A stretch of DNA of 58,965 bases, taken from a virus. Numbering within the stretch: position 1 is the stretch's first letter; each line of letters starts with the position of its first letter. The stretch lies in the IMG/VR virus record IMGVR_UViG_3300005265_000005, positions 1 through 58,965 of that record; one strand, given 5' to 3'. This document shows, piece after piece, positions 1 through 58,965 of this stretch. Under the pieces are notes generated by a model that was given only the letters and a program-made list of their open reading frames with translations, did not search any database and was not told where the DNA came from. The position numbers and the translations under genes were made by a program.

Positions 1-104
1 AGTATAAAAATGGATTATAAAACCTGCAAAGAATGTCCGAATTATGGTGGCATAATAGAAAGAAAAGGAGAAATTCTTATAAAGTGCAAGGTTTTGGGCG
101 AAGT
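1..104. repeat. Direct terminal repeat, left copy (circularisation overlap)
   Basis: These 104 bases are identical to 58862-58965. The gene beginning at position 10 starts again at 58871 with its ribosome site supplied by the preceding gene, so the two ends join in one reading. This is what an assembler overlap on a circular or circularly permuted genome looks like. It is short for a functional phage terminal repeat, but that cannot be excluded. Confidence 0.93.
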
Positions 105-237
105 CCATATTAAAAAAATGGCTGATTGTAAATTTACCGATGCAAAAGTCTGTGTAGGGTGTGGACGAATAGTATATAGTCCTTGTTTTTGGAAAGGCGA
201 AATATACTGTGCAGATTGTTTTCATTCATTTATCTAA
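10..237 (+). CDS. Small Cys-rich zinc-ribbon-like protein (75 aa)
   Basis: The function is not recognised. Paired cysteines (C6/C9, C48/C51, C67/C70, plus C26, C40 and C59) resemble one or two zinc ribbons of the kind found in small phage proteins. The SD (GGAG) lies before the window start and is visible in the duplicate end at 58857-58862, just after the stop of the coiled-coil/membrane gene. It is therefore the last gene of the replication operon that crosses the circular junction. Confidence 0.75.
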   Translation: MDYKTCKECPNYGGIIERKGEILIKCKVLGEVHIKKMADCKFTDAKVCVGCGRIVYSPCFWKGEIYCADCFHSFI

Positions 238-296
238 ATTATACCACTGCGGTATTGTGTAGAAAAGTCGCAAAAGTAGAATAATAAAAATATTCA

Positions 297-818
297 ATGT
301 TAAAAATTATACCTTTAGAATTGAGAGAGGCAAATATTTTGGTTGAAAAATGGCATAGACATCATAAAAAATGTCAAGGACATAAATTTTCTATAGGTGT
401 TTATGATACTAAGAATAATAGTATTGTTGGGGCGGCAATTTGTGGAAGACCTGTTGCAAGAAATATTAATCAAAGAACAACAATAGAAGTAACAAGATTA
501 GTAACAAACGGAACAAAGAATGCTTGTTCTATTTTATACTCTGCTTGTGCAAGAATAGCGAAAAATATGGGATATGAGAAAATACAAACATATATATTAG
601 AAAATGAAAAAGGATATAGTCTTATCGCATCAGGATGGAAATGTGAAGGTATCTTTGGTGGGGGACAATGGCGACATACTGATGGTAAACCCAGAAGACA
701 AGACCAACCTATTTGCAAAAAAAAGAGATGGTGTAAAATATTAAACAATCATACTAATATAGATTATAGTAATTGTAAAAATGGGTTAAATAAAATTAGG
801 CAAGAATATTTTTTATAG
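297..818 (+). CDS. XF1762-family phage protein, GNAT-like
   Basis: A 173-residue protein with the hallmarks of the XF1762 family: an early HRHHK segment, FSIGVYD, VGAAICGRPVAR, EVTRLVTNGTKNACS and a late GYSLIASGWKCEG. The family has a GNAT-type acetyltransferase fold and is common in phages; its substrate is unknown. No clear SD precedes the ATG. A short palindrome (ATACC-n5-GGTAT, about 241-255) lies between it and the previous gene. The extra C-terminal tail of about 25 residues looks nonconserved. Family assignment is firm; biochemical role is not. Confidence 0.85.
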   Translation: MLKIIPLELREANILVEKWHRHHKKCQGHKFSIGVYDTKNNSIVGAAICGRPVARNINQRTTIEVTRLVTNGTKNACSILYSACARIAKNMGYEKIQTYILENEKGYSLIASGWKCEGIFGGGQWRHTDGKPRRQDQPICKKKRWCKILNNHTNIDYSNCKNGLNKIRQEYFL

Positions 819-869
819 TTATTACGCATAACCGCATAACGCAAAAATGTATAAAAAATAAAAAAAAGA

Positions 870-898
870 TTGACAGATATAAATTGAATAATTAAAAT
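870..898 (+). promoter_or_regulatory. Sigma70-type promoter for tRNA-Ala
   Basis: TTGACA (870-875), 17-bp spacer, TAAAAT (893-898). The predicted start, about 904-906, is a few bases before the mature tRNA 5' end at 910, so the tRNA appears to have its own promoter. Confidence 0.75.
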
Positions 899-909
899 GG
901 TTACAAAAC

Positions 910-985
910 GGGGGATTAGCTCAGTTGGGAGAGCGCTGCTCTTGCACAGCGGAGGTCGTCGGTTCGAACCCGTCATCCTCCACCA
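910..985 (+). tRNA. tRNA-Ala (anticodon TGC)
   Basis: Complete cloverleaf with encoded CCA at 983-985. The acceptor stem is GGGGGAT/ATCCTCC and includes the G3-U70 wobble that identifies alanine tRNAs. The D stem is GCTC/GAGC, the anticodon stem 936-940/948-952, the anticodon TGC at 943-945, and the T loop TTCGAAC. The second pair of the T stem is a T-T mismatch. The sequence is close to ordinary bacterial tRNA-Ala, suggesting recent acquisition from a host. Confidence 0.96.
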
Positions 986-1024
986 TTTAGTTCATTTATA
1001 GATAAATAGTAGTGATAGAGCATT

Positions 1025-1054
1025 AAAAAACCCCACAGGGAGAGACTGCGGGGC
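1025..1054 (-). terminator. Intrinsic terminator of the leftward operon
   Basis: Read leftward, an 8-bp stem (CCCCGCAG / CTGTGGGG, one G-U) closes a 6-nt loop and is followed by six T. It lies just beyond the last gene of the 4.7-1.1 kb operon. Confidence 0.85.
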
Positions 1055-1117
1055 TGGGAGACGGTTACTTATCTTGTGAATATGTGAATTTCTCAAGTTT
1101 TACATTAAAGTAATCTT

Positions 1118-1534
1118 TTATTTGTTTAAGTCTCTTTGTAGCTTGTTCTTTTTGGGTTCAATTTGTTTTTCAAGGGCGACTCTTTCTTTCCAGCCGTATA
1201 CCTTATTTTGGGGAATTATTTTGCCAATTGCTTTTTCTAATTCTTTTTTATATCGGCGCAAATTCCCATCAATAAATACATGAGGTTTGAAAAGATTTTC
1301 CCGAATCCAATCAATAGCTGCTTCATAAGTAGGAAATGGGTCTAACATGGTGCATCCGCTTGCATCCATTAATCTGATTGCATGAAAACATTTTTCTAGG
1401 TCTTTTTCTGAAATTCCAGCTTCCCTAAGAAGTCGATGATATTGAGAGTCTTGGGGCCAATATTGCTCCCGTGATTTTGGGTGAAACATGATTGGTTTTT
1501 CAAGTTTCACCACATCAAGATAGATTGTACTCAT
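1118..1534 (-). CDS. Hypothetical protein (138 aa)
   Basis: No family recognised. It is a charged soluble protein with a Lys-rich C-terminus. The start ATG is preceded by AAAGGAG at good spacing. It is the promoter-distal gene of the leftward operon and sits directly behind leader RNA copy A; the AGCCC arm of that RNA ends only a few bases before the SD, so translation is probably controlled by the leader. Confidence 0.75.
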   Translation of the reverse strand: MSTIYLDVVKLEKPIMFHPKSREQYWPQDSQYHRLLREAGISEKDLEKCFHAIRLMDASGCTMLDPFPTYEAAIDWIRENLFKPHVFIDGNLRRYKKELEKAIGKIIPQNKVYGWKERVALEKQIEPKKNKLQRDLNK

Positions 1535-1547
1535 TTTTTCTCCTTTC

Positions 1548-1606
1548 GGGCTTTTCCATCTTCAGTGCCAGGAGCCCATCCTTGACAGACCCCCGAAATC
1601 GGGGGT
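1548..1606 (-). ncRNA. Structured leader RNA, copy A
   Basis: On the transcribed strand: hairpin ACCCCCG-ATTT-CGGGGGT, a conserved run including GGATGGGCTCCTGGCACTGA, and a closing stem GGGCT (1577-1573) / AGCCC (1552-1548) just before the SD of the 1118-1534 gene. A second copy at 3064-3119 matches over 32 nt with one change. Its terminal hairpin keeps pairing although two base pairs are swapped (CG to GC), which supports a selected RNA structure. I do not recognise the class. Confidence 0.7.
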
Positions 1607-1614
1607 GATGTAAA

Positions 1615-2232
1615 TTATTTTTGTTTCTGACAGCCGCAATGTCCAAACATTGCAACCATCATTTTTTTGGTTGGGTCTGTAGAACTTTTTCCACAGACAG
1701 GACAGATTACAGGCTCGGGAGGATTGATTTTCTCCCTTCTGTCCTCTACAACCTCAATTTCTTCTTTTTTCGTTGCCAGTTTGTCTTTTACAAAACGATA
1801 ATAGATCTTTTCATCATCAACGGTGACGAAAAAAGTCCCATCCTCTTCAATAGTTCCCCCCATTTCTTCTACAATTTCTGATTCCGCTTCAAACAGCGAG
1901 AAGCCAGTTTCGTGCCTGGTCTTTCTCGCTTGGATGGTTCGTATTCTGGACATCAGGAAATCCAGAATACGCCTTCTGGCATTTTCTTCATTTACGAACA
2001 TTTCCCGAGCCATTCCCTCAAGAAACGCTCCTTCTTGTGTCGTGAAAATTCCCATAAGGTCGGCATCTTTTCTTAGCCAAATGGGACACTCGGCTAAGTT
2101 AAAATACCAACCTGTATGGTCGGGCTCATCTCTTCCAGCCGTGAAATCATCAATATACACGGCTGAGAAGACAATCTTTTCCCCTAAAAATGTGATGCTT
2201 TTTACAGCGTCAAATTCTTCTTCTTTTTTCAT
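1615..2232 (-). CDS. Hypothetical protein with C-terminal zinc motif (205 aa)
   Basis: The start is taken at 2232 (MKKEEEFD), which follows GGAGGGAG; a longer frame would have to begin at a TTG inside the SD. The protein is acidic and soluble, with a C-terminal CPVCGKS...FGHCGC, probably one zinc ribbon. No known family is recognised. It lies between leader RNA copy A and the 2258-2755 gene in the leftward operon. Confidence 0.75.
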   Translation of the reverse strand: MKKEEEFDAVKSITFLGEKIVFSAVYIDDFTAGRDEPDHTGWYFNLAECPIWLRKDADLMGIFTTQEGAFLEGMAREMFVNEENARRRILDFLMSRIRTIQARKTRHETGFSLFEAESEIVEEMGGTIEEDGTFFVTVDDEKIYYRFVKDKLATKKEEIEVVEDRREKINPPEPVICPVCGKSSTDPTKKMMVAMFGHCGCQKQK

Positions 2233-2257
2233 CTCTCCCTCCAAATAAAAAAGGCAA

Positions 2258-2755
2258 TCAATTCTTCACATTCAATACTTCGGCAACACTTAATATTAAG
2301 TATGCCGAACTTGTTTTATTCAAGGCGTCTCTACAACGCCTCCTGACTTTTTCAATTTCAATTCCAAATTCTTCTTTTGGCAGAAGGAACTCTTCTGCCT
2401 TTACATCTTCTATTTCATAATACGATTCATACTGGTCAGCATCTACAGGCTCATCGCTGACCTGTGGAAAGGTGAGCCAGCCTTTCTCACCCTTCCACCA
2501 GAATTTTACACAACCACCATCATCACCAACAATGTTGGTGGTGTGTAAAAATTCCGCAAATTCAATCATTCCTTCGGGTTCTGATAGAACCCTTTGGATT
2601 GATAGATTGACGAGGTCTTCAATTTCCTCGTCATCAAAAGGTCTAATCACCCAACCGTTACTATGACGGTGGGTAATTTTTTCGATGTCTGGATTATAAT
2701 AACACTCAGCAAACAATTCTTTTAATTCCTGAATGCTAATTTTTTTTACTTTCAT
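2258..2755 (-). CDS. Hypothetical acidic protein (165 aa)
   Basis: No domain recognised. It is rich in Glu/Asp with scattered Trp (HSNGWVIRPFDDEEIEDLV; KFWWKGEKGW). The start at 2755 is preferred because GAGG lies 6 bases before it; an in-frame ATG at 2767 contains that SD. Co-transcribed with its neighbours. Confidence 0.72.
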   Translation of the reverse strand: MKVKKISIQELKELFAECYYNPDIEKITHRHSNGWVIRPFDDEEIEDLVNLSIQRVLSEPEGMIEFAEFLHTTNIVGDDGGCVKFWWKGEKGWLTFPQVSDEPVDADQYESYYEIEDVKAEEFLLPKEEFGIEIEKVRRRCRDALNKTSSAYLILSVAEVLNVKN

Positions 2756-2785
2756 TATTTTCCTCATATTAGCCAGGCTAATTGC

Positions 2786-3043
2786 CTATAAACTCACAAT
2801 CCAAGTCTGTCTCTGGAAATATTGGTTGAGACAGATGTTGGAGTTGTGAATATAGTTATATTCACAGGTAAGGCGATATTCCGCCTTACCTATTCTTTGG
2901 AGAATATATCCCACCGTCTCGAACGGCGGGTTTTTAAGAAATTCTATCTCCCGTTTTTGCACGGGAGATAGATTCTCGAGAATTTCAGGGGGAATGCTAT
3001 CCCCTGTAAGTTTTTCCCCGACCTTTAGTTCTTCTATTTTCAT
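2786..3043 (-). CDS. Hypothetical protein (85 aa) behind leader RNA copy B
   Basis: The start at 3043 (MKIEELKVGEKL) follows TTGGAGG at ideal spacing; the upstream TTG in frame belongs to the SD. The protein is not recognised. It is the second gene of the operon to carry the conserved leader RNA, whose AGCCC arm ends about 20 bases upstream of its start. Confidence 0.72.
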   Translation of the reverse strand: MKIEELKVGEKLTGDSIPPEILENLSPVQKREIEFLKNPPFETVGYILQRIGKAEYRLTCEYNYIHNSNICLNQYFQRQTWIVSL

Positions 3044-3063
3044 TATTTCCTCCAATTATTTTA

Positions 3064-3119
3064 GGGCTTCCTCATCAGTGCCAGGAGCCCATCCCTGACA
3101 GACCCCGCCGGAGCGGGGT
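3064..3119 (-). ncRNA. Structured leader RNA, copy B
   Basis: Same architecture as the copy at 1548-1606: terminal hairpin ACCCCGC-TCCG-GCGGGGT (a UNCG-like tetraloop), the shared core with one T/C difference, and closing stem GGGCT (3090-3086) / AGCCC (3068-3064). It lies between the 110-aa gene and the 85-aa gene it precedes. Confidence 0.7.
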
Positions 3120-3125
3120 TTCGGA

Positions 3126-3458
3126 TTAGCTATATTTCAAAATCACAGAAATTGACGCGTTAATTCCCCGTCTGTTTTTCCAGACGAAATTAATAGCGTC
3201 ATTGTCATTCCCAATTAGTGTGCGCTCCTGATCACACCAGCCGGGACCTTCGCTGAATATATACCATTCGTTTATTTTCTTCGCTGCATTCCAACAGCGA
3301 AGAATAGAGGTATGTCCCCCATTGCTCATTGAGATGCTTGGGTCATCATAGATAATGAATCTTGAAATATCTTCTTCTCCACCTTCGTATTCTGAATATT
3401 CGCTTCCGAAATGCTCAATGAAATATTGAGCATCCTTTTTAGTTTTAATTTTTTTCAT
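3126..3458 (-). CDS. Hypothetical protein (110 aa)
   Basis: No family recognised. It begins MKKIKTK, the same seven residues found at an internal Met (near 4080) of the next gene upstream, suggesting shared or duplicated N-terminal sequence. AAAGGAG precedes the ATG. Confidence 0.72.
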   Translation of the reverse strand: MKKIKTKKDAQYFIEHFGSEYSEYEGGEEDISRFIIYDDPSISMSNGGHTSILRCWNAAKKINEWYIFSEGPGWCDQERTLIGNDNDAINFVWKNRRGINASISVILKYS

Positions 3459-3474
3459 CTTTTCTCCTTTCTAT

Positions 3475-4500
3475 TTATCTCCAAATTGCTGAATCCGATA
3501 CCGGCTCTTCAGCAGTATCGAGAATATATAGTCCACATTTTTTACATTCAATTATTCTTTCTATTTTTTTTCTTGCATCTGCAGTGAAAGTATTATGATA
3601 TGTAATTTCAATATTATGATTGCAATATTTTCTTGCTTCACTTCTTATTCGTTCGTTTTCTGAGCTAATTGCAAGATTGAGTCCATCATCTTCTTTGCCA
3701 GAAAAATATTGATTGCTAATTTTAGACATAATTTTTTTGAATTTCTTTTCATTTGGAGTATTGTGAAAATTTGGAATAGGGGGAAGTTTACTTTTTAATG
3801 TATCGTATTCTGCTTGAACTTTTTTTTCTTTTTCGATTTTTCTCTTTTCAATTTCATCAAGAAGTGGTTGAACATCATTTTGTGGAATCGTCAAGAAAAT
3901 ATTTCCTACATCATAGGCATATGTATGTAATCCAGATAGTCCATTCTTTTCCCCATATCGTTTTCCGAAACTTACAATTTTTCCTTTTTGGGGATGCTCA
4001 AATTCTGCCCGAATTTCATTTTGTCCTATAGTTAGAATCACATCAATTCCTGTATTTGTTTTAGTTTTAATCTTTTTCATTTTTCCTCTTTGCTCCTTTA
4101 TTTTTTTATATTTCTCTTCGTGTTCCTTTAATTCGTTTTCCGTCAACTTACAATAGCGGATAATACCATTCCAACTTCCTTTTAATATCTTATGATGCTT
4201 ATCAACTCTGAATATATACTTATTGATAGTTAAAGAGTTTGGAATAGTTACGGAATAACCAAAATCAAAATGAAACTTTTTTCTGAGCTCAACTTGCATC
4301 TGTCTTTCTTTAAGCTCTTCCTTTGCAAGTTTCTTTGCTTTTTCAATGTCTTCTTTTTCAAGAAAACTTACTTCAACAATTCCAGTAATATTATTTCTGT
4401 TGAGATACCTAAAGTTTTTAAATCTTGCATAGTGAAACTTGAAGTTAGGTTCGTATAACTTGTTTTCAAAAGTTTTCAACCGCATTCTTTTCATTTTCAT
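3475..4500 (-). CDS. Hypothetical two-part protein with C-terminal zinc ribbon (341 aa)
   Basis: The start at 4500 (MKMKRMRLK) overlaps the TGA of the upstream 63-aa gene (ATGA) and has GGAG before it; the longer open frame to 4596 lies inside that gene. The first ~140 residues are basic and end in a charged helix. A second unit starts at an internal ATG (4080-4078, MKKIKTKTN) with its own AGAGG SD, so a shorter product of about 200 residues may also be made. The C-terminus (CNHNIE...ECKKCG) resembles the zinc motif of the 63-aa neighbour (CNHEWR...KCAKCG). Confidence 0.7.
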   Translation of the reverse strand: MKMKRMRLKTFENKLYEPNFKFHYARFKNFRYLNRNNITGIVEVSFLEKEDIEKAKKLAKEELKERQMQVELRKKFHFDFGYSVTIPNSLTINKYIFRVDKHHKILKGSWNGIIRYCKLTENELKEHEEKYKKIKEQRGKMKKIKTKTNTGIDVILTIGQNEIRAEFEHPQKGKIVSFGKRYGEKNGLSGLHTYAYDVGNIFLTIPQNDVQPLLDEIEKRKIEKEKKVQAEYDTLKSKLPPIPNFHNTPNEKKFKKIMSKISNQYFSGKEDDGLNLAISSENERIRSEARKYCNHNIEITYHNTFTADARKKIERIIECKKCGLYILDTAEEPVSDSAIWR

Positions 4501-4688
4501 TTTTGCTCCAACCTGTCGTGTCGGATATATCTTACCTTTCCACACTTTGCACATTTTTGGCTGATTGAACAGCCATTGACATGAAACAGCCTCCATTCGT
4601 GATTACAATGTTTTTGAACTTCTTTAATTTCATTCAAAATCATTGAATTGAGATGAGAGGTCAGATATTTTGAAAATGATTTTTTCAT
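4497..4688 (-). CDS. Small zinc-ribbon protein (63 aa), first gene of leftward operon
   Basis: The N-terminal ~25 residues are helical, followed by HCNHEWRLF...CAKCGKVRY, a treble-clef or ribbon-type Cys/His set. AGAAGGAG precedes the ATG. It is promoter-proximal to a consensus promoter (4712-4739) and may be a regulator or accessory factor; the function is unknown. Confidence 0.72.
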   Translation of the reverse strand: MKKSFSKYLTSHLNSMILNEIKEVQKHCNHEWRLFHVNGCSISQKCAKCGKVRYIRHDRLEQK

Positions 4689-4711
4689 TTTTTTCTCCTT
4701 CTATATAATAG

Positions 4712-4739
4712 AATATACGCCAGAACAAAATAATGTCAA
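4712..4739 (-). promoter_or_regulatory. Promoter of the leftward operon 4688-1118
   Basis: On the - strand: TTGACA (4739-4734), 16-bp spacer, TATATT (4717-4712). The predicted start is near 4705, upstream of the SD of the 63-aa gene. Confidence 0.75.
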
Positions 4740-4829
4740 GTTTTTTTGAAAAAAATTAATAAAAATAGCACAAACCTGCTCTATCACTATCTATAGAAAA
4801 TAAAAAATATTTTATAAATTGAGGTTTGA

Positions 4830-5354
4830 ATGCCAAAAGGTATAAAAATAGATTGGGATATATATAGAAAAGATTGGTTGAAATTTCAAGGAAAATTATC
4901 TGATTTTTGTAAAATCCATAAATTAAACTATTATACAGCAAAAGATAATTTAAAAACTAAAGATAAAACTAAACTAAAACTTAAAAAGAATAATACTATT
5001 GAAAAAGTAGTAAATAAAGAAATAGAGAAGCAAGCAATCAAAGAAGGATTAGAAATTGCAAGAATATACACTGAGCAAAACGAAGATTTAGCGAAACTAA
5101 AAAGTTTGAAAAACTTATTTCAAAAGAAAATTGAAAGAATTGATAAGAAAATTGAAGGAAAGAACGAAATCAAATCAAGCGAACTTGTTGAGTTATCGCT
5201 AATTGCTGAAAGACTATTCAAAGCAACGAAAACAATAATAGAATATGTGGGACAGAACATCAATGTGAACGCAACAGTTGACGAACGAATTCTGAAAATC
5301 AATATGGATGCGGAGCAGTTAGCGAGACAATATATGCGAGATATTGAGAAATGA
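4830..5354 (+). CDS. HTH/coiled-coil protein, candidate small terminase subunit
   Basis: The 174-residue protein has an N-terminal stretch (IDWDIYRKDWLKF...LSDFCKIHKLNYYTAK) that fits a helix-turn-helix, a long Lys/Glu coiled coil, and a C-terminal helical tail. That order is typical of phage small terminase subunits that bind DNA and oligomerise. The large subunit is 3.4 kb downstream rather than adjacent, which weakens the call. GAGG lies before the ATG. A transcriptional regulator is the main alternative. Confidence 0.5.
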   Translation: MPKGIKIDWDIYRKDWLKFQGKLSDFCKIHKLNYYTAKDNLKTKDKTKLKLKKNNTIEKVVNKEIEKQAIKEGLEIARIYTEQNEDLAKLKSLKNLFQKKIERIDKKIEGKNEIKSSELVELSLIAERLFKATKTIIEYVGQNINVNATVDERILKINMDAEQLARQYMRDIEK

Positions 5355-5501
5355 AGTGCGAGAACGCACGAAAAAGGTGAGGGTGGTATGATTAGACCTG
5401 ATAAAAAGAAGAATAATTATCTTAGTATATATAGATAGAGAGGCAAAATTGGAGAAATTTTGAGTAATTAACATTGACTAAACAAGTTACAGAAAAATGC
5501 T

Positions 5502-5567
5502 TGTTATAGTTTTCTTTAACAAGTGTTATAGTTTTCTTTAACAAGTGTTATATTTTTGAGTAACACG
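5502..5567 (+). repeat. Three 22-bp tandem repeats upstream of repL (iteron/operator candidate)
   Basis: Units at 5502-5523, 5524-5545 and 5546-5567 have an exact 22-bp period. The first two are identical (TGTTATAGTTTTCTTTAACA+AG); the third is degenerate but keeps TGTTATA and TAACA. Each unit is an imperfect inverted repeat (TGTTA...TAACA), as expected for a dimeric DNA-binding protein. They end 30 bp before the repL promoter, suiting either an origin iteron array or a RepL autorepression operator. Confidence 0.8.
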
Positions 5568-5596
5568 AAATAAAGTTTAATTTTAACAAAAATTGT

Positions 5597-5624
5597 TTGA
5601 CAGAAAAATGTAGTTATCTATAAT
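5597..5624 (+). promoter_or_regulatory. Perfect-consensus promoter for repL
   Basis: TTGACA (5597-5602), 16-bp spacer, TATAAT (5619-5624): both hexamers match consensus exactly. The predicted start near 5631 rules out the in-frame GTG at 5625 as the repL start. Confidence 0.88.
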
Positions 5625-5651
5625 GTGGGAAAAAGCGGAGATAAAAGAAAA

Positions 5652-6074
5652 ATGAGAAGAATAGCAACCTTTAGGGGTGTTAGACAATTTGTTGACCCTA
5701 AAACTGGTGAAATAATTGAAACGAATGAAATTGATATGCAAGGAGTGGACATCAATTTTGAGAAAGTATGGATGTCTCATATATTAATGGCATTAGAGGA
5801 AATTGGCAACAAAAAAATGAAAGTATTGGAGACTTTAGTAAAGAACAGAGATGGGGAAAATAAAATTGTGTTGACGCAAAGAAAAATAGCAAAATTATCA
5901 AAATCAAGTTTAGTTACCGTAAGTATAACAATGAGGGCATTATTGAAAGCAAAATTTATTAAACAGATAGCACCTGGGGTATATCAAATATCGCCAAATG
6001 TAATTTTTAAAGGTTCACATAACAGACGAATGTATGTTCTTTTGAAATATCAGCAAGGGAGAAACAAACAATGA
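5652..6074 (+). CDS. repL: RepL-family replication initiator
   Basis: The 140-residue product matches RepL (the plasmid replication protein family best known from Firmicutes): FVDPKTGEI near the start, KVWMSHILMALEEIGNKKMKVL, a winged-helix region (LTQRKIAKLSKSSLVTVSITMRALLKAKFI) and GVYQISPNVIFKG. The start is set at ATG 5652, with GGAG at 5637-5640, because the upstream GTG overlaps the promoter. It overlaps the next gene by ATGA. RepL in a phage usually implies plasmid-like replication or a phage-plasmid state; that part is inference. Confidence 0.88.
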   Translation: MRRIATFRGVRQFVDPKTGEIIETNEIDMQGVDINFEKVWMSHILMALEEIGNKKMKVLETLVKNRDGENKIVLTQRKIAKLSKSSLVTVSITMRALLKAKFIKQIAPGVYQISPNVIFKGSHNRRMYVLLKYQQGRNKQ

Positions 6075-6604
6075 TATATTTTATTTATGATAGAGAAAAT
6101 AATGCTGTAAAGATAGGATATTCCGAAAATTCATTAAGAAGATTGCACCATTTACAGACTGGGAACGCTCATTCTCTTGTATTGGTTGCAGAAGTAGACG
6201 GAGACAAGCAAAAAGAAAAAGGACTTCATTTAAGATTCGCAAAGCATAAAATTAAAGGTGAATGGTTTCAAAATTGTAAAGAAATTAGAGAATATATTTA
6301 TTTATATGCGGTAAAGAGTTATAGAGATACGGGAAAGTGGACATTATCATTGCCAGAAAAAGAAAGAATGTTTTTATCTTGTTTATTGATTTATAGTAAT
6401 TATGTAAAGGAAATATATTTAGGAAAACGACGCATAGAAAACCTTGCGAAAGAATTAGAAATGACAGTTGAAGAAGTCTATTATATGATTGAAGTTTTAG
6501 AAAGGGATAATATTCTATTTAGGGAAGAAAAAGATTTATATAAATTGAATCCTTTTTTATTCAACGGTGGGCAATGGAAAGATTCAATAATGGAAAAGAA
6601 TTAA
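6071..6604 (+). CDS. MUG113/T5orf172 GIY-YIG-like domain fused to winged helix
   Basis: Residues 1-80 (YFIYDRENNAVKIGYSENSLRRLHHLQTGN...LHLRFAKHKIKGEWFQ) match the MUG113/T5orf172 branch of the GIY-YIG nuclease superfamily. The C-terminal ~80 residues form a predicted winged helix (LAKELEMTVEEVYYMIEVLERDNI) ending in YKLNPFLFNGG, reminiscent of the RepL C-terminus. Start and repL stop overlap (ATGA), so the two are translationally coupled. A nicking or DNA-binding partner of RepL is a reasonable guess, not shown. Confidence 0.75.
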   Translation: MIYFIYDRENNAVKIGYSENSLRRLHHLQTGNAHSLVLVAEVDGDKQKEKGLHLRFAKHKIKGEWFQNCKEIREYIYLYAVKSYRDTGKWTLSLPEKERMFLSCLLIYSNYVKEIYLGKRRIENLAKELEMTVEEVYYMIEVLERDNILFREEKDLYKLNPFLFNGGQWKDSIMEKN

Positions 6605-6692
6605 TAAATATATAGAGGTTCGGATAAATTGAAAAACAGATTAGCGAAAAGGATAGAGACAAAATCAATGAATATCTGGAGGTAATTAAGAA

Positions 6693-6884
6693 ATGATAAT
6701 CTTAAGAATAATAGGCTGGTGTATTTTGGTGTTATTATCTATAGGTGAAATTGGAATTATTGTGTTTCAATTTACAAAAGAATGTAAAGAAAATTGGGAG
6801 GCAGGAATGGCAACGGTATTTGTTGGTCTTTTAGTTCTTCCTTTAATTATTGTTTTACTTGGATTGTTGGGCATTTGTCATTGA
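6693..6884 (+). CDS. Small two-helix membrane protein (63 aa)
   Basis: Two hydrophobic segments (residues ~3-25 and ~40-61) are separated by a charged loop (FTKECKENWEAG). GGAGG lies before the ATG. No family recognised. A toxin, superinfection-exclusion or membrane-anchor role is possible but unsupported. Confidence 0.65.
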   Translation: MIILRIIGWCILVLLSIGEIGIIVFQFTKECKENWEAGMATVFVGLLVLPLIIVLLGLLGICH

Positions 6885-6971
6885 TGGCTGTGGAACAAAG
6901 AAAAAAAGATAGGTAAAACTATACCACGAGGGTTGAGAAAATGCGATGTAGGGCATTTATGGAGGGCAAAA

Positions 6972-7236
6972 ATGAAAATAATCAATACATATCCGCCAAA
7001 CTATAAAGAAATATGTAAATATTTTCCAATCAAGAATAATAAAAATGTTATTTTTACTTAAAGTGCAATATCAAGAAGTAAAAAGGACACATAACAGAAA
7101 AGACGCAAGATTGATTCTTAAACAAATAGTGAAAGACTTATCATCTGAAGTATATGGAAGTATAATAAGCAAGGCTACAGCGAGGAAACTAATTACAGGT
7201 AAAATGATACCAGAGAATATAAAAAGTAAGCCGTAG
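6972..7236 (+). pseudogene. Internally deleted phage gene (N- and C-terminal parts only)
   Basis: A good SD (GGAGG) and ATG start a 29-codon frame (MKIINTYPPNYKEICKYF, ending NNKNVIFT). A second frame, overlapping out of phase, carries QYQEVKRTHNRKDARLILKQ and DLSSEVYGSIIS. From memory these are the two ends of one conserved phage protein whose middle (a GD-IYNP...HE--H region) is absent here. The simplest reading is an internal deletion that also shifted the frame. The downstream 63 codons may still be expressed, but have no clear SD. Confidence 0.5.
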
Positions 7237-7285
7237 GGCTTATATAAAGGGTAAATAATAAGAAAAATCAAAAGAAAGGAACAAA

Positions 7286-7612
7286 ATGAAATATTATAAC
7301 TCAGCATATCATATGTATCTGGCATTCAGGAATAAGTTTATCTATTGGGTTCTTGTATTAGGTCTTTATGAAGATACAGAAATTGAGAAATTTCTTAAAT
7401 TATTTAAGAACCATGTTGATAAAATAGTCAGAAGGAAAGATAAAACTCGCAATATGGAAAAATTTACATATAGGGAGTTAGTAAAATTTGTTGATGGAGA
7501 TATATTTGAGAAATTTCCAAAATTTAAGAGGTCAAATCTTACAAAAATGCATCCTAATATTGATTTCACAAACGCGGGAACATTTGCAAAAGATATATTT
7601 GCAATGTTGTGA
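7286..7612 (+). CDS. Hypothetical protein (108 aa)
   Basis: AAAGGAAC precedes the ATG. It is basic with one mildly hydrophobic segment near residues 15-28 (FIYWVLVLGLYED). No family recognised. It lies in a string of small genes between repL and terL. Confidence 0.6.
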   Translation: MKYYNSAYHMYLAFRNKFIYWVLVLGLYEDTEIEKFLKLFKNHVDKIVRRKDKTRNMEKFTYRELVKFVDGDIFEKFPKFKRSNLTKMHPNIDFTNAGTFAKDIFAML

Positions 7613-7622
7613 AAGGATAAAT

Positions 7623-7764
7623 ATGAAGGGAAAAAACAAAAGAGTTATTGCCTTGTCCGTTTTGTGGATATAAAACACGGTTATTTATAGAATATGAACC
7701 AATTCAAAAAACAAAACGGGTTTATTGTGAATCTTGTGGTGCAAATGCTGGGCAAAGGCAATAA
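7623..7764 (+). pseudogene. Lar-like zinc-ribbon gene with single-base frameshift
   Basis: AAAGGA plus ATG at 7623 begins MKGKN, but the frame closes after 16 codons. Removing one A from the A6 run at 7631-7636 gives a clean 46-residue protein: MKGKTKELLPCPFCGYKT, then RVYCESCGANAGQRQ. CPFCG plus CESCGANA is the signature of Lar-type restriction-alleviation zinc ribbons common in phages. Either the gene is truly broken, the run is miscounted, or expression depends on slippage at the A-run. Confidence 0.65.
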
Positions 7765-7821
7765 AATTATGGAATACCAGAAGTTCTAATAAAGAAAAGA
7801 AAAAATAAAACTAAGGGAGCA

Positions 7822-7962
7822 ATGATGGAGAATAAAACAAAACAAAGCATAAAAGAAATGGCACTGACAATAATATTATCTACTGGCTTTGCAAGTGCCT
7901 TAAAAGATGCAGATGAACTAATTAAAGAAGCGAAAAAGATAGAATCTTATTTAACCGAATAA
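7822..7962 (+). CDS. Small helical protein (46 aa)
   Basis: AAGGGAG lies before tandem ATG codons at 7822 and 7825. The product has a short Ala/Leu-rich helix (MALTIILSTGFASALKDADE) and a charged tail. No family recognised. Confidence 0.55.
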   Translation: MMENKTKQSIKEMALTIILSTGFASALKDADELIKEAKKIESYLTE

Positions 7963-8025
7963 GGCTCAATAGTATAGGGTAGGCGGGAGGGTAAAATTAG
8001 CAGTCAGGAAAGGAGAGTGATAAGA

Positions 8026-8199
8026 ATGAGTAAAAAAGATGAAGAAAGGATAAAAGTTTCTTATACCAATTCAATAGTTAGAGAAGCAAGGCGTGATTCA
8101 GAGAGAGCATTGGAAGAAATAGAATTATTATTAGATTATTTGGGGCTTAAAATTGAAGAAGTTCCAAAGCATAAGGTTATAGTAAAGAAAGAAAAATAA
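8026..8199 (+). CDS. Small charged protein (57 aa)
   Basis: The start is set at ATG 8026, 10 bases after AGGAG; the upstream GTG at 8017 lies too close to that SD. The helical, Glu/Arg-rich product (EARRDSERALEEIELLLDYLGL) is unidentified. Confidence 0.6.
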   Translation: MSKKDEERIKVSYTNSIVREARRDSERALEEIELLLDYLGLKIEEVPKHKVIVKKEK

Positions 8200-8201
8200 A
8201 A

Positions 8202-8450
8202 ATGGATTTATATCAAGCGGAATTTGTAGAAAATATTAAAAAAATCCGTGAGGAAAACAAAGATAAAAAGCGGGCGGTTTATCTTCCCAGAGGAAGCGAA
8301 AGAACCGAATCAATTATTATATTTATTTTCAAGGAATGCTTTTCATTATGGTATTTTCTTGAAGATGGAAAATGGCTTTATGACGGCTGGGAGATAGGCG
8401 ATTATAGAAATCAATGGTTAGAAGAAACAATAGCAAGACATTATAAATAA
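8202..8450 (+). CDS. Hypothetical protein (82 aa)
   Basis: It follows the previous stop by two bases and abuts the next gene. It contains a Trp/Tyr-rich core (SLWYFLEDGKWLYDGWEIGDY). No family recognised; position argues for a co-transcribed small gene. Confidence 0.62.
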   Translation: MDLYQAEFVENIKKIREENKDKKRAVYLPRGSERTESIIIFIFKECFSLWYFLEDGKWLYDGWEIGDYRNQWLEETIARHYK

Positions 8451-8711
8451 ATGAAAAATAAAGTAAAACAAGTTAAAGATGAATTACATATTGATTTATG
8501 GTATCCCGACAATAGCAAAATCAAGAAAATAGTAATTGGTTTAGTGGATGTAAGGTCAGCCGATAGTATTAGAATATCTTACGACAAAAAGCGGGATGGA
8601 TGGAAAATTGAGCAGGCGTCAAAATTTGAATGGGATAGTAATGATGAAATATGCGACCCAGACTGGCGGGAAGTAGTATTTATTCAAGCGTGGGGGGGAC
8701 AAAATGTTTAA
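8451..8711 (+). CDS. Hypothetical protein (86 aa)
   Basis: It begins immediately at the stop of its predecessor and overlaps the large terminase start by 8 bases, suggesting coupling. It is a predicted beta-rich protein (LHIDLWYPDNSKIKKIVIGLVD). No family recognised. Confidence 0.65.
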   Translation: MKNKVKQVKDELHIDLWYPDNSKIKKIVIGLVDVRSADSIRISYDKKRDGWKIEQASKFEWDSNDEICDPDWREVVFIQAWGGQNV

Positions 8712-10263
8712 ATTAGAAATCCAACCCTACAAAGTAGCTAAAAATATTTATCAAGGAGTATTATCTAAAACTGGCAGTAAAGTTGAGGCAAAAAAGCAAA
8801 TGGAAATATTTCTTAAGGGTGTGGTAAATGAGCCATTAAAATACTATGTGCCTACGGGAGCAAATGAAAAATACATTAAGACCGTAGCAAATTCCACGAA
8901 AGATAGCAACATTCCTATTGTCTTATGCACCTATGCGAATGGAACAGGCAAAACAAGTAGCACAATTCATATAATACTTAATACAATTTATGGACCTCAG
9001 AATGGCTGGTTTGACTACGAATTGTTTAGGAATTTTCCTTTTCCCAGAAGGATATGGTATATATCAAATGCAGAAGCACTAAAAAACAGAGTAATCCCCG
9101 AATTTATAAGATTGTTAAAATCAAAAGAAGGAACTTACAAAACTTACAAAGACAATTATCCTTATATTGCACGAATAGAGTTTAAGAATGGATGGACGAT
9201 ATTTTTCAAGACATTTGACCAAGACCCTGGAACATTTGAGAGTTTACGATTAGGAATAATTGTGCCTGACGAACCGATGCCTGAGCCACTCTGGAGGGCT
9301 TGCGAAGGCAGAATGACGCAGGGGTGTATATCATTACTACCAATGACACCATTAGAATGTCCACCCTACATATTAGATGAAATTGCAAAAGGAGCGGATA
9401 GGGGAGATAAGGGATATTTTCATATAAAAGCGGATATTTATTCTGCCTGTAAAGAAAGGGGTATTAGAGGATTTTTAGATGCAAGGACTGTTGATGAAAC
9501 TGTAGCGAGATATACAGAAGAAGAAAAACAGGCAAGGGCTTATGGTGAATTTATGTATTTTAGTAGCAGAATATATCCTGATTTAGATGCGAAAAAACAC
9601 TTTGTTAATCCAGATGATTATCCATTGAAATCAAATTATTTATACTTTCACATAATAGACCCTCACGATGGACGACCGACGGCAGAGATATGGGGCTGTC
9701 TAACACCAGAGGGTAGAAGAATAATATTTGCCGAGCGACCAGACGACCAAAGTATGCAATTTTGGGAAATGAAGGGTAAGAGTGAAACACCATTAGAGCA
9801 TAAAGAACAAATAAAATTCAAAGAAAAACAATTTGAAGGAATATTTGCCAATCCGACCAGAATAATGGACAGGCATTGGGGATTACAGACAAGAGGGGAG
9901 ACAAAAAAGACTGCATTTCAGAGTTATGCTAATATAGGTTTAATATTCAAGAAAAGTTATTCGGCTGTAAATGAAGTAGAATACGGACACTGGAAAGTAA
10001 GGGAGTGTCTAAAAAGTCTGCCAGACGGGAAGCCAGGGTTAGTGATATGGAACACTTGTTATCATACTTGGCAAGGACTAACACATTCAATATACAAAAG
10101 ACTAACAGGCAAAAGTTCTGGGGATAAAATACAAGGCAAGGTTGTTCCGAAATATAAGGATTTTGATGATGTTGTGAGATATTTCTGTTGCGAAAATGTA
10201 AAAATTACAGATAGGGTAGTTAACGAGCATATCAGCCACAACGATATTTACGATTACATATAA
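8704..10263 (+). CDS. terL: Terminase large subunit
   Basis: The 519-residue packaging motor has a Walker A variant ANGTGKT at residues ~78-84, Walker B GIIVPDE at ~184-190 with the catalytic Glu, a coupling segment LLPMTP at ~211, and a C-terminal RNase H-like nuclease opening with IIDPHDGRPTA around residues 317-328. Length and order are normal for Terminase_6-type subunits. GGGGG precedes the ATG and the start lies within the end of the previous gene. The packaging strategy (cos, pac or direct repeat) cannot be read from it alone. Confidence 0.94.
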   Translation: MFKLEIQPYKVAKNIYQGVLSKTGSKVEAKKQMEIFLKGVVNEPLKYYVPTGANEKYIKTVANSTKDSNIPIVLCTYANGTGKTSSTIHIILNTIYGPQNGWFDYELFRNFPFPRRIWYISNAEALKNRVIPEFIRLLKSKEGTYKTYKDNYPYIARIEFKNGWTIFFKTFDQDPGTFESLRLGIIVPDEPMPEPLWRACEGRMTQGCISLLPMTPLECPPYILDEIAKGADRGDKGYFHIKADIYSACKERGIRGFLDARTVDETVARYTEEEKQARAYGEFMYFSSRIYPDLDAKKHFVNPDDYPLKSNYLYFHIIDPHDGRPTAEIWGCLTPEGRRIIFAERPDDQSMQFWEMKGKSETPLEHKEQIKFKEKQFEGIFANPTRIMDRHWGLQTRGETKKTAFQSYANIGLIFKKSYSAVNEVEYGHWKVRECLKSLPDGKPGLVIWNTCYHTWQGLTHSIYKRLTGKSSGDKIQGKVVPKYKDFDDVVRYFCCENVKITDRVVNEHISHNDIYDYI

Positions 10264-10271
10264 GGAGAACA

Positions 10272-10424
10272 ATGACAACAAAAGAAAAGATTAAAGAATT
10301 AGAAGATAGGATAAAAAAATTAGAGAAAGGAATGAGTTTAGTTGTGGATTGGCTTGAAGAACACAAATTGCCTTCTGTGGTATTTATTCCTAAAACAAAT
10401 GAAGGAGTAGAAGATATACAATGA
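10272..10424 (+). CDS. Small coiled-coil protein (50 aa)
   Basis: AAGGAG precedes ATG 10272. MTTKEKIKELEDRIKKLEKG gives a short amphipathic coiled coil; the tail is neutral. Its TGA overlaps the next ATG (ATGA). Function unknown. Confidence 0.65.
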   Translation: MTTKEKIKELEDRIKKLEKGMSLVVDWLEEHKLPSVVFIPKTNEGVEDIQ

Positions 10425-10693
10425 CTTATGAAATTACTAAAAAATTAAACTTTATTAATAAACAAATTCCACCTATTTTTGAGATAGGATTTAAAGATAA
10501 TGATGTAATAGTATATGCAAAAAAGAAAATGAATATCTTAAAGAAAGACGGTTCGCCTAATTTTGAATTAAAAAGATTGGAAAATATAGAGATAAAAAGC
10601 AAAAATGACTTTTTGAACGGAATGATATTATTGGGAAATCTTTGGATGCAGTTTCAAAAATTACGAGAGAAAAATGAAAAAATAAGGGAGTAA
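10421..10693 (+). CDS. Hypothetical protein (90 aa)
   Basis: Translationally coupled to the preceding small gene. Lys-rich, alpha/beta, no recognised motif. It is followed two bases later by the next gene. Confidence 0.65.
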   Translation: MTYEITKKLNFINKQIPPIFEIGFKDNDVIVYAKKKMNILKKDGSPNFELKRLENIEIKSKNDFLNGMILLGNLWMQFQKLREKNEKIRE

Positions 10694-10695
10694 CA

Positions 10696-11259
10696 ATGAA
10701 GATTACAACAAAAGAAGCAATTAAAGTATTATCAAAAGCACTAAAAAATGATAACGAACTTTTTTATGGTTATCAAGTGAAAACAATAATAATTATAATT
10801 ATATTAATTTTAGGTTTTGGGAGTTTATTTTCCCAAATGTATGACGATTTTAAACCCTATACAATTTCACCAAACCCAAATGTCTATTACTATAATGGAT
10901 ACTGGAAAGAAACAAAGTGTGAAATTTGTGGCAAAACTGTTTATGAATGGATTAAGGATAATGATTATTATGATTTTGGAATAACTTGGGAAAATCATTC
11001 TTTTTGCCCAGGTGAGCAAGCCTTACATATATCTAAAGAATTAGACATTGTAGTATGTAGGGATTGTTATGATAAGTATAATAAAGAGTTTAGTGAAGCG
11101 ATTAATAATTTCTATTCGGATTGGTTAAAGAAAAAGAAATTAGAGAATCAAGAGAAAAGAGAATTATTTGATAAAAAGAGAAAACAATTGAAAATGGAAG
11201 AACTAAAAAAACAGATTAAAAAACTAAAAAGTAAACTAAAGGAACTCTCCCGTGAATAA
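10696..11259 (+). CDS. Membrane-anchored zinc-motif/coiled-coil protein (187 aa)
   Basis: A short N-terminal helix, one membrane segment (residues ~29-46, TIIIIIILILGFGSLFS), then CEICGKTVYEW...FCPGEQ...CRDCYDKY (a CxxC...CxxC zinc site), then a long Lys/Glu coiled coil to the end. The order suggests an inner-membrane tethered DNA- or protein-binding factor. No known family. Confidence 0.68.
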   Translation: MKITTKEAIKVLSKALKNDNELFYGYQVKTIIIIIILILGFGSLFSQMYDDFKPYTISPNPNVYYYNGYWKETKCEICGKTVYEWIKDNDYYDFGITWENHSFCPGEQALHISKELDIVVCRDCYDKYNKEFSEAINNFYSDWLKKKKLENQEKRELFDKKRKQLKMEELKKQIKKLKSKLKELSRE

Positions 11260-11530
11260 AAAAGGAAACCGAAATTTAGGCAAAACATACGAATGTAAAG
11301 CAACTCTTACACCAGAGGATTACTTTCATATTCATAGATATGATATGAGAATGAAATTATTGAAACTGATAAAAGAAGCAAAGCAAAAGGAAATAGACGA
11401 GACGATAGTTTGGGGTTTAGAAACGGCATTGAAGTTAATGTCAATACCTGATAGTATAGCAAATAATGTTATGTATTTTGAGAGAGTAAAAAATGATTTA
11501 TGTTCGGAATTGTCCTCTTTGTGGTCGTGA
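11252..11530 (+). CDS. Hypothetical protein (92 aa), GTG start
   Basis: The GTG start lies inside the end of the upstream gene with AAAGGAA before it. Helical and charged; no recognised motif. Its end overlaps the next gene by 38 bases in another frame. Confidence 0.6.
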   Translation: MNKKGNRNLGKTYECKATLTPEDYFHIHRYDMRMKLLKLIKEAKQKEIDETIVWGLETALKLMSIPDSIANNVMYFERVKNDLCSELSSLWS

Positions 11531-11717
11531 AATTATTTACACTAATTATGAGGATTTTGAAAAAGCAATAGAATTTGATGAGAAATGTAAAAGGTGTAGA
11601 GTTTTCTTTAATGGCTTGAATAAAAGAATATCAAAAGAAACAAAATACCAGAGTTATTTTGAGAAAAAGTTATATGAAAACTTTTTCAGAAAGGAAGAGA
11701 ATGAAGAAGAAAAATAG
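11493..11717 (+). CDS. Small zinc-ribbon protein (74 aa)
   Basis: NCPLCGREIIYTNYEDFEKA...CKRCR is a CxxC...CxxC ribbon like those found beside homing endonucleases and in HNH N-termini. The remaining tail is helical and basic/acidic. It overlaps both neighbours. Confidence 0.58.
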   Translation: MIYVRNCPLCGREIIYTNYEDFEKAIEFDEKCKRCRVFFNGLNKRISKETKYQSYFEKKLYENFFRKEENEEEK

Positions 11718-12066
11718 TAACTTTGAATACTTCAAGAAGCGTTGTGAACACTGGATAAAAATACTTGGACTAAAGATGTGGAATATAGAAATACTAATGG
11801 TTGATGACAAATCAGACGAAGGTTGGGATGTTTATGTGTATAGAGACATTACGGGACGCACTGCTGAAATCCGTTGGTGGAAAGGATGCGAGTATAAGGG
11901 TGATAAATATCTTGACAAAATAGCATTTGAGGAATCTTGCCATATCTTACTTGCCAATTTATCGTATTATGGAGCAAGTTATTACAATAAACTTATTATA
12001 ACCGAAGAGGAACACATTGTAATCAATATGCTTTATAACGCACTAAATTATGGAAAGGAGAAATAA
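11701..12066 (+). CDS. Degenerate metallopeptidase-like phage protein (121 aa)
   Basis: The start at 11701 (MKKKNSNFEYFKKR) follows AAGGAAGAG; a longer frame to 11659 overlaps the previous gene. The layout (WNIEILMVDD..., ITGRTAEIRW, AFEESCHILLANL, EEEHIVINML) matches small phage proteins that normally carry a zincin HExxH. Here the first His of that motif is Glu (EESCH), so zinc peptidase activity is doubtful. The late EEEH is retained. Confidence 0.58.
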   Translation: MKKKNSNFEYFKKRCEHWIKILGLKMWNIEILMVDDKSDEGWDVYVYRDITGRTAEIRWWKGCEYKGDKYLDKIAFEESCHILLANLSYYGASYYNKLIITEEEHIVINMLYNALNYGKEK

Positions 12067-12067
12067 G

Positions 12068-12550
12068 ATGGACATATCAGAAAAGTATATAAAAATGTGT
12101 GAAAAAGCATTTGAGATACAAAGATATTATACCAACAATGAAGACAAAATTAGTGCAAATGAAGGGTTTTGTGAAAGGTCGTTTTTCGCAGAAAATTTAA
12201 AAGAAGAAAAATTTTGTCCTGAATGTGGAAAAAGTAGAGACTGGGATTCAAATTATTGTAATGTTTGTGGGAAAAAACTTATCAAAACATTTAAGGAGCG
12301 AACTTTATTCGGGGAAAAGGATATTTGGTTACCCAGACAAGACCAATTACAAGATATGTTAGATGAACATTGTGCAAAAGATATAATTACAAACTTGTAT
12401 TATTTTTCTATAATAAATGATAATGTTCCGAATAATTATTCAATGGAACAGATACTATTGGTGTATGTAATGAAGAAAAGATACAACAAAATTTGGGATA
12501 AAGAGAAAGAAGATTGGAAAACTTTCGTAAAAAAAAGCGAAATTGTTTGA
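12068..12550 (+). CDS. Zinc-ribbon-containing hypothetical protein (160 aa)
   Basis: The start at 12068 (MDISEKYIKMCEKAF) is preceded by AAAGGAG; an in-frame ATG at 12050 would overlap that SD. A central double ribbon CPECGKSRDWDSNYCNVCGK is the typical zinc-ribbon pair of hydrophilic phage proteins. No further domain seen. It ends just at the next promoter. Confidence 0.68.
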   Translation: MDISEKYIKMCEKAFEIQRYYTNNEDKISANEGFCERSFFAENLKEEKFCPECGKSRDWDSNYCNVCGKKLIKTFKERTLFGEKDIWLPRQDQLQDMLDEHCAKDIITNLYYFSIINDNVPNNYSMEQILLVYVMKKRYNKIWDKEKEDWKTFVKKSEIV

Positions 12551-12575
12551 CAAGATTTTTAAATAATTATAAAAT
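12547..12575 (+). promoter_or_regulatory. Promoter of the structural region
   Basis: TTGACA (12547-12552), 17-bp spacer, TAAAAT (12570-12575). The flank AATTGTTTGACA is shared with the promoters at 5597 and 39118. The predicted start near 12582 is only about 3-4 bases before the ATG at 12585. Confidence 0.8.
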
Positions 12576-12584
12576 GGTAATAAA

Positions 12585-12770
12585 ATGAATATAGATGAAT
12601 TCATTAAAGAGACGATAGAAAGAGCAAAAGGGAAAATGATGACGGTATCAGATTCCGAAGATGTGAGGTCTGATAAACGCTTTTATGGAACAATAAAAAT
12701 TAGTTTTTCGGCAGGAATAGTCAACCCTCGTGTGGAAAAAAAGGACAATCTTCAAATTTTTTATGAATAA
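12585..12770 (+). CDS. Short leader ORF (61 aa), probably leaderless mRNA
   Basis: The ATG lies almost at the predicted transcription start, leaving no room for an SD. The product (MNIDEFIKETIERAKGKMM...) is unrecognised. It is followed by hairpins and a strong terminator, so it could be a leader peptide coupled to transcription of the capsid operon or simply a small early gene. Confidence 0.5.
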   Translation: MNIDEFIKETIERAKGKMMTVSDSEDVRSDKRFYGTIKISFSAGIVNPRVEKKDNLQIFYE

Positions 12771-12806
12771 CTTGAAATCAAAAATGAAACTTTTAAAAGA
12801 AGCAAG

Positions 12807-12896
12807 AACCGTTGTTCCTACGGTTAACCTTAGAATCAAACCGAGTTAGACACTCTCGGTTCGAGTTATAGGAGAGCCCTTCTTGCGGGGTTCTCC
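12807..12896 (+). ncRNA. Three-hairpin RNA leader upstream of portal
   Basis: Hairpin 1: AACCGT (12807-12812) / ACGGTT (12820-12825). Hairpin 2: AACCGAG (12839-12845) / CTCGGTT (12855-12861). Hairpin 3: a 10-bp stem GGAGAGCCCT (12871-12880) / GGGGTTCTCC (12887-12896) with two wobbles. All are perfect or wobble-paired and follow each other on the same transcript, directly before the terminator at 12928. A 21-codon frame (12784-12849) runs into hairpin 2 but has no SD. Confidence 0.6.
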
Positions 12897-12927
12897 AACT
12901 TTGTAGTCGGAACTTTAGCAAAAAGAA

Positions 12928-12967
12928 AGCCGATTAGAGATTGAAAAATCTTTAGTCGGCTTTTTTT
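12928..12967 (+). terminator. Strong intrinsic terminator with possible antiterminator arm
   Basis: The 15-bp stem AGCCGATTAGAGATT (12928-12942) / AATCTTTAGTCGGCT (12947-12961) has two G-U pairs and a GAAA loop and is followed by T6. The 3' arm word TAGTCGG also occurs upstream at 12904-12910, where it can pair with CCGATTA (12930-12936) and break the terminator. The terminator sits 13 bases before the portal gene, so it probably gates the late operon. Confidence 0.85.
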
Positions 12968-12980
12968 ATTAAGGAAATAA

Positions 12981-15098
12981 ATGGCAAAAGCGAAAGTAAT
13001 TGGGATATATAAATATATACAAGATTTAGAGAGAAAAAGTTTTTTAGAAAACGGGCAAGGATTAGCCGATGCTATAAATGATTTACAAATTTGTAAAACC
13101 GATAGACAGAAATCAGGGTTTGACAGAAGATACGATATTGGCTACCGCATTCTTACTCACGATTTAGCACACGGAGTAGAAGGAAACCGAAAAGGCAAGG
13201 ATAGAGTTTTTATTAACTTTACCGAAGAAAATCTATCGCACAAAGCAAGTGAACTCAAAGCAGCTGATGTTCATATATCATTACAAAGTGATGAGGTTTC
13301 AATTCCATTTGTGCAAGAATTAGGCGAAGGAACGCTTAATCATACATTTGACTATATTGATACATTACAACGAACATACAGAGCAATAGAAGACCATTAC
13401 TTCTTTAATTGGGGAGTAGCCTATGTAGGCTGGGATGGTTACGATAAGGGTTCGGGAATGTGGGTTGTAGGTAAACCTTACATAGAAATATGTGAACCAA
13501 ACTCTATTTATGTTAATCCTGGTATTCACGATGACCTTTACGAAGACATAGACCAAGTATTTCAAGTAACAAAATATTCTACAGAAAGAGCAAAACTATT
13601 ATATCCCAAAATAGCAGAAAAAATTGTAGAAACACAAATTGAGATTGGTGATGAACAAGAGACAAAAACAAGCAAAGAGCAGATACAAGTAGTTCGTTAT
13701 CAATACAGAAAAAGTTATGTATTTGAGCAAAGAAAAATAATTAACAACGAAAGGGATGTAGAGGTTGGCGTAACAGATTGGTTGGAAGAGGATTATCAGG
13801 AATACTTAGAAAAAAGACTAATAGAATTAAAGCAATCTGGGCAATTTGATATTTTAGTAAAAGACATAAAGAGAATGTTAGCAGACGAGGATTTGAGAAA
13901 AGAAATAAAATATCCAGAAGACATAGAGAAAGTTTTTGAAAAAATTGAAATCGCAAAGAACAAAGAAAAATGGGAATTACAACTAATAGATTTAATTGCA
14001 CAGCAAAGTTTTGAAAATGCGGTTTTTGAAGAAAAGATAATGGCTACAAAGAAGAGGAATGTAGAATATCGTGTATGGTTTGAAGTAATATTTTGTGAGG
14101 ATTTAGGCATAATACTGCAAGAACCGATTTTGAAAAAACGATGTAGTTATGCTTTCTTTCCTGGTATGCGAGACCCCAAAAGTAGTTATCCTATTAGTCA
14201 AGCATACAAAAGTTCAAAGATTCTTGAGATGCACAGTGCTGCATTAACATTACAAATGTTGTGCTTAATAACAATGGGTAAACCACAAGTAGTAATAGAA
14301 GAGGGAGCAATTGTAAATGAAGAGCAATTTAGAAAAAGTGGTTATGACCCTTCATTTAAGATAATAGTTGACCCGAACTGGAGAGCAAATCATCCATATC
14401 CAGCGAAACCATTTTACTATCTTGACCCTCCTGATTTAAGTGCGGCAATTATGGCGTTAGATAAAAAATTGGAACTATGGATTGAGAAAGCTGATAGGGC
14501 ACATCCTGTTACGAAAGGCGAACCATCTTATTCAGGTCAAAGCGGAACTGCTATTATGTCATTACAGCAAGCGTCCAAAATGGGGGATAAAACAGACCTC
14601 TATAAATTGGGACATTTTTATAAAGTAATTTGTGAAAACTTAAAAGATTTAATTATAGAAATGTTAGATGGAATTCCCTTTAAGATATTACATTTAGATG
14701 AAAACGGCAATGAAGTTCTTATGGATATAAACACAAATGATGAGAACTCACTATCAAGAATAGCAGATGATACTTATGTGCAAATTGATATGATGGATAA
14801 TGTTGAAACGGCAATGAACAAAAATCGTATACTTGCAGATTTTATGTTGAACAGACACCTGATAAGCGATATAGACGCAATAAAAATGATTAAACCGCCT
14901 AATATGGATAAAATAATTAAGAATTTAAAAGAACAAGACGAATCACTTCAGCTGATAAGCCTAATGGATGCTAACCCCGAAGTCAAAGAAACGGTTATGA
15001 AAATGTTGAGAAATGCACAGGCAAAACAACCAGCGGAACAAAAAGCAAATAAACCAGTCAAAGCAAAACAGCCTTTGCAAGAAGAAGCGATACAATGA
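12981..15098 (+). CDS. Portal protein (P22-like)
   Basis: A 705-residue protein placed after TerL and before scaffold and coat. It has typical podoviral portal segments: DRRYDIGYRILTHDLAHG, the NFTEENLSHKASELKAADVHI region, an EICEPNSIYVNPG loop, a long central helical insertion (residues ~260-360), and the crown-stem region DRAHPVTKGEPSYSGQSGTAIMSLQQ. The C-terminal QAKQPAEQKANK tail is low complexity. It forms the dodecameric DNA channel in the capsid vertex. AAGGAA precedes the ATG. Confidence 0.88.
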   Translation: MAKAKVIGIYKYIQDLERKSFLENGQGLADAINDLQICKTDRQKSGFDRRYDIGYRILTHDLAHGVEGNRKGKDRVFINFTEENLSHKASELKAADVHISLQSDEVSIPFVQELGEGTLNHTFDYIDTLQRTYRAIEDHYFFNWGVAYVGWDGYDKGSGMWVVGKPYIEICEPNSIYVNPGIHDDLYEDIDQVFQVTKYSTERAKLLYPKIAEKIVETQIEIGDEQETKTSKEQIQVVRYQYRKSYVFEQRKIINNERDVEVGVTDWLEEDYQEYLEKRLIELKQSGQFDILVKDIKRMLADEDLRKEIKYPEDIEKVFEKIEIAKNKEKWELQLIDLIAQQSFENAVFEEKIMATKKRNVEYRVWFEVIFCEDLGIILQEPILKKRCSYAFFPGMRDPKSSYPISQAYKSSKILEMHSAALTLQMLCLITMGKPQVVIEEGAIVNEEQFRKSGYDPSFKIIVDPNWRANHPYPAKPFYYLDPPDLSAAIMALDKKLELWIEKADRAHPVTKGEPSYSGQSGTAIMSLQQASKMGDKTDLYKLGHFYKVICENLKDLIIEMLDGIPFKILHLDENGNEVLMDINTNDENSLSRIADDTYVQIDMMDNVETAMNKNRILADFMLNRHLISDIDAIKMIKPPNMDKIIKNLKEQDESLQLISLMDANPEVKETVMKMLRNAQAKQPAEQKANKPVKAKQPLQEEAIQ

Positions 15099-15188
15099 CG
15101 GAATAAAATTTTTCAGTATGCCGAAAGGCACTAAAAAAACAAACAGAGGGGTAGTTTGCTAATCAGTAAAACCCCGAAGGAGAAAAAA

Positions 15189-16157
15189 ATGGCACAGGTA
15201 AGTCAAGAAAAGACACCTAAAGTAACTAACACGGACGAAAGTCCAGCAAGTGAAGAGCAAACTTCACAAGAAGACATTAACCTTGTTGAGAAGGTAAAAA
15301 CCAAGATTGATGATAAAGAAGTTACAATTGGATATAATGAAGATGGAGAAATGTTGGTAGAGGAACTTCCAGAAGGAGTAGAAAACGAAGAGGAATTTCT
15401 TGAGAAAGTAAAGAATGATGCAAGAGTTCAGGAATTAGGCAGAACATTAAGCAAATATAAAACAGAAAGAACCCGCCAAAACGAATTACTAAAAGACTAT
15501 GATACTTTAAAAGAAAAATCAACTTTGCTGGCAGAGAAGGTAGCTAAATACGAAAAGGATTTAGCGGAGAGACAAAAAGAAATTGAACTTCTCAAGGCAA
15601 GCAAAGAAAAGGAAGAGTATCTAAAAACGGGAATGAATTACGAAACTGCTTATAATAATAAGTTAATGGAACTGCTTAATGTAAAAACTAAAGATGAAGC
15701 TGCAGAACTAATGGGAACGGTGCAATATTTAGACGCCTCTATAAAAGCACAGGCATTTGCACAAGCAGAGGCTTTAAAAACTTCCGTAAAAGCATCACAA
15801 GAAGCAATAAGACTTCAAGGTAAGAATATGGAACTATCCGCATTAGTAAAAGCAGATGGTAAATATTCACCAGAGAAAGTAATTGCATTTAGGGATGCAC
15901 ATAACATTTCTCATCTTTCACCAGAAGATGTATATGAATACTACAAACTGAAACACCCTCAACGAGATTTGGCAAAGGAATCTAATTTACGAGAGCAGAA
16001 ACGCTTATCAAAGATTAGAATTCTAAAGAAAAGTCGGGTATTGCCAAAAGCAACGGGAAGACTTGAAGATTTAACTATGGAAGAAGCTCAAGACTTAATT
16101 GAAAATCATCCCGACGATCCCCGAGTTATTGCTTTTAGCAAAAAACAAAATTGGTAA
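15189..16157 (+). CDS. Scaffolding protein
   Basis: The 322-residue acidic, helical protein begins MAQVSQEKTP, with GAAGGAG before the ATG (a TTG-initiated extension to 15156 is rejected). A low-complexity acidic N-terminus is followed by a coiled coil (residues ~70-150) and a basic C-terminus (KRLSKIRILKKSRVLPKA), the usual order of phage scaffolds. It lies directly before the coat gene. No protease is fused to it. Confidence 0.8.
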   Translation: MAQVSQEKTPKVTNTDESPASEEQTSQEDINLVEKVKTKIDDKEVTIGYNEDGEMLVEELPEGVENEEEFLEKVKNDARVQELGRTLSKYKTERTRQNELLKDYDTLKEKSTLLAEKVAKYEKDLAERQKEIELLKASKEKEEYLKTGMNYETAYNNKLMELLNVKTKDEAAELMGTVQYLDASIKAQAFAQAEALKTSVKASQEAIRLQGKNMELSALVKADGKYSPEKVIAFRDAHNISHLSPEDVYEYYKLKHPQRDLAKESNLREQKRLSKIRILKKSRVLPKATGRLEDLTMEEAQDLIENHPDDPRVIAFSKKQNW

Positions 16158-16169
16158 TAAGGAGTTATT

Positions 16170-17429
16170 ATGGGATTATCACCAAAAGACCTTAATAAGG
16201 TTATTCTAAATAAAAAATTAAGAGATGAATATAGGCAAAAGTTCTTTTTTGCTAATATGATAGGAGATGCAAACTATAATCCTGTTACAAACTTATGGAA
16301 TATGAGCGAAAGTCCTATTGAGAAATTTACCGACTTCAAATTAGGAGCTACAGGCAATAGTTTAGCAATCACAATGGTGAAAAATCTTTATGGATATGGA
16401 TTTGATGGTGAATCAACAGTGTTGAGTAATGAAAAAGAAGTTACCTTTGATATAGCAAAAATCTTTATTCATCTTAAACGACACGGAGTTAAAATTCCGA
16501 GCAAAGTTCAAGCACAGAAAATAGACTGGATGAACTTGGCAAAGATGTATCAACCAATTTTATCAAGATGGTTGGCAGGCTATCTTAATGCTGATGTTGT
16601 GGCTGCGGCACTTGAAGGATATTCACGACATGTAACTAACTCAGAAGCAAATAATGGGCTTGGAGTTACCAAGAAATATCCTAAAAACTTCTGGTTGTGG
16701 GACGGAGCAGGTTCAACTTGGACTGCTAATGCTCCAACCTTTAGCCAAACATCTGCAACTTATAAAGCCAGTCTTATAGCCAAAATGGGAACACTTGATA
16801 CAGCAGATATCTTTAATGCAAAGTTGGTTCAGTCTTTACCAGAAGTTGTAAGTCAATCAAACATACAGCCTTATCAATGGAAAGGAAAAGATGTTTATCC
16901 TGTTATTATCAGCACACGACAGGAGAAAACACTTAAAGCAGACTCAGCTTTCTATAATGTAGTAGCACAAGGAATGCCAAGAGGATATGAAAACCCTATG
17001 TTTAATAGTGCTTCATTTGTCTGGGGAAAATTCGTATTCTTTGTAGATGATGTAATTACTCGTATTGCATATCATAATTCAGGCGTTTTGGATTTCTTCA
17101 ATTATAGTGCAGGTGCAGATGATAGGGATAATTATACAGACCCATTAGATAGTCCAATGTATGAACAAGTTCAAATTCCTGGAACTAATCAGCATGTTGA
17201 TTGTGCTCTTATACTTGGAAAATCTTGTATTGGGTATGCACCATTTTCTGACGCCACATTTGAGGAAGAGGCAACGGATTATAAAATGGTAAAAGGAATG
17301 GCAATCGATAAATTTTATGGATTGGCAAGACTTACATTTTATGATAAGGAACTAATGGCTGACAGTGAAGTTATTCCTACATCTCAAGCAGATGACCAAC
17401 TTGCCGTTATAGGCACTTATGTAGCATAA
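16170..17429 (+). CDS. Major capsid protein (N4 gp56/DUF4043-like)
   Basis: A 419-residue protein in the coat position. FANMIGDANYNPVTNLWNMSE, GDGEST-like loop (YGFDGESTVLSNEKEVTFDI), a P-rich region around residue 175, and the conserved PVIISTRQEKTLKADSAFYNV...GMPRGYENPMFNSASFVWGKFVFFVDD block fit the DUF4043/N4gp56 coat family with an HK97 fold. AAGGAG precedes the ATG. Expression is probably high: strong SD and stable hairpin after the next gene. Confidence 0.87.
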   Translation: MGLSPKDLNKVILNKKLRDEYRQKFFFANMIGDANYNPVTNLWNMSESPIEKFTDFKLGATGNSLAITMVKNLYGYGFDGESTVLSNEKEVTFDIAKIFIHLKRHGVKIPSKVQAQKIDWMNLAKMYQPILSRWLAGYLNADVVAAALEGYSRHVTNSEANNGLGVTKKYPKNFWLWDGAGSTWTANAPTFSQTSATYKASLIAKMGTLDTADIFNAKLVQSLPEVVSQSNIQPYQWKGKDVYPVIISTRQEKTLKADSAFYNVVAQGMPRGYENPMFNSASFVWGKFVFFVDDVITRIAYHNSGVLDFFNYSAGADDRDNYTDPLDSPMYEQVQIPGTNQHVDCALILGKSCIGYAPFSDATFEEEATDYKMVKGMAIDKFYGLARLTFYDKELMADSEVIPTSQADDQLAVIGTYVA

Positions 17430-17439
17430 AGGAGCAACA

Positions 17440-17859
17440 ATGGACTTAACAAAAAAAGAAATACAGCAACTTATGTGTCAGCAAATTGTTCCACTTAAAG
17501 TAACAATGGAAGGCACAGGAAGTGCAACAGCAAAACTCTATCCTGGATATAAACTTGTAGTGGTGGCTGATGCCGCACAAGCAAGTAAATATATCAATGT
17601 TTCAACACCGATTGGTTTCAAACTTGTTGATGTAAAAACTATTCATCAAGACGCAACCGCTTGCACAGTTCAAGCAAAGAATACCAATGCGGCAATAACT
17701 GATGCAATTTCCATAGCTGCAAGTGACAAAGACATTGACAGAGCGGGAGAAATTGACGATGCGGCTTATGAATTTTCTGCAGATGACGATGATTTAAGAT
17801 TTGCAATTGGCACAGGAGCATTTACGGGAATAATTATTTGTGATATTGTGCCCGTATAA
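17440..17859 (+). CDS. Putative head decoration/minor capsid protein (139 aa)
   Basis: A small beta-rich protein directly after the coat gene with its own AAAGGAGC site. Its composition (Ala/Asp/Thr-rich, ITDAISIAASDKDIDRAG) and position are usual for capsid decoration proteins. No sequence motif proves it. Confidence 0.6.
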   Translation: MDLTKKEIQQLMCQQIVPLKVTMEGTGSATAKLYPGYKLVVVADAAQASKYINVSTPIGFKLVDVKTIHQDATACTVQAKNTNAAITDAISIAASDKDIDRAGEIDDAAYEFSADDDDLRFAIGTGAFTGIIICDIVPV

Positions 17860-17868
17860 TCAATAAAA

Positions 17869-17903
17869 TATGGAGGGCAGAGATAAATTTTCTGCTCTCC
17901 ATA
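17869..17903 (+). promoter_or_regulatory. 13-bp mRNA hairpin after the capsid genes
   Basis: TATGGAGGGCAGA (17869-17881) pairs with TCTGCTCTCCATA (17891-17903) with one G-U around a 9-nt loop. There is no T-run, so it is unlikely to terminate. It probably stabilises or processes the coat mRNA, or lowers readthrough into downstream genes. Confidence 0.65.
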
Positions 17904-17916
17904 CCTAAGAGGGACA

Positions 17917-18279
17917 ATGAAAATATACACAACATCAACCAATGGAATTTTTGAAATATCAACAAAAAAATTACGAATAGACTTAAGCAACACAAGTAAA
18001 GAAAATCCACAAGAAGTTTCTGATGAAATAGGAAAGGCTCTTTTGAATGGTGGAACAGGAGTAATTTTTGAAGTTAAAAATGGAGATACGGAACAAATTA
18101 AAAACAAAAGGACAAATGATACCACCAAAGAGATAAAAGTCGCACCAGCGTCAGATATGAAGGGATTAGAAGGCAAGAAACGGAACGAGTTATATAAATT
18201 AGCCAGAGAAAAGGGGTATAAAGAAAAATATATTGATTCAAGCAAAGAAGGCCTAATTGAGTTTTTGGAGAAATTATGA
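17917..18279 (+). CDS. Hypothetical protein with C-terminal HeH/SAP-like fold (120 aa)
   Basis: The last ~40 residues (MKGLEGKKRNELYKLAREKGYKEKY...LIEFLEKL) resemble HeH/LEM/SAP helix-extension-helix modules seen in phage head-tail region proteins. The N-terminal half is beta-rich (MKIYTTSTNGIFEISTKKLRIDL). AGAGGGAC precedes the ATG; the stop overlaps the next gene. Confidence 0.6.
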   Translation: MKIYTTSTNGIFEISTKKLRIDLSNTSKENPQEVSDEIGKALLNGGTGVIFEVKNGDTEQIKNKRTNDTTKEIKVAPASDMKGLEGKKRNELYKLAREKGYKEKYIDSSKEGLIEFLEKL

Positions 18280-18488
18280 AATCAACACATGTAGTAATAG
18301 TTAGAAAAGGACAGGAAGAGTTCAAAAAAGTTAAAAAATTATGTAAAAATAAACCTTTTATTGAATGGTATGAAGGTGTTTTTTGTATAATCGGAAATTT
18401 TAATGAAGATGACATAAAAGAATTTGAATATTATGATGTCAAAGAAGATTGGCAGACCAAATCAGGTTTTTTTGATAGACCATTATAA
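18276..18488 (+). CDS. Hypothetical protein (70 aa)
   Basis: Overlaps the previous stop by ATGA. A compact alpha/beta protein (STHVVIVRKGQEEFKKVKKL...). No family recognised. Confidence 0.65.
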   Translation: MKSTHVVIVRKGQEEFKKVKKLCKNKPFIEWYEGVFCIIGNFNEDDIKEFEYYDVKEDWQTKSGFFDRPL

Positions 18489-18497
18489 GGAGATATT

Positions 18498-18941
18498 GTG
18501 GCAAATTTAGATAAATCAGCAATTGTAACAGATGCAACAATAATAGCAAAATTTTGGACAGATTTATATGATGCTTTAACTGGAGATACTATCTATGATA
18601 ATGTTAGTTCTTTGATAAGAGGTGTGAAAGTTTATAGAATACAATTAGCTTTTGGTGGTGAGAACGATCCCCAAATTGTCTATACTTACGAGAATACACT
18701 TGGTGGCACTGTTGTATGGACAAGGACGGATGTAGGCACATTTATGGGAACTCTTTCAGGTGCATTTCCTCCAGACAAAACACATATTTTGATGCAAATG
18801 CAAGGTGAATGGAAAGCCAGACCTGTTATATCGGCAATAGCTGGAAATGTTGTTATCTTTAAGTTAATTGATACCACAACAGGCAACGCAATGGACGATA
18901 CAGGTCATTATTGTTTTATACAAATTTTAGTATATCCATAA
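18498..18941 (+). CDS. Putative structural protein (147 aa), GTG start
   Basis: AAGGAG precedes the GTG. It is beta-rich with an even hydrophobic pattern and no repeats, in the head-tail completion region. Its TAA overlaps the next ATG (TAATG). No family recognised. Confidence 0.65.
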   Translation: MANLDKSAIVTDATIIAKFWTDLYDALTGDTIYDNVSSLIRGVKVYRIQLAFGGENDPQIVYTYENTLGGTVVWTRTDVGTFMGTLSGAFPPDKTHILMQMQGEWKARPVISAIAGNVVIFKLIDTTTGNAMDDTGHYCFIQILVYP

Positions 18942-19933
18942 TGAAAATATTAGTAAGTGATGTAGAAGAAGCGCACGCAAATGCGTGTAAAAACAAAATA
19001 GAAGAGGAATGTCCAACTGCGGAAGTTATAATACGCTGGGATCCCCACGAATCTCTAAATAATAGTGTTGTTTATGCATTATCCCACGATGTTGACATTA
19101 TTTCAAGAAGCACGACTGGACTTTCAGACGCAAGAAATGAAAACGAGGGAGACAATGCTTGGGCTGGGCTTAATCCAAATAGTAAAATTGGATTAGCAGT
19201 AATAGGAACGGATAAAATAAATTGGAGAGTTGGTATAGTCCACGCTCTTGGCTCTAATTCTCATATAAGAGATACCGACCCGTCAAGATTGGATATTATT
19301 TGTGCGGTAAGTGGGGGAGATGGTTCTGGAAATTGTGTTGCTTCTTACGGACCAGGGTTAGAATTTTTTTGTGATGAAGAGACTACGCAAAGTTATTCAA
19401 CGGCAAGAATAGCTGGAATTATAGGTCAACTTATGATAGACCATCCGACTTGGAATTTTCACGATGCACGGCAGGCATTGAGACAAACGGCAAGTTTTTA
19501 TAATACTGGCTGGGTTGAGGATGGGGGTTACGGAGCAGTTGATAAAGTTTCAGCAAATACAGTAGAAAATTTAGCATTAAGCTCTCCAACAAGAAAAGAA
19601 ATAACCATAATTCCAATTTCAAGAAAAGTGCAATTAAATTGGAAAAATCAAGAACAATCAGCATTTTCCAAAACCGTAATTGCAAAATTTAATACAGAAC
19701 CGAATAGAGATGATATACCAACAGAAGAAGAGATTATTTATGAGGGGGTTGGAGAAAACTATGATTATGAGTATGGTTCATCTTTCGGAACTTTTTGGTT
19801 AGTGTTCTTTACACAAGGCAGTTATTCATTGATTGAGAGCTTTGATAAATACCAAAGAGAGTTTACTTCTTATGAAAATCAAAGATTATTAAATGGAGCA
19901 TTACAAAGTCCTTTGATAGGAGGTTTATCATAA
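18941..19933 (+). CDS. Subtilisin-like (S8) protein with degenerate triad plus C-terminal beta domain
   Basis: The start at 18941 overlaps the previous stop. Residues ~40-190 follow the second half of a subtilase: HDVDIISRSTTG, then DIICAVSGGDGSGNCVASYGPG, then TTQSYSTARIAGIIGQLM, where the Ser of QS aligns with the catalytic Ser of GTSxA. I cannot find the Asp-Thr/Ser-Gly or His-Gly-Thr-His motifs, so two triad residues seem lost or displaced. Residues ~205-330 look like an FN3-type domain (ITIIPISRKVQLNWKN). Probably structural rather than an active protease. Confidence 0.6.
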   Translation: MKILVSDVEEAHANACKNKIEEECPTAEVIIRWDPHESLNNSVVYALSHDVDIISRSTTGLSDARNENEGDNAWAGLNPNSKIGLAVIGTDKINWRVGIVHALGSNSHIRDTDPSRLDIICAVSGGDGSGNCVASYGPGLEFFCDEETTQSYSTARIAGIIGQLMIDHPTWNFHDARQALRQTASFYNTGWVEDGGYGAVDKVSANTVENLALSSPTRKEITIIPISRKVQLNWKNQEQSAFSKTVIAKFNTEPNRDDIPTEEEIIYEGVGENYDYEYGSSFGTFWLVFFTQGSYSLIESFDKYQREFTSYENQRLLNGALQSPLIGGLS

Positions 19934-20322
19934 ACGAAATTGACACATATTATTTAGATTTGTTACCTGACCGTATTCCCTTTTTGGTTCAATGTAGAAA
20001 TGAAACGGGAGCAAAAGCAAATCCGTCTGCAATAAGTATCTTGATTTACGAAGAAGACAATTCTGAATTTTCATCTTCGGAGATATTTCCCGAAAGCAAT
20101 GCCTCCAAGATTGGGTTAGCAAAGATAGGAATAGATAAAATTTATGCTTATGGAATTATCAAAACAAATAATAAGATTGGCTTATATAATTTATTAATTC
20201 CAAAATTATTATTTAGTGCAAATAAACAATATAGGGTTTTGTGGGAAGTTACAGTAAACGGTAGAGAAACTACAAAAGAGGAACAATTTTTAATGTGTAA
20301 CAGTTCAAATTTTTATGGATAA
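19930..20322 (+). CDS. Tail-associated beta protein, first of tandem pair (non-canonical start)
   Basis: Homologous to the next gene: both have YLDLxPDxIPFxVQC, PSAxSxxIYEE, FSSS, GLYxxLIPK and LWExTV. By that alignment the protein must begin upstream of the only standard in-frame start (TTG 19960). TAGGAGG at 19917-19923 is correctly spaced for ATA at 19930, overlapping the previous stop (ATAA). An AUA/AUU start or coupled reinitiation is therefore likely. The exact start is uncertain. Confidence 0.62.
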   Translation: MNEIDTYYLDLLPDRIPFLVQCRNETGAKANPSAISILIYEEDNSEFSSSEIFPESNASKIGLAKIGIDKIYAYGIIKTNNKIGLYNLLIPKLLFSANKQYRVLWEVTVNGRETTKEEQFLMCNSSNFYG

Positions 20323-20324
20323 TT

Positions 20325-20894
20325 ATGAAGAACTTATATCTTGATTTACAGCCAGACTACATACCGTTTGTAGTGCAATGCACCAAAGCTGCAGGGGATA
20401 AAATTGACCCGAGTGCGAGTAGTTTAATTATTTATGAAGAGAATGGTGGAGACACTGATTTTTCAAGTTCACAAATTACAGGTAGTCCTTTTACTATATC
20501 AAAGATAAATTCAAAGACGGGATTATACGGCGTATTAATTCCAAAATCTTCTTTTACTGCTGGAAAATACTATTTATGTTTATGGGAACTAACGGTAGAT
20601 GATATAGCAACCGCGGGTCAGGAATTATATTTTTGTTGTAATGCGGAAAGTTTTAAAAATTATTCTGCTGGAGCGTATAAAAAAACATATACCGTAAATG
20701 ATACTGACGGAAATCCATTATTAGGGGTAAGAGTAGATGTAACAACAGATGAGGCAGGCGAAACAAAGATAGCATCGGGAGTAACGGATAGTGCAGGGGA
20801 AGTTACATTTTACTTACCCGCGGGCACAGTTTATATGTGGCGATATAAAAGGGGTTATACTTTTGATAACCCAGACACAGAGGTGGTAGAATGA
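20325..20894 (+). CDS. Tail-associated protein with carboxypeptidase-regulatory-like domain
   Basis: Residues 1-110 duplicate the previous gene. Residues ~120-189 (KKTYTVNDTDGNPLLGVRVDVTTDEAGETKIASGVTDSAGEVTFYLPAGTVYMWR) form a CarboxypepD_reg-like/Ig-type beta sandwich often found on tail proteins and adhesins, suggesting an exposed binding module. It begins two bases after its paralogue and overlaps the next gene by ATGA. Confidence 0.68.
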   Translation: MKNLYLDLQPDYIPFVVQCTKAAGDKIDPSASSLIIYEENGGDTDFSSSQITGSPFTISKINSKTGLYGVLIPKSSFTAGKYYLCLWELTVDDIATAGQELYFCCNAESFKNYSAGAYKKTYTVNDTDGNPLLGVRVDVTTDEAGETKIASGVTDSAGEVTFYLPAGTVYMWRYKRGYTFDNPDTEVVE

Positions 20895-21538
20895 GTGATT
20901 GGACAGGAACAGGAACAAAAATAAGTCCTGCACGACACACCTTCAAAGACCTAATTAACAAAGTGCAACTTGAGGAAGCAAAAATTTCCGTAGAAACCAT
21001 AAGGGAATACTTTGAAAACTTTGTAATGGAAATAGGGTTAGAATTAAGAAAAATAGAGGAACGAACAATAGATGTTTCGGCAACAGATAATTTTTCTTTA
21101 CCTGCTGATGTAATTTCAGTTTATGAAACATATTTAGATAATGTATTGGTAGAACCGATGAGTTGGGAAGACTATAAAACTGGAACATATTCTTCAAACA
21201 AATACTGTTATATTGATAATGCAGACAGAAAAATATACTTTCCAAATGATTTAGATGGCACAGAAGAACTAAAAATATTAGCAACAGTATCTATTGATTC
21301 GGTAGACGAGATAGATTCAACAACCGAGTTAGATATACCGAATCATTATTTTTTATTAGCGGTTTACTATATTCTAAAGGAGGTTTTTCATACCAGCAAA
21401 TTTTTCAATGAAAGTGAGATAGTAAGATTTGAGAGAAAATATAATAATTTATTAATCAAAATCAAGGCGAATCCTGTGGATATTAAACGAAAATCAACAA
21501 TGGAGCAATTAGACGGATATAATTTAGAATATACTTAA
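20891..21538 (+). CDS. Putative head-tail adaptor protein (215 aa)
   Basis: A helical N-terminus, then FSLPADVISVYETYLDN..., a segment typical of phage adaptor or tail-tube proteins, then PNHYFLLAVYYILKEVF. The position between capsid and tail genes fits a ring protein joined to the portal. No catalytic motif. Confidence 0.55.
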   Translation: MSDWTGTGTKISPARHTFKDLINKVQLEEAKISVETIREYFENFVMEIGLELRKIEERTIDVSATDNFSLPADVISVYETYLDNVLVEPMSWEDYKTGTYSSNKYCYIDNADRKIYFPNDLDGTEELKILATVSIDSVDEIDSTTELDIPNHYFLLAVYYILKEVFHTSKFFNESEIVRFERKYNNLLIKIKANPVDIKRKSTMEQLDGYNLEYT

Positions 21539-21549
21539 CGAGGAATACT

Positions 21550-22227
21550 ATGGAATTTAAAATGAAAACAGCAGTGCAAAAAATATGTGAAAAAGTTGGA
21601 GACACAGAATATAAAACCTATTGCACAAATACCGCGGTCTCTGGGTATGACGGAAGGGCAAAATCGGCTTTTTGGGAAAGTGTATTTGCAATTATTTCAG
21701 ATATGTATAAAGATAAAACAAGAAATGAAGAAACCGAAGGAGAAAGTGCAAGCATAAGCAATATTTTTTCACAAGAGGACATTAGGGGTTTAATTACCAT
21801 AGAGGAAAACATACCATTATCAAAAATAACAGGAAAATTATCTTATTCATCTTTAACAGAAACACTATACAAAATAATAGATATATTTCCTAATCCTGAT
21901 AATTCTAATCAGTTAGCAATGTTTTTGAAAAAAATAAATATAGATTATTTTAAGGGAATAAAAGGCAAAGATTTAGTGCCTGATGATACACTATATTGGT
22001 ATCCTGTTGGAGACGGAATAATTTTTTATCCTAGAGGAAACATATCCGATACAGATAATCAGGTTAGTATAATGTTTATAAAAGATATTGATGTTTCAGA
22101 ATGGGACTATGGAGCAACTCCAAGCGGGGACGAAAAAGATTTAACAGATTTATTTTCTGTCGCTTTTATTTACAAAGCAATAGAATTGGCAGCACAAAAG
22201 ATAGAAAGCGAAAAAGAAAAAATATAA
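21550..22227 (+). CDS. Putative head-tail connector component (225 aa)
   Basis: The N-terminal helix region (AFWESVFAIISDMYKDK) and a late DLTDLFSVAFIYKAIELAAQKIESEKEK helix are typical of connector/adaptor subunits. GAGGAA precedes the ATG. No known family recognised with certainty. Confidence 0.5.
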   Translation: MEFKMKTAVQKICEKVGDTEYKTYCTNTAVSGYDGRAKSAFWESVFAIISDMYKDKTRNEETEGESASISNIFSQEDIRGLITIEENIPLSKITGKLSYSSLTETLYKIIDIFPNPDNSNQLAMFLKKINIDYFKGIKGKDLVPDDTLYWYPVGDGIIFYPRGNISDTDNQVSIMFIKDIDVSEWDYGATPSGDEKDLTDLFSVAFIYKAIELAAQKIESEKEKI

Positions 22228-22239
22228 AAAGGAGAGATT

Positions 22240-22854
22240 ATGGCATTGGTATCATTTAAGACTATAAAAGACTTGATTTTACAGGTTTTACCTGAAAGCA
22301 AGTTTTCATTGGGGTTGATTTATGATGGTATTAACAGAAGCATCAGGACATTAAGTTCGGAGGGCAGTTTAAACGACTTAATGCCTGAAAGAAGGGAAAC
22401 CATGACAGTAAGTTCTGATGGAGAATTTAATCTTTCAGATTTAACTTATCAGCATTTAAGAACAGAAAAAGTATATGACCCAAGCGGAAATGAATGTTTA
22501 AGAAGAGGAAGAGAGGCATTTAAAACTGGCTTTGTTGCACAAGGAGATTTAATATACGCACAAGAAGGCGGAAAAATTTATGTCAATCCAGAGACCGATG
22601 AATACGATTACGAAATAGTTTATCGTTCATTTTTACCAAGATTTACTTCTTTCGGAGCATCTGGGGAAGGAACTACTATAAACATCAACAAGTATTTTAT
22701 TAACGCAATCAAAAATCTAACCATAGCAAATTTATCTCAAGCAAAAAACTATGGAATTGAGAACAAAATACCCCAAACTTACCAAGACAAGTATTTTAAA
22801 AATCTTGTCAAATTACAAAGTATAGCAAAGGGTAAGAAGGAAGAGGAGTTATAA
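22240..22854 (+). CDS. Tail adaptor-like protein, first of paralogous pair (204 aa)
   Basis: Shares with the next gene VSFKTIKDLILQVLP, GLIYDGINRSIRTLS, NDLMPERRE, LTYQHLRTEKVYD, YEIVYRSFLPRFTSF and IANLSQAKNYG. This pattern resembles podoviral tail-tube adaptor proteins. Its stop is TAATG, overlapping the second copy. AAAGGAG precedes the ATG. Confidence 0.62.
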   Translation: MALVSFKTIKDLILQVLPESKFSLGLIYDGINRSIRTLSSEGSLNDLMPERRETMTVSSDGEFNLSDLTYQHLRTEKVYDPSGNECLRRGREAFKTGFVAQGDLIYAQEGGKIYVNPETDEYDYEIVYRSFLPRFTSFGASGEGTTININKYFINAIKNLTIANLSQAKNYGIENKIPQTYQDKYFKNLVKLQSIAKGKKEEEL

Positions 22855-23681
22855 TGGCAGTTACATTCAAAGATTTACTGGAAGAGGTTTATCAAGTTCT
22901 TCCAAGCACGGGCGAGAAAGGAATTGCACCAAAAGCGGTTTATGATGCCATAAATGGAGCAATTGATGAATTAAGTGCCGAAAGTGGTATTAAAAACCTT
23001 ATGCCAGAACGAACAGAATACATTGAAATTGATGCTAATAATGAATATGCTTTATCTAATTTAGACTACCAACACATAAAAACAGAGCATATAAGAAATG
23101 AAAAAGGCAACAGGTGTGATAGAAAATCAAGGGAATTTCTTAAAACAATATCTTCGCCTGGAGAAAAGAAATATGCACAGGAAAGCGAAATAATTACAGT
23201 AAGTCCTGCAGCTCCAACCACACAAGCATCAATAATCTTTAGCGAAACAGGTAATACCCTAACAGATGAAACACAACATTTTTTAACCGATGGTTTTGCT
23301 GTTGGTCAAAAAATATATGTTTCGGGTGCATCAAACGAAGGAAATAATGGAATTAAGACCATAATAGATGTTAGTGATATTGTAATAGCGGTAGAAGAAA
23401 GTATTGTCAGCGAAGGTCCTACGGCCGTTACAATAGGCCTTGCCTATGAAATAGTTTATCGACACGCATTACCCACATTTTCAAGTTTTGATGGTGCATC
23501 GGAAATTGATATAGACGAATATTTTGTTCCAGCCATTGTTCATTTAACCATTGCAAACATAGCACAAGCAAAGGGTTATGGTGCAGAAACGGGTATATCC
23601 GATAGATATTTTGCTATATACAACAAGGATGTAGAAGGTTTAGTCAACATAATGACCAAAAAGAAGCAAGTGCAGTTATAA
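22854..23681 (+). CDS. Tail adaptor-like protein, second paralogue with inserted domain (275 aa)
   Basis: Same frame as the preceding protein but with ~75 extra residues (about 120-195) between ITVSP and YEIVYR. The insert (TLTDETQHFLTDGFAVGQKIYVSGASNEGNNGIKTIIDV...) is a small beta domain widespread in phage structural proteins. Gain of this insert after duplication suggests it fills a distinct place in the tail ring or carries a surface function. Confidence 0.65.
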   Translation: MAVTFKDLLEEVYQVLPSTGEKGIAPKAVYDAINGAIDELSAESGIKNLMPERTEYIEIDANNEYALSNLDYQHIKTEHIRNEKGNRCDRKSREFLKTISSPGEKKYAQESEIITVSPAAPTTQASIIFSETGNTLTDETQHFLTDGFAVGQKIYVSGASNEGNNGIKTIIDVSDIVIAVEESIVSEGPTAVTIGLAYEIVYRHALPTFSSFDGASEIDIDEYFVPAIVHLTIANIAQAKGYGAETGISDRYFAIYNKDVEGLVNIMTKKKQVQL

Positions 23682-23687
23682 TTTAAG

Positions 23688-26624
23688 ATGAGTTTAGAAA
23701 GAAAACTAATCAGCTTTGACGGCGGAATGCGTGATGTTCCCGATACGAAACCGCTCAATTGTCCTGATAAAATCGTCAATTATGAGCAGTTACAAAAGGG
23801 TATACTGGAAAAACGCCGAGAGCCGATAACATTTGAAACTTCATTTGATAGTGCGGTTAGACAGACTTTTAATGTAGAGGGAATACCACCGGGAAATATA
23901 ATTGAATATGCACCCGAGCCTTTTTATCCTGCAAACTTACCTTCAGATATAGCAGAAGGATACGATTATTTAATTCCTGTTTATGGGTATACGGGAACTG
24001 ATTATAAATTATATTTATTTTATAAAAATGATTTAGGCTATTGGGTTCACAAAACCCCTGATGGTGATGATTTGTTAAAGGGTATTTACGATGATGGAGT
24101 AGTATTTACAAGTGATTCTAAACTTCGTTTTTCTTACGATAAAAATTTGCTTTACATAGTTGATGATGTTAATAATTTATTCTTTATTACAACCGACAAT
24201 AACGGTAATGTAGTAAGTGCAAAATGTGGTATTCCAGCACCGAAATCCATACCGATAATTACAGCAATGGATGGATGGGAAGACAAATATTTTGAGGAAG
24301 ATAATATAGGTGATAGTCTTGGCGATATAGGTTTAGTTAGAGTATTATACAGTTGTGCAACCAAAGAAGGATACAAAAGCAATCCTTCCCCTGCATCTGA
24401 ATTTACAGACTTTCAATGGATTAAATTAGATGCTGGCAGTCAAGATAGATGGCTAAAGAAATTCCAGGTAACTAATGTAAAAGTTCCTGATGGTATTAAC
24501 GATTATATCAAAGACGAATTAAAATACTTTGATTTCTATTTTGAAATATTTCTATATTCAGAAGGATTAGATACCAAAAATTTTGAATTTAGTTGTAGAA
24601 GAGATATATTTGATAAAAACGATGCAAACTCATATACAATAGCAATTCCTGCAAGTCCAGCCATTCTGGCAGATTGGGAAAACGATATAGCTCCAGTAGC
24701 AAAAGACTTAGTGGCTTTTGATGGTAAGGTGGTATTAGCACAAGTAAAAGACAAACTAAAATTTCCATTTGAATTTGACAATATATGGAGAATAAAATTG
24801 CTTAATCCAAACAATTTTACTTCTGTGGACGGTCCCGTGAGAATTAGATTATATGATAAAGATGCAACCCCAGACCACGATAACGGTATTTATCCTATTG
24901 AGAATTTTAATGTAAGTTATTATTGTAATGATACCAATATATTACATACATCAGAAATAAGAATTTATGATACAGACCTGACAACACCGATTATGGTAGA
25001 TTATATCTCTGGGATGTCCAAAACAACAGGAGACAATCAATATATTGATTTATTTATAGCAATACCACAATTACAGGCAAACCAATCTCATACATTATAT
25101 CTATGTTTTGATGGAGAAGGAGTCTCTACAGAATATAATACACTTGCGTATGGTAAATTTTACTCATCCCTTATTGATTTATGGAGTGACCAGAAAGTAT
25201 TCAAACCAAGAAAAGTTACAGATGAAAACTGTTTAATTTGTAGTCCGATGGATGAAAAAGACTGGGCAGAAGATGAAGTAGTTCCCAATAAAGCAAACAA
25301 ATATACCGATGGAGATAATTACGCAACAGCATTGATGCAATGGTCTACAAACAAAATAGCAATTTTAGGAATTACATCATCGGGTGACTTAAACGATTGG
25401 AACAGACGGCTTGGGGAAAGTTGTCTATTCATTAAAGCAGGACAAGAAAGTTCTGTTGTTTGGAAAATGGACGGAACTGAAGATTATCCAGAAGAAAGTA
25501 TTCCCGAAAAATTTTACATGCACGGATTTTTGGGTGCTTATACCCAATTTGATGAAAATGATGTTTTTTTTGGTATTTATGATAATAATTACGATAAATT
25601 TGTAAGATTATCTGCAGATTCTAATCATAAACTTATAGTTCAAGTAAATTGGGATGGTGTGTCGGGGAATACATTAGATTTTGATACAGGCATTACTTTG
25701 CCAGGGGGAACACACTATAAAATATTTTTTATGGGATTATCGGTAAATTTTGATAGTATGAAAGTATTTGTAAAATATAGATATTTTTATTATGATAGCA
25801 TTTCAGGCAATTATTCATTAATTGATACTTCAATTGCAGAAATTGACATATCAACAGCAGAAAAAGTCGAGGCGTCTAAATCTATTGTGGTAATGTCTGG
25901 AATGACTGGTAATCATATACAAAAATGCGACCAATTTGTTTATAAAAAAAATGATTATCTTAATAACGATGATACCTGGAAAAATATAGCCAATTTTATG
26001 CCAGCATTTGATAATATGATTGGATACAAATATTCAGATAATTCTCATAATAACAACATAACATTTGAAAAAGTAGATAACTCATTAAAAGCAAAGAACA
26101 TATTACGATGGTCTAAAAAGGGGGGATTTGCATTTCCAGATACTTATTATAAATCAGGAATACCATCACCGATTGTAAGGATAGTTAGGTCTTTATCAAC
26201 GCTTGCCTTACAATCCCAGAATATTATCAAGATATATTTACGCAATGGACTTTATAAGTTTATAGCAAGTGGAGACCCTTCTACTTGGGCAAATTTATCT
26301 AATAATCTAATTCAACAAAATCCACGATTGGGACTATTACAATCTGATGCTTTAGCAATAACCCCATTTGGAGAATTCCATCTTTCAGAAACAGGCATAG
26401 TTCAGTGGTTGGGAGATACCTTAAAAATTGTAACAAATATTAGAGATGAAAGCGGAGAATACCCCATTATAAATATTCCGTTAGATAAAGTATATATAAT
26501 GTTTTATTGCCCACTGCGGAATCAATTGTTCATTCAAGAAAAATACGAGGAAAAATTCCTTGTTACTGAGACTGGTAAATATATTGTTACAGAAGACGGC
26601 AAAAAGATTGCCTTACAATTATAG
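23688..26624 (+). CDS. Large tail protein (tail nozzle/stabilisation-like, 978 aa)
   Basis: It opens with MSLERKLISFDGGMRDVPD, like podoviral tail-tubular B/stabilisation proteins that start by describing the genome-exit nozzle. Repeated beta-propeller-like strands occupy residues ~60-330 and ~820-950. The middle (~370-480, SVDGPVRIRLYDKD...SHTLYLCFDGEG) resembles DUF2341, a carbohydrate-binding-like beta sandwich. The C-terminus ends in TETGKYIVTEDGKK. Likely a tail component with an inserted receptor-binding module. Confidence 0.65.
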   Translation: MSLERKLISFDGGMRDVPDTKPLNCPDKIVNYEQLQKGILEKRREPITFETSFDSAVRQTFNVEGIPPGNIIEYAPEPFYPANLPSDIAEGYDYLIPVYGYTGTDYKLYLFYKNDLGYWVHKTPDGDDLLKGIYDDGVVFTSDSKLRFSYDKNLLYIVDDVNNLFFITTDNNGNVVSAKCGIPAPKSIPIITAMDGWEDKYFEEDNIGDSLGDIGLVRVLYSCATKEGYKSNPSPASEFTDFQWIKLDAGSQDRWLKKFQVTNVKVPDGINDYIKDELKYFDFYFEIFLYSEGLDTKNFEFSCRRDIFDKNDANSYTIAIPASPAILADWENDIAPVAKDLVAFDGKVVLAQVKDKLKFPFEFDNIWRIKLLNPNNFTSVDGPVRIRLYDKDATPDHDNGIYPIENFNVSYYCNDTNILHTSEIRIYDTDLTTPIMVDYISGMSKTTGDNQYIDLFIAIPQLQANQSHTLYLCFDGEGVSTEYNTLAYGKFYSSLIDLWSDQKVFKPRKVTDENCLICSPMDEKDWAEDEVVPNKANKYTDGDNYATALMQWSTNKIAILGITSSGDLNDWNRRLGESCLFIKAGQESSVVWKMDGTEDYPEESIPEKFYMHGFLGAYTQFDENDVFFGIYDNNYDKFVRLSADSNHKLIVQVNWDGVSGNTLDFDTGITLPGGTHYKIFFMGLSVNFDSMKVFVKYRYFYYDSISGNYSLIDTSIAEIDISTAEKVEASKSIVVMSGMTGNHIQKCDQFVYKKNDYLNNDDTWKNIANFMPAFDNMIGYKYSDNSHNNNITFEKVDNSLKAKNILRWSKKGGFAFPDTYYKSGIPSPIVRIVRSLSTLALQSQNIIKIYLRNGLYKFIASGDPSTWANLSNNLIQQNPRLGLLQSDALAITPFGEFHLSETGIVQWLGDTLKIVTNIRDESGEYPIINIPLDKVYIMFYCPLRNQLFIQEKYEEKFLVTETGKYIVTEDGKKIALQL

Positions 26625-26632
26625 GAAGGATT

Positions 26633-27907
26633 ATGAAAAAAATAATATCAATTTTACTTATTTCATTTTTACTAATCTTTTTTATAGCACGAGAAAAACA
26701 GACCGATTATTTATTTGCTGCTGATACAACAATTACAATAATGGAATTACAAGAATTAGAAACTATGGACACTAATGATTATCTAATTGTAGTTGATACA
26801 TCTGCTAATATTACCAAAAGAATATCGGCAAACGGTGCGGTGGTAGTATTTTTAAAAGGCAAGACTGTTGATAGTTTAAATATTGTAGAATTAGTTATTG
26901 ATACTTTATCTGGATGGGCAACTTCACCAATTACGGTTCTTGATACTTTGAATGTAACAGGTCAAGTTAATGCAACTTATTTAAAAGGTGATAGCACATA
27001 TACGCCGATTATTGTCATTGATACAATAAAAAGCAATGCAAAAATTACTGGACATTTAGATATTCCTACAGATAGTTTAAAAATTAACGGTATAAATATA
27101 ACCAAAACAGCAACAGAAATAAATAATACTGTTGATAGTATATCTGTTCTTTCTGCAAGGTCATTATCAAACAAAGACACAATAGACACATATATTGACG
27201 GAATAACTTATTCAAAAGATTTATATAATACGGGTGTTACGGCTAATGAATTTGATGTTTTAGATGGTATTACCGCAAAAACGGGTGAATTAAATATTTT
27301 AGATGGAACTACAGCGGTTACAGCAGACCTTGATAAAATGCACAATGTAACTTCAACGGCAGACGAATTAAACAAACTTGATGGAACTACGGCAATCACA
27401 ACAGATTTTGACAAGTTACATAATATAACTGCAACTGCATCAGAAATAAATAAATGTGATGGTATATCTGCAACTGCATATCAAACCGTTATGGAAATGG
27501 TAACTTTTAAAGAAAGCAATGGAGCAGGAACTTATACTGGAACAATTACCGTTCCTGCACATTCAATTGTTTTGGATGTTGTTTGGAAAAATGTTAAATT
27601 ATGGACTGCTTCAACTTCAGCGACTTTGAATGTAGGAGATGCTGATGATACAGATGGTTATTTTGCGAGTGTAGATTTAAAAACAGAACCTGCAGAGGCT
27701 ACTTCCACAAGTCCAGTAAGTTGGTCATCTTTTCAATCGGATGCAGGCGGAAAAGCAGGTGCTTATGCGGGCTTACAAAAATATTCTACATCTGCACAAA
27801 CAATAACAGCAACCGTAGTAACTGTTGGAAGCACAGGGGAAGTTGGAGAGTCCTATTTATTTGTAATATATTCTACACCAACAGCGGTAGAGGCTACAAA
27901 AGAATAA
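26633..27907 (+). CDS. Fibre-like repeat protein with N-terminal signal peptide (424 aa)
   Basis: MKKIISILLISFLLIFFIA is a typical Sec signal or anchor. Residues ~210-290 carry tandem ~19-residue repeats of the type TADELNKLDGTTAITTDFDKLHN, as in tail fibres. The C-terminus (NGAGTYTGTITVPAHSIVLDV..., SWSSFQSDAGG) is a beta-rich knob-like domain. A signal peptide on a fibre protein encoded within the tail region is odd, because virion proteins normally assemble in the cytoplasm. Confidence 0.72.
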   Translation: MKKIISILLISFLLIFFIAREKQTDYLFAADTTITIMELQELETMDTNDYLIVVDTSANITKRISANGAVVVFLKGKTVDSLNIVELVIDTLSGWATSPITVLDTLNVTGQVNATYLKGDSTYTPIIVIDTIKSNAKITGHLDIPTDSLKINGINITKTATEINNTVDSISVLSARSLSNKDTIDTYIDGITYSKDLYNTGVTANEFDVLDGITAKTGELNILDGTTAVTADLDKMHNVTSTADELNKLDGTTAITTDFDKLHNITATASEINKCDGISATAYQTVMEMVTFKESNGAGTYTGTITVPAHSIVLDVVWKNVKLWTASTSATLNVGDADDTDGYFASVDLKTEPAEATSTSPVSWSSFQSDAGGKAGAYAGLQKYSTSAQTITATVVTVGSTGEVGESYLFVIYSTPTAVEATKE

Positions 27908-27910
27908 ATT

Positions 27911-28393
27911 ATGGCAAAGAAAACATATGTCCTTGACTTATCATCAATGAAATGGGTCAAATTTTCGGGTTTGGATATTATTTCAAATTGTATATTATCG
28001 GGTGGAACGACGGTTAAAAATGTAAATTTGTTTTTAGATAGTCAGGGTAACACAAAAAAGTATCCTGATGATGAGAATGCGGAGAGAACTTCTGAATATA
28101 CAAGTATTGAAAAAAAGATAGAAACCTACTATTCGACCTTCAGAAACATCAGCATAGACCACATTGATAAGTTGGAAGACGGCAACACCGCAACTGTTAC
28201 AGCAACTATCAAAAACAAAACGAGAAATTTTGACAAAGTGAACAACATAACAGTAACGGCTAATGATAATGTAAATAAAAGACACGGGTTAAAAATGGGA
28301 AGTTACGGTGAAGTCATAGATATTAAATTAGAAAATTTTGATAAAGTTAGAAATGTATTATTGACATTAAATAGTCACAAAACAAGGAAATAG
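27911..28393 (+). CDS. Hypothetical structural-region protein (160 aa)
   Basis: ATTATG spacing from the previous stop is two bases. The C-terminal half contains a repeated pattern (RNISIDHIDKLED..., NFDKVNNITVTANDN..., NFDKVRNVLLTLN), three related ~35-residue beta units. No known family recognised. Confidence 0.65.
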   Translation: MAKKTYVLDLSSMKWVKFSGLDIISNCILSGGTTVKNVNLFLDSQGNTKKYPDDENAERTSEYTSIEKKIETYYSTFRNISIDHIDKLEDGNTATVTATIKNKTRNFDKVNNITVTANDNVNKRHGLKMGSYGEVIDIKLENFDKVRNVLLTLNSHKTRK

Positions 28394-28394
28394 T

Positions 28395-29195
28395 ATGTCA
28401 ACAATAGATGCACAGCGAAGGTATTTAGAAAGATTAAAAAAGCGAAGGGCAGACCCATTTTATCAACAACAGGCAGAGTGGCTTGTTAGACGGCAAGCAC
28501 CTGAATTTAGAGAAATGGGTCAGCAATACAGAGAATATTTAGAAAGAGAAGGAGCATCAGAATCAGCAAAAGCACAAGCACTTATTGGACAACAGCAAAA
28601 ATGGGCTGAAATAGTATCGGGAGCAGTAGAACCAGCAAGACTAAAAGAAGAGCAAAGACGCAAGGCTTTAGAGGAACGGATAGAAGAGGGCGAATATAGA
28701 ATTGACTTAATGGAAGAACAAGAAAAAGAACAGGAAGAGGCAAGGAAAAGAAACTTTTGGAAAAATTTATTAAAAGGCATAGGCACAGTAGCGGGAGTTG
28801 GTGCATCACTTGCAATTCCTGGGCTGGGTGCAGGAATGGGTGCAGCGATAGGTGAACTTACGGGCAGTGTTGCAGGCGAGATAGGATATGGAGAAAAATA
28901 CTTTGAACCAGCGGGCATTATTCAAGGTCTTAGTGATGTTGCGATGGAAGTTGCTACGGAAACAGATTTGAAATCAGAAGAAAAGAGAGCAACTTTTTTA
29001 AGTCAATTAAGTTCTTCTTCTTCATTTATAACGGAAGCAAAAAATTGGAATCCTGTGCAATTACTTGCTTTTGAAAATGATGTTACCAATTTACCGTATT
29101 CTGACTTAGTAAAAAAATATGGTATGTATATTCAAAAAGATATTGCTCCGATTATGGAAGGTATCTCTCAAACAATACCACGAGGAATTTATTAA
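28395..29195 (+). CDS. Putative internal virion/ejection protein with Gly-rich membrane segment
   Basis: The N-terminal 120 residues are a charged coiled coil (RRYLERLKKRRADPFYQQQ..., EEQEKEQEEARKRN). A Gly/Ala hydrophobic stretch follows (residues ~135-165, GTVAGVGASLAIPGLGAGMG), able to insert into a membrane. Such proteins are ejected with podoviral DNA to build a channel across the envelope. Position before two further coiled-coil proteins supports this. Confidence 0.6.
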   Translation: MSTIDAQRRYLERLKKRRADPFYQQQAEWLVRRQAPEFREMGQQYREYLEREGASESAKAQALIGQQQKWAEIVSGAVEPARLKEEQRRKALEERIEEGEYRIDLMEEQEKEQEEARKRNFWKNLLKGIGTVAGVGASLAIPGLGAGMGAAIGELTGSVAGEIGYGEKYFEPAGIIQGLSDVAMEVATETDLKSEEKRATFLSQLSSSSSFITEAKNWNPVQLLAFENDVTNLPYSDLVKKYGMYIQKDIAPIMEGISQTIPRGIY

Positions 29196-29209
29196 AGGGG
29201 GCAATTATT

Positions 29210-30196
29210 ATGGCTGATACAATAGCTGGAACAATTAGGGAATGGGAATTAAGACGAAAGGAAAGACGAAAACAGCAATATGCACCCTATTTTAAAGGCA
29301 TACAGATGTTAATTGAGGGAGAGAAAAAGAAAAAGCAGGATTTGGCAACCTATAATGCTATAAATGAACAAATAAAATTGTGGTATCCCGACTGGATACC
29401 GCCTATGACTTTTGAAGAAGCAAGTAAAATTGGAATGAATCTTTATCAACAGAAAGTAAAAGCATACCAAGAAGCAGAACAATTAAAAACAGAAGCAGAA
29501 TCTTTGGGAATTCCAACAGAAACAATTACAGCAGAAGGAGTTTCAGAACAAGTTCCATTCGGAGAATTAGCATTACAAATTAAACAAAAACCAGCAGAAT
29601 TAAAAGCTGTTGAAAAAGAAAAAATCATTGAAGAAAAGAATAAATTTGTTAAAGATGTAAGAGCAAAAAAATATACGATAGATGAGATTTGGGATAAAGG
29701 AAAACAATTAGGATTAACAACGGATTATATTAAACAACTTTCAACCGATGCTATAGATTACACAGATGAGAAGGAAAAAGAAAAGGAAGAAAAAGAAAAA
29801 ATAACGCAAGCAGAGAGAACAAGAAAAAAAACAGATTTAAAATCATATCTTAATTTATTGGATAAGGACAGGAAAGTAATAACCCACAATCTAATTGAAG
29901 ATTATTTAGAAATGGTAGATAAAAATCCTGATTTATATCCCAATCTTAAAAAAATGATAAATGACTTTGTTCAAAAGGTTGATTTGCCCCCACTAACAGA
30001 TTTACAAGCAATTGCACAACAGATTAAAGAAAGAACGGGAGAAACGACAACATTTATGTTGGCAGATACAGAAGCGGCAAGAAGGCAGAAAATATTTAAA
30101 GCAATAGAAGGTTATTTAGATAAAATTTATGGAAAACAATTAGAACCCAGAGATTATTTTGAAGGTTTAGAAACTGAAGATTGGTGGAATCAATGA
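29210..30196 (+). CDS. Coiled-coil internal virion protein candidate (328 aa)
   Basis: Almost entirely helical with long Lys/Glu/Gln coiled-coil segments (EWELRRKERRKQQY, AYQEAEQLKTEAESLG, EKEKEEKEKITQAERTRKK). AAGGGGGC precedes the ATG. Its TGA overlaps the ATG of the giant protein (ATGA), implying stoichiometric coupling to it. Confidence 0.58.
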   Translation: MADTIAGTIREWELRRKERRKQQYAPYFKGIQMLIEGEKKKKQDLATYNAINEQIKLWYPDWIPPMTFEEASKIGMNLYQQKVKAYQEAEQLKTEAESLGIPTETITAEGVSEQVPFGELALQIKQKPAELKAVEKEKIIEEKNKFVKDVRAKKYTIDEIWDKGKQLGLTTDYIKQLSTDAIDYTDEKEKEKEEKEKITQAERTRKKTDLKSYLNLLDKDRKVITHNLIEDYLEMVDKNPDLYPNLKKMINDFVQKVDLPPLTDLQAIAQQIKERTGETTTFMLADTEAARRQKIFKAIEGYLDKIYGKQLEPRDYFEGLETEDWWNQ

Positions 30197-33100
30197 GATG
30201 GCAAGAAGTAATTAAAGACCCACGATATATTAATGCTTTACCAGAGCAACAAAAACTAATAAAGCAAGATTGGTTTAAGAAAAATATAGAAACCGACCCA
30301 AGATATAAACCAGAATTAAGAGATAAATTATGGTATAGAGTATTTAATGAACCAGAAATAAGATCTGATGTTACCATAGCAAAATCTGAATTGGCAAAAC
30401 TACCTTTAAAATCATTAGAAATAAGTCATCCAAAGCCAGGAGTAATACATAAAGAAGAATTAACTCCATATGAAATCAAACAAAGACAAGGAGAAAATCA
30501 AAAATTATTAAATGAATGGTATGAAAAATATGGCAAAGCATTAACAAAAGAAGAATTAGCAAATATGGGTATTGAGATAACAAAACAAGTTGTAAACTCT
30601 TACAAACCAATGAAAACGGGAGAAAAATTAACAAAACTGCCAGAACATAAAATAGGATTATATCAAGCTCCGCCAGAACCAAAACCAACAATATTCCAAA
30701 AAATAATTAAACCTTTTATAAAAAAACCAAAAGAAATAAGACAAAGAACATCTAATATTTATAGCATTAAAAAGATGCTTGATAAGGAATACTATAAATC
30801 ATTGGCAAAGCAATTAAAAGTTGATGAAGATTATGTAAAAGAAAATATTGGAAGTCTTTCAAGGCAATTTCAAATACCTGTTGAATCATTAAGTTATGAA
30901 CAAATAGAAAAAAATTATGACTTAATTACACAACAACTTAATCTTCGCAATATGCCTACTAATAAAGAAATGATAGGCATAATGTTTAAAGCAGGTATTA
31001 CTGCTGGTTTAATTACCAACCCTTTAGCAACCCTATTAAGTGTTAGTGAATTTATGGCTCTATCAGAAGCCGAAAGCTTTATTATATCAAAAATAAAGAA
31101 AGAACCCTATAAAATATTACAAATGAAAGGATTGTCAGAATTATTACCCAAAGAGGCAACCCAAGTAACAAAAGATGTAGTTGATATTATAGATATTTTA
31201 TGGAAAGCAAAAGCAATAAGAACAGCATACAAAAAAGCACCAGAATTAATTGAAAAATTTACTAAAGACATAACAATAAAATATAATTTTCCCCGAAAGA
31301 TATATATTGAACCAAATAAAATTCGTTCAATGTTTATTAGGGGTAAAAAAATTAGTCCACAAGAAGCAAGTTTAGTAAAAGAATTAGGATTAACAAGTAA
31401 AGAATATAAACTTGCCCTAAAACAAGGAATATCAATTGAAGTTCCTATTGAAAAAGTTGTCAAAATAGCTGACAAACCATATTGGGCTAAAGTCAAAAGT
31501 TTATTTAATGTAAAACCTAAAACAGAAACTAAAATATTTAGACCTGAAAAAGTAGTTGCATATCCTAAAGCAAGATTACCAGAAAAAGCAATTTCAATAG
31601 AAAAAGAACCAACTCCATTTGCAGAAAAACCCACATTAGAAGCAGGAGTAGAATTAAAGCCAAAATTAAAGGGAACAGAACTAACAAACAAATTCAAAGC
31701 AATTTCAACCCGATTAAGAGTATTAGATAACATAATAAAGCAAGGGAATATATCAAAAGCACAAGGAATATTAGACAGATACCACACAGCCAAAGCAGAC
31801 GGATATTTTGATGATTTACCAGAAGACAAAATAAAAGAAATAGAAAACAAAGTTTCAGTATTAGAAAATAAATTAGGCAAGAAATTAGAGCCTACAGCGA
31901 AAGAAGGAATTGGCAAAATTCCACAAACAGAAGCAGAATTAATAAAAAAAGGATATAAACTTTATACTGAATACGATGTGGGAAAAGGACATTACAAAAT
32001 ATATAAAAAAGGACATATTTTTGCGACAGTAAATCCTGAAGACCAAATTGGTGCAATAAAAAAGAAAGCAATTGAATCTATAGATAAAGCCAAAGAATCT
32101 TTTATAAATAAATTTAGGGGTTCACACTTACAAGATGAATTTATTAATTCAATCGTAAACAATTATACAGATATAAGAGAAATAGGAACGAAAAAACAAG
32201 CATTAAGAGAAATTGAAAATCAGATTGATTGGTTTATATATGAATCTACCAAATATGCAACTAAAAAACCAGAAGGAACACCTGAAAACTATAGTTGGTT
32301 TACAGAAAAAGGAGATATACCAAAAATTTTTGATTCAGCAAAAGATGCTGCTGCTATTAGTTTTAAACAAGGATTAATAAAAAGGGTTCAAGAAACATTT
32401 GACAAATATTTTAAAGAACCAAAATTAGAGACTACAGCGAAAGAAAAGATTGAGCCTACTACTATCACCACCGAAGAGGTAAAAGTTGCACCACGACCAG
32501 AACGGGTAGATTTAAAAGCCGACTTAGACAAAAGAATGGATAGTATAGTTGCCAAATTAGACGAAAAGAGCGGAGAATTTAATTTATCCGAAGCCAAGAA
32601 AGAAATAACAGATTTAGAAACGAATAAAGCAAAATTAACAGAAGGATTAAGCGAAACAGATAAAGCGGGAATAGATAGATTTATAGAAGATGCGAAAGCA
32701 GAATGGAGTAAAACCAAAGAAGCAGAAATTGAAAAGCCGAAACTTAAAACTGATATGGATAAGGCAGTTGCGGAAACAGAAAAAATATTTGATAAAATAA
32801 ACAAAGAATATTATATGCCTGCGGGAGAACTATCGGCAGGAACAGAACATGTTAGAGAAACCAAAATTAAAACAGCAATTACAAGGATAGCCAAAAAATA
32901 TAAAGTTGATAGAGACGAATTAGAGAATAAAGTATTATGGAAATATGCTGGGAAAAGACTTGAAAAAGAAAGAAAACCGATGACTGAAGCAGAGTTAAAA
33001 GAAAGGGGAATAGAACTGAAGCCTTCCGTTAAAAAAGAAGTAGAAAATAAAAATATAATATTAAAACCAGATAATACTCCATATGCATCATTGAAAGATG

Positions 33101-36100
33101 CCAATGTTAAAAGAAAAGAATTAGCAGATTTGACTGGTGATATATATATAATAATTAAATACAAAAACGGATTTGCAATTAAACATCGTCCAAGAGATAT
33201 AAATTGGGAAAAAGGTTTTAACAAATACTATAAGAAGGACGAATTTCCAGAAGATAAAGAACTTTGGGAAGACTTCAAACAATTTTCAAAAGAAGAATAT
33301 AAGAAAAATCCTTATATAGATGAACATTATGAAGTTTGGTTAAGGACAAGTGAGTTGGTAAGAAAAAAAGATTTGGAAGAATATGTAAAGCCTGCTATCA
33401 AAAAAGAGGAAACAGAAAAAGAAGTATGGAAAATAACAAGAGATGAGTATATTGAAAAAAGATACAAACCAAAATTAAAATCGGCAATAGCGGGGAGTAG
33501 AACTCAATTAGGTAAACTTCACAAATATGAAGTAGAAAAAGCACTCAAAGAAGGTAAAGAGGTTTATAAGGGCTGGGAAAAGGATTACCCTGACTTAGCC
33601 GAGAAGTATAAAGCAAAAGAGAAACCATCCGTTGCACCGAAGGAAATCCCCAAAGAATTAGAGCCATTGACAAAAGAGGCAAGAAAGTATAAGAGTGCAG
33701 AGGAATGGAAAAGGGCATTTTATAATAAACTTGAAGAAAACAAAATGTCAATTCAGGGATGGGATTGGAATAAACCAACGGGTGTTATAAGATATTTAGT
33801 TGGCTTTCCATTTGAAAAGGGAGCTATAAAAACTAAGTATGAAGTTACAATTGATAAACCTGTAAGCCAAAAAAGTTTTAAATTATCAATAAGAAAAAAA
33901 GGAAAGTTTTTGTCTGATTTTGATTTGAAAAATATAAACTTGGATTTAAAAGATTATTTTGACAAACAACTTTTTGAAGGAAAGGAAGCTGTTTATTCAA
34001 GTTTAGAAGGTGCTTTAAATAAAGTTAAAAAAATATTTCCCTCAGCAAAAGAAAAACCATTAGAACTTTTTAACATTACAAATCCCACCGACTTCTACAA
34101 CCAAGCAATTAAGGAAGCAAAGCCAGAAAAAGTTGTTGAGAAACCGAAGTCAGAGGTTGCACCAAAGGAAATAGCGGAAGGATTAGAGACATTAAAAGAA
34201 GAGGCAAAGAAATATAAAACTGCAGATGAATTTGTAGAAGCACAAGCAATTAAAAAGAAACTTATTTCACAGGGAATAAAAGTTAATTCAGATGATACGG
34301 TTACACTTTACCACGCAACATCGCCAGAAAATATGGCAAAGATAAATAAGGAAGGACTATTTCGTGGCAGAGGAACTGCAACTGGTGGTATGACAGGATT
34401 AGATTTGAAACCTTCTGTATTTTTAGGAACAAGCAAAAAATGGGTTAAAGATACTTGGGGTGTTGGTAAAGAAATTATGGAAATCAAAGTTCCAGTTAAA
34501 GATATAAGACAACCAGCACAAAACACATTAGAGGTTTATATTGAGGGCAATTTAAAGCGTGATAAAGATGGAATTTGGAGACCAACGCAAAAACCAAGAA
34601 GCACATTTTACGATAGACTTGCTAAAAGAGATGTAAATCAGCAACAACTCAAAGACATTTGGCAACAGGCACAGAAAGAAAAACCAAAAGAAGTTGCCGT
34701 AAAACCAAAACTGGAGATTACACCAAAAGAAATAATAAAAGAGCCAGAAACCGAGCCAAAAGAAACCCTGAAAGGAACTCCAAAGGAATTAGAGGCATTA
34801 AAAGAAAAAGCAAAGAAGGTAAATGAGATAAATTTTAGCAGATTTGTAAAAACTTATGAATTTCAAAAAAGAATGAAATCCGCACAAGATTTACAAAAGG
34901 AAGCAAAAGGATGGACGCCAGGCGGAAGGATTACAATAAATTCCGATGGTAGCATAACTGTTTATCACGGAACAAGTATAGCAAGTGCGGATAATATATT
35001 AAAAACAGGAAAAATTGCAGGTTATATTACTTTTTCTCATTCAAAAACAAGAACATTACAGGGAGATGAAGGGGCTGAATGGTATGCAAAAGTTAAAAGA
35101 AAAAATGGTAAAGTTATAAAATTGTCAGTTGACCCAAGAGATGTTTCAATAAACGGAGCTGGTGAAATTGATGTTGAAGATGGACTAATCAGACAACCAA
35201 ACGGAATATGGACATCACCAAAAAGAAAAAATATATCCAATATTCTTAAAACAGAAAAAGACATAAAATCTTTCTGGCAACAAGCACAGAAAGAAAAACC
35301 AAAAGAAATACCGAAAGAATTAGAATTAGAAAATGATATTGAAAAAGCAATTGATAGAATTGAAGAATTAGATATTAGGAAAAAGAAATATCAAGACGAA
35401 GTGGACAGAATACAGAAGATTCAACCAGTTGGTCAACCATATCCATCTTTTGAAAAAGCGTTAGACAATGCAATTAAAATATCAAAACAACAATCAGATA
35501 TATGGAATAAGATAAGAAATAGGGTTGTTAAGGGAACAGGCAGAACATTATGGCAAATTGCAATTCAACAGAAATTACCGGTTAATAAATATGGCACTGA
35601 AAAGCATTTAGATTTTGGTGGCAAAGAGATTAGAAAAGCAATTAAATCCTTCTGGCAACAGACACAGAAAGAAAAACCAATTGGCAAGGTTGGAGAAATA
35701 ACTGACTACGAAAAACTATCAAAATTAGGTAAGCAAGTTTACAGATTGGCAGTTTTATCAAAAACGGGTGGAGAATTTATAAATAATTTAAAAGCAAAAA
35801 AAATAGCGATAGAGACTGCAAAAAAAGAAGTAGGCACTAAAAGTTTAGGAACTTGGCAAGAAAAAATAAAAAAAATAGAGTTAGCAAAAGCACATAAAAT
35901 TACAAAAGCAAAGGAAGAAATAGAAGTAGAGAAAAGAGGAAAATATAAAGATGTTACAGAAAAAATTCTGGGGGAAAAAACAAAAATTTACTCTTTATCA
36001 GAAGCACACGACATAATAGCAAGGCATAACGCACAACTCCGAAAAGGTCAAACGCCTGCATTATCTAACGAGCAAGTAGAGAACATACTAATAAATGCCT

Positions 36101-38811
36101 ACAGAAAAGCAAACAAAATACCAACTACTTATGAATTTACAAAAGACATAAATAAAATATACTATAACAGGAAAACAGGCAAAAGTGATTTAAGTTTACA
36201 AGAGAGAAGGAAAAAGTATAAAGAATATTTTAAATCAGAAATAGGTAAAATTCCCAAAGAGGGAGATAAAATAAGTATTGATAAAACTTTTGTTATAGAG
36301 AACACGCAAGGAAAGAAAATCAAAATAGCAAAGGGTGAGGAATATATGATATATCCGCATCCCACAGATGCAGCAAAGTCAATTATGCAAGATGGTAATC
36401 AAGTAACTATTTGGGAGGGTGATTTAGAAGATATTGCAAAAAACATTACAATTTTAAGAGAAGGAAAAATTAAGGCGGGTGGTAAGATACATAAATACAT
36501 ATTTGAAACAGAACCTAAACAATATCAAATTATAGATAAGCCAAATAAAAGAGGACAAAATATAGAAGAAATGTTTGTTGGAATACCTTTTTATAAAGCA
36601 TTAGATATTCCTATTGTGATAAGAGGAACAAAATTTAAATTTTTGGATGCATTGGGAAGTGAAATAAAAAGATATTATGGATTAACAAAAGAGACAAGAA
36701 GAGAATTAGTAAAATTAAGTGGATATATTGAATTGAACAAAGAAAATATATCAAAATATTTAGCAAAAGAATTTCCTATTGAGCCAGAAGAAGCAGAGCA
36801 ATTAACAAAACATCAAGAACAACCATTGAAATATAAAATTTCAAATAAATTAAAACCATATGCAAAAAAGGTTGAAACTTTATTAAATTTAACTAAAAAA
36901 GAAATGGCAAAAAGAAAATTGTTAAATGAGTTTTTTCCACAATCATTTATCAAAAGGGCTAATAAAGAGATAATAAAAGAACAAGAAATTATATCAAATT
37001 TAGTTAGAGAAGACGCAATAACAAGGCATCAAAATAAAATAAAAGAATTAAAAGAATATGTAGAATTTTTAAAAGATTTAAGATATGTTCCTCATTTGTA
37101 TATTGCAGAACAAGAGATAGAAAGAATGGTCTTAAAATTGCTTCCTGAAAATAGATTGACCGCAAGATTTAGGTCATCTGTTTCAAAATTGAAGGGAAGA
37201 AAAATTGATACAATTGATAAAGCCGAATCATTGGGCTTATTGCCAGAAAAAGATATTAGAATGTTGTTAGCATCTCATTTAGAGTATGTGTTTAGAAAAT
37301 GTGCTATATACGATACAATAGAAAATTTAAAAAAGAATAAATCCGTAATAATGAAGGAAAAAGAAGCGCCATCTAATTGGGAAAGAACTGCAATATTACA
37401 GTTAAAAGATTATAGGATACATCCTTTATTATTAAGGGCAATAGAAGATTTTGCATTAAATACAAATATAGGATTAATTGGTAAAGGTTATGATGCTGTT
37501 AATTATTTAGGTAAAGCGCTTGTGTTTTATAATCCATTAATATTGCCTCTTTGGGATGTATTTCAAGGAGTAGGAACAGGAGGTATTAACCCCTTTAGAC
37601 CGATTCATACTGCTAATATGTTATCACAAGCTTGGAAAACGGTAGTAAATAAAACGGGATTATATAAAAAATTAATAGAAGGAGGATTGTATAAAACACC
37701 CAGAGTTGGTCATTATCCGACCTCCATAGAATCATCAATGAAATTATTAATTAATCAAATGGATAGTAAATATCCAAAATGGAAGAAGGGATTAGAAAAA
37801 GCATTAAATCAAAAAGTAGATTGGAAAACATTTTCAACCAAATTAATTTATCCTACTTTATATTGGCAAAACTGGAGAGTAACTTGGTTTTTAGACCAAG
37901 TGTTAAGGACTGGAAGTGTTTTACATTTATTAAGTATAGGAATGCCATTGCCAGATGCTATTGATTATGCCAATACATTACACGCAAATTATGATTTATT
38001 AACAAGAAGAAGTAAAAAATGGATTAATAGAGCATTTTTAGTTGGAACATATAAAGCAAATATGTTATTTAATGCACCATTATTCTTGGCTAAAAGAACT
38101 TCTAATTTATTTAAAAAATTTGCGACAGGAGAAAGAAAAAAAATAACCATAGATGAAAAAGAAAGTTTAAAATCTATATTTAGAATTGCCATTATGATTG
38201 CTTCTATGATTGCATTTGCAAGGTGGAGAGGATATAGATTGCGAGAAGATTATAGATTAGTAAAACCTTTAAAAGAACCCATAATAACCAAAGAGGGAAA
38301 AATTAAATATGAAAGAGTTATTACTTTGCCAGGACCGTTTTTTGAATGGTTTAAAGTAGTAGGTAGAATCAAACAACAAAAAGCAAGAGCATTATATATG
38401 TATTTGGCAAAAGTTCCACAAATAGCCTGGGGTCTAATGGAAAACAGAAGGTGGCAAGGAGACCCATATTATGATGAGGGTGCAGCTACGCCAAAACAAA
38501 GACGACAATTATTATATAATGTTTTAAGAGATTATATTGCTCCATTAGACCGAATAGAAATGATGACTGATGATGAAGTAGATGCAATGGATAATATAAT
38601 GAGTTTATTAGGAATGGCAACCTATAAACGAGGTGGTATAGGTAGAAGCACGATATATAAAATAAGAAATACTTATAGGAAATTAAATAAATATCTTAAA
38701 AAACCAAATGTATCAGAAACAGATAAAGAAAATGCCTATATTGAAGCACAGAAAAAAATTGATAAATACTTAAAAGAATTAGAAGAATACAATAAACAAT
38801 TTAAGGAATAA
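30193..38811 (+). CDS. Giant polyvalent virion/ejection protein with two ART-like domains (~2,872 aa)
   Basis: The start at 30193 overlaps the previous stop. Recognisable parts: a hydrophobic stretch near 265-300; a polyvalent-type motif KLHKYEVEKALKEGKEV...DYPDL near 1100; ART-like domain 1 near 1360-1500 (LYHATSPENMAKINKEGLF, VFLGTSKKWV, LEVYIEGNL); ART-like domain 2 near 1570-1700 (TVYHGTSIASADNILKTGK, EIDVEDGLIRQPNGIW). Both are bracketed by repeated linkers (KEAKKYKTADEFVEA before, DIWQQAQKEKPKE after), and a third copy of the trailing linker ends near 1830. The C-terminal ~430 residues are helical and partly hydrophobic. This fits injected multidomain polyvalent proteins that modify host targets at entry. 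ART assignment is by motif only. Confidence 0.75.
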   Translation: MRWQEVIKDPRYINALPEQQKLIKQDWFKKNIETDPRYKPELRDKLWYRVFNEPEIRSDVTIAKSELAKLPLKSLEISHPKPGVIHKEELTPYEIKQRQGENQKLLNEWYEKYGKALTKEELANMGIEITKQVVNSYKPMKTGEKLTKLPEHKIGLYQAPPEPKPTIFQKIIKPFIKKPKEIRQRTSNIYSIKKMLDKEYYKSLAKQLKVDEDYVKENIGSLSRQFQIPVESLSYEQIEKNYDLITQQLNLRNMPTNKEMIGIMFKAGITAGLITNPLATLLSVSEFMALSEAESFIISKIKKEPYKILQMKGLSELLPKEATQVTKDVVDIIDILWKAKAIRTAYKKAPELIEKFTKDITIKYNFPRKIYIEPNKIRSMFIRGKKISPQEASLVKELGLTSKEYKLALKQGISIEVPIEKVVKIADKPYWAKVKSLFNVKPKTETKIFRPEKVVAYPKARLPEKAISIEKEPTPFAEKPTLEAGVELKPKLKGTELTNKFKAISTRLRVLDNIIKQGNISKAQGILDRYHTAKADGYFDDLPEDKIKEIENKVSVLENKLGKKLEPTAKEGIGKIPQTEAELIKKGYKLYTEYDVGKGHYKIYKKGHIFATVNPEDQIGAIKKKAIESIDKAKESFINKFRGSHLQDEFINSIVNNYTDIREIGTKKQALREIENQIDWFIYESTKYATKKPEGTPENYSWFTEKGDIPKIFDSAKDAAAISFKQGLIKRVQETFDKYFKEPKLETTAKEKIEPTTITTEEVKVAPRPERVDLKADLDKRMDSIVAKLDEKSGEFNLSEAKKEITDLETNKAKLTEGLSETDKAGIDRFIEDAKAEWSKTKEAEIEKPKLKTDMDKAVAETEKIFDKINKEYYMPAGELSAGTEHVRETKIKTAITRIAKKYKVDRDELENKVLWKYAGKRLEKERKPMTEAELKERGIELKPSVKKEVENKNIILKPDNTPYASLKDANVKRKELADLTGDIYIIIKYKNGFAIKHRPRDINWEKGFNKYYKKDEFPEDKELWEDFKQFSKEEYKKNPYIDEHYEVWLRTSELVRKKDLEEYVKPAIKKEETEKEVWKITRDEYIEKRYKPKLKSAIAGSRTQLGKLHKYEVEKALKEGKEVYKGWEKDYPDLAEKYKAKEKPSVAPKEIPKELEPLTKEARKYKSAEEWKRAFYNKLEENKMSIQGWDWNKPTGVIRYLVGFPFEKGAIKTKYEVTIDKPVSQKSFKLSIRKKGKFLSDFDLKNINLDLKDYFDKQLFEGKEAVYSSLEGALNKVKKIFPSAKEKPLELFNITNPTDFYNQAIKEAKPEKVVEKPKSEVAPKEIAEGLETLKEEAKKYKTADEFVEAQAIKKKLISQGIKVNSDDTVTLYHATSPENMAKINKEGLFRGRGTATGGMTGLDLKPSVFLGTSKKWVKDTWGVGKEIMEIKVPVKDIRQPAQNTLEVYIEGNLKRDKDGIWRPTQKPRSTFYDRLAKRDVNQQQLKDIWQQAQKEKPKEVAVKPKLEITPKEIIKEPETEPKETLKGTPKELEALKEKAKKVNEINFSRFVKTYEFQKRMKSAQDLQKEAKGWTPGGRITINSDGSITVYHGTSIASADNILKTGKIAGYITFSHSKTRTLQGDEGAEWYAKVKRKNGKVIKLSVDPRDVSINGAGEIDVEDGLIRQPNGIWTSPKRKNISNILKTEKDIKSFWQQAQKEKPKEIPKELELENDIEKAIDRIEELDIRKKKYQDEVDRIQKIQPVGQPYPSFEKALDNAIKISKQQSDIWNKIRNRVVKGTGRTLWQIAIQQKLPVNKYGTEKHLDFGGKEIRKAIKSFWQQTQKEKPIGKVGEITDYEKLSKLGKQVYRLAVLSKTGGEFINNLKAKKIAIETAKKEVGTKSLGTWQEKIKKIELAKAHKITKAKEEIEVEKRGKYKDVTEKILGEKTKIYSLSEAHDIIARHNAQLRKGQTPALSNEQVENILINAYRKANKIPTTYEFTKDINKIYYNRKTGKSDLSLQERRKKYKEYFKSEIGKIPKEGDKISIDKTFVIENTQGKKIKIAKGEEYMIYPHPTDAAKSIMQDGNQVTIWEGDLEDIAKNITILREGKIKAGGKIHKYIFETEPKQYQIIDKPNKRGQNIEEMFVGIPFYKALDIPIVIRGTKFKFLDALGSEIKRYYGLTKETRRELVKLSGYIELNKENISKYLAKEFPIEPEEAEQLTKHQEQPLKYKISNKLKPYAKKVETLLNLTKKEMAKRKLLNEFFPQSFIKRANKEIIKEQEIISNLVREDAITRHQNKIKELKEYVEFLKDLRYVPHLYIAEQEIERMVLKLLPENRLTARFRSSVSKLKGRKIDTIDKAESLGLLPEKDIRMLLASHLEYVFRKCAIYDTIENLKKNKSVIMKEKEAPSNWERTAILQLKDYRIHPLLLRAIEDFALNTNIGLIGKGYDAVNYLGKALVFYNPLILPLWDVFQGVGTGGINPFRPIHTANMLSQAWKTVVNKTGLYKKLIEGGLYKTPRVGHYPTSIESSMKLLINQMDSKYPKWKKGLEKALNQKVDWKTFSTKLIYPTLYWQNWRVTWFLDQVLRTGSVLHLLSIGMPLPDAIDYANTLHANYDLLTRRSKKWINRAFLVGTYKANMLFNAPLFLAKRTSNLFKKFATGERKKITIDEKESLKSIFRIAIMIASMIAFARWRGYRLREDYRLVKPLKEPIITKEGKIKYERVITLPGPFFEWFKVVGRIKQQKARALYMYLAKVPQIAWGLMENRRWQGDPYYDEGAATPKQRRQLLYNVLRDYIAPLDRIEMMTDDEVDAMDNIMSLLGMATYKRGGIGRSTIYKIRNTYRKLNKYLKKPNVSETDKENAYIEAQKKIDKYLKELEEYNKQFKE

Positions 38812-38813
38812 CA

Positions 38814-38933
38814 ATGCAAGGAAAAAGGCAATATAGGAAACCCCGAACGAATAAAGAAAGAAAGAAAAGGCATCAAAGACTTTACGGGAAAAAAGCAAAA
38901 TTACCAAAAAGAAAATTCCGCAATAGGAGGTAA
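38814..38933 (+). CDS. Tiny highly basic protein (39 aa)
   Basis: ATG 38814 follows AAGGAA. About half the residues are Lys or Arg (MQGKRQYRKPRTNKERKKRH...). It could bind packaged DNA or be part of a basic virion set with its neighbour. The next start follows three bases later. Confidence 0.62.
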   Translation: MQGKRQYRKPRTNKERKKRHQRLYGKKAKLPKRKFRNRR

Positions 38934-38936
38934 ATC

Positions 38937-39110
38937 GTGCCATATAAAATTGTTGGTAAAAAGGTATACCACAAAAAAGGTGGTAAATGGAGTGTCAAAC
39001 AAACTTGTAAATCTGTTGCTAACGCCAAAAAAGCAATAAGACTATTACGAGGAATTGAACACGGGATGATTCCCAAAGCAAGAAAGAAGAAAAAACGCAA
39101 AAAAAAGTAA
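38937..39110 (+). CDS. Small basic phage protein, GTG start (57 aa)
   Basis: AGGAGG precedes GTG 38937. MPYKIVGKKVYHKKGGKWSV, then KQTCKSVANAKKAIRLLRGIEHG, is a recurring small phage protein of unknown role. It ends in a poly-basic KARKKKKRKKK tail. Position after the giant protein suggests a late protein, possibly packaged. Confidence 0.68.
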   Translation: MPYKIVGKKVYHKKGGKWSVKQTCKSVANAKKAIRLLRGIEHGMIPKARKKKKRKKK

Positions 39111-39117
39111 AAATTGT

Positions 39118-39146
39118 TTGACATTAAATACGAATAAAAATATTAA
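39118..39146 (+). promoter_or_regulatory. Promoter for the exported-protein/lysis segment
   Basis: TTGACA (39118-39123), 17-bp spacer, TATTAA (39141-39146), again within AATTGTTTGACA. The start near 39153 leaves room for AAAGGAG before ATG 39167. Confidence 0.75.
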
Positions 39147-39166
39147 AAGAAAAAAAAGGAGTAAAG

Positions 39167-39589
39167 ATGTTAACAAAAAAATTATATCTAATTCTAATAT
39201 TTGTCTTATTGGCAAGTTCATTATTTGCTGAAGGAACTTTCAAAAGTTTTCCTTCTGTAACAGGCATTACCGATACTTCTGATGCTTGGGTTGAAGCATT
39301 ATCATTTTACAATTTAAGATACGAATTGGCATCCATTTTGATTATAAACACTGGCTCATCTTCTAATGACATTTCTTGGAGAGTAAAAGGATATGTAAAT
39401 CCAGACTCAAAATACTTCTACACAATCGCAAGTGGAACAGACTTAAGCGATTATTCTACCCCTGACGATGTTGAGTTAATAGAAAGATTACCGTCGGGAT
39501 TTTTGAAAATATCCGTTGATGTGAAAACTACGGTTGCCGATAGTATAAGTTCATATAAAATCGATTATAGCGTCAAAAATTCACAGTAA
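39167..39589 (+). CDS. Exported small beta protein (140 aa)
   Basis: MLTKKLYLILIFVLLASSLFA-EG is a textbook signal peptide with an AxA-type site after residue ~21. The mature part is an ~118-residue beta domain (SDAWVEALSFYNLRYELASILI...). No family recognised. It is first of a run of signal-peptide genes under the 39118 promoter. Confidence 0.72.
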   Translation: MLTKKLYLILIFVLLASSLFAEGTFKSFPSVTGITDTSDAWVEALSFYNLRYELASILIINTGSSSNDISWRVKGYVNPDSKYFYTIASGTDLSDYSTPDDVELIERLPSGFLKISVDVKTTVADSISSYKIDYSVKNSQ

Positions 39590-39599
39590 AGGAGAACTT

Positions 39600-41399
39600 A
39601 TGAAGAAAATAATTTTAACAATAACATTATTGTTATTCCCAATTTTGTTATTGGCTGGATTACATACCAATAAGCCTAATTTCAAATTAGACAATCCAGA
39701 ACAATACCAAATAGTAATATTTGATTCAAATGGACGGTTAATCAATACTTCTGATATAGCCTTAGATTCACTTGATTTACGAATATTAACAATAGATACC
39801 TGTTCTGTTTTTGATAAATTCTTATTATATGATACCAATATTTCTAATTCACTGCAATTGAAGTGGAATGAGAATGATACTTCAGACAGAATATTGAATT
39901 TCTTACTTGATGGTGGAAATAGAAGTTTGACCATTGAGGGAGATTCAAAAATTAATCAAGATTTAACAACTGATGCAGATGTAACATTTGATTCGCTTTA
40001 TATCAGGGTTTTAAAATTAAATGCTGGAACTGATATAAATGAATTTTCTACCGATGGAACACTTGCAGGAAATTCCGATGATGCCGTGCCAACTGAAAAA
40101 GCAATAAAAACTTATATTGATGCACTTGGAGCTGGGGTCTGGACACGAAGCGGCACAACACTTTCACCAGCGAATGCAGGTGACGATATTGATGGAACTG
40201 GTGGATATTTACTTGACAACCAGAGTATTACGAATCTTTCAAGTAATGGTGCATCGTATTGGTTTAATGGGGTGGATGGTAAAATTAATTGTGGAACTGA
40301 TATTACTGATAATAATCTTACTGTTATTGCAAAAATAAAAGTTGAAATACCACTCACGGATGGTGGTATTGTTTCAACTTTTGATATGGGTGGATGGAAA
40401 TTTGCGTTAGATAACATGGTTTTTCCAACTAATATTTATTTTGGATACAGAGACAATCCTGGCAATTATGTGAAAGTAGTTTCAACAGAAACAATTGACG
40501 ATAATAGTGTTAATATTGTTGGTGTTACATTTAATGGTAGCACGAAAGCAATCAATTTATACTTAAATGGGAATAATATAGGAAGCGGAATAGGCACAGA
40601 TGCTAAATATGCACAGCAAACTGTTTACATTGGTTATAATATAAACAATATGGCTTATTTCAATGGTTCTATTTATGATGTCAAATTGTTTAACCATCCT
40701 CTCACCGCCACTGAAATCAAAGACCTCTATTCAGGAGCAGAGATACCATACAAATATATAGGTGCGAGTCAGTCAACGGTTGCCACGTACGATAGTTCGC
40801 AGGCAGTTTCAGATGCTTTCACGCTTGTGCTTGGGAAAGCATACCGCTGGACAAAGGGAAGTGCTGATAGTTTGGTGAGTAATTCTGTTACTTATACAAC
40901 CGATACAACCTTTGTTGCGGGTGCAACAAGCGGAACTGCCTATGGTGATTTGAGTGGCAGCGATTTGATTCGTATCGGCTGTGTAGCCAACTATACACCT
41001 GAAGGAATTGGCAACTATACTTGGCAGGATGTATCTGGAAACGAACTGCACGGAATAGTATCAAATGCAATTCCTTTCAATCTACCAGCCGATGACGAAC
41101 AGATTGCAATTGAAGAAATGACCGATGATGCCACAATGACTGATGCTATTCCTGATGGATATATTCTTGAATATATTATTGTTAAAAATCAAACTGCAAA
41201 TGCGGATACTTTGGATTTTGGAACTTCCGAGTGGGCTTCTGATATTGCTTCCGCACAAGTAATTGCAGGAAACACGCAAACGGTAATTGTTGTAAATCAA
41301 TATTATAGTGATGAAACCGATATAAGTGTTTCAGACACAAACGCTAATGGCTGGAATAGTAATCATATAATCAACGCAATATTAAGGAGAATCAAATGA
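39600..41399 (+). CDS. Fibre-like protein with signal peptide and LamG-like lectin domain (599 aa)
   Basis: MKKIILTITLLLFPILLLAG is a Sec signal. Residues ~100-180 (INQDLTTDADVTFDSLYIRVLKL..., DDAVPTEKAIKTYID) are classic tail-fibre linkers. Residues ~220-380 (YWFNGVDGKINCGTDIT...GSIYDVKLFNHPLTATEI) match concanavalin/LamG-type carbohydrate-binding folds. The C-terminal ~200 residues are beta-rich. AAAGGAG precedes the ATG. Export plus fibre domains is unusual; a surface-displayed adhesin or a fibre assembled outside the cytoplasm are the options. Confidence 0.75.
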   Translation: MKKIILTITLLLFPILLLAGLHTNKPNFKLDNPEQYQIVIFDSNGRLINTSDIALDSLDLRILTIDTCSVFDKFLLYDTNISNSLQLKWNENDTSDRILNFLLDGGNRSLTIEGDSKINQDLTTDADVTFDSLYIRVLKLNAGTDINEFSTDGTLAGNSDDAVPTEKAIKTYIDALGAGVWTRSGTTLSPANAGDDIDGTGGYLLDNQSITNLSSNGASYWFNGVDGKINCGTDITDNNLTVIAKIKVEIPLTDGGIVSTFDMGGWKFALDNMVFPTNIYFGYRDNPGNYVKVVSTETIDDNSVNIVGVTFNGSTKAINLYLNGNNIGSGIGTDAKYAQQTVYIGYNINNMAYFNGSIYDVKLFNHPLTATEIKDLYSGAEIPYKYIGASQSTVATYDSSQAVSDAFTLVLGKAYRWTKGSADSLVSNSVTYTTDTTFVAGATSGTAYGDLSGSDLIRIGCVANYTPEGIGNYTWQDVSGNELHGIVSNAIPFNLPADDEQIAIEEMTDDATMTDAIPDGYILEYIIVKNQTANADTLDFGTSEWASDIASAQVIAGNTQTVIVVNQYYSDETDISVSDTNANGWNSNHIINAILRRIK

Positions 41400-41770
41400 A
41401 AAAATTAATAATTATACTAATATTACTTTCTTGCTCATTATTGTATGCGGTTGAAATTGATTATGACCTTAGTATTGGAAAATGTAAATATGCAGAGTTT
41501 CTGTATGCAAAACCGTATGGAGACAATTACATAATCTATGCTAATCTATATGATGCAGATAGCACACTGATGGCAAACAATGTTTATTTCCTTGACACAA
41601 AAGCACCTTTTGAAATTCAAGATATGGCAATAGTTGATTTACTTCTTGATGAGTGGGTTAAAAAGATAGAACCTGAACAAGACAAATACTTTAAGAGATT
41701 TCCTCAAAGTGGGAGGGCGACTACATATCATAAAAATAGGCAGAAATTAAAGATTGGAGTTGTCAAATGA
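41396..41770 (+). CDS. Exported small protein (124 aa)
   Basis: MKKLIIILILLSCSLLYA-VE is a signal peptide. The mature chain (VEIDYDLSIGKCKYAEFLYAK...) is unrecognised. ATGA overlaps join it to both neighbours, so it is translated with the fibre-like gene before and the jelly-roll gene after; a chaperone or partner of these is possible. Confidence 0.68.
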   Translation: MKKLIIILILLSCSLLYAVEIDYDLSIGKCKYAEFLYAKPYGDNYIIYANLYDADSTLMANNVYFLDTKAPFEIQDMAIVDLLLDEWVKKIEPEQDKYFKRFPQSGRATTYHKNRQKLKIGVVK

Positions 41771-42333
41771 AAAAACTGACTTTCGTATTTATAATCTTAA
41801 TAGCTCTTTTGGCAGTGGGAGCAGTAACACATTATTTCGTGAAAGGAGATATGAAAATTGATGGAGAACTTACCGTTAATGGATGTGTAGCACAAGTTTG
41901 TCCGTGTGGAAAAATGGTTTCGCTTAATGAAAGTGGAGACACAACACTTATAACAACAGCAGGCAATTGGTATAAATTTGATGATATTGACCATTATGTA
42001 GTTACGGATGTAATTGCCGATTCAACTAATAATGCGTTGCAAATTATAAAATCTGGTAAATATGTTGTAACACTTACGGTTTCGCTGAGTGTTGATGCGG
42101 CTGACCACAAAATTCATGTGGGACTTGGCAAAAATGGAACTGTGGGAACTTACAATAAGGCTGAACACGAGGTTAAATTTGCGAACAGGGCTTCTACAGT
42201 TTCCATTGCAACGATTGCCAGTAATCTTATGGAAGGTGATGATTTGACGATAGAACTTACATCAGACACAAACGGAGATATAGTTTCAATATATCACGCA
42301 ACTTTGATGTGCCATTATTTGAGCGAGTATTAA
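41767..42333 (+). CDS. Signal-anchored protein with C1q/jelly-roll-like domain (188 aa)
   Basis: The N-terminus MKKLTFVFIILIALLAVGAV is a signal peptide or anchor, followed by a short beta segment with CVAQVCPCG. Residues ~60-188 (NWYKFDD..., KSGKYVVTLTVSLSVDAADHKIHVGLGKNG..., DGDIVSIYHATLMCHYL-type end) resemble C1q/TNF-like jelly rolls of phage fibre tips, which trimerise and bind receptors. ATGA overlap with the previous gene. Confidence 0.68.
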   Translation: MKKLTFVFIILIALLAVGAVTHYFVKGDMKIDGELTVNGCVAQVCPCGKMVSLNESGDTTLITTAGNWYKFDDIDHYVVTDVIADSTNNALQIIKSGKYVVTLTVSLSVDAADHKIHVGLGKNGTVGTYNKAEHEVKFANRASTVSIATIASNLMEGDDLTIELTSDTNGDIVSIYHATLMCHYLSEY

Positions 42334-42726
42334 ATGATATATCAAATACTATTTGTCTTGTTTTTATGGCTTTACTTTGCTGGCGAAGGGAAAACGGAAG
42401 GTCTTACTTGGAAAACTAATTTTGAGGAAAGATTCCGAATCAATAGCCATAAATATCATTGCTGGAGATGGTGGGTTGAAAATATGGGACTGATAGGTGC
42501 TTTTATAGTTTCTCATTATTCCAAAATTAAAAACTGGGAATTGATAAGTCTGCTTGCAGTTATTTCTGGGTTAGTAATATATTTAAGATTTTTTTCTTAT
42601 GGAAGATTTGGTAAATTTTGGGTTTACTCAACTTCAAGGTGGTTTGGAATTATAAAGCCACCAATATGGTTACAAATAGTAATATTTATTTTCTGCATAG
42701 TTTCATTGATGTTTATAATTCTTTAA
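42334..42726 (+). CDS. Multi-pass membrane protein (130 aa)
   Basis: Three hydrophobic segments (N-terminal ~1-16, ~65-85, ~110-130) and a conserved-looking KYHCWRWWVENMG segment. It follows the previous stop without a gap. Function unknown; the position between fibre-like and lysis genes suggests an envelope role. Confidence 0.65.
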   Translation: MIYQILFVLFLWLYFAGEGKTEGLTWKTNFEERFRINSHKYHCWRWWVENMGLIGAFIVSHYSKIKNWELISLLAVISGLVIYLRFFSYGRFGKFWVYSTSRWFGIIKPPIWLQIVIFIFCIVSLMFIIL

Positions 42727-42752
42727 TAGGATAAAAATATCAATAAAAAGAA

Positions 42753-42875
42753 ATGAAAAAGATATTCGTATTTATTGGAAAGATTATTTTATGCTTTATG
42801 GTAACATTCCAAATTGTTTGGTTGTTTAGAAAAGTGGTTTGGGAAGGCTGGAAGTATCTTTGGAGGAGATATTAA
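42753..42875 (+). CDS. Tiny membrane protein (40 aa)
   Basis: ATG 42753; one hydrophobic helix (IFVFIGKIILCFMVTFQIVWLF) then a Trp/Arg-rich tail (KVVWEGWKYLWRRY). The SD is weak. Size and topology suit a small holin or spanin-like protein, but nothing proves it. Confidence 0.5.
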   Translation: MKKIFVFIGKIILCFMVTFQIVWLFRKVVWEGWKYLWRRY

Positions 42876-42883
42876 ACTGGCTT

Positions 42884-42991
42884 ATGAATATAACTTTAGA
42901 GAAATTATTAGAAGTTATACGAAAAATGAAAGATAATAAAAAGAATAAAAGTGAGCAGGAACTATTGATGGAATTACTAAAAAATGAGTAA
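42884..42991 (+). CDS. Tiny helical protein (35 aa)
   Basis: MNITLEKLLEVIRKMKDNKKNK... is a short amphipathic helix; the end overlaps the next gene by 8 bases. GGAGG lies 17 bases upstream, rather far. Kept as possible coding. Confidence 0.35.
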   Translation: MNITLEKLLEVIRKMKDNKKNKSEQELLMELLKNE

Positions 42992-43250
42992 AGAAAAGAT
43001 TTGCAAGAATTGTTATTTTTACAGACGACATAGTAATAGTCTTGATAATTGTGGTTATTGTATAAATGCAAATGGTAATCCTAAAATTAGGCAATTGCCA
43101 GAAACTTACTCTTGTAGTGCATTTGAAAAGAAAACAAATCCAGCAAACATTGAAGAGTTAGAAAGAAAAATAATAATTATTGAAAACAGATTAAATAATA
43201 TAGAAAATTTTTTAGAAGCATTGTGGGATGATAAATCAAGGGAAGTATAA
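42984..43250 (+). CDS. Zinc-motif plus coiled-coil protein (88 aa)
   Basis: Four cysteines (CKNCYFYRR, NCGYC) followed by another Cys give a small zinc site; the last 40 residues (NIEELERKIIIIENRLNNIENFLEALW) form a coiled coil. Its end overlaps the next gene. Function unknown. Confidence 0.62.
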   Translation: MSKEKICKNCYFYRRHSNSLDNCGYCINANGNPKIRQLPETYSCSAFEKKTNPANIEELERKIIIIENRLNNIENFLEALWDDKSREV

Positions 43251-43722
43251 TATAAATGAATTTTTACAGGCAAAGTATGATAAAGAGTTTGGCTTTGGTT
43301 GTTGTGCTATTTGTAGTATTGCAATAGCAAAAACTGAAATGTCAGGTATCAGATATTATCCCGATACGGTCTATGATATTCTGAAAAGAGGCAATGGATT
43401 GATAAATAATCAAGTAATTTGGGAAAGTCTAAAGAAACTTTTAGGAATTAAAGCATTTCCACATTTATTTGATAGAGAAATCCAATACCATTATCCACTT
43501 GACATAATAAAACCACCCGCAATAATCACGGTAGACGGTATATTATCAACCGAAGAATATGATAGTCATTTCATTTATGTTAGAGATATTATTTTTAATA
43601 AATATGATAGAATAAATTATGAAATCTTTTGTCCTATCAACGGAAACTTGCTTTTTAGTCCGCATTTTGGGAAATTAGAAAAGAAAAATATATTTAGTAT
43701 AATAAATTTGAAGAGGGTATAA
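43228..43722 (+). CDS. Papain-like (C39-type) cysteine peptidase candidate, possible endolysin
   Basis: 164 residues. EFGFGCCAICSIAIAK near residue 23 fits the nucleophile helix of papain-like folds, and YDSHFIYVRDI near residue 113 supplies a His, with YEIFCPINGN following as a likely Asp/Asn strand. That order matches C39-like peptidases. Lying between fibre-like genes and holin-like proteins, it may be the cell-wall hydrolase, since no lysozyme or amidase is seen elsewhere. The fold is inferred from motifs only. Confidence 0.5.
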   Translation: MINQGKYNINEFLQAKYDKEFGFGCCAICSIAIAKTEMSGIRYYPDTVYDILKRGNGLINNQVIWESLKKLLGIKAFPHLFDREIQYHYPLDIIKPPAIITVDGILSTEEYDSHFIYVRDIIFNKYDRINYEIFCPINGNLLFSPHFGKLEKKNIFSIINLKRV

Positions 43723-43725
43723 CTT

Positions 43726-43974
43726 ATGAACAAGACTAATAAAAATGCAACAATTACAAAAAGAATGATTTATGATGCAATTATTTCAGAACAGAAAAGT
43801 AAAGATGGACTCGTTAAAAAAGTTAATGACATTCACAAGATAATTTACGGTAATGGAAATACAGATAAGTCCCTGATTCACAAAATAGCAACAATCTCTA
43901 CTACACTCAAAATACACTGGGCGTTATTTCTTATTATACTAAGTCTTTTAGTAAAATTAGCATTTTTTTCTTGA
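43726..43974 (+). CDS. XhlA-like membrane protein (82 aa)
   Basis: A polar N-terminal helix region and a single C-terminal membrane segment (WALFLIILSLLVKLAFF) ending at the last residue. This topology is that of hemolysin XhlA-type phage lysis helpers. It follows the putative endolysin. Confidence 0.58.
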   Translation: MNKTNKNATITKRMIYDAIISEQKSKDGLVKKVNDIHKIIYGNGNTDKSLIHKIATISTTLKIHWALFLIILSLLVKLAFFS

Positions 43975-43999
43975 CAAAAATTTTTAAATAATTTAAAAT
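43971..43999 (+). promoter_or_regulatory. Promoter giving a near-leaderless transcript
   Basis: TTGACA (43971-43976), 17-bp spacer, TAAAAT (43994-43999). The -35 box lies in the last codons of the XhlA-like gene. The expected start (about 44005) coincides with ATG 44006. Confidence 0.8.
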
Positions 44000-44005
44000 A
44001 GTTTT

Positions 44006-44296
44006 ATGAAAAATAAAGAAATAGAAAATTTGAAAAATGAATATTTTGAATGTGCGTGCCATTGTAATGACCATTTAATGATTGCCTGTCTAAATCGTGA
44101 AGATAATGAGTTATATATTCAAATGCACCTTTTACCGCATAAGAATATTTTTAGGCGAATGTGGTTGGCAGTGAAATATATCTTTGGATATAGAAGCAAA
44201 TTTGGAGATTACGAGGAATTTATTTTTAATAATGATGATGCTGAAAGATTAATTGCAATATTGAAGGAATTAAAAAAATATGAAAAAAGAAATTGA
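44006..44296 (+). CDS. Conserved-type small phage protein, probably leaderless (96 aa)
   Basis: ATG 44006 falls on the predicted transcript start and has no SD. The N-terminal CACHCNDHLMIACLNREDN segment and the FRRMWLAVKYIFGYRSKFGDYEEF segment recall a small phage protein family of unknown function. It is the first of three small genes before the tRNA. Confidence 0.65.
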   Translation: MKNKEIENLKNEYFECACHCNDHLMIACLNREDNELYIQMHLLPHKNIFRRMWLAVKYIFGYRSKFGDYEEFIFNNDDAERLIAILKELKKYEKRN

Positions 44297-44459
44297 AGAA
44301 TTAAAAAAAGAACTAAAAGACTTAAAAGAAACAATCAAATGGATGCAGTGGCTTTTGGATTATGCAAAAAGTGAACATTCCTATTACTGGCAGGACTGGG
44401 ATAGAGATAATAGAGACACATGTAAAACTATTTCTATAAGAGACCCACTCTATATCTAA
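44280..44459 (+). CDS. Coiled-coil small protein (59 aa)
   Basis: Overlaps the previous gene by 17 bases. MKKEIEELKKELKDLKETIK is a coiled coil; the tail is Trp/Tyr/Asp-rich (YYWQDWDRDNRD). No family recognised. Confidence 0.55.
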   Translation: MKKEIEELKKELKDLKETIKWMQWLLDYAKSEHSYYWQDWDRDNRDTCKTISIRDPLYI

Positions 44460-44513
44460 ACATATAATATAGAAAATATTGATTTGTTTCAAATAATAAA
44501 GAAGGAGACTAAG

Positions 44514-44714
44514 ATGAAAGTAATTTGGAAATGGTTAAATGGCAATAAGACTATAATTGGAACTTTTATTCTCTTATTGCTATCACAACCGTTTGCTCAG
44601 GACTGGTTTAAGCCTGAAATGATGACTTTAATAGTATGGGTTGTAAGAACTTTAACTGGTGCAAGTTTAGTTCATCATATTGCTAAAGGTAAATTTACAA
44701 CCAAAAAAGATTAA
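44514..44714 (+). CDS. Holin-like two-helix membrane protein (66 aa)
   Basis: The start is set at ATG 44514 after AAGGAG; a longer frame to 44484 is unlikely. A basic N-terminus (MKVIWKWLNGNKT), two hydrophobic segments (TIIGTFILLLLSQPFA and MMTLIVWVVRTLTGASLV) and a basic tail KGKFTTKKD are the layout of many phage holins. Confidence 0.65.
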   Translation: MKVIWKWLNGNKTIIGTFILLLLSQPFAQDWFKPEMMTLIVWVVRTLTGASLVHHIAKGKFTTKKD

Positions 44715-44716
44715 TT

Positions 44717-44755
44717 AAATGTTCAATCTGATTAAATGTTCAGTCTGATTGAACA
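44717..44755 (+). repeat. 17-bp tandem repeat plus inverted arm
   Basis: AAATGTTCAATCTGATT (44717-44733) repeats at 44734-44750 with one change. The following GATTGAACA (44747-44755) is an exact inverse of TGTTCAATC in the first copy and near-inverse of the second, so the last arm can pair with either. It lies between the holin-like gene and the tRNA. Confidence 0.7.
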
Positions 44756-44777
44756 CGCCATTAGAAAACAATTTATC

Positions 44778-44849
44778 TGCGGGTGGTAGGCAAGGTGTCT
44801 AACTGGTTTCATATGCCAGACAAGGTCGGTTCAATCCCGATGCCCGCTA
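44778..44849 (+). tRNA. tRNA with CAT anticodon (Met or lysidine-type Ile), atypical
   Basis: Fits a 72-nt cloverleaf: D stem TAGG/TCTA, anticodon stem CTGGT/GCCAG, anticodon CAT at 44810-44812, 5-nt variable loop, T stem GTCGG/CCGAT with standard T loop TTCAATC. Oddities: base 8 is G rather than T, the first acceptor pair is T-T, and no CCA is encoded. The 1-72 mismatch is a feature of initiator tRNAs. Read as initiator/elongator Met or Ile(CAU); cannot be separated here. Confidence 0.68.
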
Positions 44850-44875
44850 TTTTTTGGATTTTAATTTTCATCAAT

Positions 44876-45514
44876 ATGAAAAAACTATTGATTTTATTTA
44901 TCTTGTTATTACTACCGACTTTTCTTATTGGATTAGATTTAGGAATATCTTTTTCAATGCGAACATCAAACACAAGCAATCTATTAAACTATCAATTTGT
45001 TTCTGATTTTAATTATAAAGACCACATAAAAGCCGAATTTCAATATGAAAAAAATAATGGAATAACACACTTCAACTATATCACAGAATTAACACAGAAG
45101 TGGTCATATCTCGCCGTCAGTTCAAAAAGAACTTTTATTGAGGATAAAATAAACCAAATATCTTTAGAGGCACTGGGGCGATATTTGATTGAACAGAAGC
45201 GATGGAATTTTTGGCTGATAAAGTTTATCAGTAATGGTTACTGGGAAGCAGGTTTGCGCCAGTGCTGGGATAAGAATATTCCAAGCACAAATATAGTAAT
45301 CGGAAAATCTTATTCTAAAGAATTAAAGTTTTTCCTGATACCTGCTAAATATGAATATTCTTTATTCTATTATAGTAATGACTTCAAAAAATGGTTAAAT
45401 GAAAGTTCACTTGCAGTTAATTTTTCTATACTTGCTAATTTAGATTTCTTTGTAAAATATTTATTAAAAGAAGACTGGCTCAATTTTAGAATGGGTTTAA
45501 GATTAAATATTTAG
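44876..45514 (+). CDS. Outer-membrane beta-barrel-like exported protein (212 aa)
   Basis: The start is set at ATG 44876 (MKKLLILFILLLLPTFLIG, signal peptide); the longer frame runs through the tRNA. The mature chain alternates polar and hydrophobic residues in 8-10 strands with aromatic girdles (FVSDFNYKDHIKAEFQYEK, FNYITELTQKWSYLAVSS, WNFWLIKFI) and ends FRMGLRLNI, like OMP C-termini. A phage-encoded barrel could block re-infection by masking a receptor. No SD is visible. Confidence 0.62.
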   Translation: MKKLLILFILLLLPTFLIGLDLGISFSMRTSNTSNLLNYQFVSDFNYKDHIKAEFQYEKNNGITHFNYITELTQKWSYLAVSSKRTFIEDKINQISLEALGRYLIEQKRWNFWLIKFISNGYWEAGLRQCWDKNIPSTNIVIGKSYSKELKFFLIPAKYEYSLFYYSNDFKKWLNESSLAVNFSILANLDFFVKYLLKEDWLNFRMGLRLNI

Positions 45515-45558
45515 TTTATAGAATAAAAAAATTTTCCTTCAGCATACAGCAAAAAGTA

Positions 45559-45587
45559 GGCTACAATAAATTGTAGCCTTTCTTTTT
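45559..45587 (+). terminator. Intrinsic terminator of the late operon
   Basis: GGCTACAA-TAAA-TTGTAGCC (8-bp perfect stem, 4-nt loop) followed by TTTCTTTTT. It marks the end of the rightward late region; leftward it would be weaker (TACTTTTT). Confidence 0.88.
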
Positions 45588-45592
45588 ATATC

Positions 45593-45645
45593 ATAAACAA
45601 AACCAACAATTGCCAATAAATACAAAATAGTGGCAAATGTTGGTT
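45593..45645 (-). terminator. Terminator of the leftward metabolism operon
   Basis: Read leftward: AACCAACATTTGCCA / TGGCAATTGTTGGTT, a 15-bp stem with one mismatch and a 15-nt loop, followed by TTGTTT. It lies three bases beyond the last gene of the operon, facing the late terminator. Confidence 0.68.
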
Positions 45646-45647
45646 AT

Positions 45648-45896
45648 TTAATATTCCATTTTCTCATAATCAAAATCAAATGAAATCTGAAGCGGTAAAT
45701 CTGTCTCAAGACCATCAAACAAATCATAAAATTTATCTCTTATTTCTTCGGGGATTAAGAATCTACCCTCATAAACGGCATATCCACTTTTGTCTTTTCT
45801 GTCAAAAACCTCTACTCTTCCACCCCTATATTGTGAAAATTTCATATTCATAATTGCTTCTTCTGTTATGCTATATCTGTATCTTTTGTGTTTCAT
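45648..45896 (-). CDS. Hypothetical protein (82 aa)
   Basis: The start at 45896 (MKHKRYRYSI) overlaps the previous gene's TGA (ATGA). Last gene of the leftward operon. Alpha/beta, basic N-terminus and acidic C-terminus (FDFDYEKMEY). No family recognised. Confidence 0.65.
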   Translation of the reverse strand: MKHKRYRYSITEEAIMNMKFSQYRGGRVEVFDRKDKSGYAVYEGRFLIPEEIRDKFYDLFDGLETDLPLQISFDFDYEKMEY

Positions 45897-46180
45897 TTTA
45901 TTTTTACCCAAATAGTATCTGGTTTTGTTATTTTAATTCTTTTTTCATATTTAATTTTTCCTTCAAGAGCATCTATTTGTCCTTGTTTATATTTACTTGC
46001 TAATAATGAAAAAGTAATAATAATTAACAATACATAAAAAATGACTAAAACAACCGTAAAATGCTTTTCACCATTTCTTTCAGGAAAAATTTTTGCATGA
46101 GGAAACAATTTATTAAGAAGTAATATAAATAGAAAAATGAAAAACAAACTACTTATAATTGCATAATACATTTCTAACAT
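45893..46180 (-). CDS. Two-pass membrane protein (95 aa)
   Basis: Hydrophobic segments at residues ~5-24 and ~41-61, then KYKQGQIDALEGKIKYEKRIK, a C-terminal signature I associate with small phage membrane proteins. AAAGGAG precedes the ATG. Function unknown. Confidence 0.68.
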   Translation of the reverse strand: MLEMYYAIISSLFFIFLFILLLNKLFPHAKIFPERNGEKHFTVVLVIFYVLLIIITFSLLASKYKQGQIDALEGKIKYEKRIKITKPDTIWVKIK

Positions 46181-46205
46181 TTTATTTCTCCTTTTTTCAT
46201 TTTAA

Positions 46206-46289
46206 TTATAGTAAATATTCTTGAGCTAATCGTTTGTTTGCCATCTTTACATATTCTTCTTTTATTTCAATTCCAATAAAGTTTCTGGT
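46206..46289 (-). pseudogene. C-terminal remnant of a DNA methyltransferase
   Basis: The leftward frame RNFIGIEIKEEYVKMANKRL followed by AQEYLL and a stop is the C-terminal end of N6/N4 DNA methyltransferases (the RxFIGIEI-x-EEYxxxAxxRL motif of PF01555-type enzymes). A stop codon two codons upstream and the adjoining CRISPR-like repeat show that the rest of the gene is gone. About 27 codons remain, with no start or SD. Confidence 0.68.
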
Positions 46290-46325
46290 TTAATTCCCTC
46301 ATTCCATTAAAACAAGGATTGAAAC
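46288..46325 (+). CRISPR. Solitary CRISPR-repeat-like unit (38 bp)
   Basis: On the + strand the unit opens GTTTAATTCCCTCATTCC and ends TTAAAACAAGGATTGAAAC. A GTTT start, an AAGGATTGAAAC end whose last eight bases (ATTGAAAC) match the usual crRNA 5' tag, and partially inverted termini (GTTTAATTCC vs GGATTGAAAC) are the marks of CRISPR repeats. Only one copy is seen; 46326-46370 could serve as a spacer-like tail. No cas gene is present. It may be a mini-CRISPR or RNA anti-CRISPR. Confidence 0.6.
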
Positions 46326-46370
46326 AATTCTCTTCTACGACCGTTAGATAAAATAAAACCCTGAACGAGC

Positions 46371-46631
46371 TCAATCTACTATTGATGCAAAATCATCTAT
46401 GGATATATCACATTCATAATCAAGAAAATTATTAAGTTTGACAGCAAAATAATAGCCTTTCCAAGCCGTTTCATATCCTTCACCATCAATAAATTCACAT
46501 ATTTGCAGAAATTCATTTGCCATCCATGCAGTCACAAACATAATTACATCATCACTACCGTCTTCCTTAATATGTATTTCTGGTTTATTTTTTTTAATAA
46601 ACTTCAATAATTCTTTTAAATTTTTTGTCAT
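46371..46631 (-). CDS. Hypothetical acidic protein (86 aa)
   Basis: GAGGAGAT precedes the ATG. Acidic C-terminus, Trp/Tyr-rich centre (GYETAWKGYYFAVKLNNF). No family recognised. It lies next to the CRISPR-like unit; small acidic phage proteins are common among anti-defence factors, but that is only context. Confidence 0.65.
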   Translation of the reverse strand: MTKNLKELLKFIKKNKPEIHIKEDGSDDVIMFVTAWMANEFLQICEFIDGEGYETAWKGYYFAVKLNNFLDYECDISIDDFASIVD

Positions 46632-46677
46632 ATTATCTCCTCTTCTCTTTTGTCTTTTAATTTTTGCTTTTTGCCTT

Positions 46678-46923
46678 TTACTTTTTAATCTTAACCTTCT
46701 CTCTGCACCCCAAACATTTCTCTGGCGTTAACCAGAAATGTCTCAATTTGCAATAAATCAATCTGTGTTTTCTATCCCTGCCCCAAAAATATTCGCAATC
46801 TACACATTTTTTAACAGCCCTGTTATAATCATTTATTGTCCCAGCCTTACAAATTTTAATCGCAATAAAGCCTACAATAAATATTATTGAAAATACACAA
46901 ATGATAATTAAGAATGTATTCAT
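46678..46923 (-). CDS. Membrane-anchored zinc-motif protein (81 aa)
   Basis: One N-terminal membrane segment (FLIIICVFSIIFIVGFIAIKI) and a cytoplasmic cysteine cluster (CVDCEYFWGRDRKHRLIYCKLRHF...CLGC). AGAGGAA precedes the ATG. The 157 bases upstream (46924-47080) hold no gene I can support. Confidence 0.62.
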   Translation of the reverse strand: MNTFLIIICVFSIIFIVGFIAIKICKAGTINDYNRAVKKCVDCEYFWGRDRKHRLIYCKLRHFWLTPEKCLGCREKVKIKK

Positions 46924-47080
46924 TTTGTTTCCTCTCTATACATATTTTCTTTTATAAGAAAATTTACAATTATAACAATTAACATTTAACATCTTATAAT
47001 AAAATTCCTTTATTTATAACATTTTTTATTATAGCATATTATTCAATATTTAACATACCATCAATGATTTATTTAACATT

Positions 47081-48094
47081 TTATTTATCAAGATATGCTC
47101 CCAAACTTGGATAGGCAAAAACTTCGTGTCGTTTATTATCAAAAGTTACCGCTGGCACACCAATAATCCCTTCTTCCCAGAAGCGTTTGGAATATCCATC
47201 ATCAATTTTGAATGTTCCCACTTGTATAAAACATTTTCTCCGTCCATATTGATATATGTTTTGCACGGCGGGATTATGTTTATGAGCCGATACGATTAAA
47301 TCTGCTTCGGGGTGATACCATTTACTTTCCCGATTTTGTGGATGATTTGGATTATAAATACTATTTCCCAATAATTTATGTGATAAAACAATTTCATATT
47401 TCTGCTCTCCAACTAACAAATGAAGAACACCTTTACCATTAAAATATACAATTTTTTTAGCAAGCAACTCCTTTACAGGACTTTGACCAAATATTTTCTC
47501 ATCCCACATCACATCGTGGTCTCCCCAGCATCCAGCCAACCACTTGCGTTTTTTTGTCAATTCATCATATAAAGATTGTAATATTTCCTTTTGCATTTTT
47601 GGAGTTGCTATTTGTGAAAATATGGCCTCCAGACTATAAAACTTTCTAAAATTATCAATCAAATCACCAACTGTAATTAAATAGCAATTATCAGTTTCTA
47701 ATAATTTCTCAATATTATATTGAAATTCTTTATAGTCGGTGGCAACTGACCCTAAGTGCCAATCTGCTGAAAATAAGATTATGCTTTTCTTTGTTAATTT
47801 AATTGTTGCCTCGTCTTGTGAGGTTGATAATTTTTTATGAATAATTTGTGTTGTTTCTAAATTACGGAATATCTCACGCCAATCCACATTTTCCTTAATT
47901 TTCTTATCAAAGAAATATGGCTCTTCATTCTTTTCTATTGCTGTTTTCTTTTCTAAATTCTTCCATATAGCAACATAAGTTCTTGCTTTACTTATGGATA
48001 TATTAGCTAATTCTGCTAATTTTTTTCTACCAATTCCTTGATTGGTTTTCAATATTTGTAAAACATTTTTGGGTATTATACAATCAATATTCAT
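47081..48094 (-). CDS. Calcineurin-like metallophosphoesterase with N-terminal HTH (337 aa)
   Basis: Residues 1-45 look like a helix-turn-helix (IGRKKLAELANISISKARTYV). The phosphoesterase motifs follow in order: SADWHLG (D111, H113), VGDLIDN (D144), GDHD (191-194, in place of GNHD), SHK (H239) and SAHKH (H271, H273). All metal ligands are present. Such enzymes act as nucleases or nucleotidases in phage DNA metabolism (Mre11/SbcD-like). Its leader carries long competing inverted repeats (48137-48224). Confidence 0.82.
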   Translation of the reverse strand: MNIDCIIPKNVLQILKTNQGIGRKKLAELANISISKARTYVAIWKNLEKKTAIEKNEEPYFFDKKIKENVDWREIFRNLETTQIIHKKLSTSQDEATIKLTKKSIILFSADWHLGSVATDYKEFQYNIEKLLETDNCYLITVGDLIDNFRKFYSLEAIFSQIATPKMQKEILQSLYDELTKKRKWLAGCWGDHDVMWDEKIFGQSPVKELLAKKIVYFNGKGVLHLLVGEQKYEIVLSHKLLGNSIYNPNHPQNRESKWYHPEADLIVSAHKHNPAVQNIYQYGRRKCFIQVGTFKIDDGYSKRFWEEGIIGVPAVTFDNKRHEVFAYPSLGAYLDK

Positions 48095-48136
48095 TTTTAT
48101 CCTTTCCTTCCTGTTCCATTTTGGAACAAGTTTACA

Positions 48137-48224
48137 ACCAAATTAAGTTGTAATTCAAAAATACAACTTAATCTGGTTCATTTATTCTGTCAATAAATCG
48201 CAAGTGTCTTGATTATGAACCAGA
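48137..48224 (-). promoter_or_regulatory. Three-arm competing inverted repeats upstream of phosphoesterase
   Basis: ACCAAATTAAGTTGTA (48137-48152) pairs with TACAACTTAATCTGGT (48162-48177), 16 bp with one mismatch. TCTGGTTCAT (48172-48181), overlapping that second arm, pairs perfectly with ATGAACCAGA (48215-48224). The two stems cannot form together. A TTGACA lies in the loop (leftward, weak -10). A further small palindrome GTTCCA/TGGAAC follows near 48114. It may be an operator set or an RNA switch. Confidence 0.6.
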
Positions 48225-48247
48225 TAATAATTTTTGATAGTTTCTGA

Positions 48248-48532
48248 CTATTTCGCCAATAACTCAAAAATTTTAGTAACCACATCATATTCAGAAAGTG
48301 CTTGATTTTCCAGAATTTCAAGAATATCATTTCTATAAGGCTCTAACTCTGCAATCTTTTTTGCTTTTGGCAAATCAGATAATCTTTTACATATCCAATG
48401 ATAATGTCTCCCGCTTTTTTCTTTTTTGATATACCATATCCCGTCGCTTGGGTCTCCATTCCAATATTGAAATGTTTCTTCATATCTCACCTTTCCGCTT
48501 GGATATGTAATTTTTTTATAGAGTTTTTCCAT
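48248..48532 (-). CDS. Hypothetical protein (94 aa)
   Basis: AAAGGAAC precedes the ATG. It starts MEKLYKKITYPSGKVRYEET and contains GIWYIKKEKSGRHYHWICKRLSDLP, a compact alpha/beta pattern of unknown family. It overlaps its upstream neighbour by 17 bases. Confidence 0.65.
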   Translation of the reverse strand: MEKLYKKITYPSGKVRYEETFQYWNGDPSDGIWYIKKEKSGRHYHWICKRLSDLPKAKKIAELEPYRNDILEILENQALSEYDVVTKIFELLAK

Positions 48533-48698
48533 TTTTGTTCCTTTCTTTTTTGTTTATTTCTTCTTTAAGAAATTTATTTTCTTTGTTTAATTCATTAATA
48601 ACTTCCTGTTGTTTTGCTGATAATTCTTTAAGTGTTCTTAATTCTATTTCTGCCAGCTTCTCAGAATTTGTTTTTAGTTTTTCTGGCGTTATCTCCAT
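48516..48698 (-). CDS. Coiled-coil small protein (60 aa)
   Basis: AAGGGAG precedes the ATG. Nearly all of the chain is a heptad coiled coil (LAEIELRTLKELSAKQQEVI, then KENKFLKEEINKKE). Function unknown. Confidence 0.62.
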   Translation of the reverse strand: MEITPEKLKTNSEKLAEIELRTLKELSAKQQEVINELNKENKFLKEEINKKERNKNGKTL

Positions 48699-48758
48699 TC
48701 TATTCTCCCTTTTTTTATTTATTTTCCAATAATATTTACAAATAAATTACAGAATATT

Positions 48759-48810
48759 TTATTTTACTTTTGGGCTTTAAAGTAAAATAAGAAAAAACTT
48801 ATTTTACTTT
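48759..48810 (-). repeat. Three-arm inverted repeat at the end of the 198-aa gene
   Basis: TTATTTTACTTT (48759-48770), AAAGTAAAATAAG (48779-48791) and CTTATTTTACTTT (48798-48810): the middle arm is an exact inverse of both outer arms, giving 12- and 13-bp stems that exclude each other. The third arm contains the stop codon of the gene at 48799. Read leftward the first stem has a T6 loop; no clear terminator run follows. Confidence 0.72.
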
Positions 48811-49395
48811 AGAATTCCTTATATTTTCTTTTGTAATTCTTCCATTGAGGTTGCCACTTATTTTTTTAATCTTAATTTTATCACACTTAACAAATTTTTT
48901 GAAGTAATCCACTTTCTTTTTAGTCCTTGTTTCTAAAGAAAAATAGCATTTCAAAAAATAATCTTTACAATTATTTCCTTTAACCATCGGGATGTAATCA
49001 ATGTTCAGCCATCTTTTATATAGCACAAATTTTATCCACTCCAATCCCTGATATAAGGCTCTTGTCTCCCTCTTTTTCTCTGATAAATCATATACTATGC
49101 AAGTATTTCCAATTGCCAGATTATAAAGAAAATCATTATCTAAATCTTGAATGATAAAATCCCACCGTTTTTGCTCACAAGCAGTGGATTGTATTCTAAT
49201 AAAACTATAAGGCTCATTAAAGTTTTTGAATTGCAAGCCATTAGTAAGATTATAGTAATGTTTTTCTTTTCGTAATTTCTTTTTCATTTTATCTACAAAA
49301 TCTCTAAAAAATACTTCGGGGTCTTTTCCATCAATTTTAGAAATAGACAAATTTTCTATCTTGCCAATGACTGGTATTTCGTTATTTTCTTTCAT
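48799..49395 (-). CDS. Hypothetical protein (198 aa)
   Basis: STACEQKRWDFIIQDLDNDF, then LYNLAIGNTCIVYDLS and RALYQGLEWIKFVL, is a pattern I associate with a phage-specific protein in recombination operons; no function is assigned. The C-terminal 60 residues are basic. Start and previous stop overlap (ATGA). Confidence 0.68.
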   Translation of the reverse strand: MKENNEIPVIGKIENLSISKIDGKDPEVFFRDFVDKMKKKLRKEKHYYNLTNGLQFKNFNEPYSFIRIQSTACEQKRWDFIIQDLDNDFLYNLAIGNTCIVYDLSEKKRETRALYQGLEWIKFVLYKRWLNIDYIPMVKGNNCKDYFLKCYFSLETRTKKKVDYFKKFVKCDKIKIKKISGNLNGRITKENIRNSKVK

Positions 49396-49601
49396 TTGTT
49401 TAACTTTTTTTCTTTATTCGGAAACACTGTTACCCACTCTCCATCTATTTTACCCTTAACAGGTTTCCCTATTAAGTTTGCCATCCTTTGCATTTTTCGT
49501 CGCTTATTTTTGTTATATCGCCCTTCGGCATTGTATCGTTGGTGAGACGGCTTCCTTCTAATGCGTCCGTATTTCCGTCCTTTTCCTGTTGTCTTTGCCA
49601 T
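49392..49601 (-). CDS. Small basic protein (69 aa)
   Basis: MAKTTGKGRKYGRIRRKPSH, then QRYNAEGRYNKNKRRK: strongly basic, of a type common in phage genomes and likely to bind nucleic acid. AAGGATAAA precedes the ATG. Confidence 0.65.
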   Translation of the reverse strand: MAKTTGKGRKYGRIRRKPSHQRYNAEGRYNKNKRRKMQRMANLIGKPVKGKIDGEWVTVFPNKEKKLNK

Positions 49602-49667
49602 TTTATCCTTCTAAAAACTTGGTCATTTTTCTTACTCGGTCAATTCAATTGACCATAAGATTAAACC

Positions 49668-49907
49668 TCATCCTGATATTTCGCTTTCATAAATAAAATC
49701 TGTTGGATATGTATTTACATACTCAAAAAATAAGTTAGAGCAAGGCTCTTTACCCAATATTATTCCACAAGCACCAAAATCAGGACATTTTTTACAAATT
49801 TCTTTAACATATTTTCTTTTGCCAAATATTTTTTCTACTTTTCCATTCTCATCTTCCATAGTATATTCTATTAAAACATATTTTCTCATATCATATTTTT
49901 TCATTTT
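49668..49907 (-). CDS. Cys-rich small protein (79 aa)
   Basis: The start is set at 49907 (MKKYDMRKYVL) behind AAGGAT; the open frame to 49940 runs into the structured element. CKKCPDFGACGIILGKEPC suggests a metal or Fe-S-like site. Function unknown. Confidence 0.6.
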   Translation of the reverse strand, partial: KMKKYDMRKYVLIEYTMEDENGKVEKIFGKRKYVKEICKKCPDFGACGIILGKEPCSNLFFEYVNTYPTDFIYESEISG

Positions 49908-49918
49908 ATCCTTATATT

Positions 49919-50001
49919 GGGGACAGGTAGGGATTTCCACCCGTTAGTCTATCGTGCGAACTTATAGCTCGCCGTATATACGCCTTTTACGCTCTGTCCG
50001 C
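49919..50001 (-). ncRNA. tRNA-like structured element
   Basis: The ends pair like an acceptor stem: GGGGACAG (49919-49926) with CTGTCCGC (49994-50001), 7 of 8 pairs. Inside, read leftward, are GCGAG-CTATAAG-TTCGC (5-bp stem, 7-nt loop), a CGTATATACG palindrome and GGG-n7-CCC. The 83-nt size and branching recall a tRNA, but there is no TTCRA T loop and the loop triplet would be ATA. Probably a decayed tRNA or an unrelated structured RNA. Confidence 0.5.
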
Positions 50002-50008
50002 TTATATT

Positions 50009-50416
50009 TTATCCTTCTATTGTTGTAATTTCTATATTTATATGTGCATAATCATCATAATCTTTATACGCAAGCAAGTTGTTTATTTGTCTGTCATCTT
50101 CGTAGAATATGCCATTTAGAGAATCCACAACAAATTTGACGAGATTATCTAAATCGGGCTTTTTATTATGAAACATAGGAGCAGATTCTTTTAATCTACC
50201 AGCATTTTTACCTGTGCCAAAATGTGATTTGGGACGAACAAAATAAAAACCTAATTTCATTGATATAGCACCTTTAAGAGGCTTCGGAGGTCTGTTATTT
50301 AGACATTTAGCTAAAAAATCCATCTTATCATTTTTTGACGGGTCATAACTAATTCCTGTCTTTGTATACCGATGTCTTTTTAATGCTATTGGATTTCCAA
50401 TTACTTCAAATTTCAT
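50009..50416 (-). CDS. rusA: RusA-like Holliday junction resolvase
   Basis: 135 residues with the RusA core: KKPDLDNLVKFVVDSLNGIF, then YEDDRQI, containing the catalytic Asp residues (D-x-DN and DD-x-Q), plus the N-terminal VIGNPIALKRHRY substrate loop. RusA dimers resolve four-way junctions from replication and recombination before packaging. AAAGGAT precedes the ATG. Length is normal. Confidence 0.9.
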   Translation of the reverse strand: MKFEVIGNPIALKRHRYTKTGISYDPSKNDKMDFLAKCLNNRPPKPLKGAISMKLGFYFVRPKSHFGTGKNAGRLKESAPMFHNKKPDLDNLVKFVVDSLNGIFYEDDRQINNLLAYKDYDDYAHINIEITTIEG

Positions 50417-50418
50417 TT

Positions 50419-50616
50419 TTATCCTTTCTTTTTAGGATGCGATATTGCTTTAACTATAATTTCACTATAATCATACCAATCTTTATCAATCTTAATAAAC
50501 TCTTTATAAGGATTTTTTTCAATCCATATTTCATTAACAATACCTTCTTTTAAAAAACTTGAAAAGGTATAACAAAATAAAATTCTATCACCTATTTTAA
50601 TATTTTCTATCTCCAT
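50419..50616 (-). CDS. Hypothetical protein (65 aa)
   Basis: The ATG overlaps the stop of the broken gene upstream (TAATG) and has AAAGGAG before it. Predicted small beta fold (IKIGDRILFCYTF, EGIVNEIWIEK), perhaps SH3/OB-like. No family recognised. Confidence 0.65.
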   Translation of the reverse strand: MEIENIKIGDRILFCYTFSSFLKEGIVNEIWIEKNPYKEFIKIDKDWYDYSEIIVKAISHPKKKG

Positions 50617-50795
50617 TATTTTTCTCCTTTTTTGCTCAATCCTTTTCTAATTAACATTTTGTCTCCCTTATTTAATTCTTTCCAGAAATCAGTGTCTTTT
50701 ATATTATCGGCATCATAACCAAATTCAATATCATCCTAAATCCAACCCAGCAATATTTTTTCTGCCTCTAATATTTTCTTTTTATCTATTTTCAT
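50616..50795 (-). pseudogene. Small gene interrupted by in-frame TAG
   Basis: The frame MKIDKKKILEAEKILLGWI meets TAG at codon 20 (50738-50736), then continues open for 38 codons (DDIEFGYDADNIKDTDFWKE ... KKGEK) to a TAA overlapping the next start. Codon usage and composition do not change across the TAG, so a Gln or Trp codon probably mutated, or amber readthrough occurs. No SD is clear at 50795. Confidence 0.55.
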
Positions 50796-50809
50796 TCTAT
50801 TTTTTCAAT

Positions 50810-50877
50810 ATCAGTGCTGGCGGTTAGTACAAATCAGGCAGTTAGCTCAATGATTAGCCCACCATACCAGCACTGAT
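50810..50877 (-). ncRNA. Structured intergenic element I
   Basis: ATCAGTGCTGG (50810-50820) pairs perfectly with CCAGCACTGAT (50867-50877), an 11-bp stem enclosing 46 nt with three spaced TTAG words. It follows the HNH gene and precedes the broken small gene. With element II it fills most of the 225-base gap at 50796-51020, which otherwise holds no gene. Confidence 0.62.
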
Positions 50878-50880
50878 TTT

Positions 50881-50959
50881 TGGCAATAAACGGAGTCAGG
50901 AAATGAAAAAGTTAGAAAATTATCCTGCTTCCGATTAATTCTCGGAAGATTTATTGCCA
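50881..50959 (-). ncRNA. Structured intergenic element II (three-way junction)
   Basis: The closing stem TGGCAATAAA (50881-50890) / TTTATTGCCA (50950-50959) is 10 bp and perfect. Inside, two hairpins abut: TCAGGA...TCCTG (50896-50927) and CTTCCGA-n7-TCGGAAG (50928-50948, perfect). Almost nothing is left unpaired at the junction, which is unlikely by chance in AT-rich spacer. It is probably a folded RNA of unknown class. Confidence 0.65.
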
Positions 50960-51020
50960 GATATTTTTTATTCATTTTATAATTTCTTTAATCCTTTTAT
51001 CAAAATAAGTTTTTTCATTA

Positions 51021-51347
51021 TCACAAAAATCCTTTCAAATATTTTTCAACCTCTTCAAAATCCAACTTAGCTGGTGTGTTTGCCTTTAATTCCAATTTTT
51101 CCAAATCCTTTTTGCTTAAAACTTCTTCCCTAAATGATTTTCTATGGCTCTCTGCATAGCGGTGGCATCTCGGACACAGCAAAATCCCGTTCAACATATC
51201 CCAGCGAACAGATTGTTTTCTGCGAGTGAAAAGATGATGAACTTCTGTTCCCTTATGGTAGAGACAATATCTACATCTTTTTCCATCCCTTTTTCGGATG
51301 GCTTTTCTAAACAATTCATCAAGAAAAAGTATTTGTTGTCTATTCAT
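51021..51347 (-). CDS. HNH endonuclease-type protein (108 aa)
   Basis: The start at 51347 (MNRQQILFLDEL) overlaps the end of the upstream gene. CRYCLYHKGTEVHHLFTRRK, then DMLNGILLCPRCHRYAESH gives the two CxxC zinc pairs and the H-N-H residues of a zinc-stabilised HNH nuclease. Located beside NinB- and RusA-like genes, it is more likely a recombination/DNA-processing nuclease than a free homing enzyme. Confidence 0.82.
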   Translation of the reverse strand: MNRQQILFLDELFRKAIRKRDGKRCRYCLYHKGTEVHHLFTRRKQSVRWDMLNGILLCPRCHRYAESHRKSFREEVLSKKDLEKLELKANTPAKLDFEEVEKYLKGFL

Positions 51348-51732
51348 AACCCAGAACCTCATTAGGCAAAGGGATTATAATATCCAATTCTGAAGATGCA
51401 AACATCCTGATTTTTTGTAGATAGTCCTCAAATTCATCTGTTGTCAATTTTGTAGTTGATTTATAAGTCTCAATTTCTTCGTTACCAATTTTAATAATCT
51501 GTTTCAAAAACATAGTTGCAAAAGTTTTATGCATATCTTCAACAAAATAACCAAGTTCATCACCAATAGTTTTCAATACTACGCCCCAATAGTAGTTATT
51601 TTGATTAAGAGAACGCTTTTGCTTTCTTTTTGATACTATTACAGTAATGGGTTTATTTGTTTCTTGAAGCAAGCGTTTAGCGTATTTGAAGGCAAGTATG
51701 AGTTCGGACTGATTATAAATTGTATAATTCAT
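51340..51732 (-). CDS. NinB-like recombination protein
   Basis: 130 residues with the NinB/Orf signature KKR/KRSLNQNNYYWGVVLKTIG, then DELGY and EDMHKTFATMFLK. In lambda, Orf/NinB binds ssDNA and helps load recombinase. No recombinase of the Beta/RecT type is obvious nearby, so it may act with the SSB-like and exonuclease proteins encoded just upstream. Confidence 0.8.
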   Translation of the reverse strand: MNYTIYNQSELILAFKYAKRLLQETNKPITVIVSKRKQKRSLNQNNYYWGVVLKTIGDELGYFVEDMHKTFATMFLKQIIKIGNEEIETYKSTTKLTTDEFEDYLQKIRMFASSELDIIIPLPNEVLGYE

Positions 51733-51738
51733 TATTTA

Positions 51739-52599
51739 TTAAAATGGAATTTCTTCTTCTACATACTCAATATCTTCTAATTCATTTAAGCGAGCTAAAA
51801 ATTTTTCAAGTTTTTTTCTATCACTACAACCCTGAATACTCATTGATTCCAACCATTGTTTTACAGCAATAGGTTGATGTTTTGCATCATATTTAAAACC
51901 AATCAATTTCTTTATTTCAGTTTGCAATTCTTCAATTGATAATTCAGGCATTTTCTCATCGGTTTGGGTGGTTTCCAAATTTTCTCGTGTTGGATTTTTA
52001 GGTATTTCTATTTTGGAACTATCTGAATTTTCTGCGTTTCCATTTATTGATTTCCATTCTTTACTTTCACTAATCAATTCTTGTAAATATTCAGGAAGTT
52101 TTTTGTATACTTCCATATTGTATGGTTTTTCCTGAAATGACAAAAATATTGGATTATGAAACATTGGTGGAATTTCTAATCCTTTCATTACAGGAGTTAT
52201 ACTTGTTACAACCGCATATTTATTTCCTGTTTTTGATTCTTTATGAATAATATTCAGCAAGCAAGGAACTCCAATAAGATTTTTCATTTCAAAACCCTCT
52301 AATTCTTTATCCGTAAATCCTTTCCCACGCCAACTCTCAAGGTGTTGTCGCAGTGTTGCTTTTTCATTCAGACTGGCAGTATATTCTTTTGAAACTGAAA
52401 AAGGAATTTTTTCTCCTTCTTTATTTACTCTGAACTCATTGCACAATTCCCAAGTCAATCTTATTTTATGAGACATATTTCCAAAATTATCTAATTTTGT
52501 TCCCATATCAACAAATCCATAGCAAATAGCAAGCTGATTACCTGCAGGTGGTAATTCCCGAATATATTCCCCACCTGTATTTCTTATTATGTATCCCAT
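51739..52599 (-). CDS. ssDNA-binding-like phage protein with acidic SSB-type tail (286 aa)
   Basis: The N-terminal 150 residues (LPPAGNQLAICYGFVDMGT, KIRLTWELCNEF, ATLRQHLESWRGKGFTDKEL, FEMKNLIGVPCLLNIIHKES) match a phage family of predicted OB-fold ssDNA-binding proteins. The centre is low complexity and the C-terminus ends EEEIPF, like the acidic DDIPF tail that bacterial SSBs use to recruit partners. It lies between the NinB-like and nuclease genes. AAGGAGAA precedes the ATG. Confidence 0.78.
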   Translation of the reverse strand: MGYIIRNTGGEYIRELPPAGNQLAICYGFVDMGTKLDNFGNMSHKIRLTWELCNEFRVNKEGEKIPFSVSKEYTASLNEKATLRQHLESWRGKGFTDKELEGFEMKNLIGVPCLLNIIHKESKTGNKYAVVTSITPVMKGLEIPPMFHNPIFLSFQEKPYNMEVYKKLPEYLQELISESKEWKSINGNAENSDSSKIEIPKNPTRENLETTQTDEKMPELSIEELQTEIKKLIGFKYDAKHQPIAVKQWLESMSIQGCSDRKKLEKFLARLNELEDIEYVEEEIPF

Positions 52600-52601
52600 T
52601 T

Positions 52602-53408
52602 TTATTCTCCTTTTAATTTTATTATGTCTGGATATTCCACTTTTTCAATAGGAATTTTATCCTGATTATTCAGTTCATAAAAATCATTAATCAGCATAAT
52701 GGTTTTAAGCGGAATATCCTCAATTTTTTTGATTTTATATTTTGGTTTATCATTTATTATTGGAATGGTATTCCCTCTATATTCACCAAAATACACATCC
52801 CACATTATATCAATTTTTAAGTCAAATAGTTTCTCAAATAATAGTTTATAAGCAGGCAATTGATATTTATAAGAAGCCCATTCCTTGCCCGTCTTCCAGT
52901 CAATCAAGATGTTTTTATAACAATTATCTTTTTTGGACCATATCTTACCAGCAAAATCTATAGTGCCTGCAAAAGGAATTTCTGGATGGAATAGAGGACA
53001 TTCAATAGTCAGGGGAAAAATTGGATGTTCTTTTGGTGATAACTGATTCCAAAATTGAACAAATTCATAAAGCCGTTTTATAACTGCTTCTGGCTCATCT
53101 TTAATTGGAATTTCATTTTGTAATATCAAATGAGCGATAAGCGTATGGATGTGTGAACCCATATCCGCTTTCTCGCCCCATTCTTTTGTTATTATTTTAT
53201 ATGATGGTGCATTGCCAAGTGCCATTTCAAAACCAATACCTTTTGGAATAACAGAACACATCGTTGTAACTGATTTTTTGTATTCATTGTTATATTTATA
53301 CCAACGCCCATTTGCCATTTCAATTCTTTCGGGAATAATTTTTGGTTGAATTAACCGACTATCCCGATAAAATTCTTCTAATTCAATCTTATTTTCTTTT
53401 TCATTCAT
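52602..53408 (-). CDS. PD-(D/E)XK exonuclease, RecB/Cas4-like (268 aa)
   Basis: GSHIHTLIAHL (motif His), FAGTIDFAG (Asp), then ILIDWKTGKEW (D-x-K with preceding strand) and SYKYQLPAYKLLFEKLF (the QxxxY motif) are the ordered RecB-family nuclease motifs. Phage enzymes of this sort act in recombination or DNA processing next to SSB-like proteins. No Fe-S cysteine cluster is seen, so Cas4 proper is less likely. Confidence 0.82.
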   Translation of the reverse strand: MNEKENKIELEEFYRDSRLIQPKIIPERIEMANGRWYKYNNEYKKSVTTMCSVIPKGIGFEMALGNAPSYKIITKEWGEKADMGSHIHTLIAHLILQNEIPIKDEPEAVIKRLYEFVQFWNQLSPKEHPIFPLTIECPLFHPEIPFAGTIDFAGKIWSKKDNCYKNILIDWKTGKEWASYKYQLPAYKLLFEKLFDLKIDIMWDVYFGEYRGNTIPIINDKPKYKIKKIEDIPLKTIMLINDFYELNNQDKIPIEKVEYPDIIKLKGE

Positions 53409-53424
53409 TATTTTTTATTCCTTT

Positions 53425-53571
53425 TCATTCAAATATTTTAATTTTAAACTTCAACTTTTCTTTTAGCCATCCTAAAATTATAATCCTCAAAACATTAAAA
53501 ACTGTGTTTTTAATTCTTAATGTTTTGAAGCCGTCAATTGTAATTCCTTTTTTCGTTGCTGTGATTTCCAT
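53425..53571 (-). CDS. Small protein (48 aa), partly overlapping
   Basis: AAAGGAG precedes ATG 53571. MEITATKKGITIDGFKTLRI then a hydrophobic segment (FNVLRIIILGWLKEK) and basic tail. Its first 55 bases overlap the end of the 55-aa gene in another frame. Possible membrane-associated peptide; family unknown. Confidence 0.5.
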   Translation of the reverse strand: MEITATKKGITIDGFKTLRIKNTVFNVLRIIILGWLKEKLKFKIKIFE

Positions 53572-53684
53572 TTTTGAAACTCCTTTTCTTGCCAATCCTC
53601 TTGCCTTTTTTCCATTTCTTCTAACTCTTCGGAAATGGTTGGATAATCAAAAGGACTTGCTAATTTCCAATTGTCATAGTTCAT
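53517..53684 (-). CDS. Small charged protein (55 aa)
   Basis: ATG overlaps the previous stop (ATGA). MNYDNWKLASPFDYPTISEE, then a Glu/Gln/Lys helix. A short MxYDNWKLxxP protein beside recombination genes recurs in phages; role unknown. Confidence 0.58.
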   Translation of the reverse strand: MNYDNWKLASPFDYPTISEELEEMEKRQEDWQEKEFQKWKSQQRKKELQLTASKH

Positions 53685-53875
53685 TTTAATTCCTTTATTG
53701 TTTTCATATTTTTTAATTCTTCACCCTTAATACGGGTAAGAGCCTTTGCTATAGAAAATAAATCAGGCTCAAGGTTAACTAAATCCCAATAAGTAATACG
53801 ACTTTTTGCTTCCAGCGTTTCCGTTTGGGCTTTTAATGACTCAACCCATTCTTTAATTTGCTTGCTTTTTTTCAT
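53681..53875 (-). CDS. Helical small protein (64 aa)
   Basis: Overlaps neighbours by ATGA on both sides. MKKSKQIKEWVESLKAQTET..., alpha-helical, unrecognised. Confidence 0.62.
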   Translation of the reverse strand: MKKSKQIKEWVESLKAQTETLEAKSRITYWDLVNLEPDLFSIAKALTRIKGEELKNMKTIKELK

Positions 53876-54078
53876 TTTTGCTCCTTTTCTAATTTTCCGA
53901 TTATTGACTTTTCATCTGTTAATTCTATCCATTCTCTTTCCCAATGACCATTTTTTAGCCAAACACGCAAAATTCCCAGTTCTTTAGCATCAATATAATG
54001 CTCATAAAACCGATGGGCTTTATTTAACATTTTTATTATTCTAAAAAAGAATTCATCTCTACGGCTTAACTTTGTCAT
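53872..54078 (-). CDS. Basic small protein (68 aa)
   Basis: ATGA overlaps on both sides place it in a tight translational chain. It contains MLNKAHRFYEHYIDAKELGI and LKNGHWEREWIELTD. No family recognised. Confidence 0.62.
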   Translation of the reverse strand: MTKLSRRDEFFFRIIKMLNKAHRFYEHYIDAKELGILRVWLKNGHWEREWIELTDEKSIIGKLEKEQK

Positions 54079-54329
54079 TTTACTCCTTTATTTTTAATTA
54101 TTCCATACTGTCTTGAAACTTCTAAAATGGCATCTACTGGTTTATTTATATCGAAGTATTCCAACAAATCTATATACAAATGATACATTTCGGTATTGAT
54201 AATCGGAACAAGTGCTGGCATTCTCATTTCCTCAAAACTTGTTGCGTTTTCAAAATAACTATCCTCTAACTTATTAACTAAATTAGATATTCTTTCTGCA
54301 TTATTAACTATCTCTTTTGGCGTTTTCAT
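54075..54329 (-). CDS. Hypothetical protein (84 aa), first gene after a promoter
   Basis: AAAGGAA lies before the ATG and the 54346-54375 promoter just upstream. Helical, acidic (MKTPKEIVNNAERISNLVNK...). Unknown family. It begins the chain 54329 to 53409 leading into the nuclease and SSB-like genes. Confidence 0.66.
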   Translation of the reverse strand: MKTPKEIVNNAERISNLVNKLEDSYFENATSFEEMRMPALVPIINTEMYHLYIDLLEYFDINKPVDAILEVSRQYGIIKNKGVK

Positions 54330-54345
54330 TTTTATTCCTTTTACT

Positions 54346-54375
54346 ATAATATAAGTTAAAATAAAAGTATGTCAA
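54346..54375 (-). promoter_or_regulatory. Leftward promoter for the recombination genes
   Basis: On the - strand TTGACA (54375-54370), 18-bp spacer, TATTAT (54351-54346); TATATT at 54353-54348 gives a 16-bp spacer alternative. It overlaps the stop region of the 54372-54620 gene. Confidence 0.7.
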
Positions 54376-54620
54376 GTTTTTTCTTTATTTTTATTTTTTC
54401 TCCGCTTTTTATTATACTCATTTTTATGTCTCTGATACCAACTCGCAAAAATTTGCTTGCATTTATCAGGATTATTTTGTCTGTAGCGTCGTGAGTATTC
54501 TATGCGTTTTTTTCTAAATGCCTCGTCCTCACGATATTTCTTTTTTAATTGTCTTAATATTTTTTCTTTATTTTTTTTATAATAAGTTTCTGGTATGTCT
54601 TGTAAATTTTTATTATTCAT
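54372..54620 (-). CDS. Basic, Lys/Arg-rich protein (82 aa)
   Basis: KNKEKILRQLKKKYREDEAF, then RKKRIEYSRRYRQNNPDKCK, resembles the basic helical repeats (YYxxNxEKxR) found in phage HNH-associated and DNA-binding proteins. Overlaps the YopX-like gene end by 8 bases. Confidence 0.6.
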   Translation of the reverse strand: MNNKNLQDIPETYYKKNKEKILRQLKKKYREDEAFRKKRIEYSRRYRQNNPDKCKQIFASWYQRHKNEYNKKRRKNKNKEKT

Positions 54621-55054
54621 AATCCTTTAATAGTTCTGGGTTTTCAAATTGGTTTCCAATAACTTCAACTACATCATAAAACCACACATTATCATATCTA
54701 TGCCCAAAATTGATTATAAAATTATTGTTGTAATATTCAATTAACCCTATTTCAGTTATTATTTTATTGTTTTTATCTACATTCTCGGTATATTTGACAA
54801 TATCACCCTCATAAATATCTTTTCCATTTTTATCCTGCGCTCCCGTAGACTGCATCAAAATTCCTGTTTTATAATTACTTAAAAACTCTTTTTCTGTAAA
54901 AAAAAGGAGTATACTCTCTTACTTTCCAAAGAGACCATCCTATTTTATCAAATATAAAAACATTGATAAAAAAATGGTCTCCGATTCTTTCTTCTGTCTC
55001 ATAATACATCTTCTTTTTTTTCTTATCCCAAGCACGAAATTTTATTTCTCTCAC
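54613..55054 (-). pseudogene. YopX-like gene split by a homopolymer frameshift
   Basis: From GTG 55054 (after GGGGGAGG) the frame reads VREIKFRAWDKKKKKMYY, the classic YopX start, but closes shortly after TPFF. Deleting one T from the T8 run (54905-54898) continues it as TEKEFLSNYKTGILMQSTGA, then QDKNGKDIYEGDIVK and EVIGNQFENPELL, the YopX C-terminal half. Both halves are intact, so this is a recent frameshift, a miscounted run or slippage-dependent expression. Confidence 0.72.
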
Positions 55055-55086
55055 CAATCCTCCCCCAAAATTTGTCAAGTTTTATT

Positions 55087-56208
55087 TTAATTTTTTTCAT
55101 AAGCAAATAGAATTGTATAGATATATCGCATTTTATTTTTAGGAAAATAATTTGACATATATCGCATTACATCATTTTTATTTTTATGAATTGATTTACC
55201 ACATTTTTTATATCTAATAATTAGTTGTTTCCTTAACTTTACTTCATCTTTTACATTTAATATACATTTTTCTATTGTTTCTTTTCTAACTTCTATTTCC
55301 CGCTCTGTTATTTCCTCCAATAATAATGTTTTAATATAATTATAATTTAATTCTTCAAGTGAAATATTCTCTAAAGCATTATAGCAAGTTGTAATAATAT
55401 CTTTCTTATTCAGTCCAGGTTTACAATGAATTGCCATCACAGATTCGGGTTTTAATTTGTATTGAATATATCCTAATTTTTTGTCTGGAATATAGACTAC
55501 AGCACCTTCTGAACCTATAATTCCCGAGTCCATTATTTCATTGTTTTTTTCTATTTTGTTTCTTAAATTATTATAAAATTTGATAAAATTATCTTGTTTG
55601 TTTATTTTATTATAAAGTAAAGCATTAGGAATATTATTTGTTTTAATATCTTTTGGGGAAATAATATTATCTGTTGTCCTATCTATTCCAAAAAGTAAAG
55701 TGGTATCAAGTGGGGTATTATATATTATAAGATGTTTATTTAATATACCATATAGTTCAAACACAACAGTTCTCTTTAATGAAATTAATGAATCAATTTC
55801 AGGATATTTCTTTAACATTTCTTTCCACATTTTCGTAAAGTCATAAACATCAAATCCTTGAGTAACAACGGTTAATCTTGTTTTATAAGTAATATAAACT
55901 TTATTTTGAAAAGAATAGGCATAACCTATTATTGCTGTTCCGTCATACTTTTGATAAACAAAAGTATTATTTGGAACTTGCCGTATTCTAAATATTCCAT
56001 CTTTACCGAAAGGATAGTGCATCTTTGGACTACTTAAAACGAGTTGTGGTTCACATTTTTTGTTATTTATTTCAGTAATATATAAAGCCCCGTAGTATTT
56101 TGAAGACTCTAAACAAATATAACCAGATAGCCTATTCCCTTTATTGTAAACATCTTCAACATTGTCAAATTTTCTAACTGGTTTTTTCAAAAATTCACTT
56201 AATTTCAT
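55087..56208 (-). CDS. RNA ligase-family nucleotidyltransferase (373 aa)
   Basis: The covalent nucleotidyltransferase motifs appear in order: motif I KYDG (Lys87 nucleophile), motif III FELYG (150-154), motif IV SEGAVVYI (EG 234-235) and motif V QYKLK (Lys251, Lys253). Upstream FRIRQVPNNTF fits the region before motif I of T4 Rnl1-like RNA ligases. Phage RNA ligases repair tRNAs cut by host anticodon nucleases; no polynucleotide kinase is seen beside it. DNA ligase is the alternative. It has its own promoter and faces the replication operon. Confidence 0.8.
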   Translation of the reverse strand: MKLSEFLKKPVRKFDNVEDVYNKGNRLSGYICLESSKYYGALYITEINNKKCEPQLVLSSPKMHYPFGKDGIFRIRQVPNNTFVYQKYDGTAIIGYAYSFQNKVYITYKTRLTVVTQGFDVYDFTKMWKEMLKKYPEIDSLISLKRTVVFELYGILNKHLIIYNTPLDTTLLFGIDRTTDNIISPKDIKTNNIPNALLYNKINKQDNFIKFYNNLRNKIEKNNEIMDSGIIGSEGAVVYIPDKKLGYIQYKLKPESVMAIHCKPGLNKKDIITTCYNALENISLEELNYNYIKTLLLEEITEREIEVRKETIEKCILNVKDEVKLRKQLIIRYKKCGKSIHKNKNDVMRYMSNYFPKNKMRYIYTILFAYEKN

Positions 56209-56226
56209 TTTTCCTTCTATACCTAA

Positions 56227-56254
56227 AATATATGCCTAAAATTAAAAATGTCAA
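56227..56254 (-). promoter_or_regulatory. Promoter for the RNA ligase gene
   Basis: On the - strand TTGACA (56254-56249), 16-bp spacer, TATATT (56232-56227), followed by GAAGGAA and the ATG at 56208. Confidence 0.76.
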
Positions 56255-56281
56255 CTTTTTATTTTTTTTGTTTTCTTTTAG

Positions 56282-56302
56282 GGTATATTTTCTACATATA
56301 CC
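56282..56302. promoter_or_regulatory. Inverted-repeat operator candidate in divergent region
   Basis: GGTATAT (56282-56288) and ATATACC (56296-56302) flank a 7-nt centre. It sits between the leftward ligase promoter and the rightward promoter at 56345; related words (TATACC, GTATA) recur nearby. Plausible binding site for a dimeric regulator not identified here. Confidence 0.5.
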
Positions 56303-56344
56303 TCATCAGGAGTATAAAAATATCAATTTTCTTAATAAAATTTC

Positions 56345-56372
56345 TTGACATTTTCGCAAAAACACTTATTAT
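56345..56372 (+). promoter_or_regulatory. Rightward promoter of the replication module
   Basis: TTGACA (56345-56350), 16-bp spacer, TATTAT (56367-56372). The start would be about 56379, immediately before ATG 56382. Confidence 0.68.
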
Positions 56373-56381
56373 ATAAATATA

Positions 56382-56660
56382 ATGAAATTAAATTTTGGAC
56401 ATCAAATAAAACAACCTTATCGGGGAGGCTCACATAAAAACAATATAATCACATCTATCCTTTCATTATACCTCCCCGATTATTTATCTAAATTGTTTAG
56501 TGAGGTATACGATAGCATCAATGAATTGTTTAGTATAATATACGATTTCAATAGTCAAGTAAAACTAACAATTTACTTGACAAAAAATAAAGAAAGGAGA
56601 ATAATATGGAAGGCAATGAAATGGAAGACAACAAAGAATCAATGTGGAGAAGGAAAATAG
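56382..56660 (+). CDS. Possible leaderless small protein (92 aa)
   Basis: The ATG lies at the predicted transcript start with no SD. The reading frame is open for 92 codons but contains an internal duplication (LFSEVYDSINELFSIIYDFN) and a DNA inverted repeat, and its last 55 bases overlap the next gene. It may be a short regulator, or the region may be a cis element without a protein. Confidence 0.4.
   Translation: MKLNFGHQIKQPYRGGSHKNNIITSILSLYLPDYLSKLFSEVYDSINELFSIIYDFNSQVKLTIYLTKNKERRIIWKAMKWKTTKNQCGEGK
56419..56546. repeat. Inverted repeat plus 33-bp-spaced direct repeats
   Basis: ATCGGGGAGG (56419-56428) and CCTCCCCGAT (56471-56480) are perfect inverses 42 nt apart. AATTGTTTAGT...TATACGAT occurs at 56491-56513 and 56524-56546 with four central mismatches. 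Together they form a compact cis-element set at the head of the replication operon, suggestive of operator or origin sites. Confidence 0.55.
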
Positions 56661-56875
56661 AAGAACTGAAAAAATTGGTTGATAAATGCCATCAGGTTTC
56701 TAACAAAAGCACATCATTAAGAAATGCAATTCTTGGAGTATCTCCTAAAATGAAAAAAGAAATTGTTAAACCCGAGCTAGGTGGTGATGGTTTTAATAGT
56801 CAATTCAGTTCTTTAATAGATGAAATTCGTAATGAACTTGACCTGATAAATGAAAATCTTGATGAAATTTTTTGA
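56606..56875 (+). CDS. Small helical protein (89 aa)
   Basis: AAAGGAG precedes the ATG. Two helices separated by a Gly-rich linker (KPELGGDGFNSQ). Acidic C-terminus. No family recognised; promoter-proximal in the replication operon. Confidence 0.66.
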   Translation: MEGNEMEDNKESMWRRKIEELKKLVDKCHQVSNKSTSLRNAILGVSPKMKKEIVKPELGGDGFNSQFSSLIDEIRNELDLINENLDEIF

Positions 56876-56900
56876 CAAGAATCTTGAAAAAGATTATTCG
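56872..56900 (+). promoter_or_regulatory. Possible promoter for the replication initiator
   Basis: TTGACA (56872-56877) overlaps the preceding stop codon; 17 bp later TATTCG (56895-56900) is a weak -10. The start near 56907 would give a leader beginning just before the pseudoknot. Confidence 0.5.
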
Positions 56901-56915
56901 TAGTAAAAACCAACG

Positions 56916-56964
56916 GGGACGGTTTGGGTCTACCTACCGCCTGAATCGTCCCAGAAAGGTAGGT
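56916..56964 (+). promoter_or_regulatory. Pseudoknot-forming leader covering the initiator SD
   Basis: Stem 1: GGGACGGTT (56916-56924) with AATCGTCCC (56944-56952), one G-U. Its loop contains ACCTACC (56932-56938), an exact complement of GGTAGGT (56958-56964), which is the SD region of the initiator (ATG 56969). The two stems form an H-type pseudoknot that would hide the ribosome site. Confidence 0.68.
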
Positions 56965-56968
56965 GGAA

Positions 56969-57835
56969 ATGACACATTCATTTCATATTAGTTTAGCTAA
57001 AAAATATGGAATAACAAAAGCCATTTTATTAGAATATCTGTGTTTCTGGCAACAAAAAAATGAAGCAAATGAAAAACATTTTTATGATGGTAGATATTGG
57101 GTCTTTAATTCTATCAAGGCTTTCTGTGAACTTTTTCCTTATCTATCAGAAAAACAAATAAGATACGCACTTAATTCACTTGAAAAAGATAAGATAATAT
57201 ATGTAGGAAATTATAATAAAAGCAAATACGACAGAACGAAATGGTATTCAGTAGATAATTCCGTCTACCAAAAAGTATGTTTCCAATTACACAAAAAGGC
57301 AAATGCATTTGACAAAAGGGCAAATGGAATTGACAAAAAGGCAAATGGAAATAGACAAAATGGCAAACCTATACCTTCTTCAGACCCTTCTTTAGACACT
57401 TCTTCAAACTCTTCTTCTAAAAGATATATACCCCCAGATTTAATCAAATACTCAAAAGAATTTTTAGAAAAACAACAAGAAAACTATCCTAATCTAATAA
57501 AAATAATTACAAAAGATAAAATAATAACAGGAGCTAAAGAATTAGGCAAACTTATTAGAATAGATAAATACGATTTTGAAGAGATAAAAAAAGTGTTAGA
57601 TTGGGCTATAACTGACGATTTCTGGTCTATGAATATTTTATCATTAGCATCAGTAAGAAAAAAAAGTAAAAGAAACGGGCAGACAAAATTTGTAAATATT
57701 TATAGTTCATATCAGCAAAACAACAGAAAAAATAGTAATAATACTAACAACAGAGATGACAGATTTATTCCCGAGAGTTTGCAAAATGTTACAGACTTTA
57801 AGAGGGAAAATCTTGATATAACGGTAATTGAATGA
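56969..57835 (+). CDS. Replication initiator-like winged-helix protein (288 aa)
   Basis: The start is set at ATG 56969 after AGGTAGG. Residues 1-85 (HSFHISLAKKYGITKAILLEYLCFWQ..., FPYLSEKQIRYALNSLEKDKIIYVGNYN) are the winged-helix domain of phage replication-organiser/DnaD-type proteins. A linker with repeats of KANxxDKxANGxDK (~100-115) and a Ser-rich stretch lead to a C-terminal helical domain. Coupled by ATGA to the helicase loader, as in many phage replication modules. Relationship to RepL, a second initiator, is unclear. Confidence 0.75.
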   Translation: MTHSFHISLAKKYGITKAILLEYLCFWQQKNEANEKHFYDGRYWVFNSIKAFCELFPYLSEKQIRYALNSLEKDKIIYVGNYNKSKYDRTKWYSVDNSVYQKVCFQLHKKANAFDKRANGIDKKANGNRQNGKPIPSSDPSLDTSSNSSSKRYIPPDLIKYSKEFLEKQQENYPNLIKIITKDKIITGAKELGKLIRIDKYDFEEIKKVLDWAITDDFWSMNILSLASVRKKSKRNGQTKFVNIYSSYQQNNRKNSNNTNNRDDRFIPESLQNVTDFKRENLDITVIE

Positions 57836-58434
57836 TTGAAACAACAAAAAAATGTAAAGAGTGCAACAAGGCAATAACTGAAAAAGAATACAACAACTTC
57901 AGCGGTTATTGTTACCAATGTTATGAAAAAATAAGAATCAAAAAAGAAAAAGCAAGAGAATGGCTGGAAACCTTACCGCCTAAATTCCAAAAAATTCAAA
58001 ATAAAGAAGCGGAAAAATATTTAGGTGAAAGTTTATTCATATTTGGTCAGACAAATACAGGCAAAACCGTATTAGCAACCAGTATATTAAAATTGAATTG
58101 GCAAGAAGGGAATGCAGGGGAATATATAAAATTTACAGAACTCATAACACAATTACAATTTACCGATAATGAAAAAAGATTATCACTATTAGACAAAGTT
58201 TCAAAAATGAAAGGGTTGCTTGTGCTTGATGACTTTGGGGGAATAGGCAAGGTTACGGATTTTGTCAGACAAATCTCATACTACATTATCTCATACCGAG
58301 AAGAAAACGAATTACCGACCATTATAACATCTAATCTATCATTAGACGAATTGGGGCAACAAATAGACATCCGAATTAGTTCACGAATTAAAAGAAGTTG
58401 CAAAATTTTGGAGTTAAAGAAAAAAATGATATAA
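57832..58434 (+). CDS. DnaC-like helicase loader ATPase (200 aa)
   Basis: N-terminal zinc ribbon (C8, C11, C27, C30), then an AAA+ core: Walker A GQTNTGKT (72-79), Walker B LLVLDDFG (129-136), sensor I TIITSNLS (~163-170) and the RISSRI arginine-finger region (181-186). This is the DnaC/IstB family; next to an initiator it loads helicase. No DnaB-type helicase is encoded here, so the host's is presumably used. Confidence 0.87.
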   Translation: MIETTKKCKECNKAITEKEYNNFSGYCYQCYEKIRIKKEKAREWLETLPPKFQKIQNKEAEKYLGESLFIFGQTNTGKTVLATSILKLNWQEGNAGEYIKFTELITQLQFTDNEKRLSLLDKVSKMKGLLVLDDFGGIGKVTDFVRQISYYIISYREENELPTIITSNLSLDELGQQIDIRISSRIKRSCKILELKKKMI

Positions 58435-58445
58435 AAGGTGACAAA

Positions 58446-58868
58446 ATGTTCTGTAAAAAATATAAAAAGAAAATTGAAAAATTAGAAGCAGAAATAAAAT
58501 TTGACAATCATTTAATTAAAACCGAATATTCGTTTATTCATAAACTCAGAGACCAGATTGTAAATTTGAAAAAGTCCAATAAGAATAAAGACAAAACAAT
58601 TGCTAATTTAAGAAAATCTATTAAAAATCATATCAGAGAAAACAAAATCTGTATATTTCTAATTGTAGCAATAACTATTTGTATTATGGTAATATATTAC
58701 TATCTTAATCAAGAAATTGAAATTAACGAAGCGGAAATAACAAAGGCGACGAACTATTTAGGGATTAATTTTGCCGAAATTCACAGGGATGGTAGATGTT
58801 ATGCTTATTGGAATGGCAAAAGATTTGATGTTATAAAGAAATTTTACGAGATTAAAAAAGGAGTATAA
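58446..58868 (+). CDS. Coiled-coil membrane protein (140 aa)
   Basis: The start is set at ATG 58446 (MFCKKYKKKIEKLEAEIK) behind AGGTG; the longer frame to 58398 overlaps the loader. A long coiled coil, one membrane span (FLIVAITICIMVIYYYL) and a small C-terminal domain (GINFAEIHRDGRCYAYWNGKRF). Could anchor replication to the membrane; unproven. Confidence 0.66.
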   Translation: MFCKKYKKKIEKLEAEIKFDNHLIKTEYSFIHKLRDQIVNLKKSNKNKDKTIANLRKSIKNHIRENKICIFLIVAITICIMVIYYYLNQEIEINEAEITKATNYLGINFAEIHRDGRCYAYWNGKRFDVIKKFYEIKKGV

Positions 58869-58965
58869 AAATGGATTATAAAACCTGCAAAGAATGTCCG
58901 AATTATGGTGGCATAATAGAAAGAAAAGGAGAAATTCTTATAAAGTGCAAGGTTTTGGGCGAAGT
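58862..58965. repeat. Direct terminal repeat, right copy
   Basis: Exact repeat of 1-104; the offset is 58,861 bases. It contains the first 95 bases (from 58871) of the Cys-rich protein whose full copy lies at 10-237. Confidence 0.93.
58871..58965 (+). CDS. Partial duplicate of the Cys-rich 75-aa gene
   Basis: The first 31 codons of the gene at 10-237, truncated by the window end. This copy shows the true upstream context: AAAAAAGGAG followed by ATG, three bases after the stop of the coiled-coil gene. Confidence 0.85.
   Translation, partial: MDYKTCKECPNYGGIIERKGEILIKCKVLGE

Follow-up and report, generated by a model that had tools for sequence, protein, structure and literature searches.

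A solitary 3' portion of a type I-B CRISPR repeat in a viral genome: possible RNA decoy or recombination relic

What is a single CRISPR-repeat-like sequence doing in a virus? The DNA analysed here (the "window") is the whole of virus record IMGVR_UViG_3300005265_000005, 58,965 bases long, with a low G+C content (32%) and with portal, capsid and replication genes. A first-pass annotation singled out a 38-base unit in it, GTTTAATTCCCTCATTCCATTAAAACAAGGATTGAAAC at positions 46288–46325, as a solitary CRISPR repeat and a candidate RNA anti-CRISPR. This sequence occurs only once in the window, and dinucleotide shuffles contain zero copies of it when up to three mismatches are allowed. It is intergenic and lies, as had been observed at first pass, among leftward genes; both neighbours are small minus-strand genes of unknown function, one of 95 amino acids (45893–46180) and one of 86 amino acids with a good ribosome site (46371–46631). 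The window has several other features, which are recorded here in their own right: a type II hammerhead ribozyme between two leftward genes (3061–3126, minus strand; 61.3 bits, cut-off 37), a perfect 22-bp tandem duplication at 5502–5545 (TGTTATAGTTTTCTTTAACAAG), an open frame of 2876 amino acids with zero Pfam matches (30181–38811, plus strand), and two predicted plus-strand tRNAs, a tRNA-Ala (TGC) at 910–985 that is also above the Rfam cut-off and a tRNA-Met (CAT) at 44778–44849 that is below it.

The 3' core and the repeats of true arrays

To judge by its sequence, the 3' part of the unit is certainly the 3' end of a CRISPR repeat. The core at 46301–46325 (plus strand), ATTCCATTAAAACAAGGATTGAAAC, is identical to the 3' part of the 37-nt repeats found in true arrays of many phyla. 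These 25 nt are the longest exact match to array stretches, with 16 non-viral and two viral loci among the matches listed; the unit's last 22 bases have exact counterparts in prokaryote contigs, in 115 stretches or more, and many of these stretches are long regular arrays. The 37-nt repeats of these arrays consist of a 15-nt 5' part that varies by organism and a shared end, TCCATTAAAACAAGGATTGAAAC; the latter is the conserved 3' end that marks the 37-nt type I-B repeat family, and it is present in the window unit. Beside arrays of the core's family, L020 and L108 have the type I-B genes for Cas7b/Csh2 and Cas8b/Csh1, L020 has Cas3 and Cas5b in addition, and Cas3 and Cas5b are found in L016 and L022, respectively. 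The whole unit aligns to the Rfam family CRISPR-DR7 (RF01320) with 31.5 bits (E 1.3e-4 for 301 bases), which does not reach the gathering cut-off of 37 bits, whereas true arrays score 43–53 bits.

Chance resemblance was considered and is ruled out by the shuffles, by a reversed-pattern control (zero matches for the reversed core pattern versus many for the real one) and by a probe-length control, in which 20-mer and 22-mer probes returned the same 16 stretches of viral contigs; because the shorter probe adds no viral match, the chance background is about nil. The first-pass annotation had allowed that arrays might share only the last ~12 bases, or that the segment might be ordinary coding or terminator sequence. 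In fact 22–25 bases are common to arrays, and the core is neither of these. The annotation's reading of a 38-bp CRISPR repeat is confirmed for the 3' end, not for a complete 38-bp repeat.

The unit is also alone. Its last 24 bases occur once in the window, where no CRISPR-like direct-repeat family was found, which bears out the earlier remark that there is no array, and neither a second repeat nor a defence gene was found near it. The companion remark that there is no cas gene holds for the ten window proteins tested, none of which matched a defence or cas model. The best reading of the unit is a 5'-truncated, solitary type I-B repeat.

Several searches bear on the origin of the window. The 38-mer gave weak matches only (E 1 or worse) to phage and plasmid records, and a text search with a 17-nt core string returned nothing. 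A 28-mer (CTCATTCC...) was matched once, with two mismatches in the 28-mer part, among 399 genomes, all of L069's phylum. Host assignment through array spacers, in which 1410 stretches following repeats were compared with the window, yielded nothing longer than 17 nt outside the repeat itself. Relatives were found neither in viral contigs by metallophosphatase or capsid nor among phage records by portal, capsid or exonuclease, near-identical records possibly being omitted from both sets. The replication protein hints at a Bacteroidota host, but members of the Bacteroidota use Shine-Dalgarno sites little, and 23 of the 32 window genes checked have Shine-Dalgarno-like sites, so such a host is unlikely.

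The 5' stretch and the methyltransferase junction

The left flank of the unit, at 46206–46286 on the minus strand, is on sequence grounds clearly the truncated C-terminus of an N6_N4_Mtase homologue (RNFIGIEIKEEYVKMANKRLAQEYLL*), a relic of an N6/N4 DNA methyltransferase with in-frame stops just upstream; it resembles phage methyltransferases. The tail fragment (26–40 amino acids) scores 17.6–24.0 bits against N6_N4_Mtase (PF01555) and does not reach the curated cut-off of 26.7. The methyltransferase homology gives way to the repeat homology over a few bases, and the 5' stretch of the unit (46288–46300) can be read either as the 5' end of a repeat with one inserted base (plus strand) or as the methyltransferase codons E-L-N (minus strand). 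As a repeat, the window's 15 5' bases resemble known array 5' halves no better than shuffles do (p=0.70), a gapped comparison of the 5' half with array halves likewise does not set it above shuffles (101 of 500), and the first 13 bases fit a position profile of array halves with p=0.39 when no gap is allowed and p=0.045 when one inserted base is. A complete 38-bp repeat was rejected as unsupported ungapped and weak with one gap. As codons, E-L-N from 46288–46296, joined through a one-base frameshift, takes the PF01555 score to 22.9 bits from 17.6, still under the curated cut-off. This gain of 5.3 bits, for which the frameshift carries no cost, is comparable in its weakness to the gapped reading as a repeat. 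Both readings of GTTTAATTC, as repeat 5' end and as codons, are thus weak, and because it is also readable as E-L-N the "GTTT start", which the first-pass annotation took for a hallmark of a repeat, is not established as part of one. The first 13 bases adjoin the relic methyltransferase tail and may be part of it. Under either reading the 38-base unit is not a clean repeat, and it pinpoints a recombination junction to a few bases.

An assembly chimera could give so sharp a junction, but leftward small genes of the same kind, with strong ribosome sites, lie on both sides of it; this, or a chance resemblance (excluded by the shuffles and controls above), is in our view a highly improbable account of the locus. 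The junction also suits a functionless relic, in which illegitimate recombination would have put part of a host array or of an older full solitary repeat beside the methyltransferase tail, with loss of the 5' half of the repeat and of most of the methyltransferase, and which would not yet have decayed. We consider this somewhat less than an even chance. It is favoured by the meeting of the two homologies, by the incompleteness of the repeat, by its antisense position and by promoter-like sites at chance level (below). Against it stand the exactness of the core, which has zero mismatches, and the frequent, mostly co-directional solitary copies of the core in viruses. The intact core may, however, mean merely that the event was recent, because the non-working methyltransferase tail is about equally undecayed.

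For homologous recombination 25 bp counts as short, which speaks against a role at the DNA level, namely that the short identity permits phage recombination with, or insertion into, host arrays. Such a role seems to us extremely unlikely, although CRISPR-repeat-like sequences are reported, in work cited in PMC10651486, to mediate viral integration into arrays.

Copies of the core in other viruses

Thirty stretches of viral contigs matched a degenerate pattern of the core, and removal of four near-duplicates left 26 distinct ones. Solitary repeats of the core's family recur in viruses: a second copy within 150 nt is absent in 20 of the 26 stretches, a few of which are near contig ends. The flanking genes include those for a tail tube protein and an ERF recombinase, and the carriers are therefore phages. 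The upstream gene, called by a simple ORF caller, is co-directional with the repeat in 18 of the 23 stretches where this could be called (p=0.011). The window core is antisense to both neighbours, an arrangement otherwise seen, among the 26, only in L118 and L146. The copies vary in completeness; L121 is identical over all 37 nt to an array repeat of the sequenced genome L003, and an array-like 5' half is absent in about nine of the viral copies. The window copy is to be grouped with the more fragmentary of them. The exact core together with the frequent and mostly co-directional solitary viral copies suggests maintenance of the class by selection. The earlier idea of an RNA anti-CRISPR fits this class, which recurs in solitary form in viruses, but it is unproven for the window copy, which is incomplete and antisense, adjoins a decayed methyltransferase gene and has promoter-like sites at chance level.

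Three pairs of viral loci have further peculiarities. The related phages of L130 (424–559) and L138 (reverse, ~9680–9840) have, downstream of a good promoter-like TTGACA...TATATT, a near-identical cas-free stretch in which a DR7-type repeat precedes the CRISPR-repeat-like hairpins ACTCCGTAAGGAGACGAAAAC and CCCCGTAAGGGGACATGATTGAAAC, all within a ATTGAAAC-ended inverted repeat; the DR7-type repeat alone reaches an Rfam cut-off (39.4 bits), and the stretch is a candidate RNA anti-CRISPR against several subtypes. One viral contig of 117,770 bases (IMGVR_UViG_3300009528_000013) holds two separate two-repeat mini-arrays, L129 and L132, whose repeats have the 3' core in common and differ in the 5' half. 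The related viral contigs of L120 and L127 have the core within an inverted repeat, CCCGTTCCCGGA...TCCGGGAACGGG.

A possible rightward decoy RNA and its known counterparts

Promoter-like sites around the unit are at chance level (10 found, 9.0 expected). One on the plus strand at 46130–46159 scores 10/12; for comparison, the selection rule for Racrs in PMC10651486 is a promoter no more than 250 bp upstream. A terminator-like site was not found around the unit. Predicted folding gives a weak plus-strand hairpin at 46299–46322 (UCA.UCC / GGA.UGA, 10-nt loop, -4.5 kcal/mol; z -2.3 for the 28-mer and -0.9 for the 38-mer). Judging from the repeat type and the type I-B handle length in PMC4326828, ATTGAAAC at 46318–46325 would be the 8-nt 5' handle of a crRNA after Cas6 cutting, and 45 spacer-like bases (46326–46370) follow it. 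A minimal Haloferax type I-B crRNA consists of a 34-nt spacer behind a 7-nt 5' handle and can do without a 3' handle (PMC4326828), and an RNA from ATTGAAAC at 46318 to 46370 would satisfy this size.

Together with the bases that follow, the repeat might form a one-spacer mini-CRISPR, a guide against a rival virus that uses the host's type I-B proteins. The sufficiency of one handle plus 34 nt agrees with this, as does the existence of virus-borne mini-arrays against related viruses (PMC6858448, PMC11656645), but no second repeat is present, and 46326–46370, which the first-pass annotation had proposed to compare with other phages, matched no viral contig in two pattern scans. A spacer with a viral target was rejected on these scans, and we regard the mini-CRISPR as very unlikely.

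Our best explanation, a tentative one to which we give about the same weight as to the functionless relic, is that the locus carries, in solitary form, two-thirds of a type I-B repeat, counted from its 3' end, and that RNA from it, if transcribed rightward, could act as a Racr-like decoy. Recombination would have fused a single 3' repeat piece to the C-terminal end of a defunct methyltransferase gene. The rightward RNA would consist of the conserved repeat end, including the ATTGAAAC handle, followed by at least 45 arbitrary bases. Host Cas6b could bind or cut this RNA, Cas5, Cas7 and Cas8 could assemble on the handle and on the stretch downstream of it, and the resulting complexes, having no phage target, would compete with those of host crRNAs, giving an effect like that of an RNA anti-CRISPR. 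In type I-F, according to PMC10651486, RNA of a solitary repeat ties up Cas6f and Cas7f, and interference is reduced by solitary repeats and even by a non-targeting crRNA. From this precedent and the minimal type I-B crRNA size we infer that a rightward transcript could act as a decoy crRNA; its transcription, its binding by Cas6b without the canonical 5' half, and inhibition would all be parts of that inference.

It is also conceivable, though doubtful, that viruses carry solitary repeats, the window unit among them, that have been pared down to the Cas6b site and handle in the 3' part of a type I-B repeat common to many phyla, the host-specific 5' half being dropped, and so give broad-range decoy crRNAs. 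If partial repeats do work, a class of RNA anti-CRISPRs escapes the present search rules, which require a minimum of 90% of the repeat, and a repeat end that differs as little between phyla as that of type I-B would offer a natural target of broad range. With the 26 viral stretches, this idea is testable in laboratory type I-B systems.

How does the unit compare with known systems? Virus-borne mini-CRISPR arrays (PMC6858448) likewise lack cas genes and have spacer-like bases after a repeat. The viral mini-CRISPR definition is at least two repeats round a spacer with a viral protospacer; the window has one repeat and, by the two patterns, no protospacer. With the type I-B repeats of CRISPR-DR7 the unit shares 25 nt of the 3' end, the orientation and the handle; its 5' half, unlike theirs, is non-canonical and has one extra base, and by the Rfam cut-off it is not a member. 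The phage solitary repeat units or Racrs of Camara-Wilpert et al. 2023 (PMC10651486) are like it single, intergenic, virus-borne and without a neighbouring array; the tested ones include types I-C, I-E, I-F and V-A, and the main text does not mention type I-B. Unlike them, the window copy is antisense to its neighbours, with promoter-like sites at chance level, and is incomplete. The SRUFinder rule of that paper asks for at least 90% coverage of and identity to a known repeat, a bit score of at least 41.1, an intergenic position and no further repeat within 100 bp. The unit is intergenic with no near repeat, and its 24-nt exact match scores 48.1 bits (by blastn-short on one 59-kb window and not by SRUFinder's own run), but only 24–25 of 37 nt (65–68%) are exact, and the coverage rule excludes it from the solitary repeat units. 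Despite these rules of membership, it may work like an RNA anti-CRISPR.
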